DNA of 34,861 bases. Origin: Gemmatimonadota bacterium. Lineage in GTDB: Bacteria; Gemmatimonadota; Gemmatimonadetes; Gemmatimonadales; Gemmatimonadaceae. A model generated the notes under the pieces. The model was not told the origin of the DNA. It saw nothing but the letters and a program-made list of their open reading frames with translations, and did not search any database. Positions 1 to 34,861 of this stretch are shown here, one piece after another (position 1 is the first letter of the stretch; every line of letters starts with the position of its first letter). The position numbers were made by a program, and so were the translations under genes. The stretch is from assembly GCA_027622655.1 (NCBI GenBank), contig JAQBYI010000033.1:1-34861 (forward strand), given 5' to 3'.

Positions 1-31
1 CGCCCCGCATCACCCTGTCATATCGACTCAG

Positions 32-709
32 CTAGAACCGGTTGTCGATCGATGATCCAAAGCTGTATCTCCAGCCGAGCTTCCAGATGTTCGTGAACCC
101 TTCGCCATTCACGAGCCAACTGGACGAGCCTTTGGTCGGCATGACCGTGTACTGCACGAACGGTGCCCACACCTTGTAGGAGAACATCATGCCGAATTCG
201 CCGAACGCCTTACCCTGCGTGCGCGCTTCATCCACGCGCTGCAACACGATATCGCGATCACCCGGACTCGCGTAGGACGTGCCCTGCGGCGTCGCCACAC
301 GGACGAAGTTGAATGCGTACCCGGCGCCAAACCACGGATGGAAATACTTGTACTGCGGAAGGAACATCATTCCCGAGGCACCAACGCGGCGAAGATCCTG
401 CATGTCCACGCGCCGGGGAGCACTCGACGGCGAATCCGGGATCGTGCTGACCGCATTGAAGTACGATTGTTCGGCGAAGACGTTCAGCGCGAACCTGGTG
501 CGTGTTATCGTCCATTCGAGGCCGACCATCGGAGCCGTCGTCCGGGCGATCGTTGTCGGGAACGACGTCTGGCCGCCGTAGACGCCCCAGTACCACTAGT
601 CCGGCCGCACGTCCCAGTCGGCCGAGCCCTGTGCGGCCAACGGCGCCGCTCCAAGCGCAGCTACGGAGAACGCGGCCAGAACGGCCCGGGAGATTGTGGA
701 CGATCGCAT
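32..709 (-). pseudogene. Outer-membrane beta-barrel-like protein interrupted by an in-frame amber codon
   Basis: Reading from an ATG at 709 gives a clear signal peptide (hydrophobic core, Ala-Gln-Gly cleavage site near residue 27), then a TAG at 598-596 (codon 38), then uninterrupted coding to a TAG at 34-32. The frame is the same on both sides of the stop, so a single base change rather than an indel separates them. After the stop come Trp/Tyr/Gly-rich strands and a C-terminal Arg-Tyr-Ser-Phe...Asn-Arg-Phe end, typical of small outer-membrane barrels with a terminal Phe. A GAGGTG ribosome site lies 8 bases before the 709 ATG. Without readthrough only a 37-aa peptide or an unexported 165-aa protein (ATG at 529) would be made. 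The barrel role is inferred from composition; no named family was recognised. Confidence 0.7.
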
Positions 710-768
710 GTGTAGCACCTCAGCGCTACGAGGGTAACCAACGGTCTGGCAACAGATAGACAACGCCA

Positions 769-792
769 CCGGGTAGGCCTGTGGCCACCCGG
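769..792 (-). terminator. Possible hairpin terminator downstream of kbl
   Basis: CCGGGT at 769-774 pairs with ACCCGG at 787-792, with an inner GCC/GGC pairing across a small loop. It lies about 75 bases after the kbl stop on the minus strand. The following bases contain scattered T residues but no true T-run, so termination may need Rho. Confidence 0.3.
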
Positions 793-867
793 CTTCTCAC
801 CAACCGGACGACGGAATCAGCAAGGTCGTCACGTCCCGAACGGGGCGCAACGGGTACGGGACCGGTC

Positions 868-2076
868 CTATGAAGGCAAACCGACGGCCGCCGCGACCTC
901 GCTGATGGAACGTACAGCGAATTCGAGATCGGCTCGGCTATGGGCCGCCGATACCTGGCAGCGCAGCCTGGCGGTGCCATGGGGGACCACGGGGAAGCCG
1001 AATCCGGTGACGAAGATGCCCCGGTCGAGGAGCATGCCGCTCATCCGAATGGCATCGGCCGTTTTGCCGACAATGATCGGCACGATTGGCGTCTCGCCAT
1101 CCAGCGGGTGCAGGCCGGCTTCCTTGAGCGCCGCGCGAAACCAGGCCGCATTCTCGTGCAGCGAACGGACGCGGTCCGGGTGTGATTCGATGAATTGCAC
1201 GGCAGCCAGGGCGCTGGCCGCGACGGTCGGAGGGAGTGCATTGGAAAACAGCTGTGGCCGCGATCGCTGAGTCAGCATATCGCAGAGCGGCTCCGGTCCG
1301 GCAACGAACCCTCCGGCCGCGCCGCCGAGCGCCTTTCCGAGGGTCGACGTGATGATGTCAACTTCGCCCACGACGCCGAAGTGCTCCGGTGTTCCGCGGC
1401 CCGTCGCGCCCAGCACACCCGTGGCGTGAGAATCGTCGACGACCAGGACCGCATCGTGGTCGCGGGCGATCTGGAGCAACTGCGGGAGTTTCGCGATCGC
1501 GCCTTCCATGGAAAAGATGCCGTCGGTCCAGACAAGGCGGCGGCGCGCCGATTTGGCTGACCGGAGTTTCTCGACGAGATCGTCCATGTCGCCGTGCTTG
1601 TAGACGGCAGTCGTGCACTTGGTAATGGCCTTCGCCAGCCGCATCGAATCGATGATCGAGGCATGATTCAGCGCGTCGCTCGCGACGAAGTCTCCTTCTT
1701 CGACGATGGACGCGGTAAGTCCTTCGTTCGCGTTCCACGCCGACACGAACGACATCGCTGCATCCGTGCCCACAAACCGAGCCAGCGCTTGTTCAAGTTC
1801 GCGGTGGATCGTGAAAGTGCCGCAGATGAAGCGGACGCTCCCCGTGCCCGCGCCGAACGTCCCGAGTGCGTCGATTCCGGCTTGCACGACCGCCGGCTCG
1901 TTGCACAGGCCGAGGTAGTTGTTTGAGGAGAGAATCAACACCTCGCCCCGGCCTTCCATAGTTACCCGTGCGGCCTGCGGCGACTCGAGGTGATTCAACG
2001 TCTTGTAGACGCGGTCCGCTTTCAGCTGGGCGATCTGCCCATCGAGGTCCGCGCGGAAGTTCGGGTTCAGAGCCAT
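868..2076 (-). CDS. kbl: Glycine C-acetyltransferase (2-amino-3-ketobutyrate CoA ligase)
   Basis: This PLP enzyme cleaves 2-amino-3-oxobutyrate with CoA to glycine and acetyl-CoA, the second step of threonine catabolism. The 402 residues match the usual family length. The cofactor pocket is visible: Val-Asp-Asp-Ser-His at about 213-217 and the Schiff-base Lys248 in STLGKALGG, typical of the alpha-oxoamine synthase family. The substrate and pathway are supported by the upstream neighbour tdh, 109 bases away on the same strand. Related 8-amino-7-oxononanoate synthases share the fold, but the tdh pairing favours Kbl. The ATG at 2076 has no purine-rich ribosome site: the bases just before it are a hexanucleotide repeat. 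Confidence 0.93.
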   Translation of the reverse strand: MALNPNFRADLDGQIAQLKADRVYKTLNHLESPQAARVTMEGRGEVLILSSNNYLGLCNEPAVVQAGIDALGTFGAGTGSVRFICGTFTIHRELEQALARFVGTDAAMSFVSAWNANEGLTASIVEEGDFVASDALNHASIIDSMRLAKAITKCTTAVYKHGDMDDLVEKLRSAKSARRRLVWTDGIFSMEGAIAKLPQLLQIARDHDAVLVVDDSHATGVLGATGRGTPEHFGVVGEVDIITSTLGKALGGAAGGFVAGPEPLCDMLTQRSRPQLFSNALPPTVAASALAAVQFIESHPDRVRSLHENAAWFRAALKEAGLHPLDGETPIVPIIVGKTADAIRMSGMLLDRGIFVTGFGFPVVPHGTARLRCQVSAAHSRADLEFAVRSISEVAAAVGLPS

Positions 2077-2084
2077 GGTTTGTC

Positions 2085-2135
<51 letters not shown>

Positions 2136-2138
2136 AAA

Positions 2139-2186
2139 CCGTTACCGTCTGCCGTCAACTGTGAGCTGTCCACTCGCAGTTGTCGT
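2139..2186. repeat. Heptad repeat array A (CCGTCAR-like), tdh/kbl spacer
   Basis: From 2145 to 2179 the sequence divides into five consecutive 7-base units resembling CCGTCAR, preceded by a six-base partial unit at 2139 and followed by a degenerate one ending at the tdh stop. The array starts right after the hexanucleotide repeat, so the tdh-kbl spacer is almost all repeats. It closely resembles the second arm of array B at 17802-17843. Confidence 0.7.
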
Positions 2187-3214
2187 CAACCAATTTCGAA
2201 TACCACTTTCCCTGCCTCCCCCGACTTGATCGCCGCGATTGCCTCCGCGTGCTTCTCGAGCGGGAGCCGGTGAGTGATAACCGGCCTGGGATCGAATTGT
2301 CCGCTCCTCAAGAACTGAGTCATCTGGATCCACGTGTCGTACATCCGGCGGCCGACGACGCCGTAGACGGTAATCCCCTTGAAGATGATTTCGGTCGCGA
2401 GTTCGATATCCATCGACTTCGCAGGGATCCCCAGCAACTGCACGCGCCCTCCCGACCGGACAAGCGCGAAGGCCTGGTGTACCGCTGCCGGAATTCCGCT
2501 CATCTCGAGCACGACGTCGACACCAAGCCCTTCAGTGGCAGCCCGAACGGCTGACTCGACCTCCGTCGGGCGCACGGCGTCGTGCGCGCCCATCGTCTTT
2601 GCAAGCTCAAGGCGCCGCGGATTCACGTCGCTGGCGATGATGCGTGACGCTCCGGCGGCGCGGCAGATGCCCACTGCGAATATCCCAATCGGTCCGCAGC
2701 CCGTGATCAACACGGTCGCGCCGGGAATACTGGTGCCGTGCAGGGCCGTGTGGAACGCGTTTCCCATAGGATCGTGAATGCCGCCCACTTCAAACGAAAT
2801 GTCGTCGTCGAGGTGCCAGACGTTCGTGGCCGGCATCGCGATGTATTCGGCGAAGCAGCCGTCGCGATCAACTCCGATGATTTTCGTGTTTGGGCATATG
2901 TGAGAGTTGCCGGTGCGGCAGAGGTGGCAGCGGCCACAGACGATGTGCCCCTCCGCCGTCACGCGGTCGCCCACTGAGACGTCGGCAACGAGGCTACCCA
3001 CTTGTGACACCTCGCCAGCGAACTCGTGCCCAACGGTGAACGGCGGCCGGCAGCGGCCCGCTGCCCACGCGTCCCACTCATGGATGTGGACGTCTGTGCC
3101 GCACACTCCGGCGCGGTGCACGCGGATGAGCACCTCATCGTCCCGGATCACGGGGACTGGGACGTCCTGCAGCGTGAAACCGGGTCCGGCGGAAGTCTTG
3201 ACCAGCGCTTTCAA
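2186..3214 (-). CDS. tdh: L-threonine 3-dehydrogenase
   Basis: This zinc-dependent medium-chain dehydrogenase oxidises L-threonine with NAD+ to 2-amino-3-oxobutyrate, the substrate of the next gene kbl. The 342 residues align along their full length with the enterobacterial enzyme as I remember it. Visible are the catalytic zinc ligands Cys38 and His63-Glu64, the structural zinc cysteines 93, 96, 99 and 107, a glycine-rich GCGPIG nucleotide site near 170, and the LGIP and IFKG segments typical of Tdh. The start is TTG at 3214, giving the family N-terminus Met-Lys-Ala-Leu; the 28 in-frame codons checked upstream contain no ATG or GTG. The leader has no strong ribosome site. Confidence 0.94.
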   Translation of the reverse strand: MKALVKTSAGPGFTLQDVPVPVIRDDEVLIRVHRAGVCGTDVHIHEWDAWAAGRCRPPFTVGHEFAGEVSQVGSLVADVSVGDRVTAEGHIVCGRCHLCRTGNSHICPNTKIIGVDRDGCFAEYIAMPATNVWHLDDDISFEVGGIHDPMGNAFHTALHGTSIPGATVLITGCGPIGIFAVGICRAAGASRIIASDVNPRRLELAKTMGAHDAVRPTEVESAVRAATEGLGVDVVLEMSGIPAAVHQAFALVRSGGRVQLLGIPAKSMDIELATEIIFKGITVYGVVGRRMYDTWIQMTQFLRSGQFDPRPVITHRLPLEKHAEAIAAIKSGEAGKVVFEIG

Positions 3215-3499
3215 GGGTCGCTCGTTGCGAGTGTTGCCGTGCGGGGGCAGTACGCGGACCTTCGTTCCGCGCGGACATTGAAACGTCGCATCCGGAGCGC
3301 AAAACAGAAAGTCCGATTGTAGCCGTCGTCGCCGCGCAATGCGACGCTGAACGCGCCCTTGGCGGCTACGAGGCGATTGCCTCGTTCAAGGTCGGCGGTC
3401 GCGAGCGCAACGAACTTGTGGTGATCGTGTCGAGCCTTAGGGGCGACATCGTGCGCAAGCCGGAACCACAGGCAACGCGCCGTACTCCTCGCTCTTTGT
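3215..3499. other. Intergenic spacer, SDR gene to tdh
   Basis: This 285-base gap separates two minus-strand genes. No RNA gene, repeat or clear hairpin was recognised. A minus-strand frame stays open through it, but it begins inside the SDR gene in another frame, has no internal ribosome site and no recognisable product. Confidence 0.5.
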
Positions 3500-4291
3500 C
3501 TAAAAGATCGTCCCGATTTGCCCGCCGTCCACCTGGATTGCCGTGCCGGTGACGAAACTCGCACGGTCGGACGCCAGGAACGCGACGACGGCTGCCATTT
3601 CGCGGGGATCACCAGCGCGGCCGAGTGGAATATTTGCGCTGCGCAGGGCAAGGATCTCGTCAATCGGCCGGGATTCCCGTTGCGCCCGCATCTCGGCGAG
3701 CTGCGTAGCGCGCGCGGTGTCGAAGTGGCCCGGCAGCACGGTATTGACGAGGACGCCGTCACGCGCGACCTCCGACGCGAGCGTCTTTGCAAAACCGAGG
3801 AGACCGGCACGGGCCGTGTTCGACAGGATCAATCCCAGAACCGGCTGTTTCGCGGCCATCGACGTGAGAAAAATCATCCGTCCCCACTTTCGCGCACGCA
3901 TCGCCGGAACCACCGCGTGAGCGAGGCGCACCGACGCGAGCAGATTGAGCGTCAGCGCCTGCTGGTATTGCTCGTCGGTCGTCGAATCGAACATGGTCGA
4001 CGGCGGCCCGCCGGCATTGGCGACACAGATATCCACCGATCCGAACGCGTCGGTGACGGCGGCCGCGACTCGGCTGGCGGCGTCGGGTTGCGTGAGATCG
4101 GCCGGCACCGGAAGCGCGCGACTTCCGAATTCATCGACGATCTGCCGACATTGTGCGGTCAGTTCGGATTCGCGTCGCGCGACCAGCGCAACGCTCGCGC
4201 CTTCCCGCGCGAGCTCGCGAGCGATCGCAAGTCCGAGTCCGCTCGACGCGCCGCATACGAGCGCGTTCCTTCCTTTTAGTCCGAGATCCAT
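3500..4291 (-). CDS. SDR-family oxidoreductase with non-canonical active site
   Basis: This is a 263-residue classical short-chain dehydrogenase fold. It has a dinucleotide site Gly-Ala-Ser-Ser-Gly-Leu-Gly at 14-20, Asn-Ala-Gly at 92-94, the active-site serine Ser144, and a C-terminal Gly-Thr...Val-Asp-Gly-Gly as in FabG-like reductases. Thirteen residues after Ser144, where the catalytic Tyr-x-x-x-Lys should be, the sequence reads Ser157-Asn-Thr-Ala-Arg161. A beta-ketoacyl reductase-like subgroup with an imperfect tetrad is described in domain databases (from memory), so this may be a true subfamily rather than a dead copy. The ATG at 4291 puts the first beta strand at the usual distance; an upstream in-frame extension to 4375 lacks family similarity. 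The substrate is unknown. Confidence 0.85.
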   Translation of the reverse strand: MDLGLKGRNALVCGASSGLGLAIARELAREGASVALVARRESELTAQCRQIVDEFGSRALPVPADLTQPDAASRVAAAVTDAFGSVDICVANAGGPPSTMFDSTTDEQYQQALTLNLLASVRLAHAVVPAMRARKWGRMIFLTSMAAKQPVLGLILSNTARAGLLGFAKTLASEVARDGVLVNTVLPGHFDTARATQLAEMRAQRESRPIDEILALRSANIPLGRAGDPREMAAVVAFLASDRASFVTGTAIQVDGGQIGTIF

Positions 4292-4568
4292 GACAGACAA
4301 TCTGCATCGCTGACGTCGCGCGCACGAGTGATTGGCAGTGAAATCTGCGCTGCGCGCGTCGCCGTGCGTTTGCAAATTTGCCGCCGAACCGCGTAACGCG
4401 GGCGTCCGGATGATCGTCGATAGTTCAACGTGAAGTGACTGAGGTACTTGCGCGATTTCGATTCACACACAATTCTGTAGTCAAGGGACGCGCGCGAAGT
4501 TGTCGTGAATGTTTGCTGGTTTGTTGTTTGCGAAAGAAAACTGAAGCGCCAAAAATTGATTTATACGC
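4292..4568. other. Divergent intergenic region, SDR gene / Lys-rich mini-ORF transcript
   Basis: This region is AT-richer than its surroundings, especially 4430-4566, and should hold the promoters of the SDR gene (minus) and the structured transcript (plus). A TATAC-containing stretch at 4562-4566 lies directly before the first leader hairpin and could be a -10 element, but no -35 box at a standard distance was found. Confidence 0.4.
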
Positions 4569-4669
4569 GCTCCGATTCTGGAGCCGTCCAAGCGGCGCCG
4601 CGGAAACGCGGAACCGAACCCAGCGATCCACCGGGGGATCGCCAGGGCAAACCACTCCTTTCTAAGGAG
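4569..4669 (+). promoter_or_regulatory. Structured 5' leader with four hairpins, the last sequestering the ribosome site
   Basis: Four perfect local hairpins follow each other: GCTCC/GGAGC (4569-4584), CCGCG/CGCGG with a GAAA tetraloop (4598-4611), GCGATCC/GGATCGC (4623-4642) and CTCCTT/AAGGAG with a TCT loop (4655-4669). The AAGGAG of the last hairpin is the Shine-Dalgarno sequence of the mini-ORF at 4677, so its folding would block translation. This could be a translational switch, or the whole unit could be a small RNA whose ORF is secondary. No known riboswitch or RNA family was recognised. Confidence 0.6.
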
Positions 4670-4676
4670 CAGTAAA

Positions 4677-4730
4677 ATGGCTGCCAAGAAAAAGGCCAAG
4701 AAGAAGGCGAAGGCCAAGAAGAAGAAGTAG
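4677..4730 (+). CDS. 17-aa lysine-rich mini-protein
   Basis: The ATG at 4677 lies 7 bases after a perfect AAGGAG ribosome site, and the frame ends at TAG 4728-4730. The 17 residues consist only of Met, Ala and Lys (12 Lys), resembling the tail of bacterial histone H1-like proteins. A 16-bp terminator follows 13 bases later, so the ORF is framed as a dedicated transcription unit with its own leader, ribosome site and terminator. A nucleic-acid-binding role (nucleoid or ribosome) is inferred from charge only. Alternatively the transcript is a structured RNA in which the ORF is regulatory. Confidence 0.65.
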   Translation: MAAKKKAKKKAKAKKKK

Positions 4731-4743
4731 TCTTCTTAGTAAT

Positions 4744-4780
4744 CAGAAGGGGCACCGGCATACCGCCGGTGCCCCTTCTG
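4744..4780. terminator. Strong bidirectional hairpin terminator
   Basis: A perfect 16-bp inverted repeat (arms 4744-4759 and 4765-4780, five-base loop) lies between the convergent mini-ORF (plus) and the 58-aa gene (minus). On the plus strand it is followed by a T-rich stretch. The other side is only mildly T-rich, so it mainly ends the mini-ORF transcript. Confidence 0.85.
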
Positions 4781-4838
4781 CCTTTCATATTGTATTGAGC
4801 GCCGCTCGCGGCGCGCCGCAACGGCCTATTCGGCGAAG

Positions 4839-5015
4839 CTACGCGACCGCGACGCAATCCTCGGCGATATCGCCCCCGGGAACCGGTCCCCAGACGTACG
4901 CCGCAAACATCGGCGCCTCGACCGGCAGCTTGCCGCTCGAAATCACGATTCCGATCGGTTCGGCCTGAGCCGCTTCGGACTTCCCGTTCTTTTGACTGCT
5001 CGCGTGCTGACCCAT
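4839..5015 (-). CDS. Hypothetical 58-aa protein
   Basis: The ATG at 5015 is preceded by a GGAGG ribosome site four bases away, the best start in a frame that stays open upstream to 5192. The product is polar at the N-terminus (Gln, Ser, Lys) and then has a hydrophobic Pro-Ile-Gly-Ile-Val-Ile-Ser-Ser-Gly stretch. It contains a Tyr-Val-Trp-Gly-Pro-Val-Pro segment and has an acidic end. There is no signal peptide, transmembrane segment or known motif. The good ribosome site, its own spacer and the shared terminator at 4744-4780 support a real gene. Function unknown. Confidence 0.55.
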   Translation of the reverse strand: MGQHASSQKNGKSEAAQAEPIGIVISSGKLPVEAPMFAAYVWGPVPGGDIAEDCVAVA

Positions 5016-5138
5016 CCTGCCTCCGAACCGCTTGTTTCTAATGGTAGTGGCCACTTGTAAGTATTCCATAGAAGTGCAGGTAGAGTGCCATCCGCCGCCT
5101 TTGCGTAAGTGACGATCTGATAACTGCTTGGAAACGCG

Positions 5139-5164
5139 ACGACCCGCCTGGGGGGGCGGGTCGT
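5139..5164 (-). terminator. GC-rich hairpin, possible terminator of the methyltransferase-like gene
   Basis: A perfect 10-bp stem (5139-5148 with 5155-5164) and six-base loop lie about 40 bases downstream of the 5207 stop codon on the minus strand. No T-run follows on either strand, so intrinsic termination is uncertain. Confidence 0.4.
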
Positions 5165-5206
5165 TGGGGTATGACACACTCAAAGTGTTCAACGTGTGTC
5201 GAAGCG

Positions 5207-5986
5207 CTACATCACGCCCTTTCGCGCCACAAAAGTGCCCGCTGCACCAGGCTCAGGAACCATACTCACCTGCCAGCCCTGATAGTGAGCTCGGAGTTCA
5301 TCCTCGGTCAGCGCAACTTGCCCCGCAACAATCGTTTCAACGAGGTGGACGCCGCCGTCGGCCGTTGCGCTCTGCAGCACGTTGATGACGCGCTGGCGTT
5401 CATGCGCACTGAGATCCGAAAACGCCGCCGGCGTGCAGATTACCGCCGAGACAGGTCCGTCGGGGCTCCAGTCTCGGAGATCCGTCGTGAGGCCGGTGAT
5501 GCGGCCGCGCAGTCCCGCTTCGCTCGCGGCGGAGAGGACGCGTTCGACGACGTCGGCCTCGGGTTCGATCGCCTTCACGTCGCAGCCGTTCGCGGCGAGG
5601 TAGAGCGCAGATCCCTGGATGCGCGCCCCGGACACGACGACCGGCGCGCGCAGCGATGCGGGACCAATCGCGTGTGCGAGCGGCGAGTCGGACCGAAGTC
5701 CCCAGTACTCCGGGCGCTTCGGTTCGGTCGCGTTGCGCATGCGCCGCCGGCGCCAGGTGACGAACGCCGGAATCTTCAGGCGCCGCGCGATGAAGCGGTC
5801 CACTTCCGCCGCCAGCAGCACGTCGCGCATTCCGAGTTGCAGTTCTCCCTCGAGCGCGGAATAGGCCGACTCGGCAATGCTGAGCAACTGCGTTCGCGAC
5901 ACCGATTCTTTATACGCCTCGACTTCACGCTCGAGGTACATGTTGTACTCGTGGCGGAGCGACTGATGATGGCGGGGCGGGCTCAT
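5207..5986 (-). CDS. Class I SAM-dependent methyltransferase-like protein
   Basis: The frame encodes about 259 residues from the ATG at 5986. The N-terminal third is charged and helical (Tyr/Glu/Arg-rich). The C-terminal part shows a Rossmann methyltransferase pattern: a beta strand Val-Val-Val-Ser-Gly-Ala with Gly, an acidic residue in Ala-Ile-Glu-Pro-Glu after the second strand, Leu-Arg-Asp-Trp before Val-Ile-Cys-Thr-Pro, and a final beta hairpin. The glycine-rich motif I is degenerate, so cofactor binding is not certain. The frame extends to a TTG at 6061 and other Met codons lie downstream; no start has a good ribosome site. The substrate is unknown. The next gene upstream, rlmI, is also a methyltransferase, but about 200 bases separate them. 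Confidence 0.65.
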   Translation of the reverse strand: MSPPRHHQSLRHEYNMYLEREVEAYKESVSRTQLLSIAESAYSALEGELQLGMRDVLLAAEVDRFIARRLKIPAFVTWRRRRMRNATEPKRPEYWGLRSDSPLAHAIGPASLRAPVVVSGARIQGSALYLAANGCDVKAIEPEADVVERVLSAASEAGLRGRITGLTTDLRDWSPDGPVSAVICTPAAFSDLSAHERQRVINVLQSATADGGVHLVETIVAGQVALTEDELRAHYQGWQVSMVPEPGAAGTFVARKGVM

Positions 5987-6159
5987 ACGATGCGGGGAGT
6001 CGGCGAACGACGTCTCCGGTAGGGGTTGCCCGAAAAGTACCGGCGCGTCACCGTCGGTCAACGGCCGCGCGACGCCACTGGTGCTGTCCCGATGGGCGAG
6101 CAGCTCGCCTGAAGGTCACGCGGTGCCAGAGAAGTCAGCTGCAGATCCCGGCCGCCGCC

Positions 6160-6186
6160 GCACCTGCCGCACCTGCCGCACCTGCC
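6160..6186. repeat. Three tandem 9-bp units (GCACCTGCC)
   Basis: Three perfect copies lie immediately after the rlmI stop codon, in the spacer before the methyltransferase-like gene. No hairpin potential is evident. It is the only structure seen in the 6062-6189 spacer. Confidence 0.85.
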
Positions 6187-6189
6187 GTT

Positions 6190-7362
6190 CTAGGCGGGAC
6201 CGACTGCTTCGAGGAGCGCACCCTTGAGGTAGCCTGTCTCGGGAACCGTCAGCAGTTCCGGGTGGTCGAGCGGTTGTGCGGTGATCTCGCGCAAAATCAT
6301 CCGTCGTCCGGACGCTGCGGCCGCATCCCGGAGCATATCGAGGAATGCAGCTTTCGACAGGTGATAGCTGCAGCTGGCGGTGAAGAGAAGGCCACCGGGC
6401 GCGAGCAGTCGCATCGCATGCATGTTCAGGTCGCGGTATCCACGAACGGCGCCCGCGATCGAAGCACGGTTTTTGGCGAACGCAGGCGGATCAACCACTA
6501 TCGTGTCGAATTCGGCGTTCTTTTCGGTGGCCCGAAGAAACTCGAACGCGTCCGCTTCGGTGAAATCGATGTTGGTCGCGCCGTTGAGCGCCGCGTTCTG
6601 CCGGCCGCGGGTCAAAGCGGCCGCAGAACTGTCAACAGCCGTTACCGACGTCGAGTTGCGAGCCAGATGAAGCGCAAACGACCCGTGGTAGCTGAACAGG
6701 TCGAGCGACCGGCCCGTGGCGTGCGCCCCGATGAGCACCCTGTTTTCGCGCTGGTCAAGGAATGCGCCTGTCTTCTGGCCTGTGCGCGGCGCGGCGAGGT
6801 AGCGGACGCCGTGCTCGATCACCGTGATTTCATCCGGCACGACGTTCTTGATGTCTTCCACCACGCGCGGCAACCCTTCGCGCGTGCGTACGGACGCATC
6901 GTTGCGCGCGAGGATCCCGTCGCATTCTGTCAGCGCGTCGAGTGCCTCCACGATGTCGTCGCGAAAGGCTTCGACGCCGGCCGATAGCAACTGCAGGACG
7001 AGCCAACGATCGTATCGGTCCACCACCAGCGACGGGAGTCCATCACCTTCACCGTGAACGAGGCGGAACGCGTTGGTGTCGCGTTCCAGTCCGGCGCGCC
7101 TGGCGAGCGCCACGGCAATGCGGCGCTTCCACCACGACGCGTCAATCACGGCATCGGGATCGGGATCGAGCAATCGAAGCGAGATCTCCGACTGCGGACT
7201 CCACAGCGCCAAGCCAAGTGGTTTCCCGCGCTGGTCGCGGACGGCGACGGCGCCGGCACCAGCGGTGGGCGGCACGGCGATGTCGGAGCGAAATATCCAT
7301 GCGTGACCGTCGGCCCAGCGCCGCGCTCCGCGCGCGGATACCACAGCGTGCGCGCCGGTCAC
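6190..7362 (-). CDS. rlmI: 23S rRNA (cytosine-C5) methyltransferase, RlmI family
   Basis: This 390-residue protein has the RlmI layout: an N-terminal PUA-type RNA-binding domain (about 1-75), a linking domain with Asp-Gly-Leu-Pro-Ser-Leu-Val-Val-Asp-Arg-Tyr, and a C-terminal SAM-binding Rossmann domain. Diagnostic elements include KTGAFLDQR, the motif I stretch Asp-Leu-Phe-Ser-Tyr-His-Gly-Ser-Phe, Val-Asp-Pro-Pro-Ala-Phe and the Ser-Cys-Ser motif with the likely catalytic cysteine. RlmI methylates C1962 in E. coli 23S rRNA; the exact target here is inferred. The GTG start at 7362 overlaps the mltG stop by four bases (GTGA), indicating translational coupling as the last gene of rho-ruvX-mltG-rlmI. 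Confidence 0.9.
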   Translation of the reverse strand: MTGAHAVVSARGARRWADGHAWIFRSDIAVPPTAGAGAVAVRDQRGKPLGLALWSPQSEISLRLLDPDPDAVIDASWWKRRIAVALARRAGLERDTNAFRLVHGEGDGLPSLVVDRYDRWLVLQLLSAGVEAFRDDIVEALDALTECDGILARNDASVRTREGLPRVVEDIKNVVPDEITVIEHGVRYLAAPRTGQKTGAFLDQRENRVLIGAHATGRSLDLFSYHGSFALHLARNSTSVTAVDSSAAALTRGRQNAALNGATNIDFTEADAFEFLRATEKNAEFDTIVVDPPAFAKNRASIAGAVRGYRDLNMHAMRLLAPGGLLFTASCSYHLSKAAFLDMLRDAAAASGRRMILREITAQPLDHPELLTVPETGYLKGALLEAVGPA

Positions 7363-8453
7363 GGCGTCTTGGTACTCGGCCGTGCCGCCGCGCTGTCTTT
7401 CGCCGCGCTGTCTTTCGCCGCGCTGTCTTTCGCCGCGGAGTCGGGGTTCGCTGGGCTCCGCACCATGCGGATTGCAGCCAGGTGCTCGGCGTACGTTCGG
7501 CGGAACTCGTGGTGGCCGTCGGGCGCGGCAACGAAGAACCGGTACGGCACGTTCGCTGGCTGGAGAGCCGCTGCGATACTCGCTGCGCCGGGTGAGCCGA
7601 TCGGTCCCGGCGGCAGCCCCGGATTAAGGTATGTGTTGTACGGAGAGTCGACTTTCAGGTCCTTGAGAAGTACTCGGCCAGGGCTACGGCCCAGGGCGTA
7701 GTTGATTGTGGGGTCTGCCTGCAGCGGCATGCGAATTCGCAGGCGATTCATATACACGGCCGCGATCACCGGTCGCTCCTCGGCAATGCGCACTTCGCGT
7801 TCGATGATCGACGCCAGCGTGACTATATCGTGCCGGGTCAGCTTGAGGCCGGGAAGAATGGAGTCCCATGCCGGTTTCCACTGCTGCTCGAACCGTTGAA
7901 CCATCAGGTGGACTGCATCGCGCGCTGATGCGCCGTCCGGTAGCGTGTACGTATCTGGAAAGAGGTATCCCTCCAGAGTTGGCGTCGGAATATTCAGCCG
8001 GCGCAAAAGGGCCGTGTCGCGCGCAGCATCCAGCACGCTTTCGGGCGTGATATCGAGCGCTTCGGCCACCACCTGCGCGATTTCCGACAGCATCAATCCC
8101 TCGGGAATCGTGATCGTGTGCACGACGCCGCGTCCTGCATTGAGCGACTCGAGGACCCTCTCCCACCCCATGGCGGGACGGAGGATGTAGGTTCCCCACC
8201 GAAGCGACCGATCAGCGCCCCGTGCACGCGCGTATATCGACAACATCCGCGGCGACGAGATCACGCCATGCGCGGCGAGTGAGTCAGCGGCTTCGCGAAA
8301 CGGAGCGCCCTTTCTGATGAAGATCCGAATCTCGCCACCGCCGGTGAGGCCGGCGGGAAGGCCGACCACGAACCAACCCATCAACGCGGCGACGCCCGCA
8401 ACGATACCCACAATGGCGAGCATTGCGAACCGGGCCGGCCATCGACGCTTCAC
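7359..8453 (-). CDS. mltG: Endolytic murein transglycosylase
   Basis: MltG cleaves nascent glycan strands in the periplasm and helps set glycan length. The 364 residues show one N-terminal membrane segment (about 8-32), a LysM-like domain, then the YceG catalytic core with Glu218 in LASIIERE, Tyr-Met-Asn-Arg-Leu, Gln-Ala-Asp-Pro-Thr and Ser-Pro-Tyr-Asn-Thr-Tyr. The C-terminus ends in a low-complexity tail with repeated Lys-Asp-Ser-Ala-Ala units from a 15-bp DNA repeat. The GTG start at 8453 follows the ruvX stop by two bases, and the stop overlaps the rlmI start. Confidence 0.93.
   Translation of the reverse strand: MKRRWPARFAMLAIVGIVAGVAALMGWFVVGLPAGLTGGGEIRIFIRKGAPFREAADSLAAHGVISSPRMLSIYARARGADRSLRWGTYILRPAMGWERVLESLNAGRGVVHTITIPEGLMLSEIAQVVAEALDITPESVLDAARDTALLRRLNIPTPTLEGYLFPDTYTLPDGASARDAVHLMVQRFEQQWKPAWDSILPGLKLTRHDIVTLASIIEREVRIAEERPVIAAVYMNRLRIRMPLQADPTINYALGRSPGRVLLKDLKVDSPYNTYLNPGLPPGPIGSPGAASIAAALQPANVPYRFFVAAPDGHHEFRRTYAEHLAAIRMVRSPANPDSAAKDSAAKDSAAKDSAAARPSTKTP
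7387..7431. repeat. 15-bp in-frame tandem repeat in the mltG 3' end
   Basis: Three perfect 15-base copies (7387-7401, 7402-7416, 7417-7431) with a partial fourth encode repeated Lys-Asp-Ser-Ala-Ala. The unit length is a multiple of three, so copy-number changes lengthen or shorten the MltG tail without a frameshift. Confidence 0.95.
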
Positions 8454-8455
8454 GG

Positions 8456-8896
8456 TCAGGCGCCTCGTACGTTGCTCTGCATGGCGAACTGCAGCAAAAC
8501 CGTGGCTGCCACCGCATCGAGATCGCCTTTGCGACCGCGAACGGAGCCGCCCATCGCCTTCACCGCGCGCATCGCCGCCGTAGTCGTGAATCGTTCGTCC
8601 ACGAGACGTGCTTCGAGACCGGTGCGTTTGTGCAACTCTTCGGCGAGCCGCCGGGCCTCAGCGGCCCGGGGACCTTCCTCGCCGCGTTCGTCCAGCGGCA
8701 GGCCGACGACAAATCCGCATGCCTCAAGCTCGGTCGCCTTGTTCAGCAGCGTCGTCAACGGCACGCGGTGGCCCATCCGGCGGAGCACGTGACCCGCCGG
8801 CGACGCAATCGTGCCGGTGGGGTCCGAGATGGCGAGCCCGATGCGCCGGTCGCCGAGGTCGATCGCCATCCAGCGACAGAGTCGGTCGTCCGTCAC
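8456..8896 (-). CDS. ruvX: RuvX/YqgF family nuclease (pre-16S rRNA nuclease, putative Holliday junction resolvase)
   Basis: This 146-residue RNase H-fold protein has the first catalytic aspartate at Asp13 in [10 protein letters not shown], the Val-Val-Gly-Leu-Pro strand, Val-Asp-Glu-Arg-Phe-Thr-Thr and the final Asp-Leu-Asp-Ala-Val-Ala-Ala. Members process the 5' end of 16S rRNA; junction resolution has also been proposed. The GTG start at 8896 overlaps the rho stop in a GTGA junction, and mltG follows after two bases. The ruvX-mltG pairing is common in bacteria. Confidence 0.92.
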
Positions 8897-10149
8897 TGAC
8901 CCTCCGCCATGCGTGCAAAGAACTCCTCGTTGTCCTTGGTGCGCGCCATACGCTTGAGGAGAAACGCGATCGCGTCTTCCGGCGCCTGATCGCCCAGGAA
9001 ATGGCGAATCAGGAAGGCCCGATTCTTCTCGACGTCGTTCAGCAGGAGTTCCTCCTTACGTGTGCCGGACTTCAACATGTCGATTGCAGGAAAGATGCGC
9101 CGGTTGGCGATGTCGCGGTCGAGCACCAGTTCCATATTGCCCGTGCCCTTGAATTCTTCGAAAATGACTTCGTCCATGCGCGACCCTGTGCTTACGAGCG
9201 CCGTGGCGACGATCGTGAGCGAGCCACCGTTCTCAATCCGGCGCGCCGCCCCGAAGAAGCGCTTTGGTTTTTCCATCGCCTTTGCGTCCACGCCGCCCGA
9301 AAGAATCTTCCCGGACATCGGCGTCACGGTGTTGTGCGCGCGCGCGAGCCGGGTGATCGAATCGAGGAGGATGACCACGTCCTGGCCGGCCTCGACAAGT
9401 CGTTTGGCCTTCTCGATGACCATGTCGGCGACCTGCACGTGGCGCGCGGCGGGCTCGTCGAACGTTGAGCTGATGACCTCGGCTTGCGGCACTGACGCAA
9501 TGAAATCCGTGACTTCCTCGGGTCGCTCGTCAATCAGCAGGACGATCAGCGTGACTTCGGGATGATTCTCGGCGATTGCGTTCGCCATCTTGTGCAGCAG
9601 AATCGTCTTGCCAGCCCGCGGTGCTGCGACAATCAGTCCACGCTGTCCCTTGCCTATCGGTGCAATGAGGTCTACGACACGCATCGAGAGGTCGCCTGAC
9701 GATGTTTCGAGCCGAAGCCGCTGGTCGGGATACTTCGGTAGCAGATTGTCGAATTGAAGTCGCGCCTTGGTTGCCTGAGGGTCGCGCCCGTTGATCGAGT
9801 CGACCTGCAGAAGCGCCAGATATTTTTCCCACGACTTGGGCGGACGAACCTTTCCACTGATCGTATCGCCGGTGCGCAGCTGGAATCGCCGAATCTGGGT
9901 CTGCGACACGTACACGTCGTCGGGCCCGGCCAGATAGCTGTAGTCTGGGCTTCGCAGGAATCCGAATCCTTCCCGACCCACCTCGAGCGTCCCTTCGGCG
10001 CTGAGTTCGGCTCCCTGTTCGAGCAGGGCGCGCTCGACGTGGTAGATGAGGTCCTGACGCCGGTGACTGGCGGTGGCCGGGAGTTGAAACTCCTCGGCCA
10101 TCGCGATCAGTTCGGGTAGCGGCTTGTGCCGAAGTTCTGAAATGTCCAT
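8893..10149 (-). CDS. rho: Transcription termination factor Rho
   Basis: Rho is a hexameric RNA-dependent ATPase that ends transcription. The protein starts with the Rho N-terminal helix bundle, then the cold-shock RNA-binding domain with Gly-Phe-Gly-Phe-Leu-Arg-Ser and Tyr-Leu-Ala-Gly-Pro-Asp-Asp. It continues with the ATPase core: Walker A Ala-Pro-Arg-Ala-Gly-Lys-Thr, Walker B Val-Ile-Leu-Leu-Asp-Ser-Ile-Thr-Arg, the Q-loop region and a secondary RNA site. The ATG at 10149 gives an N-terminus collinear with E. coli Rho; a GTG at 10179 would add ten residues. At 418 residues it is standard length, without the large N-terminal insertions seen in some high-GC phyla. It leads the overlapping set with ruvX, mltG and rlmI. 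Confidence 0.96.
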
Positions 10150-10266
10150 CTGGGAGGCGGTCTCATCGCGCAACGACACGCGCGAATGAGCGCGGGATGC
10201 AGGAAGCGGGGACGGGGGAAACGGCGGGCCGTGTCGCGTGACGGCAGCGAAGGAGGGGAAGCGCGA

Positions 10267-10340
10267 TGCGCGAGGCGGGATTCGAACCCACGACCTTCGG
10301 CTCCGGAGGCCGACGCTCTATCCAGCTGAGCTACTCGCGC
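10267..10340 (-). tRNA. tRNA-Arg (anticodon CCG)
   Basis: A 74-base cloverleaf: acceptor GCGCGAG pairs with CTCGCGC, D-stem GCTC/GAGC, anticodon loop CTCCGGA giving CCG, T-loop TTCGAAT, discriminator A. CCA is not encoded. It reads Arg codon CGG, common in such GC-rich DNA. Confidence 0.97.
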
Positions 10341-10474
10341 GCACACGTCTGACGTGTGGTGTGGTGTGGCGTGATGCGGTCCGCCCTGGCTTGCAGCGGG
10401 ACGGGAAAGGTACCCGTGCCCCACGGGGGTTACAAGCACGCCCTCCGCCTGTAGACTTCCAATTAACCGAATGA

Positions 10475-10840
10475 GCCTTTCGCTCCGTCGGCCGCACGTT
10501 GGCCCGGCTGATGGAGTTCGGTCTGCCCCGCGAAGCCGCGGTGTGCGCAGCTGTGCCTCTGCTCGTTCCAGCGAACAACCTCAGCGACACTACCGAGTGG
10601 TCCGGATACCTCCAGACCGCCGAGTACCAAGAGACCCGGCGCCTCTTCGACGCCGCGGGGGCGACCTTTTCCCAGATCCACACCAGCGGGCACGCGTCCA
10701 CCGGTGACCTTGAGAAGTTCGCGCGCCGAATCGCGCCTCGTCACCTCGTGCCGATCCACAGTTTCGATTGGGACGCGCACCTCGGCAGATTCCCTAATGG
10801 CCGGCGGCTGCGCGATGGCGAGGCCTTTCCGATCCCATAG
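10475..10840 (+). pseudogene. C-terminal remnant of an MBL-fold metallo-hydrolase (RNase J-like)
   Basis: The open frame after a TGA at 10472-10474 encodes about 121 residues. They resemble the C-terminal part of beta-CASP/MBL-fold RNA-processing hydrolases: a Ser-Gly-His-Ala-Ser-Thr-Gly-Asp-Leu motif followed by Pro-Arg-His-Leu-Val-Pro-Ile-His-Ser-Phe and a final Leu-Arg-Asp-Gly-Glu-Ala-Phe. The N-terminal metal-binding His-x-His-x-Asp-His domain is absent, and none was found in the 130 bases between this frame and the tRNA-Arg. Only TTG (10499) or an internal ATG could start it, with no ribosome site. The likely history is a deletion or insertion breakpoint near 10470 that removed the 5' two-thirds of the gene. 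Confidence 0.7.
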
Positions 10841-10876
10841 GTGCGCCGAGCGGCGTCCCGCTTCCGCTGAGACCAC

Positions 10877-11866
10877 ATGATCCAAGGCATCCTGAAGGAC
10901 ATCCATCCAAACGGCCCGAAGCCCAGCTTGGAGTTGTCGTTCAGCATCGACGACAGCGCTCAGCTACCGCGCGGCGAGAAGGTGAGGGTCCGACTGATCG
11001 TGCACGCGGTCGAGTGGAATGGAACGATGCGGAACGACACTACCCGCCGTGCGTACCTCCACACGAAGCTGAACAATGCGCTGAACGGCTCGTCGACCTG
11101 CTCGGACCTGTTTCTCGGTCTTGGCCTCGCTCCAGATGCCGTTCTTGAGTTCCGCTTGGACTGTCGGGACACTCTGGAACTGGTTCGCATCGCAGATCCC
11201 GGCGGTTGGCTTCCAGGTCGCGCGCCAGACGACCGGTCGGCCGCGTTCGTTCGGCCCGACCCTCCGCTTCCGCATCCGCATCAGCACGCTCGCGCCTCCA
11301 AGGGAACCGATCCGCTTCGCCGTGCCGTACCGACGAGCTTCCCCTTCGAAAACCGCGCGGAGATCATCGAGCTCGGTGCTCTCTACTGGACGCTCATCAC
11401 CGCCGGCGAGGCTGCCGAGGAGCGGGCATTCGAACGCGAGCTGCCCGCCGCGCGCACCCGAGGCCATCTCGACAAGCCATTGTTCGTTCGCCTTGGCCGT
11501 TGGAAATCAGTCCGGCCGACCAAGCGCTACCTGTCGAACAGTGAATCGCAGATCCGTGCTGCAACGGCCACGGCGATCGCTGCCGGGGACGACCGATCAG
11601 CCGTCAGGGCCCTCGTCTCCCTGAACGGCGTCGCTCTGCGCACGGCGACGGCGATGCTGCATTGGCTCCGCCCTGACCGGTATCCGATTCTCGACGTCCG
11701 AATCCTCGCGGCGCTTGGCGAGCAAGAGCCGAAGACGTTCGAGGATGTGGCGTTCTACAGCCGAGTCGGCAACAGGGTGAGGGACATTGCCGCGAAACAC
11801 GCCCTCGACTTAAGAACAGTCGATCGCGCGCTCTGGGCGTGGGATAAGGTCAGATCGCGAGGGTGA
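10877..11866 (+). CDS. Hypothetical protein with C-terminal helix-hairpin-helix (DNA glycosylase-like) region
   Basis: The 329 residues fall into three parts. Residues 1-110 are strand-rich and unrecognised. About 110-160 is Pro/His/Arg-rich and looks like a linker, or possibly a stretch misread through compensating frameshifts. About 165-329 is helical and contains Leu-Asn-Gly-Val-Ala...Ala-Thr-Ala-Met-Leu then Pro-Ile-Leu-Asp-Val-Arg, resembling the HhH region and following Asp of endonuclease III-like glycosylase folds. A conserved bacterial family with this C-terminus exists, but I cannot name it. The gene stands alone, convergent with the 11921 gene, between the metallo-hydrolase remnant and the toxin-antitoxin locus. 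A nucleic-acid role is inferred. Confidence 0.6.
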   Translation: MIQGILKDIHPNGPKPSLELSFSIDDSAQLPRGEKVRVRLIVHAVEWNGTMRNDTTRRAYLHTKLNNALNGSSTCSDLFLGLGLAPDAVLEFRLDCRDTLELVRIADPGGWLPGRAPDDRSAAFVRPDPPLPHPHQHARASKGTDPLRRAVPTSFPFENRAEIIELGALYWTLITAGEAAEERAFERELPAARTRGHLDKPLFVRLGRWKSVRPTKRYLSNSESQIRAATATAIAAGDDRSAVRALVSLNGVALRTATAMLHWLRPDRYPILDVRILAALGEQEPKTFEDVAFYSRVGNRVRDIAAKHALDLRTVDRALWAWDKVRSRG

Positions 11867-11920
11867 TCACTGCCGGTCCGACGCTTGGTACGAGCCTCTT
11901 CAGTTTGCATCGAAAATCGC

Positions 11921-13177
11921 TTACGCGAGCCCGACAATCCCGCCGAGCACTTGGCGAACGAAGGCCGCGCCCACACCGTCCTTTCGGAGCACTTCCGCGA
12001 CACGTTGGCGGACGTCTGCCGACTGCCCGAGCTTCGTCCCGGCCTTCATCGCACCGGAGTGCGCCATCGCGACGTCCGCTCCGGTGACTTCGAAGCCGAG
12101 GCCATTCGCGAATCCGTCAATGGCCAGTAGTCCCGCTTCAAGCGCGAACTCCGGTTCCGCTTCGGCAGAGTCGCGCGCCGCACGCGCGAGCGTCTTCGGG
12201 TCCACTGGACTGCGCCGGGCCAGCGCGATCGCATACTCGAGGAAGCCGGCGTCTTTCGCCGCGGCGAACCACTTGCCTTCGATGCCGGGTGTCGTGCCGA
12301 CGAGGTCGGCGAGCACCTCGCGCGCGACGCGGTCCGGATACTGCTTCGTCACAGCTCGGAACGTCGCGGCATACGATCCCGCAGTGTGCGCCCGCAGGCC
12401 GTAGCGCCGGTACGCTTCTTCGGCGAGCCCCGACGACAGGAGTATCGCCTCGCACATCGCGTCCACCGCCCGATCGTTGGTCCACGGGCTGCGACACACC
12501 TCGGCCTGCCGGACAGCCTCCGCCTTTCTCCCCTGAGCCAGGAGCGCCTTCACGCTCCATTGCTTGTAGGGCCAGAAGGTCTCGGTAGCGAGAAGCTGCA
12601 TCAACTCGTCGAACCGCTGGCTGGCGAGAAGCGTACTCAGGCAGGCGGACGTTCCTTTGAAGAACGCTCGGGCCGGGCGCTCGGGCGCGAGCGCCCGCCG
12701 CGTGTCGGCCATCAGGCGGTCGGCCCACCGCGACGCGACCTCGCGCGATGCGCAGAGGTCCCCCCAGTAGTCCCCGAGGCACTCGATGTAGGGAATCTCG
12801 TCCGCCATATGCGCGGCCCAAAGGCGTTCAAGCCACGCGTCGCGCGTCGGGCCGTGACCTGGCGCCTGGGCGATCACCGGAACGAGCGCGGCGATCGCGC
12901 GGTAGACCGCGCTGCCGATGGCGCCCGACGAACTGTCGACCTGCTCCAGCGCGGGCGACACACGTTCGAGAAAGACGACCGCGCCTTCGGCGGCAAGTGC
13001 CGGGTCCTTTCGCGCCACCTTGGCGATCTCGCCGACCGCCTCGCGAACTCGCGTGACGGCGAGCCGCGATCCGCGCCATCCGAACGCGTTCCGTCGGAAT
13101 CGCGCCTTGAACGCCCAGCTGTACGTGCTCAGCCCGCGCCCTCGTCGTTCGCGCGTGCCGCCAACTCGTTCACGCAC
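11921..13177 (-). CDS. Conserved-looking helical hypothetical protein, third gene after MntA-HepT
   Basis: From about residue 15 the product is alpha-helical and repeat-like, starting with a basic Trp-Ala-Phe-Lys-Ala-Arg-Phe-Arg-Arg-Asn-Ala-Phe-Gly-Trp segment. It continues through helices such as Ser-Ser-Ser-Gly-Ala-Ile-Gly, Gly-Asp-Tyr-Trp-Gly-Asp-Leu and Thr-Pro-Gly-Ile-Glu-Gly-Lys-Trp. No catalytic motif or signal peptide is visible. The start is unclear: a GTG at 13177 lies inside hepT, and a CTG at 13132 overlaps the hepT stop. Either way the gene follows hepT with overlap, which suggests co-translation. The frame runs open to 13360, but that part is the shadow of hepT. Function unknown. 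Confidence 0.65.
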   Translation of the reverse strand: MRERVGGTRERRGRGLSTYSWAFKARFRRNAFGWRGSRLAVTRVREAVGEIAKVARKDPALAAEGAVVFLERVSPALEQVDSSSGAIGSAVYRAIAALVPVIAQAPGHGPTRDAWLERLWAAHMADEIPYIECLGDYWGDLCASREVASRWADRLMADTRRALAPERPARAFFKGTSACLSTLLASQRFDELMQLLATETFWPYKQWSVKALLAQGRKAEAVRQAEVCRSPWTNDRAVDAMCEAILLSSGLAEEAYRRYGLRAHTAGSYAATFRAVTKQYPDRVAREVLADLVGTTPGIEGKWFAAAKDAGFLEYAIALARRSPVDPKTLARAARDSAEAEPEFALEAGLLAIDGFANGLGFEVTGADVAMAHSGAMKAGTKLGQSADVRQRVAEVLRKDGVGAAFVRQVLGGIVGLA

Positions 13178-13488
13178 GCCTGACGCAGCGGTCCGAGTTC
13201 CTGCTCGACGATTCTCGCGATCGTCGAATCGTCCACCGCATCGTACTCGTGGCGGAGCACATTGCCCAAGCCGCGGATACCCCGCCACGAGACCTGGGGC
13301 TGACGCTCCTCGATTATCGGCCCGAGCTTCTTGGCGGCTTCGCTGATCCGTTCGAGGCACCGTTCCACCGCGTCGCGCGTTTTGTCGTCGAGCTCGGCGT
13401 CGGGCTGCATGCCCTTCAGGTGGGCGCGCACCCGATCGATGTTGGTGACGATGTCCTGCAGCCGTTCGCGCGGCACCTCAGAAGGCAT
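13129..13488 (-). CDS. hepT: HepT-like HEPN-domain ribonuclease toxin
   Basis: This is a 119-residue, all-helical HEPN (DUF86) protein. The conserved active-site segment is Trp68-Arg-Gly-Ile-Arg-Gly-Leu-Gly-Asn-Val-Leu-Arg-His80-Glu-Tyr82. The His-x-Tyr is the motif whose tyrosine is AMPylated by MntA in studied HepT/MntA systems; the upstream arginine of the classic R-x4-H is represented by Arg72 or Arg79 in this subfamily. The ATG at 13488 overlaps the mntA stop by 11 bases, the usual tight coupling. Such toxins cleave RNA when not modified. The downstream gene at 11921 overlaps its 3' end. Confidence 0.88.
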   Translation of the reverse strand: MPSEVPRERLQDIVTNIDRVRAHLKGMQPDAELDDKTRDAVERCLERISEAAKKLGPIIEERQPQVSWRGIRGLGNVLRHEYDAVDDSTIARIVEQELGPLRQACVNELAARANDEGAG

Positions 13489-13777
13489 ACACCGCCTGCG
13501 CCTCGGCGCTCGGACGCACATGAGGACGGAGGCGGTCTCGCCGGGCGACGTCGACGTCCTGCCCCACGATCTGTTCGAGGTCAGCCGCTATTCCGGCGTA
13601 CGCGAAGAAGTCGTCGGCCACACCGGGGGTGAGGTCGACGAACAGGTCCACATCGCTGTCGGCTCGCTGCTCCGAACGCACGACCGAGCCGAACACCGCG
13701 ACGTGGACAACGCCGCGCTCGCGAAGTTCGACTTCGTGGGCGCGGAGCTTCGCGAGGATGTTCGTGAGGAGCGACAT
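13478..13777 (-). CDS. mntA: MntA-like minimal nucleotidyltransferase antitoxin
   Basis: This 99-residue nucleotidyltransferase has Gly30-Ser31 followed ten residues later by Asp42-x-Asp44 and a third acidic site at Asp74/Asp76, the complete metal-binding set. In characterised pairs the antitoxin adds AMP to the tyrosine of HepT and inactivates it. Gene order is antitoxin first, then toxin, with overlapping ends. The ATG at 13777 has GAGTAG as a weak ribosome site. The pair sits at the tRNA-proximal end of the accessory segment. Confidence 0.9.
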   Translation of the reverse strand: MSLLTNILAKLRAHEVELRERGVVHVAVFGSVVRSEQRADSDVDLFVDLTPGVADDFFAYAGIAADLEQIVGQDVDVARRDRLRPHVRPSAEAQAVYAF

Positions 13778-13923
13778 GAGAAGAACCTACTCCCGAGGGG
13801 GCTGGCCTACAACACGCCCACGCGCCAGCTCGGTTCCTTCGAGCGGGAAGCGCGCGGTGCGCCGGGAAAGCCCTGCGCTCGCGCCTGCCAACCTTCCGCC
13901 AATGGCTACCAATAGGCTCCCAA

Positions 13924-13961
13924 CAAGAAAAAGCGCCCGGCGGCAAAACCGCAGGGCGCTT
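13924..13961 (-). terminator. Intrinsic terminator of the tRNA-Arg/tRNA-Pro operon
   Basis: A long GC-rich hairpin with one bulge (AAGCGCCC with GGGCGCTT, inner GCGG/CCGC, A-rich loop) at 13931-13961 is followed on the minus strand by CTTTTTCTT. It lies about 35 bases after the tRNA-Pro 3' end and separates the tRNAs from mntA. Confidence 0.85.
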
Positions 13962-13996
13962 CTCATAACAGTATCAAAATCAACCACTTCCATCAG

Positions 13997-14070
13997 TCGG
14001 GGCGACTGGATTTGAACCAGCGACCTCCTGCTCCCGAAGCAGGCGCTCTACCGGGCTAAGCTACGCCCCG
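13997..14070 (-). tRNA. tRNA-Pro (anticodon CGG)
   Basis: A 74-base cloverleaf: acceptor CGGGGCG/CGCCCCG, anticodon loop TTCGGGA giving CGG, T-loop TTCAAAT, discriminator A, no encoded CCA. Its 3' end faces the accessory segment, the orientation in which integrases use tRNA genes, but no duplicated 3' end was found in the window. Confidence 0.97.
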
Positions 14071-14074
14071 ATCC

Positions 14075-14096
14075 TCCCATCTCCCATCTCCCATCT
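14075..14096. repeat. Three tandem CTCCCAT units between two tRNA genes
   Basis: Three 7-base copies fill most of the 36-base spacer between tRNA-Pro and tRNA-Arg(ACG). The unit differs from the CCGTCAR heptads elsewhere in the window. Confidence 0.7.
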
Positions 14097-14106
14097 TGTA
14101 GCACAG

Positions 14107-14180
14107 TGCGCCCGGAGGGACTCGAACCCCCAACCTTCTGATCCGTAGTCAGATGCTCTATCCAATTGAGCTACAGGCGC
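14107..14180 (-). tRNA. tRNA-Arg (anticodon ACG)
   Basis: A 74-base cloverleaf: acceptor GCGCCTG/CGGGCGC with one T-G pair, anticodon loop CTACGGA giving ACG (wobble A normally becomes inosine), T-loop TTCGAGT, discriminator A, no encoded CCA. It is upstream of tRNA-Pro on the same strand, probably in one transcript ending at 13924-13961. Confidence 0.97.
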
Positions 14181-14344
14181 ATCGCGGGAAGTTGGAATCA
14201 TTCTCAGCGAACCTTGAAAAATAGACACGCCCCGGGGGCCGGTCAACGGCAACTGCTCGTCGACTTGGCGTCCCGAGGCGGGCATTGTTCTGCGACAGCG
14301 AATGTCGGCGTCGCGCCAGGCGACGGCCGGTGCTCTCAAATCGC

Positions 14345-15850
14345 CTACGGTATCGGTGCGTACCTCACGCCTGCAACGCCGCCCTTGGCGGCGACGACCT
14401 TGAAGGTCCCCATGCTGTTCGCCTCCACCGGCCCGACCGTAACCGACTGCGTGTCAATAACTGCGCCGGTGCGATCAACGAACTCGAACTCCACGGTAAA
14501 CGTTCGCGCTGCGTTCCCACGGTTTTCGATCTCGCCCGAGAGTGTCGTCGATGCTATCGCACGGTCGAAGTCCGTGAATGTCACCTTCGTCTTCATGCCG
14601 TCCGACTTCGTGCTGTACGCCACCGCTGAATCCGTGTACGCCTTCTTGAGCGCCTCGTTGGTCGCGCCGTCGGCCATTCCTTTGTACGCATACGCGTACA
14701 GCAGGACGTTGTCCGGGTTCGACGGGTCAAGCGCAAGCAGGCGACCGACGACCGGAAGCATTTCGGTCGTCTGTTTCAGGTCGAACAGCGTCGCCGCGTA
14801 GTTGTACAAGTAGTCGCGAAAGTACGGATTGACCTCGGAGGCCGCCTTGAACACGCGGGCAGCCGCGGGCGTGTTGTTCAGCCGAATGGCGATGAAGCCA
14901 AGCTGACCAAGCGCCATGTCGCTGAACTTGTCGAGCATCGGTTCTGTCGATCCGAGCAGCGCGACAGCGGAAGAGCTGTCTTCCGTCATCGCCCACGCGA
15001 CAGAAATCCCGTTGACGGCGAACGGCGCTTCCTGGCTCGCCGGATACTCCATTACCACCTGGGCGTACGCCTTGTCAGCACCCTTGTATAGTGCCGCCTT
15101 CTCCGCGCCGGAAGCTTTCTCGGCCATTTCCTGTTGCACTCGGCCCAGATTGAACATCAGGTTGGCCCGCGTTCTGGTGGTCGCCGTGTCGCCCGCCAGC
15201 TTGTCGACGGTCAACTGCAGGTACTTGACCTGAGATGCAGCATCGTCCTTCGCGGCCGCGATACGCCAGAGTACGTCGTAGGCCTGCGGTGCGCGGTCGG
15301 ACATGATCAGCGCACGGTTGGCTGAGTATTCCGCCGAATCGAGCTGGTTCGCCTGGAGAGCCGTGTAGGCGAGCTCGATCCGCTTCGCGTATGGCTTGTA
15401 CTCGCGCCACTGCGTGGTTTCTTCGAGGCAGTCCGGCTTAGCCGCCTCGATGATGTCGAGGAGTGAGTCGGCCGAGACGAGCAAGTCAATCGATGCCTTC
15501 TTGTCGCCGGGAAAGTTCAAGTCACCGTTAAGCAAAGTCTCGCCGCCGAATTCGACCGCGAGAATCAGAAACTGCGCAGCCACGAAGTCGCGGCCGAGCG
15601 GATTTTCTGCCGTTCCCTTGTTGAACACTTCCTTCAATCCGTCACGAACGTCTTTGAGGGCATCAGCCGGAGTCTTGGCGCTGACCACTCTGTTGCGCGT
15701 GATGGCGGCCTTCGCCAGCGGCGTCGGTGCCATCTGCTGAACGTCGCAGGTCGGGCCGGCAGCTGCTGCGGCTTCCTGGGCGCCGGCCGGAACTGCGAAG
15801 CCGGCCAGAAGGGCGCCCGACAGGGCAAGAACACGATTAGCGCGGAACAT
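14345..15850 (-). CDS. Exported TPR-like repeat protein
   Basis: The 501-residue product starts with a signal peptide cleaved after Ala-Gly-Ala-Gln (about residue 25). The mature protein is a series of amphipathic helix pairs of TPR type (about 60-400). It ends in a strand-rich domain of about 90 residues with Asn-Arg-Gly-Asn-Ala-Ala-Arg-Thr-Phe-Thr-Val and Val-Glu-Ala-Asn-Ser-Met-Gly-Thr-Phe, resembling domains that describe intrinsic versus linked substituents or FxLYD-like modules. It probably acts in the periplasm as a scaffold or envelope-assembly factor; the partner is unknown. The ATG at 15850 is chosen because it starts the signal peptide; the frame is open further upstream. No gene is operonic with it. 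Confidence 0.75.
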   Translation of the reverse strand: MFRANRVLALSGALLAGFAVPAGAQEAAAAAGPTCDVQQMAPTPLAKAAITRNRVVSAKTPADALKDVRDGLKEVFNKGTAENPLGRDFVAAQFLILAVEFGGETLLNGDLNFPGDKKASIDLLVSADSLLDIIEAAKPDCLEETTQWREYKPYAKRIELAYTALQANQLDSAEYSANRALIMSDRAPQAYDVLWRIAAAKDDAASQVKYLQLTVDKLAGDTATTRTRANLMFNLGRVQQEMAEKASGAEKAALYKGADKAYAQVVMEYPASQEAPFAVNGISVAWAMTEDSSSAVALLGSTEPMLDKFSDMALGQLGFIAIRLNNTPAAARVFKAASEVNPYFRDYLYNYAATLFDLKQTTEMLPVVGRLLALDPSNPDNVLLYAYAYKGMADGATNEALKKAYTDSAVAYSTKSDGMKTKVTFTDFDRAIASTTLSGEIENRGNAARTFTVEFEFVDRTGAVIDTQSVTVGPVEANSMGTFKVVAAKGGVAGVRYAPIP

Positions 15851-15978
15851 GGGACTGGCCTCAACAAGAAAGAGAATACGGGGCTGACCTACGGCGGAAA
15901 CTCTCGGACCTCTCGCTCGCGCCCTTGCGGGCCGCATGGCGCCGCGGGGCAACTTCTCCTACCCCACTAATCGCCAAA

Positions 15979-16052
15979 TGGGCGGTACAAGACTCGAACT
16001 TGTGACCTCCACGATGTCAACGTGGCGCTCTAACCAACTGAGCTAACCGCCC
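15979..16052 (-). tRNA. tRNA-Val (anticodon GAC)
   Basis: A 74-base cloverleaf: acceptor GGGCGGT/ACCGCCC, anticodon loop TTGACAT giving GAC, T-loop TTCGAGT, discriminator A, no encoded CCA. Last of three minus-strand tRNAs. Confidence 0.97.
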
Positions 16053-16067
16053 GGATTATAGCACTGA

Positions 16068-16140
16068 AGCGGGAAACGGGACTCGAACCCGCGACCCCAA
16101 CCTTGGCAAGGTTGTGCTCTACCAACTGAGCTATTCCCGC
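16068..16140 (-). tRNA. tRNA-Gly (anticodon GCC)
   Basis: A 73-base cloverleaf: acceptor GCGGGAA/TTCCCGC, anticodon loop TTGCCAA giving GCC, T-loop TTCGAGT, discriminator T (U), no encoded CCA. It lies 15 bases upstream of tRNA-Val. Confidence 0.97.
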
Positions 16141-16156
16141 ACGACCACACCGGCGA

Positions 16157-16229
<73 letters not shown>

Positions 16230-16294
16230 CGCCCGGCACTCGCTGATTCCGTGCCGCGATTTAATTGCAAAAGGCAGCTGATCAGGAATCACAA

Positions 16295-16323
16295 AAGCTA
16301 TTCGCGGGTGGTAAGAGGGTCAA
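16295..16323 (-). promoter_or_regulatory. Possible sigma-70 promoter of the tRNA-Ala-Gly-Val cluster
   Basis: On the minus strand TTGACC (16323-16318) and TAGCTT (16300-16295) are separated by 17 bases. The -35 box is a five-of-six match; the -10 box is weak. Transcription would start about 60 bases before tRNA-Ala. Confidence 0.4.
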
Positions 16324-16510
16324 GCCAAGAGTGTTGGCAAAAGCTGTCCAATGCGCTATTTTCTGACTCCTTTTGCTCCCCGGGTGTGGAGCGAGGCAAT
16401 CGTGCGCGAATGGTCCGGTTTTCACCCCCGGCTCACTCGCGACGGAAAACCCCAGGAGGGGCCGGTCCGATGAAGTTGGTACTTTCGAAGCGTCGGAGAC
16501 TGGCGCCCCG

Positions 16511-17731
16511 ATGAAGAAACAACCTGCCAAGAAGAAGCAACCCGCCAAATCGAAGTACAAGGCGAGGCCGAAGCCGAAGCCGAAGGCCGCGGCGAAGCCG
16601 AAGGCAACTCGCAAGCCGAAGCCTGCACACAAGTCAAAGGTTACTGGCAAGCTGAAGCCATCATCGAAGTCAAAAGCTGCGGGCAAGCTGAAGCCTGCGG
16701 CGAAGGTCGGTAAACAACCGAAACTGGTGCGCGGCAAATCGGTCGCGCCCACAAAGTCGAAGCCGTCGAAGGCGTCTGCTGCGCGTACCAGCGCGGCGCC
16801 GCCCGCCACCACAGGAAAATCAAATCCACCAGTGTCTGTAGCAACCGAACCCAAAACCAAGCGCCGTAGGCGCACCGCACCGACTGGCATAGCGCCCAGC
16901 GAACCCGAGCGCGACATCCTCGACCAGTACCTCTACGAGGTCTCCACGTACCCCTTGCTCAAGGGGCACGAGGAGATCGACATCGCCCGCAAGATCCGCG
17001 CGGGCGATGCCGATGCACTGCAGGAACTCGTGAAGCGCAACCTGCGCTTCGTGATCTCCGTCGCCAAGAAGTATCAGAATCGCGGCCTTCCGCTCATCGA
17101 CCTTATCGGTGAGGGCAACGTCGGATTGTTGACGGCGGCGCGAAAATTCGATCCAGATCAGGGCGTGAAGTTCATTTCGTACGCCGTATGGTGGATTCGG
17201 CAGGCGATCCTGTCTTCGCTCGCCCGGCAGGGCCGCACCGTGCGCGTGCCGCTCAACCGAACGGCCGATCTCTCGCGCATCATCAAGGCGTCGGAAATTC
17301 TCCGCCAGAAGCTGCGGCGCGAGCCGACGCCGGAAGAACTCGCCCAGCTCACGGGCCTTTCAGTGGACGTCGTGCAGTCGCTCGCGGCGCTCAATACCGG
17401 CGACGTGCGCCTCGACGCGCCGATGGATCCCGATGGAGACCGCTCGTTGATTGAGCGGTTCGTTGCGGACGAAATGCCCGACACCGAGGAGGAGGCGATG
17501 AACCGCTTTCTCACCGACGAGATCGAGCAGGCGTTGAATACGCTCCCGCCCCGCGACGCAAAGGTGCTCCGCCTCTACTTCGGGCTCGAAGGGGGCCGGG
17601 AGCACACGCTAGAGGAAATCGGTTCGATGCTGGGCGTCACCCGTGAGCGGGTTCGCCAGCTCCGCGACCGGGCGCTCAAGCGTCTCCGAGAGGGGGATGT
17701 GGGGCGCGCTCTGGGCTCGTTCGCGGCCTGA
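16511..17731 (+). CDS. rpoD: Primary-type RNA polymerase sigma factor with long basic N-terminus
   Basis: The C-terminal 275 residues are a complete group 1 sigma factor: region 1.2 (Asp-Gln-Tyr-Leu-Tyr-Glu-Val near 138), region 2 with Arg-Asn-Leu-Arg-Phe-Val-Ile and Tyr-Ala-Val-Trp-Trp-Ile-Arg-Gln-Ala-Ile, region 3, and region 4 with Thr-Leu-Glu-Glu-Ile-Gly and Thr-Arg-Glu-Arg-Val-Arg-Gln. The first 130 residues are almost only Lys, Pro, Ala, Ser and Arg, like a histone H1 tail, instead of the acidic region 1.1 of E. coli RpoD. The ATG at 16511 is chosen as the last start before this tail; the frame stays open upstream, and GGAG at 16495 is a distant ribosome site. It diverges from the tRNA cluster. 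Confidence 0.93.
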   Translation: MKKQPAKKKQPAKSKYKARPKPKPKAAAKPKATRKPKPAHKSKVTGKLKPSSKSKAAGKLKPAAKVGKQPKLVRGKSVAPTKSKPSKASAARTSAAPPATTGKSNPPVSVATEPKTKRRRRTAPTGIAPSEPERDILDQYLYEVSTYPLLKGHEEIDIARKIRAGDADALQELVKRNLRFVISVAKKYQNRGLPLIDLIGEGNVGLLTAARKFDPDQGVKFISYAVWWIRQAILSSLARQGRTVRVPLNRTADLSRIIKASEILRQKLRREPTPEELAQLTGLSVDVVQSLAALNTGDVRLDAPMDPDGDRSLIERFVADEMPDTEEEAMNRFLTDEIEQALNTLPPRDAKVLRLYFGLEGGREHTLEEIGSMLGVTRERVRQLRDRALKRLREGDVGRALGSFAA

Positions 17732-17759
17732 CCGACCACAACGACCACAACGACGAGTA

Positions 17760-17843
17760 GACGGCTTACGGTGGACGGTTCACGGCTGTCGGTTCGCACA
17801 ACCGATAACCGTTTGCCGTCCACGGTGAGCCGTCCACTCGCAT
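17760..17843. repeat. Heptad repeat array B, palindromic, rpoD/mlaF spacer
   Basis: Units at 17765-17792 are the reverse complement form of the CCGTCAR heptad; units at 17802-17843 are in the forward form. The two arms can pair: 17761-17778 matches the reverse complement of 17813-17833 region bases with two mismatches over 18. A transcript crossing it could form a long hairpin and might end rpoD transcription. No T-run follows. Confidence 0.7.
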
Positions 17844-17900
17844 TTGTTGGTACCTCGGGTCACTCGATCGGCGCGGGCCTATATTGCACGTCGGTTCCTT

Positions 17901-18653
17901 ATGATCCTCCTCGACAATATCCACAAGGCCTTCGGGGCCAAGCAGGTGCTCACGGGATTCACCCTTGAGGTGCGCGAGGGTGACATCGCCGTGCTCCTCG
18001 GCTATTCCGGGTCCGGAAAAAGCGTCGCGATCAAGCACATTGTCGGGCTGCTCGAACCCGACCAGGGCACGGTGTTCGTGGACGGGCGCGAGGTGCCGAC
18101 ACTATCGCGCAGCGAACTGTATGAACTTCGATCGAAAATCGGCTACGTCTTCCAGTTCGCAGCGCTCTTCGATTCCATGACGGTGGGTGACAATGTCGCG
18201 ATGGGGCTCCGCAAGCGACGGAACCTGTCTGAACCGGAGATTCTTGACCGCGTACACGAAGCGCTCGAACTCGTTGACCTTCCCGACGCGGCCGGCCTGG
18301 CGCCGAGCGATCTCTCTGGTGGCATGCGAAAGCGAGTGGGTATCGCTCGAGCCATTGCCATGCACCCCAAGTATCTCCTGTACGATGAACCGACCACGGG
18401 GCTCGACCCGGTGACGTCGGCTGTGATCGACGAGCTCATGATGCGAATGCAGAAGCAGCTCGGCGTCACAAGCATCGTCATCACGCACGACCTTCGGACA
18501 GCGTGGACCGTAGCGACGAAGATCGCGATGCTCTACGAGGGCAAGGTCCGTCAGGTGGGGACGCCTGATGAAATCCGCGAGACGACCGACCCGGCAGTTC
18601 GCCAGTTCATCGAAGGGAAGGCGACGCCGTCGGCTGTTGACGGTGTGCTATGA
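17901..18653 (+). CDS. mlaF: MlaF-type ABC transporter ATP-binding protein
   Basis: This 250-residue ABC ATPase of the phospholipid-trafficking (Mla/Ttg2) class would power lipid transfer between the membranes. Seen are Walker A Gly34-Tyr-Ser-Gly-Ser-Gly-Lys-Ser41, the signature Leu-Ser-Gly-Gly-Met-Arg-Lys-Arg at 138-145 (the Met-Arg-Lys-Arg form is characteristic of MlaF), Walker B Leu-Leu-Tyr-Asp-Glu-Pro-Thr at 159-165 and the His switch in Ile-Thr-His-Asp. The ATG at 17901 gives the family start; the frame opens earlier with a TTG at 17844 inside array B. The permease mlaE and binding protein mlaD are not adjacent. The stop overlaps the Nudix gene start (ATGA). Confidence 0.88.
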   Translation: MILLDNIHKAFGAKQVLTGFTLEVREGDIAVLLGYSGSGKSVAIKHIVGLLEPDQGTVFVDGREVPTLSRSELYELRSKIGYVFQFAALFDSMTVGDNVAMGLRKRRNLSEPEILDRVHEALELVDLPDAAGLAPSDLSGGMRKRVGIARAIAMHPKYLLYDEPTTGLDPVTSAVIDELMMRMQKQLGVTSIVITHDLRTAWTVATKIAMLYEGKVRQVGTPDEIRETTDPAVRQFIEGKATPSAVDGVL

Positions 18654-19153
18654 CGCGCGCGGCACGAGCGCGGCGTGAAACGTCCGCTGGCGGAGTCGTT
18701 TTCCGACGCGATGGAGATCGCGCGCTTGTTCTGCTGATCCGGGACGCGCACCGGAACTGGAGCTTTCCCAAGGGGCATCTCGAGCGCGATGAGAGGCCTG
18801 AAGACGCTGCGGTGCGCGAGGTGCGCGAAGAGACTGGACTTGCCAACCTTGAGGTTGTAGCGCCGATCAGTACGATCGAGTGGACCTTTCGGCGTCGCGG
18901 CGTACAGGTGCACAAGACGTGTCACTTCTTTGCCCTCACCACGCCGGACGTGCGCACCAAGCCGCAGCGCGGCGAAGGAATCACCGCATGCCGCTGGGTG
19001 ACGCTCGACCAGGGCGAACGCATGCTCACGCATGACAGCGCCCGCGGAGTGCTCGCCGCAGCACGTGTGCCCATTGCCGAGTTCGCTGCCGCGCCAAGCG
19101 CGTCTTCGCTGGCGTCCGGGTCCTCAGCAGCCACCGCTACCTCCGGGTCCTGA
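18650..19153 (+). CDS. Nudix hydrolase
   Basis: The 167-residue protein has a complete Nudix box: Gly42, Glu48, Arg56-Glu57, Glu60-Glu61 and Gly63 in the G-x5-E-x7-R-E-x-x-E-E-x-G pattern, following Trp-Ser-Phe-Pro-Lys-Gly. The Gly-Gly-Val-Val-Phe-Arg-Arg start and the Ser-Phe-Pro-Lys-Gly-His context resemble diadenosine polyphosphate or NTP pyrophosphohydrolases; the substrate cannot be fixed from sequence. A low-complexity Ala/Ser tail (about 145-167) follows the domain. Its ATG overlaps the mlaF stop by four bases. Confidence 0.9.
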   Translation: MTRAARARRETSAGGVVFRRDGDRALVLLIRDAHRNWSFPKGHLERDERPEDAAVREVREETGLANLEVVAPISTIEWTFRRRGVQVHKTCHFFALTTPDVRTKPQRGEGITACRWVTLDQGERMLTHDSARGVLAAARVPIAEFAAAPSASSLASGSSAATATSGS

Positions 19154-19162
19154 GCCACGGCG

Positions 19163-19975
19163 ATGCGCGCGCCGACACGGTTGATGACCGCCGAGGGCGG
19201 GCCCACGGTTGCTGTCTACACGTCGCGCGAGCGAACCCGCGATCTGCTGAAGCACGCCTTCCCGCGCCGCCGCGGGCAGCTGATTTTCTGTCGCTCGGCA
19301 GCCGAGGTCACCCGACAGATGGGTCGCATGCTCGTCGACATTGTCGTCGTTGACGTGGCAGCGCCTACAGAGGACACATGGCTCGCCGCGGCGTGCGCCC
19401 GGGAGTATCCCTGCACGCCTTTCTTCGGTATCTCGGCGCTTCGACTCGGTGACGCGCCCACGATCTCGAGGTGCGCCGCGCTCGATTTCGCCGACATCTT
19501 CAGCGAAGGGATCGACGACGGTTCGCTCCGGGAACTGGTCGTGCCGGCGTCGTTCACCATCCGGTTTGCGGCTACACTCGGCCCGGCGAACGGACCACTG
19601 GGTCTTGTGTCGCCCGTTCAGCAAAACGCATGGCGCTGGATCGTGGGGCGCGGTGGGCGGCCAGTCCGCACCGATCTCCTCGCAGACGCGCTCGGTGTTA
19701 CGCGTGAGCACCTTAGCCGGAGCTTTTCCGCTTCCGGCGGGCCAAACCTCAAGCGCGTGATCGACCTCGTGCGGGTTATTGCCGCTGCCGAACTCGCAAA
19801 AAGCCCCGGATACGACTCGGCCGACGTAGCGCGCGTGTTGCAATACGCTTCCGCGTCGCACCTTACCAGCACGGCGCAGCGCGTCTGCGGCACGCGGTCC
19901 GCTTCACTCGCAAGGCTCCGCACGGGCGACATCATCGAGCGGTTCCAACAGGGACGAGGGCGGAGCAGGGGCTAG
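19163..19975 (+). CDS. AraC-type transcriptional regulator with receiver-like N-terminus
   Basis: Of 270 residues, the C-terminal part (about 150-262) has the two helix-turn-helix elements of AraC-family regulators (Asp-Ala-Leu-Gly-Val-Thr-Arg-Glu-His-Leu-Ser-Arg, then Ser-Ala-Asp-Val-Ala-Arg-Val-Leu-Gln-Tyr). The N-terminal 120 residues look like a response-regulator receiver: beta strand Val-Ala-Val-Tyr-Thr, then Val-Asp-Ile-Val-Val-Val-Asp64. The paired acidic residues after strand 1 and the conserved Lys are missing, so it may be a pseudo-receiver. An ATG at 19184 is an alternative start. It begins 10 bases after the Nudix stop, suggesting one operon with mlaF. Target genes are unknown. 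Confidence 0.72.
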   Translation: MRAPTRLMTAEGGPTVAVYTSRERTRDLLKHAFPRRRGQLIFCRSAAEVTRQMGRMLVDIVVVDVAAPTEDTWLAAACAREYPCTPFFGISALRLGDAPTISRCAALDFADIFSEGIDDGSLRELVVPASFTIRFAATLGPANGPLGLVSPVQQNAWRWIVGRGGRPVRTDLLADALGVTREHLSRSFSASGGPNLKRVIDLVRVIAAAELAKSPGYDSADVARVLQYASASHLTSTAQRVCGTRSASLARLRTGDIIERFQQGRGRSRG

Positions 19976-19996
19976 CCGCACTCCCGCGGGCGCGAG

Positions 19997-20075
19997 TCAT
20001 CCGGCGCTTGCGGTCTATTCGCGGCGAGCGCGGTTCAGCCAAGTTCATCCGGCGCTTGCGGTCTATTCGCGGCGA
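19997..20075. repeat. Two 31-bp direct repeats, 48-bp period
   Basis: Identical 31-base copies at 19997-20027 and 20045-20075 are separated by 17 unrelated bases; a short third piece (TTCATCCG) follows at 20083. They contain the TCATCCG word also found in the inverted repeats around the adjacent nuclease gene, so they probably belong to the same repeat family. Confidence 0.95.
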
Positions 20076-20107
20076 TCTCGATTCATCCGTTCCCAACGCG
20101 GTCACGG

Positions 20108-20566
20108 TTAGCCGCGGCGCAAGTGTCTCGGCTCTACCGGGGAATCGGATGAACGCGGATGATCCGGATCCTGCGAATCCGTTTTGTTTCGCATCGAGAC
20201 CAGCCGGTAGAACCGTGGTTCCGGACCGAAGTGGAGGAGGAGTCCAACACGGAGGCTCGTCCCACGCAGGTAGTTGAATAGCTGGCGCTGCGCTGTCGGA
20301 GCGAGGACGGGCGTCGATTTGACCTCAAACACCACCGCGCCGCCGACGATCAGGTCCACGCGCTGAAAGCCCACCTCTTCGCCCTTGTACTCAACCCGGA
20401 TGGCGAACTCGCGCGCGACAACGTGTCCCCGTGCTCGCAGTTCCCGCTCCAACGCCGCCGAGTAGATGCTCTCCAGAAACCCGAACCCGAGCGTGTTGTA
20501 CACCTCGTAGAACGCACCGATGATTGAGTGCGTGAGTTCGCGTTCGATGAGCTCTTCGCGGGCCAT
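20108..20566 (-). CDS. GxxExxY protein, PD-(D/E)XK nuclease-like
   Basis: The 152-residue product has the defining motif Gly29-Phe-Leu-Glu32-Ser-Ile-Tyr35. A PD-(D/E)XK-type core follows, with Asp71 and Glu81-Val-Lys83 separated by a hydrophobic strand, matching the family domain databases call GxxExxY or PDDEXK_3. A DNA- or RNA-cleaving role is expected from the fold but not proven for the family. The ATG at 20566 starts the conserved Glu-Leu-Thr...Ile-Gly-Ala-Phe-Tyr-Glu-Val-Tyr helix; the frame opens to 20590. The last 20 residues are encoded inside one arm of a 60-bp inverted repeat and are low-complexity, as if the repeat had supplied the stop codon. The gene stands alone among repeats. 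Confidence 0.87.
   Translation of the reverse strand: MAREELIERELTHSIIGAFYEVYNTLGFGFLESIYSAALERELRARGHVVAREFAIRVEYKGEEVGFQRVDLIVGGAVVFEVKSTPVLAPTAQRQLFNYLRGTSLRVGLLLHFGPEPRFYRLVSMRNKTDSQDPDHPRSSDSPVEPRHLRRG
20116..20175. repeat. 60-bp inverted repeat, left arm
   Basis: Base-by-base comparison with the reverse complement of 20643-20702 gives 51 of 60 identities with no gaps. The central word CGGATGAACGCGGA is perfect in both arms. This arm is translated as the C-terminal tail of the GxxExxY gene. Confidence 0.9.
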
Positions 20567-20642
20567 CGCCAAACATCCAGATCCCGCCACCCCGCGCCGT
20601 CATCATTCCCCCGCACCCCCAATCAAAAGCAGTTGCAGTATC

Positions 20643-20702
20643 CGCAGTATCCGTGCCTTCCGCGTTCATCCGCTTCCCCGTTAGAGCCGAGACACCGGCG
20701 CC
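20643..20702. repeat. 60-bp inverted repeat, right arm
   Basis: Mirror copy of 20116-20175, 77 bases upstream of the GxxExxY start codon, so it also occupies the probable promoter region. Next to it, toward the gene, lie further copies of a 9-base TCCGCAGTA-like unit. Confidence 0.9.
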
Positions 20703-20725
20703 ACGGCCCACTATGACTGTGACAC

Positions 20726-20830
20726 GAACCAGGTGCGAACCAGGTGCGAACCAGGTGCGAACCAGGTGCGAACCAGGTGCGAACCAGGTGCGAACCACGG
20801 GTGCGAACCACAGGTGCGAACCACAGGTGC
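20726..20830. repeat. Minisatellite: six 11-bp and three 13-bp units
   Basis: Six perfect GAACCAGGTGC copies (20726-20791) are followed by three 13-base derivatives (20792-20830) that carry two extra bases. It lies about 190 bases upstream of atpA. There are no spacers, so it is not a CRISPR array. Confidence 0.97.
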
Positions 20831-20955
20831 GAACCACGGTGAACCGCTGATGCGACCCACAATGCGAGCAGGCTCCGCGAACCGAGTGTCGAATCCGCCG
20901 TTCGTACTGGCGGTGTTCCCCGCGAAGCGTCACTCTTGATCTTGCGTACGAATGT

Positions 20956-20977
20956 GCTTGTGATATTTTTCACAAGC
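20956..20977. promoter_or_regulatory. Perfect 7-bp inverted repeat in the atp upstream region
   Basis: GCTTGTG (20956-20962) and CACAAGC (20971-20977) flank an AT-only eight-base centre that includes a possible -10-like GATATT (20962-20967). TTGATC (20936) and TTGCGT (20942) are the nearest -35-like words but neither has ideal spacing. It could be an operator or a leader hairpin of the atp operon. Confidence 0.4.
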
Positions 20978-21021
20978 TCAGCCCGACAGTCGCCAGACCC
21001 CACTAAGGAATACGACCTTCC

Positions 21022-22593
21022 ATGGCAACATCGACGTCGCTCCGCCCCGGTGAAATCAAGGACATTCTCCTTCGAGAAATCGAAGCCGCCGACCTGAATT
21101 CACTCGACGTTGAGGAAGTCGGTTCCGTCCTGGAAGTGAAAGACGGTATCGCGCGTATTTATGGCCTCCAGAAGGCCATGGCTGGCGAGATGCTCGAGGT
21201 CACGAGCTCGGAGACCGGCGCAAAGATTACGGCGCTCGCGCTCAACCTTGAAGAAGACAACATCGGCTCGGTTGTACTCGGCGACTACCTCCAGCTGAAG
21301 GAAGGCGACGAAGTACGCCGCACCGGACGTGTGCTCGAGGTTCCCGTTGGTCCGGAGATGATCGGCCGCGTCGTTGACGCACTCGGCCGCCCCATCGACG
21401 GCGTTGGACCCATCAATACCGAGCACACCCGCAAGGTCGAGAGCGAGGCGCCCGGCATTATCGTGCGCTCGCCGGTGAAAGAGCCGCTGCAGACCGGCAT
21501 CAAGGCCATCGATTCGATGATCCCGATCGGCCGCGGTCAGCGCGAGCTCATCATCGGCGATCGCGGCACGGGAAAGACGGCAATCGCCGTCGATACCATC
21601 ATCAATCAAAAGGGCGCCGGCGTCATCTGCGTGTACGTCGCCATCGGACAGAAGGCGTCGACGGTTGCCAGCGTGGTCGAGCGCCTCAAGGCGACTGGCG
21701 CGATGGAGTACACGATTGTCGTCGCTGCCACCGCGTCCGATCCGGCGCCAATGCAGTACATCGCGCCGTACTCCGGCGCGGCGATGGCCGAGTACTTCAT
21801 GTACAACGAAGGCAAAGCCACGCTCGCGGTGTACGACGATCTTTCCAAGCAGGCTGCGGCGTACCGCCAGCTCTCGCTCGTTCTGCGTCGTCCGCCGGGC
21901 CGCGAAGCGTTCCCCGGCGACGTGTTCTATCTCCACTCACGCCTCCTCGAGCGCGCAGCCAAGCTGAGCAACGATCCGTCTGTGGTGGACGGCAAGACGA
22001 TCCTCAAGGCGGGCGGTTCGATGACTGCGCTACCGATCATCGAAACGCAGGCCGGTGACGTGTCGGCGTACATCCCGACCAACGTCATTTCGATCACCGA
22101 CGGTCAGATCTTTCTCGAGAGCGATCTCTTCTACTCGGGCGTGCGACCGGCGGTAAACGTCGGAATATCGGTGAGTCGTGTTGGTGGCGCCGCGCAGACG
22201 AAGGCGATGAAGGGTGTCGCCGGCCGCCTCCGCCTCGATCTGGCGCAGTATCGCGAACTCGAAGCGTTCTCCGCCTTTGCCAGCGATCTCGACGCAGCCA
22301 CGAAGAAGCAGCTCGAGCGCGGCGCCCGAACGGTTGAAATTCTCAAGCAGGGCCAGTACGAGCCGATGGCCTTCGAGTCGCAGGCGATGATCATTTTCGC
22401 CGTGACCAACGGATTCATCGACGATATCGGCACCAGCAAGGTGCGCGATTGGGAAAAGGGCTTCCACGAGTTCATGAAGACCAGCTTCCCGCAGGTGGGC
22501 GACAAGATTCGCAGCGAAAAGGCGATCTCGAAGGAGACCGAGGCCGACCTGCGCCGCGGCATCGACGCATACAAGAAGCTGGCGGCGAAATAG
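21022..22593 (+). CDS. atpA: F1Fo ATP synthase subunit alpha
   Basis: The 523-residue alpha subunit of the F1 headpiece carries the non-catalytic nucleotide sites. It shows the N-terminal segment that binds the stator, Walker A Gly-Asp-Arg-Gly-Thr-Gly-Lys-Thr (near 170-177), the Pro-Tyr-Ser-Gly-Ala region, and the signature Ser-Val-x-Arg-Val-Gly-Gly-Ala-Ala-Gln-Thr. The ATG at 21022 is preceded by AAGGAA. It leads the atpA-atpG-atpD-atpC cluster; unlike the usual order, no atpH (delta) or Fo genes lie upstream. Confidence 0.98.
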
Positions 22594-22605
22594 TCGTGTC
22601 GTTCA

Positions 22606-22640
22606 CTGTCAGCCGTCAGCCGTCAACCGTGAGCCGTCAA
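22606..22640. repeat. Heptad repeat array C, atpA/atpG spacer
   Basis: Five consecutive 7-base units, three of them exact CCGTCAR, occupy half of the 69-base spacer between atpA and atpG. They leave no clear ribosome site for atpG apart from a GTGG-type stretch. Confidence 0.85.
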
Positions 22641-22662
22641 CCAGCTGTGGTCGTGGCAGTTT

Positions 22663-23523
22663 ATGGCTAAGGGCCGCGAGCTCCTCGGACGCATCAAGTC
22701 CACCGAGAACACGCGCAAGATCACGCGCACGATGGAGATGGTGGCGACGTCCAAGATGAAACGCGCGGTTGATCGCGTCGTCGCGGCTCGCCCGTACGCG
22801 CTCGCGCTCACCGACGTCATCGCGAGCCTCTACAGCCCGGAGCTGGCGAGCGACTTCCCACTCCTGCGCCAGCCGGCGGACGTCAAGCGCGCTGCTGTCG
22901 TGCTGCTCACGTCGAACCGCGGGCTTGCCGGCGCGTTCAACTCCAACCTGATCAAGGAAGCCCGCGCCACGGTCGCGCAGCTGGAAGCTGCCGGGGCGGA
23001 GGTCCAGCTCCACGTCGTCGGGCGGAAGGGGATCGGATACTTCAAGTACGTCGGTCGGGATCTCGCAGTGCAGCGAACCGACATCACGGACAAGCCGACA
23101 GCTGATGACGCCGCGTCGCTCGTTGATACGCTCATGGCGGCCTTCGCCGCCGGTGAGCTCGATGCCGTCTACGTGGTGCAGTCGCAGTTCAAGTCTGTCC
23201 TCTCGTCACCGCCGGCCAGCACACGCGTGCTTCCCGTCACGCGTCCAACGGCCGGCGCAGCGACCAAGGACTATCTCCTCTTCCCGTCGGCGGGGGAAAT
23301 TCTCTCCGCGCTGTTGCCGGCCTACGTCCGCAACGCGGTGTATCGCGCCCTGGTCGAAACCGTCGCAGCGGAGCAGGCGGCCCGTCGTACAGCAATGAAG
23401 AACGCCACGGACAACGCCGGCGAAATGCTCAACGTCCTTCGCCGCACCTACAACCGTGCCCGGCAGGCCAACATCACGCAGGAAATCGCCGAGATCGTCG
23501 GCGGTGCAGCCGCACTCGATTGA
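22663..23523 (+). CDS. atpG: F1Fo ATP synthase subunit gamma
   Basis: The 286-residue rotor shaft subunit matches the usual length. The conserved N-terminal helix Ile-Lys-Ser-Thr-Glu-Asn-Thr-Arg-Lys-Ile-Thr-Arg-Thr-Met-Glu-Met-Val and the C-terminal Asn-Ala-Thr-Asp-Asn-Ala...Tyr-Asn-Arg-Ala-Arg-Gln-Ala-Asn-Ile-Thr-Gln-Glu helix are both present. These form the coiled coil inside the alpha/beta ring. The order between atpA and atpD is standard; the flanking spacers hold heptad arrays C and D. Confidence 0.97.
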   Translation: MAKGRELLGRIKSTENTRKITRTMEMVATSKMKRAVDRVVAARPYALALTDVIASLYSPELASDFPLLRQPADVKRAAVVLLTSNRGLAGAFNSNLIKEARATVAQLEAAGAEVQLHVVGRKGIGYFKYVGRDLAVQRTDITDKPTADDAASLVDTLMAAFAAGELDAVYVVQSQFKSVLSSPPASTRVLPVTRPTAGAATKDYLLFPSAGEILSALLPAYVRNAVYRALVETVAAEQAARRTAMKNATDNAGEMLNVLRRTYNRARQANITQEIAEIVGGAAALD

Positions 23524-23529
23524 TCACGA

Positions 23530-24998
<1,469 letters not shown>

Positions 24999-25241
24999 GT
25001 GCTCAAGGTCAGCGTCATCTCTCCTGAGGCCGTCCTTTTCGAGGGCGAAACCGCCTCGGTCGTCGCACCGGCGTTCGACGGCGAGGTGGGCATTCTCACC
25101 GGCCACGCGGCCATGGTCACGGTGCTCGGTTCGGGCACCCTTCGCCTTGCCGACGGTCAGTCTTTCCGCGTGGAAGGCGGTTTCATGCAGGTGGCCGACG
25201 ACGAAGTGCGGGTCGTCACGGAGAAGGCCTCAAAGGCCTGA
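24999..25241 (+). CDS. atpC: F1Fo ATP synthase subunit epsilon, short form
   Basis: The 80 residues cover only the N-terminal beta-sandwich that contacts gamma and the c-ring (Ser-Pro-Glu-Ala-Val-Leu-Phe-Glu-Gly-Glu and Gly-Ile-Leu-Thr-Gly-His). The C-terminal helical hairpin that inhibits ATP hydrolysis in E. coli is absent. Short epsilon subunits are known in some phyla, so this need not be a truncation. The GTG start abuts the atpD stop codon. Confidence 0.93.
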   Translation: MLKVSVISPEAVLFEGETASVVAPAFDGEVGILTGHAAMVTVLGSGTLRLADGQSFRVEGGFMQVADDEVRVVTEKASKA

Positions 25242-25458
25242 CGGCGCAATGACCGGGGCGCGACACCGCCGTCCATGGGGTTTCGGATTCTTCCGAAAGC
25301 GTACGGCTCAGTGCCGCCTCGGCGACCGCCTCGGCACCAGTGCTCCCGCCGAATAGCAGCCAAACCGAGCCTTTCTTACGGATGCGTCTAATCGCGTCAG
25401 CTGTGTCGCGATGCGCCGGTCTGGTTTGCCGCGTGGTGAACGGCTAAAGTCACTCCGG
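25242..25458. other. Spacer after the atp operon with two inverted repeats
   Basis: TTTCGGA (25281-25287) and TCCGAAA (25292-25298) form a tight 7-bp hairpin 40 bases after atpC; GTGCCG/CGGCAC at about 25311-25337 forms a second. Neither is followed by a T-run, but the first may end or stabilise the atp transcript. No gene is seen. Confidence 0.4.
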
Positions 25459-26727
25459 ATGCAGCTACGCGAATCGCTCACCGAAACGAACCACACCCGC
25501 CACGCGATTGTGGTCGCGGCCGTGGCTCTGGCAGCGTGCATCGCCGGAATCCTGAACGACTTCGTCTATGACGATGTCCCGCTAATCGTCGAGAACCTTC
25601 GACTCCATTCGCTCACAAACGCTGTGGAAATCGTGTCACAGCCGTATTGGCCACCGCCGTTCATCGAGCAGCTCTATCGGCCGCTTGCGGTCCTACTGCT
25701 GGCCGTGGAGTGGGCGGTGGGGGCAGGTAACCCGGTGGTCTTCAGGCTCGTCAGCTACGCGCTCTACGTAGCGTCCGCTGTCGCCTTCTTTCGACTCGCC
25801 ACGATGTTGCTCGCGCGCCACGTCGCGTTCGCGGTGGCACTACTGTTCGCCGTGCATCCGGTACACGTTGAGGCGGCGGCGCTTGGCGTAAACCAGGGCG
25901 AGTTGATCGTCGGACTCTCGGCGCTCCTAGTGGCGGCGCGGTACATCGAGCGGCGGCGTGGCGGCGGCCTTCACGCCGTCGACTGGGCGGTTATGGCCGC
26001 GTGGTACGCTGCCGCCGTGTTCACCAAGGAGAACGGGTTCGTCCTTCCAGCTCTGCTTGTAGCTGCCGAGTTGACGCTGTTCGGATCGAAAGGGACATCC
26101 CGACCCGCACGCGCCCTCTGGCCGGGATACGTTGCCATGGCTGCAGTGGCTGCTGTCGCGCTCGTCGTCAGGCACGCCGTCCTCAGCGGGCTCGTCGGCG
26201 CCGCACCCGCCAAGGCGCTCGTTGGGTTGAGTTTGGGAGAGCGCGCTTTCACCATGCTCCAGGTCGTCCCGATGTGGGTTCGGCTGCTGGTGTGGCCGCA
26301 GCACCTGCAGGCGGACTTTGGACCTAATGAGATCGTCTTGCCGACCTCAGTTGGGCTAGCCGAACTCGGAGGCGTGGCCGTGATCGCCGCCGCGTTCGCC
26401 GTATTATTGCTTGCCCGCCGCCAGCGGCCAGTCGCGGCGTTCGGTATCGCGTGGTGCGCCGTGGCGCTGTTGCCGGTGAGCAACTTGGTGCCCACTGGGA
26501 TCATGCTCGCCGAGCGCACGCTATTTCTGCCGAGCGCAGGATTCCTGCTGGCGGCCGGCGCGTTGAGTGAGATGGTCGCGCTCCAAAGGGGTGGGCGGTC
26601 GGTTGCCGTCCGCCGCGCCCTCGTTGCGACGCTCGCCCTCCTCGTTGCGCTCGGCCTCGGCCGTAGTGCAAACCGCCACGCCCTTTGGAACAGCGCCCAC
26701 TTTGTGGTCGCTCCGCGTCAGCCGTGA
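25459..26727 (+). CDS. TMTC-like polytopic membrane protein lacking its TPR domain
   Basis: About 422 residues with roughly ten membrane segments. Motifs match the bacterial/eukaryotic TMTC glycosyltransferase-like family (GT-C fold): Asn-Asp-Phe-Val-Tyr-Asp-Asp in the first loop, Tyr-Arg-Pro-Leu, His-Pro-Val-His-Val-Glu-Ala, Lys-Glu-Asn-Gly, and a late Ala-Glu-Arg-Thr-Leu-Phe-Leu-Pro-Ser segment. Family members normally continue after the last membrane helix with TPR repeats; here the frame stops at Trp-Asn-Ser-Ala-His-Phe-Val-Val...Gln-Pro and waaA begins (convergent) 57 bases later, so the TPR region appears to be lost. An ATG at 25411 is an alternative start. Transferase activity is inferred. 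Confidence 0.7.
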   Translation: MQLRESLTETNHTRHAIVVAAVALAACIAGILNDFVYDDVPLIVENLRLHSLTNAVEIVSQPYWPPPFIEQLYRPLAVLLLAVEWAVGAGNPVVFRLVSYALYVASAVAFFRLATMLLARHVAFAVALLFAVHPVHVEAAALGVNQGELIVGLSALLVAARYIERRRGGGLHAVDWAVMAAWYAAAVFTKENGFVLPALLVAAELTLFGSKGTSRPARALWPGYVAMAAVAAVALVVRHAVLSGLVGAAPAKALVGLSLGERAFTMLQVVPMWVRLLVWPQHLQADFGPNEIVLPTSVGLAELGGVAVIAAAFAVLLLARRQRPVAAFGIAWCAVALLPVSNLVPTGIMLAERTLFLPSAGFLLAAGALSEMVALQRGGRSVAVRRALVATLALLVALGLGRSANRHALWNSAHFVVAPRQP

Positions 26728-26784
26728 TTGCCGCCAGAGCGTAGGGATAGCTGATTGACGGTGCTCGAATCGAAGTTTGTCGAC

Positions 26785-28068
26785 CTACGCCTGCAGCAGT
26801 CGCTCTACGAGCGCGGCTGACCGTTCTGCGGCCCCCAGCCCGTCGGTGATCACTTGTCGCGCGGACGCGCCGGGCTGTTTGCGCGCCAAGTCGCTGGCGA
26901 GCAGTCCCACGATCCTGTCCGCGAGCGTCGGCGCAGTGGCGTCGGCAAACCCGCCGCCGGCGGAGATGAGCGCGGCCGCGTCGCGGTTCGCGACGCCCCG
27001 CGGGCCGAACAGGACCGGTATCCCAAACGCCGCCGGTTCGACCACGGAGTGAAGCCCCCTGTCGTGAAATCCGCCACCCACGAAAGCCACGTCGGCGAGC
27101 GCGTAGAGGTCGGCGAGTACGCCGACGCGGTCAACCACGACCAGACCCGTTCCGTCGTCCGCGGCGCCAATCGACGCGGCGGGGAGTCCTCGCTCACGCG
27201 CCCATGCGCGGAGGCGCGCTGTGTGCGCGGCCGTCGGCTCGTGCGCGGCAATAATGAGGCGGGCGCTGGGGATGTGGCGGACTACGTCGCGCCAAGCTGG
27301 GAGCAGCACCGCTTCGTCCGCCGACCACGTCGAGCCGGCCACGAGCGTCGGCCGATCAGTGCCGAGTCGTGCGAGCAACGCCGGGTCGCGCGGGCCGGCG
27401 GAGACCTGTGCCGTGACCTGGTCATAGCGCACGTCACCCGTGATGCTGACGCACTCAGGCCGCGCACCGAGCGCAACGAGGTTCTCGGCATCCGCTTCGT
27501 GTACCGCGCCGATGGCGCTGAGCGCGGCGTACGCGTCGGCGAGGACGAGTCGCGCGAGCCAAGAGCCGCGGCCCGATGACTCGCTGAACGTTGCCGATGT
27601 CAATCCGACGGGCACGCCGCGAGCGGTCGCTTCCTCAACCAGGAGTGGCCAGACGTCGAGCTTGCTGAACACGATTGCCGATGGCGCGAGCGCGTTGAGC
27701 ATCGCCCGCGCTGCCGTTGCAGTGTCGAACGGGAGGTAGTCCGCGACATCGACCGGCAGCGAGCGCGCGAACGTTTCAGCGCTCGGCGAGAAGAACGTAT
27801 AGGCGAACTGTGCGCTCGGGAGGCTGCTGCGGAGCAGCTCGATGACCGGCCGCGCCATAAGACCTTCGCCAACCGACGGGGCGTGCATCCATATGAGTGG
27901 GCGGTCGAGATCGCGCTTTGCGCGCGCCCATGCCGACACGCGTTCGATTGTTCCGTGGCGCGCTGCGAACGCGCGGCGAAACTTTCCGCCGCCGGCCGGG
28001 GCAAGTCGCGACACGAACGCGGCGGCATGCCCTGCCAGCGAATACGGCACGCGCACAACCGGCCTCAT
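26785..28068 (-). CDS. waaA: 3-deoxy-D-manno-octulosonic acid (Kdo) transferase
   Basis: WaaA adds Kdo to lipid A precursors at the inner membrane, an essential LPS step. The 427 residues have an N-terminal hydrophobic/basic anchor, the catalytic motif Ala-Pro-Ser-Val-Gly-Glu68, Asp-Tyr-Leu-Pro-Phe-Asp, Phe-Ser-Lys-Leu-Asp-Val-Trp-Pro, Gly-Asp-Val-Arg-Tyr-Asp and the C-terminal Gly-Gly-Gly-Phe-His-Asp-Arg-Gly-Leu-His-Ser-Val-Val-Glu-Pro-Ala of GT30 enzymes. The ATG at 28068 is used; the frame opens at 28092. The gene shows that the organism makes LPS with Kdo. Confidence 0.93.
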   Translation of the reverse strand: MRPVVRVPYSLAGHAAAFVSRLAPAGGGKFRRAFAARHGTIERVSAWARAKRDLDRPLIWMHAPSVGEGLMARPVIELLRSSLPSAQFAYTFFSPSAETFARSLPVDVADYLPFDTATAARAMLNALAPSAIVFSKLDVWPLLVEEATARGVPVGLTSATFSESSGRGSWLARLVLADAYAALSAIGAVHEADAENLVALGARPECVSITGDVRYDQVTAQVSAGPRDPALLARLGTDRPTLVAGSTWSADEAVLLPAWRDVVRHIPSARLIIAAHEPTAAHTARLRAWARERGLPAASIGAADDGTGLVVVDRVGVLADLYALADVAFVGGGFHDRGLHSVVEPAAFGIPVLFGPRGVANRDAAALISAGGGFADATAPTLADRIVGLLASDLARKQPGASARQVITDGLGAAERSAALVERLLQA

Positions 28069-28129
28069 CGTGCAGGTTCCGCGTCGAGGCAAACCTCAAC
28101 ATTTCGTGAATTCCGCATGCGTGCACTCA

Positions 28130-28138
28130 AGTATAGCA
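28130..28138 (-). promoter_or_regulatory. Extended -10 promoter candidate for waaA
   Basis: On the minus strand TGCTATACT (28138-28130) matches an extended -10 (TGn plus TATAAT with one mismatch). It would start transcription about 55 bases before the waaA ATG. No -35 at standard distance. Confidence 0.4.
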
Positions 28139-28184
28139 GCACGCTGGATCTGGCTTGTCACGCTTCTTGAGCCGTTCGTTCGCC

Positions 28185-28212
28185 GTTCATGCACACGTGA
28201 ACGCCCGTTCAC
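28185..28212. promoter_or_regulatory. GTTCA half-site cluster upstream of the susCD operon
   Basis: GTTCA (28185) and TGAAC (28198-28202) form an inverted pair with eight bases between, and a further GTTCA lies at 28207. The arrangement resembles an operator in the waaA/susC divergent region; the binder is unknown. Confidence 0.25.
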
Positions 28213-28399
28213 TGCACCGAGGCCTGTTTACCCTATGCGACGTGTCACACGCATGGGAGAATGACGAGTAATTGTGTATGCCGAGGCACATCCGCGCCAG
28301 AACGGATGAGTCGAGGTGTCGTATGCCGCTGGAAACGCGGAATGCATCCAGCCTTCGGTGCTATTCAGTACTCCCACTCCATCAGTAGAGGCATTCTCG

Positions 28400-31300
28400 A
28401 TGCGACAGCGTTCACGTCTGTCCCGATGGCTTACCGCCATCATCGCCTTCCTCGCCGTTCCGGCAGCTGTAAGTGCGCAAGGCGCGGTGATTACCGGCAC
28501 GGTCGCTAGTGAAGGCGGCCAGCGGATTGAAGCGGCGACGGTCTACATCACGTCAATGTCGATTGGCGTGCAGACCAACCAGCAGGGCGTGTACACGCTG
28601 AACATCCCGGCGGCGCGACTGCAGGGGACGCCCGTGTTCCTTCGCGTACGGGCTATCGGTTATCGCGCGGACGTGTTCGAGTTCACGCCGGCAGCTGGTA
28701 ATCTCGAGCACAACTTTGAGCTCGAGACCGACGTCAACCGCCTCTCCGAGGTGGTCGTGACGGGTTCTATTGAAGGGACCGAGCGGTCGAAGGTTCCGTT
28801 TTTGGTCGGCCGTCTGACGACGGAAGACGTGCCGGTGCCGTCGCCGAACCCGCTCGCGGCCCTCTCCGGCAAGGTTCCGGGCATGCGCATCGCGCAGGCC
28901 AACGGCAAGCCGGGCTCCGCGCCGGAGATCATGATGCGCGGCCCCTCGTCGATCAACGCCTCGGGCCGCAGCCAGAGTCCTCTCATCATTGTTGACGGCG
29001 TGATCATGCGCGTCGGCAGTCTTGATGAGATCGGCGGCCTCGACATCGAGTCGGTTGAAGTCGTGAAGGGCGCCGCGGGCGCGTCGTTGTACGGGACGAC
29101 GGCCGCGAACGGCGTGATGATCATCAAGACGAAGCGCGGCGGCACCCAGGACGGCGTGCGGTTCAACGTGCGCAGTGAGTGGGGCCTGACCGACTTCGGC
29201 AGCGTGGACTACGGGATTCCGCAGAACATGATGATGGGGCTGGACGAGACGAACAAGCGGTTCTGCGTGCAGGGCTCCGGCGCGGTGTCGGGCTGCTCGC
29301 GCACGATGGACTTCATGGGCGAGATTCTTCGCATCAACAACGTGAACGCTGACACGACGCGCAGGGTGCAGGCGTTCGAGTGGAACGGCCCGTCGGCCTC
29401 GAGTGGCCAGCTGCAGAACATCTTCCAGTCGAATGTCTGGCCGAACCAGTACTACCACGCTCTGGCGCAGGTGTCGGAGCAGAACCCGGTGAAGATCACG
29501 TCGCTCGACGCGACGGGCCGGACGGGCGCGACGCGCTATTTCGTGAGCGGCGGGTACACGGACGATCCAGGCGCGATCAAGTACCTCAGGGGCCAGCAGC
29601 AGATTCGCGGCCGCGTGAACCTCGACTTCGAGGCCCGGAGTGACCTCCTGATTTCGGTGAGCTCGCTCGTCGATCAGGGAACGACGGACATCAACGGCTT
29701 CTCGTTCGGCATCCTGATGCGCGGCTTCCCGGCGGGTACGAACGCGCTGGCCATCGACTCCCTGGGCCGGCCGATCAGCCGTGGCGGAGGTTCGGGCATT
29801 CGTGGCTCGGGCAACGGCACGACAGCGCCGCTCTACAATCCGCAGAACTGGAATGGTGAGCGTAACTCGCAGCGCCTGCTGGCCAACCTGACGATGAACT
29901 ACTTCCCGGCCGACTGGGTCACCTTCGACGCCTCGATGGGTTATGACAGCCGGCGTCGTGACGACCAGAGCTACGCGGTGAAGGGCTACAAGACGACGTC
30001 ATACTCGTCAAGCACGAACTTCGGCAACATGAGCATCAGCAACCTGAACTCCAACGCGCTCAACGGCAACATGGGTATGACGGTCCGCAAGCAGCTGACG
30101 TCGGACATCGCGAGCAAGTTCAACATCAAGGGGCTCTACGACGAGTACCAAAGCAACTATAACGGCAGCTCCGGTCAGAAGTTTGTCGTGAAGGACGTGT
30201 ACACGCTCAGCAACACGACAACGAACTTCAGTACTTCGTCGAACTCGTCGAAGATCCTGAACATGGGCCTCGTCGGCGGCGCGAACTTCGACATCAGGGG
30301 CAAGTACATCGTGGACGGGACGTACCGCTACGACGGCAGCTCGCTCTTCGGTGCAGGCAACCGGTGGGCGCCATTCGGCCGGATCTCCGGCGTGTGGCGG
30401 ATCTCGGAAGAGCCATTCTTCCAGATCCCGCACGTGTCCGACATGCGTTTCCGCATCTCGCGGGGAACGGCTGGTAACACGCCGAGCTTCACGGCGCAGT
30501 ACGAGACGTACTCGTGCGGCGCGTCGGGTTGCTCGCTGGGCCAGGCCGGCAACTCGAAGCTGAAGCCGGAAACGACGACCGAAATCGAGTCGGGCATCGA
30601 CCTGACGCTGTTTGACCGAGTCGGCCTGGAACTGACGAACGCGCGCTCGACGACGCGGAACCAGATCTTGAACGTTCCGACGCCGGCGTCGCTGGGCTTC
30701 TCGAACCAGTGGCGGAACGCGGGCACGCTGGAGAACAACACGTACGAAGTCAGCGCCAGCTTGCCGCTGATCACGCGGCGCGACCTGCAGTGGAGCATGC
30801 GCGCTGCATGGGACCGGACGACCACGTTCGTCACGCAACTGGATATCCCCGAGTACTTCACGAGCGCCGGTGGCGGCGGAACGGGAAGCATCTTCCTGAT
30901 CTCCGCCGATCGCACCAAGCAGGACAACATCCCGAGGAACCGGTATGCCAACCTCTGGGGCCGCAAGTTCTACCACACCTGCGCCGAGATGGCCGCCTCG
31001 CTCCAGTCGCAGTGCGGCGAAGGCAAGGCGTACCAGGTGAACGGTCAGGGCTGGGTAGTCTGGACCGGTGAGGGCAACAGCTGGAAGGACGGCATCACGA
31101 GGAACCTGTGGCAGTCCAAGCAGTCCGTGGCGCAGTCGCCGTGGGGCGTGCCGATCTACTTCGGTCATCCGATCATAGACCGTCCGCTCAAGGGCGAAAA
31201 GGGCGAGTCGGTAGGCGTCAAACACATTCTGGGGACTACGCTGCCCGCCTTCCGCCTGAGCTACAACTCGACGCTGACGTACAAGAAGCTGACGGTGTAC

Positions 31301-31756
31301 GGCCTCCTGGACGGCACGTTCGGCCACTCGATCAACAACATCGGCGAGGGCTGGGGTGTGTTCGACTTCCAGTCGGACTATTTCGATCAGGCCGGGCGCA
31401 CGGTTGAGAACGCTACGCCGGTTGGCTACGGCTGGCGCGTTGGCAGCCCCGAAGGCGCAGGCCTTGGCGGGTTCTATGACCAGCTTGGCCCGAACAACTA
31501 CAACGTCGAGAACGGGACGTACGTGAAGCTCCGCGAAATGAGCGTCTCGTACAAGCTCGGTTCCATCGGCGGCGTAGGCGACTGGACGTTCGGCGTCGTT
31601 GGCCGCAACCTGGTCACGTTCACGAACTACACTGGCTATGACCCGGAAACGGGCCAGTCCGGCGGATCGGGCGGCTCGGCCTTCATCAACCAGATCGACA
31701 ACTTCAACTTCCCGACGCTCCGCTCCTTCTCGTTCTCACTCTCCACGCGATTCTAG
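28400..31756 (+). CDS. SusC/RagA-family TonB-linked outer-membrane transporter
   Basis: The 1118-residue product starts with a signal peptide (Met-Arg-Gln-Arg...Val-Ser-Ala-Gln-Gly, about 27 residues). A carboxypeptidase-regulatory-like beta domain (about 30-105) follows, then the TonB plug (about 115-245, with Val-Val-Val-Thr-Gly, Pro-Leu-Ile-Ile-Val-Asp-Gly-Val and Ile-Glu-Ser-Val-Glu-Val-Val-Lys-Gly-Ala). The rest is a long beta barrel ending in Ser-Leu-Ser-Thr-Arg-Phe with the terminal Phe of barrel proteins. Together with SusD it takes up glycans or peptides across the outer membrane. The ATG at 28400 begins the signal peptide; a GTG at 28316 would add 28 unrelated residues. The susD-like gene follows 14 bases downstream. 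Confidence 0.96.
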   Translation: MRQRSRLSRWLTAIIAFLAVPAAVSAQGAVITGTVASEGGQRIEAATVYITSMSIGVQTNQQGVYTLNIPAARLQGTPVFLRVRAIGYRADVFEFTPAAGNLEHNFELETDVNRLSEVVVTGSIEGTERSKVPFLVGRLTTEDVPVPSPNPLAALSGKVPGMRIAQANGKPGSAPEIMMRGPSSINASGRSQSPLIIVDGVIMRVGSLDEIGGLDIESVEVVKGAAGASLYGTTAANGVMIIKTKRGGTQDGVRFNVRSEWGLTDFGSVDYGIPQNMMMGLDETNKRFCVQGSGAVSGCSRTMDFMGEILRINNVNADTTRRVQAFEWNGPSASSGQLQNIFQSNVWPNQYYHALAQVSEQNPVKITSLDATGRTGATRYFVSGGYTDDPGAIKYLRGQQQIRGRVNLDFEARSDLLISVSSLVDQGTTDINGFSFGILMRGFPAGTNALAIDSLGRPISRGGGSGIRGSGNGTTAPLYNPQNWNGERNSQRLLANLTMNYFPADWVTFDASMGYDSRRRDDQSYAVKGYKTTSYSSSTNFGNMSISNLNSNALNGNMGMTVRKQLTSDIASKFNIKGLYDEYQSNYNGSSGQKFVVKDVYTLSNTTTNFSTSSNSSKILNMGLVGGANFDIRGKYIVDGTYRYDGSSLFGAGNRWAPFGRISGVWRISEEPFFQIPHVSDMRFRISRGTAGNTPSFTAQYETYSCGASGCSLGQAGNSKLKPETTTEIESGIDLTLFDRVGLELTNARSTTRNQILNVPTPASLGFSNQWRNAGTLENNTYEVSASLPLITRRDLQWSMRAAWDRTTTFVTQLDIPEYFTSAGGGGTGSIFLISADRTKQDNIPRNRYANLWGRKFYHTCAEMAASLQSQCGEGKAYQVNGQGWVVWTGEGNSWKDGITRNLWQSKQSVAQSPWGVPIYFGHPIIDRPLKGEKGESVGVKHILGTTLPAFRLSYNSTLTYKKLTVYGLLDGTFGHSINNIGEGWGVFDFQSDYFDQAGRTVENATPVGYGWRVGSPEGAGLGGFYDQLGPNNYNVENGTYVKLREMSVSYKLGSIGGVGDWTFGVVGRNLVTFTNYTGYDPETGQSGGSGGSAFINQIDNFNFPTLRSFSFSLSTRF

Positions 31757-31770
31757 GAGCGACTCCCACC

Positions 31771-33465
31771 ATGCGAACTCTTATGACACGTAAAATCCTC
31801 GCTGGCGCGGCCCTCCTGGCCGCGATCAGCCTCGGGGCGTGTGAAAAGCAGCTCACCGTCACCAACCCGAACCAGGGCGAAACGGGGCGCGTGCTCGGCA
31901 CGCCCAACGACGCGGAAGCGTTGATCGGGACGTACTACAAGCGCTGGTCCGTGGGCATCTACAGCAGCACGGACGACCTTCAGGGCATGGCGAACAATTT
32001 TTCGATGATGAACTACGCCAGCCTTGCGAACAGCTGCCAGAACTCGCATCTCCCGTTCACGGGGGCAATCAACGCCAACACCCCCGGGAACGTGTGCCAG
32101 AGCGGGCAGAAACGCTTGTATTTCTACATGGGCGAGGTCAACCGGGTCGCGTCAAGCCTCCTGGGGCAGATGGACGCCGGCCTCTCGCTTGGCTCGACGG
32201 CGCGCAATGCCCGGGCCCGGTCGTGGGCGAACTTCCTGAACGGCTTGGCGCTGGGCTACACCGCGCTGATGCATGACTCGGGTGCAGTCATCACGCCTGA
32301 GTCCGGGCCGGAAGATGCGGGCGTGCTGATCGGGCATCTGGAGCTGGCCGATTCGTCGGCGGCGTATTTCCAGCGGGCGATCGACGAAGCCACCAAGGCG
32401 GTCAGTGGCGGCCAGGGCTTCCCGATTCCGAGTACGTGGTTCCCGACCGCGACCTCCATGACAGTTGCGGAGTTCGTGAAGGTGATTCGGAGCTATCGGG
32501 CGCGGATCATGGCGAACGTGGCACGGACGCCGGCGGAGCGGGCGGGGCGGAACTGGACGGCGATCACCGCCGATGCCGCAGCCGGCATCACCGCTGATCA
32601 CCTGCTCGTTGCCAGCACGACGCTTGGCCCGGGCCAGGCCTGGCGGTCGACGTACAACGGCGGCGGCCTCTGGCACCAGATCCCGGCGTTCTTCATCGGC
32701 ATGGCCGACACGTCGGGGACCTACGCTGCCTGGATCGCGCAGCCGGTGGCCAACCGCGGCGCCGGCAGTCAGGGCTTCTTCCTGGCGACGCCGGACCTGC
32801 GCTTTCCGCAGGGCGATACGCGCGCTGCGCAGCAGGCCGATTTCGCCAGGTCGTCGTGCGACGGCGCGTCCAAAGTCTGCAAGCGCTACTATTTGAACCG
32901 TTTCACCTCCGCCGACAACAACACCGGCGACGGATGGGGACTTTCGAACTACGATATGGCCCGGTTCAACTCGTGGGCGAAGAAGGGTGATGCCGGCTCG
33001 GCCCGTAACGGCAAGACCACGTACATGGACTTCGCCGAGATCGATTTGATCCGGGCCGAAGGGCTCTACCGTGCCGGGGATTATGCGGGCGCGGGTGCCA
33101 TCGTGAATAAAACACGGACCAAGAACGGGCTTCCGGCCATCACGACGTTCAATGCGACATCGGCGGTTCCGGGCGGGAACGCGTGCGTGCCCAAAGTACC
33201 GTCGGGCAGCACCATCTCGTGCGGCAACCTCTGGGAAGCGCTCAAGTACGAGAAGCGTATCGAGACGGCGTACACGGCCTACTCGAACTGGTATCTCGAC
33301 AACCGCGGCTGGGGCGACTTGTCCCAGGATATTCCGCTCTTCTGGGCGGTGCCGTATCAGGATATGCAGTCCCGTGGTACGCCGCTCGCGGCGCTCTACG
33401 GTGCGGGGCCTGGAGTAGGGAACGCGCCGAGCTCCACGGCAGCAAAGAGTGCGTATGGGTGGTAG
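31771..33465 (+). CDS. SusD/RagB-family substrate-binding lipoprotein
   Basis: The 564-residue lipoprotein has a lipobox Leu-Gly-Ala-Cys24 after a short signal peptide. It would form the lid on the SusC barrel and bind the ligand at the surface. The body is helical with TPR-like pairs, the Asp-Phe-Ala-Glu-Ile-Asp-Leu-Ile-Arg-Ala-Glu-Gly-Leu-Tyr-Arg segment, and a C-terminal Arg-Ile-Glu...Tyr...Gly-Trp-Gly region as in SusD. The ribosome site TAGGAG overlaps the susC stop, showing tight coupling. No glycosidase or peptidase lies nearby, so the ligand is unknown. Confidence 0.93.
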   Translation: MRTLMTRKILAGAALLAAISLGACEKQLTVTNPNQGETGRVLGTPNDAEALIGTYYKRWSVGIYSSTDDLQGMANNFSMMNYASLANSCQNSHLPFTGAINANTPGNVCQSGQKRLYFYMGEVNRVASSLLGQMDAGLSLGSTARNARARSWANFLNGLALGYTALMHDSGAVITPESGPEDAGVLIGHLELADSSAAYFQRAIDEATKAVSGGQGFPIPSTWFPTATSMTVAEFVKVIRSYRARIMANVARTPAERAGRNWTAITADAAAGITADHLLVASTTLGPGQAWRSTYNGGGLWHQIPAFFIGMADTSGTYAAWIAQPVANRGAGSQGFFLATPDLRFPQGDTRAAQQADFARSSCDGASKVCKRYYLNRFTSADNNTGDGWGLSNYDMARFNSWAKKGDAGSARNGKTTYMDFAEIDLIRAEGLYRAGDYAGAGAIVNKTRTKNGLPAITTFNATSAVPGGNACVPKVPSGSTISCGNLWEALKYEKRIETAYTAYSNWYLDNRGWGDLSQDIPLFWAVPYQDMQSRGTPLAALYGAGPGVGNAPSSTAAKSAYGW

Positions 33466-33481
33466 CCGCACCGCCACGCCG

Positions 33482-33973
33482 ATGAGGCAACTCATCGGCG
33501 TGGCTGCGGTGTGGGTGGCGTCGGTTGCGCAGGTTGGTTGTTATTCGTTGCAGCCACGGATTGTACAGACGGCGCCATTGCTGGGCTCGCGCATTGCGGT
33601 TGACATCAATGATGCCGGCCGGCTCGCGCTCGGCGGTTTGATGGGAGCGGCCATCGGCCAGATTGAGGGCCGCTTGGTCGCGGTCGAAGGCGACACGTAC
33701 GAACTTGCAGTAACGACCGTTCACTTTTTGCGCGGTGGTGAGCAGATCTGGACGGGCGAGCGGGTGCTGGTCAAGCAGGAGTATGTGACGCAGATGTACG
33801 ACAGACAGTTTTCGAAGGGTCGGACGATCATCATAAGTGCGGCGGCCGCAGGCGTTGTGGTGTACTTCGCGGGTAAGGCCATAGTGGGCTCGCTGTCCGG
33901 AGATGATGGGATGTTGGCAGACGACAGTGCAGAAGCTGTACGACGTCCCGCACGTCGTCCGATTCGACCGTAG
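33482..33973 (+). CDS. Small hypothetical lipoprotein with C-terminal membrane segment
   Basis: The 163 residues begin with a signal sequence and Val-Gly-Cys-Tyr lipobox (Cys near 19). A strand-rich domain follows, with Gly-Arg-Leu-Val-Ala-Val-Glu-Gly-Asp-Thr-Tyr and Trp-Thr-Gly-Glu-Arg-Val-Leu-Val, then a hydrophobic helix (Ile-Ile-Ile-Ser-Ala-Ala-Ala-Ala-Gly-Val-Val-Val-Tyr) and an Arg/Pro tail. It starts 16 bases after the susD-like stop, suggesting the same operon; no family was recognised. The ATG at 33482 begins the signal peptide, though the frame opens at 33449. Confidence 0.65.
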   Translation: MRQLIGVAAVWVASVAQVGCYSLQPRIVQTAPLLGSRIAVDINDAGRLALGGLMGAAIGQIEGRLVAVEGDTYELAVTTVHFLRGGEQIWTGERVLVKQEYVTQMYDRQFSKGRTIIISAAAAGVVVYFAGKAIVGSLSGDDGMLADDSAEAVRRPARRPIRP

Positions 33974-33982
33974 AAGGATTTC

Positions 33983-33995
33983 GCAAATGATTTGC
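33983..33995. promoter_or_regulatory. 13-base perfect palindrome before the last lipoprotein gene
   Basis: GCAAATGATTTGC is symmetrical around one G and lies 28 bases before the ATG at 34023. It could be an operator or a small hairpin. Confidence 0.3.
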
Positions 33996-34022
33996 CAAAC
34001 GACTCACCCCCACGGAGTTCTG

Positions 34023-34861
34023 ATGCGACGCATGAATACCCTTGCGGTCCTCGTTCTCGCCGCCGTTGTGGCCAGCGCCTGCCGGCCAGCTGAAGTGATC
34101 AAAACGGTGTCGCCCCCGTCCGCCGGTGTGCGATTCATTAACGCAGTACCGGACTCGTCCGGCGCGTTTGGTCTCGACATGCGCTTCGTCGACATTGTCG
34201 AGAACAACGTCTTTTTCCGGATCACGTACCGGAACGGTCCGGCTACGACCGCCGGCGTCACGGCTTCGGCGCTAACGCAGTTCCGTCCGGCCCGGGCGGG
34301 GGTGCGGCACTTCCGGATCTTCCTGGACGACACGCTGCAGGCGATCACGTCGACGGTGCTCAAGGACACGAGCGTGACGCTCGAGGTGGGCAAGAACTAC
34401 ACGGCGATGCTCTGGGGCGAGGCTCGGCTCGGAACGATGAAGCTGACGTTCTTCGAGGACGTGCCCGCAGATCCGGGAACATCTGTAGCGATGCGAGTCA
34501 TCAACGCGACCAACGCCGCGATTGATGCGAGCTACTACGTCTCGGGCGGCGCCGCACCGGGAACGCCGACGTGGCCGAGCATTCCGGCCTACAGCGCCTC
34601 GAGCTTCTCGACGGCAGCGGTCGGTTCGTATCTGTACAGGGTTCGGGCCGCAGGATCGGGAGCGAATATGTTCAACGACGTGACGGCGCTCAAGGGCGCC
34701 AACGCGGACCTGATCGTTGGTCTCGACCCGACGCCCGGCACGCTGCAGGCTGGCTCGGCGGTGACGTTGGTCGTCTACCCGCGTTCGACCGCTGGTGCCC
34801 GGACGCCGCAGTCGTCGGCCTTCACGGTGCCGGCTGGCGTGAACATGTGGGATCGTCGCCC
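34023..34861 (+). CDS. DUF4397-type lipoprotein, 3' end outside the window
   Basis: The frame opens at the ATG at 34023 (GGAG six bases before) and has no stop before the window edge; 279 codons are visible. A signal peptide ends in a lipobox Ala-Ser-Ala-Cys (Cys near 20). Two repeats of a beta-sandwich domain follow, with Val-Arg-Phe-Ile-Asn-Ala-Val-Pro-Asp and later Val-Ala-Met-Arg-Val-Ile-Asn-Ala-Thr, the hallmark of DUF4397, and Tyr-Thr-Ala-Met-Leu-Trp-Gly between them. It is probably an outer-membrane-anchored surface protein of the susCD operon; its exact role is unknown. Confidence 0.85.
   Translation, partial: MRRMNTLAVLVLAAVVASACRPAEVIKTVSPPSAGVRFINAVPDSSGAFGLDMRFVDIVENNVFFRITYRNGPATTAGVTASALTQFRPARAGVRHFRIFLDDTLQAITSTVLKDTSVTLEVGKNYTAMLWGEARLGTMKLTFFEDVPADPGTSVAMRVINATNAAIDASYYVSGGAAPGTPTWPSIPAYSASSFSTAAVGSYLYRVRAAGSGANMFNDVTALKGANADLIVGLDPTPGTLQAGSAVTLVVYPRSTAGARTPQSSAFTVPAGVNMWDRR

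Follow-up and report, generated by a model that had tools for sequence, protein, structure and literature searches.

The GxxExxY nuclease gene of the window and the two inverted arms that enclose it probably belong to a system of dispersed hairpin repeats, of which they are the form that carries the gene, and in which the nuclease would use its own flanking arms as recognition sites. Here the window is the whole stretch of DNA that was analysed, 34,861 nucleotides from the genome of a Gemmatimonadota bacterium (G000; 3.14 Mb). Matched arms of this kind flank homologous genes in many phyla, hairpins built from the same type of sequence are dispersed through genomes at sites without the gene, and the dispersed repeats are associated with presence of the nuclease.

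A sequence-only reading of the window had given the two arms 51 matches in 60 ungapped positions, a count that is exact for the cores listed in Table 1; the best other 60-nucleotide inverted repeat in the window has fewer than 46 matches. The inverted repeat reaches 78 nucleotides on each side, with 81% complementarity. The left arm contains the heptamer-like units CGCGGAT, TCCGGAT and TGCGAAT, spaced 9 bp, and is a degenerate example of the general arm style found at other loci (see below). The same reading held that the left arm encodes the C-terminal tail of the protein, as is indeed the case: the family domain stops near residue 123 of 160, and the tail lies outside it. The other arm, which had been said to overlap the promoter region, lies about 50-75 nucleotides before the start codon; a promoter scan, of a type that may not suit this phylum, found no sigma-70-type site there. 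Terminator-like sites in the window overlap the inner part of each arm. No recognised transposase had been noticed, and between the arms we likewise find the PD-(D/E)XK gene alone.

Table 1. Features of the GxxExxY locus in the window, and loci of the sphingomonad comparison
Feature	Position	Strand	Remarks
Left inverted-repeat arm	20101..20178 (core 20116-20175)	+	Overlaps 3' end of gene
Right inverted-repeat arm	20640..20717 (core 20643-20702)	-	Upstream of GxxExxY gene
GxxExxY PD-(D/E)XK nuclease gene (predicted)	20108..20566	-	152 aa from ATG at 20566, stop at 20108
Alternative start GTG	20590	-	Gives GxxExxY protein of 160 aa
Signature motif G-F-L-E-S-I-Y (GxxExxY)	20462..20482	-	
Predicted catalytic core D71...E81-x-K83	20318..20356	-	Alignment conservation
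Left neighbour, helix-turn-helix gene	19163..19975	+	Synteny in relatives; marks empty site
Right neighbour, atpA (ATP synthase F1 alpha)	21022..22593	+	Synteny in relatives; marks empty site
Sphingomonad fabD-fabG loci	L384:478-2642, L180, L183, L184, L188, L207, L210, L223, L227, L238, L243		

Three further features lie close to the unit. Adjoining the left arm on its left, a 44-bp stretch (TCATCCGGCGCTTGCGGTCTATTCGCGGCGA...) occurs twice in direct orientation at 48-bp spacing (19997-20088). Between the right arm and atpA there is a tandem array (20725-20850) in which a unit of 11-13 bp, GAACCAGGTGC or a variant of it, recurs about ten times; the array was not seen in relatives. Upstream of atpA, at 20956-20977, stands GCTTGTGATATTTTTCACAAGC, a near-perfect palindrome that resembles a CRP/FNR-type box (TTGTGA-N6-TCACAA) and precedes atpA in nearly all relatives read, some outgroups of the same order included.

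By family score, signature motif and catalytic residues, the window protein is a clear member of the GxxExxY family, for which nuclease activity is predicted. It scores 107.6 bits against TIGR04256 (cut-off 35) and 114.2 bits against PF13366 (PDDEXK_3; cut-off 22), and it carries the signature as GFLESIY together with D71, E81 and K83; the corresponding D, E and K columns are 98-100% conserved among 194 aligned proteins. A confident AlphaFold model (mean pLDDT 90) points to a PD-(D/E)XK fold of Cas4 type. The closest solved fold is that of Cas4 SSO0001 (best Foldseek match 4ic1, E = 7.9e-5; VIA aligns 99 residues to 4ic1 at 4.3 A, Z = 10.1), and the archaeal Holliday-junction resolvase Hjc (1gef) also aligns with the model (Z = 7.3). 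Homology to solved structures was not found by sequence at E up to 1, and there are no cysteines among the conserved columns of 72 aligned GxxExxY proteins.

The source genome has two GxxExxY genes besides that of the window, and all three lie between inverted repeats whose sequence differs from gene to gene. To look for arms around homologues elsewhere, we aligned the left flank of each locus with the reverse complement of its right flank, and found matched arms across phyla. Within the phylum, 54 of 112 loci have matching arms at a score of at least 34, a level that displaced windows reach in 0.5% of cases and mismatched pairs of flanks in 0.9%; at about half of the 112 loci no arms are detectable. 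A second set of 71 loci was drawn from Acidobacteria, Cyanobacteria, Proteobacteria, Bacteroidetes, Planctomycetes, Chloroflexi, Verrucomicrobia and other phyla. Here 56 loci have arms at a score of at least 30 and 37 at a score of at least 40; displaced windows attain these two scores in 1.1% and 0.2% of cases, and mismatched pairs in 8.8% and 2.1%, the mismatched pairs standing higher because arms have a style in common from locus to locus. In this style TTCACC is followed by CRCRGAG heptamers (variants include CGCAAAG and CACGGAT) with one to three bases between them, at a spacing of 8-10 bp; the arms read toward the gene start, and their reverse complement follows the stop. The autocorrelation of 194 arms has its peak at lag 9. 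By inspection, the arm ends are TTGAACC or TTCACC, and GTCTCGGC in the window family.

The arms are also dispersed without the gene. Searches by pattern and by BLAST, on which the copy counts rest, found about ten gene-less copies in the source genome, so the arms are not unique to the window locus; among these copies are inverted pairs of 100-150 bp (C96, C14 and C114) and single arms (C31 and C76). Gene-less copies are mostly hairpins, often of about 70-150 bp, and there are up to hundreds of them per genome. In Gemmatirosa kalamazoonensis (G103), with 223 motif matches, they take the form of TTGAACCGCAGAGGACGCAGAGGACGCAGAGGA, a short loop and then the reverse complement. As single-stranded DNA, gene-less hairpins fold far better than their shuffles (z from -5.7 to -14). 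Some hairpins in G103 are found inside open reading frames that stay open (L338:450-521 and L336:250-321), with example host genes that are gamma-glutamyltransferase-like and ArsA-like on our reading of the translations, and one hairpin family is often found inside the loop of another. At nine loci of this genome (L319, L321, L323, L325, L326, L329, L330, L331 and L334), CACRGAG-type hairpins sit in the loops of CGCAGAG-type hairpins, like nested insertions. As to how the two arms come to match, copying within one hairpin was considered and dropped, as the two arms of a copy do not have the same spacers between their heptamers.

We surveyed 200 genomes of the phylum, of which 61 have a GxxExxY gene and 139 do not, with a strict three-heptamer pattern that misses the window's own arm family. 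The pattern occurs 790 times in carriers, as against 26 times in non-carriers. Seven or more copies are present in 12 of the 61 carriers and in none of the 139 non-carriers (P = 2.9e-7 by Fisher test, genome relatedness ignored), although for one of these 12 repeat-rich carriers, G073, the count is doubtful, as the reversed control pattern also matches 53 times. No exact match to the strict motif was found in 38 of the 61 carriers. There is also an exception among the non-carriers, G074, in which no gene was detected and six motif matches are scattered over five places. Of 25 genomes, G000 and its sister G008 alone have the gene at the window locus, and it is in just these two that the arm family of the window itself was found. 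Outside the phylum, the motif is present in 30 of 42 genomes that carry the nuclease, and the reversed-pattern control matches two of the 42. Chance is thus rejected as the source of the flanking arms and of the co-occurrence of gene and repeats, by the flank controls and the Fisher test respectively. Two genomes of the survey are of separate interest: several short GxxExxY remnants lie on several contigs of G049, a picture that looks like decay of the family in this genome, and in G175, where the reversed pattern matches 143 times and the forward one never, there may be a heptamer-like repeat family of another kind.

Loci with similar nucleases tend to have similar arms. Arms are shared by fewer than 1% of pairs whose nucleases are below 45% identical, by 37% of pairs at 60-70% identity and by 59% of pairs above 70%, and the correlation between arms and nucleases was reached by none of 999 permutations. 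In eleven sphingomonads a GxxExxY gene lies between fabD and fabG, and its arms adjoin the start and stop codons (loci in Table 1); at this locus the two arms of a species are closer to each other than to the arms of other species (1 of 9999 permutations). These observations bear on the suggestion that the arms are passive, i.e. that the repeats are terminators, attenuators or mRNA-stabilising hairpins which occur around many genes, and that GxxExxY genes are merely placed between them. The terminator-like sites over the inner arms of the window would fit such a suggestion, as would the position of the gene-less hairpins C96 and C14 between genes and the strong folding of such hairpins. We nevertheless consider it decidedly improbable, as displaced windows of the same loci almost never show arms, the repeats depend on presence of the nuclease, and the sequence of the arms follows that of the nuclease.

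The gene order nudix, helix-turn-helix gene, atpA is conserved in the genus of the source organism. Whereas G000 and G008 have the unit between the helix-turn-helix gene and atpA, the gap between these two genes is short and without the unit in six relatives (G001, G003, G004, G005, G007 and G011) and likewise in outgroups of the same order; the insertion is therefore derived. G003 and G004 lack the gene-less hairpin C96 in the corresponding gap, and relatives thus hold empty sites for the gene-bearing unit and for one gene-less hairpin. At the C14 site, G000, G008 and G003 each have a hairpin, but of different sequence families. No target-site duplication is visible in the copies read, and the flanks at empty sites are too diverged to place the ends to the base.

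Some loci in the window's genus have been inherited in place, with both arms changed together (e.g. L009 and L039). The gene is mostly inherited at fixed loci, and so is not an actively jumping unit: it tends to stay put over long times, the arms change as a pair and the gene-less hairpins scatter. Of the two readings offered from the window sequence, a mobile or a repeat-propagating element, the second is thus the better supported.

A nuclease that serves its host would be a different explanation of the same loci. Under it, repair, recombination or defence would use the hairpins as sites of recognition or protection, the nuclease would keep the arms matched through selection, and the repeats would spread by slippage in replication or by ordinary recombination, and not by means of the nuclease. 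Several observations speak for it: the gene is inherited in fixed places, such as that between fabD and fabG, the arms co-vary in cis, the closest fold is Cas4, and archaeal Holliday-junction resolvases align as well. Even so, we judge it unlikely: hairpins differ at the same site between sister species and appear at new sites, which include open frames and the loops of other hairpins, and there is no convincing PADLOC match to a defence system. A known defence system was rejected on the last of these grounds, since of three proteins tested with PADLOC one had a weak type IIG score and another a marginal one. Two other origins were considered and set aside as unsupported: phage origin, for which a search of 50,697 phage records gave no match and PHROG scores were no more than weak, and plasmid-borne spread, with only eight distant plasmid matches, none of them predicted to be mobilisable.

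For the dispersed hairpin-repeat system that we favour, we infer that the nuclease itself does the moving. It would bind its arms, probably as a cruciform or a single-stranded hairpin, and would nick or cut at the arm ends; the released or repair-copied hairpin would then be joined elsewhere in the genome. Gene-less hairpins would be moved in trans, and the gene would stay at its locus and keep its matched pair of arms in cis. More broadly, the evidence inclines us, by a small degree, to regard GxxExxY nucleases as the driving force behind a second class of bacterial hairpin repeats, one that does not depend on RAYTs, is present in many phyla and accounts for the widespread CACAGAGGACACAGAG-type sequences.

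The proposal links a very common nuclease family of unknown function to very common and unexplained dispersed repeats of bacteria, and both gain a testable role. If it is true, there exists a repeat-spreading machinery that is built on a restriction-like nuclease fold and not on a transposase, and a PD-(D/E)XK nuclease alone can mobilise or copy a hairpin without a DDE, HUH or serine/tyrosine recombinase. As each set of arms matches its own nuclease, the arms are ready-made substrates for biochemistry.

In TIGR04256 and PF13366 the family is named without a function, and we found no published tie between it and flanking or dispersed hairpins in the open-access literature, to which the search was confined. 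Cas4 and Hjc are among the closest solved folds to the GxxExxY model; however, Cas4 binds an iron-sulphur cluster through four cysteines, whereas GxxExxY proteins have no conserved cysteines and are shorter, and the window locus has no Cas context. Insertion sequences and MITEs share with the GxxExxY units the terminal inverted repeats around one gene, the gene-less derivatives elsewhere and the empty sites in relatives, but the GxxExxY units have no DDE or other recognised transposase inside, and each unit has a repeat sequence of its own.

The layout of GxxExxY units mirrors that of REPINs and RAYTs (PMC3116915). In both systems a gene at a fixed locus (TnpA-REP, or RAYT, in the case of REP/REPIN) has a short repeat in inverted orientation on its two sides, inverted doublets that lack the gene and form hairpins are numerous and dispersed, and the repeat family is specific to the enzyme. 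Most REPs are sorted by GTAG or CGTC tags. Given the mirrored layout, and since some repeat-rich genomes do have Y1 transposases, it might be supposed that a RAYT or an IS200-type Y1 transposase moves the hairpins, and that GxxExxY genes were inserted into such repeats or are carried by them as cargo. This is very improbable: by inspection, neither a GTAG nor a CGTC start tag is present at the ends of GxxExxY arms, and there is no match to the Y1 transposase family (PF01797) in nine repeat-rich genomes (G016, G054, G096, G097, G103, G162, G203, G212 and G223), nor in G000 and its sister G008, so that a RAYT cannot be the mover there. The resemblance to REPIN/RAYT is therefore one of function and not of membership. 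The RAYT is a Y1 HUH transposase, whereas the GxxExxY protein is a predicted PD-(D/E)XK nuclease, and the arms of the latter are strings of spaced CRCRGAG-like heptamers. The system around GxxExxY genes is thus best read as functionally like RAYT/REPIN, with an enzyme of unrelated fold acting on a repeat unrelated to REP.
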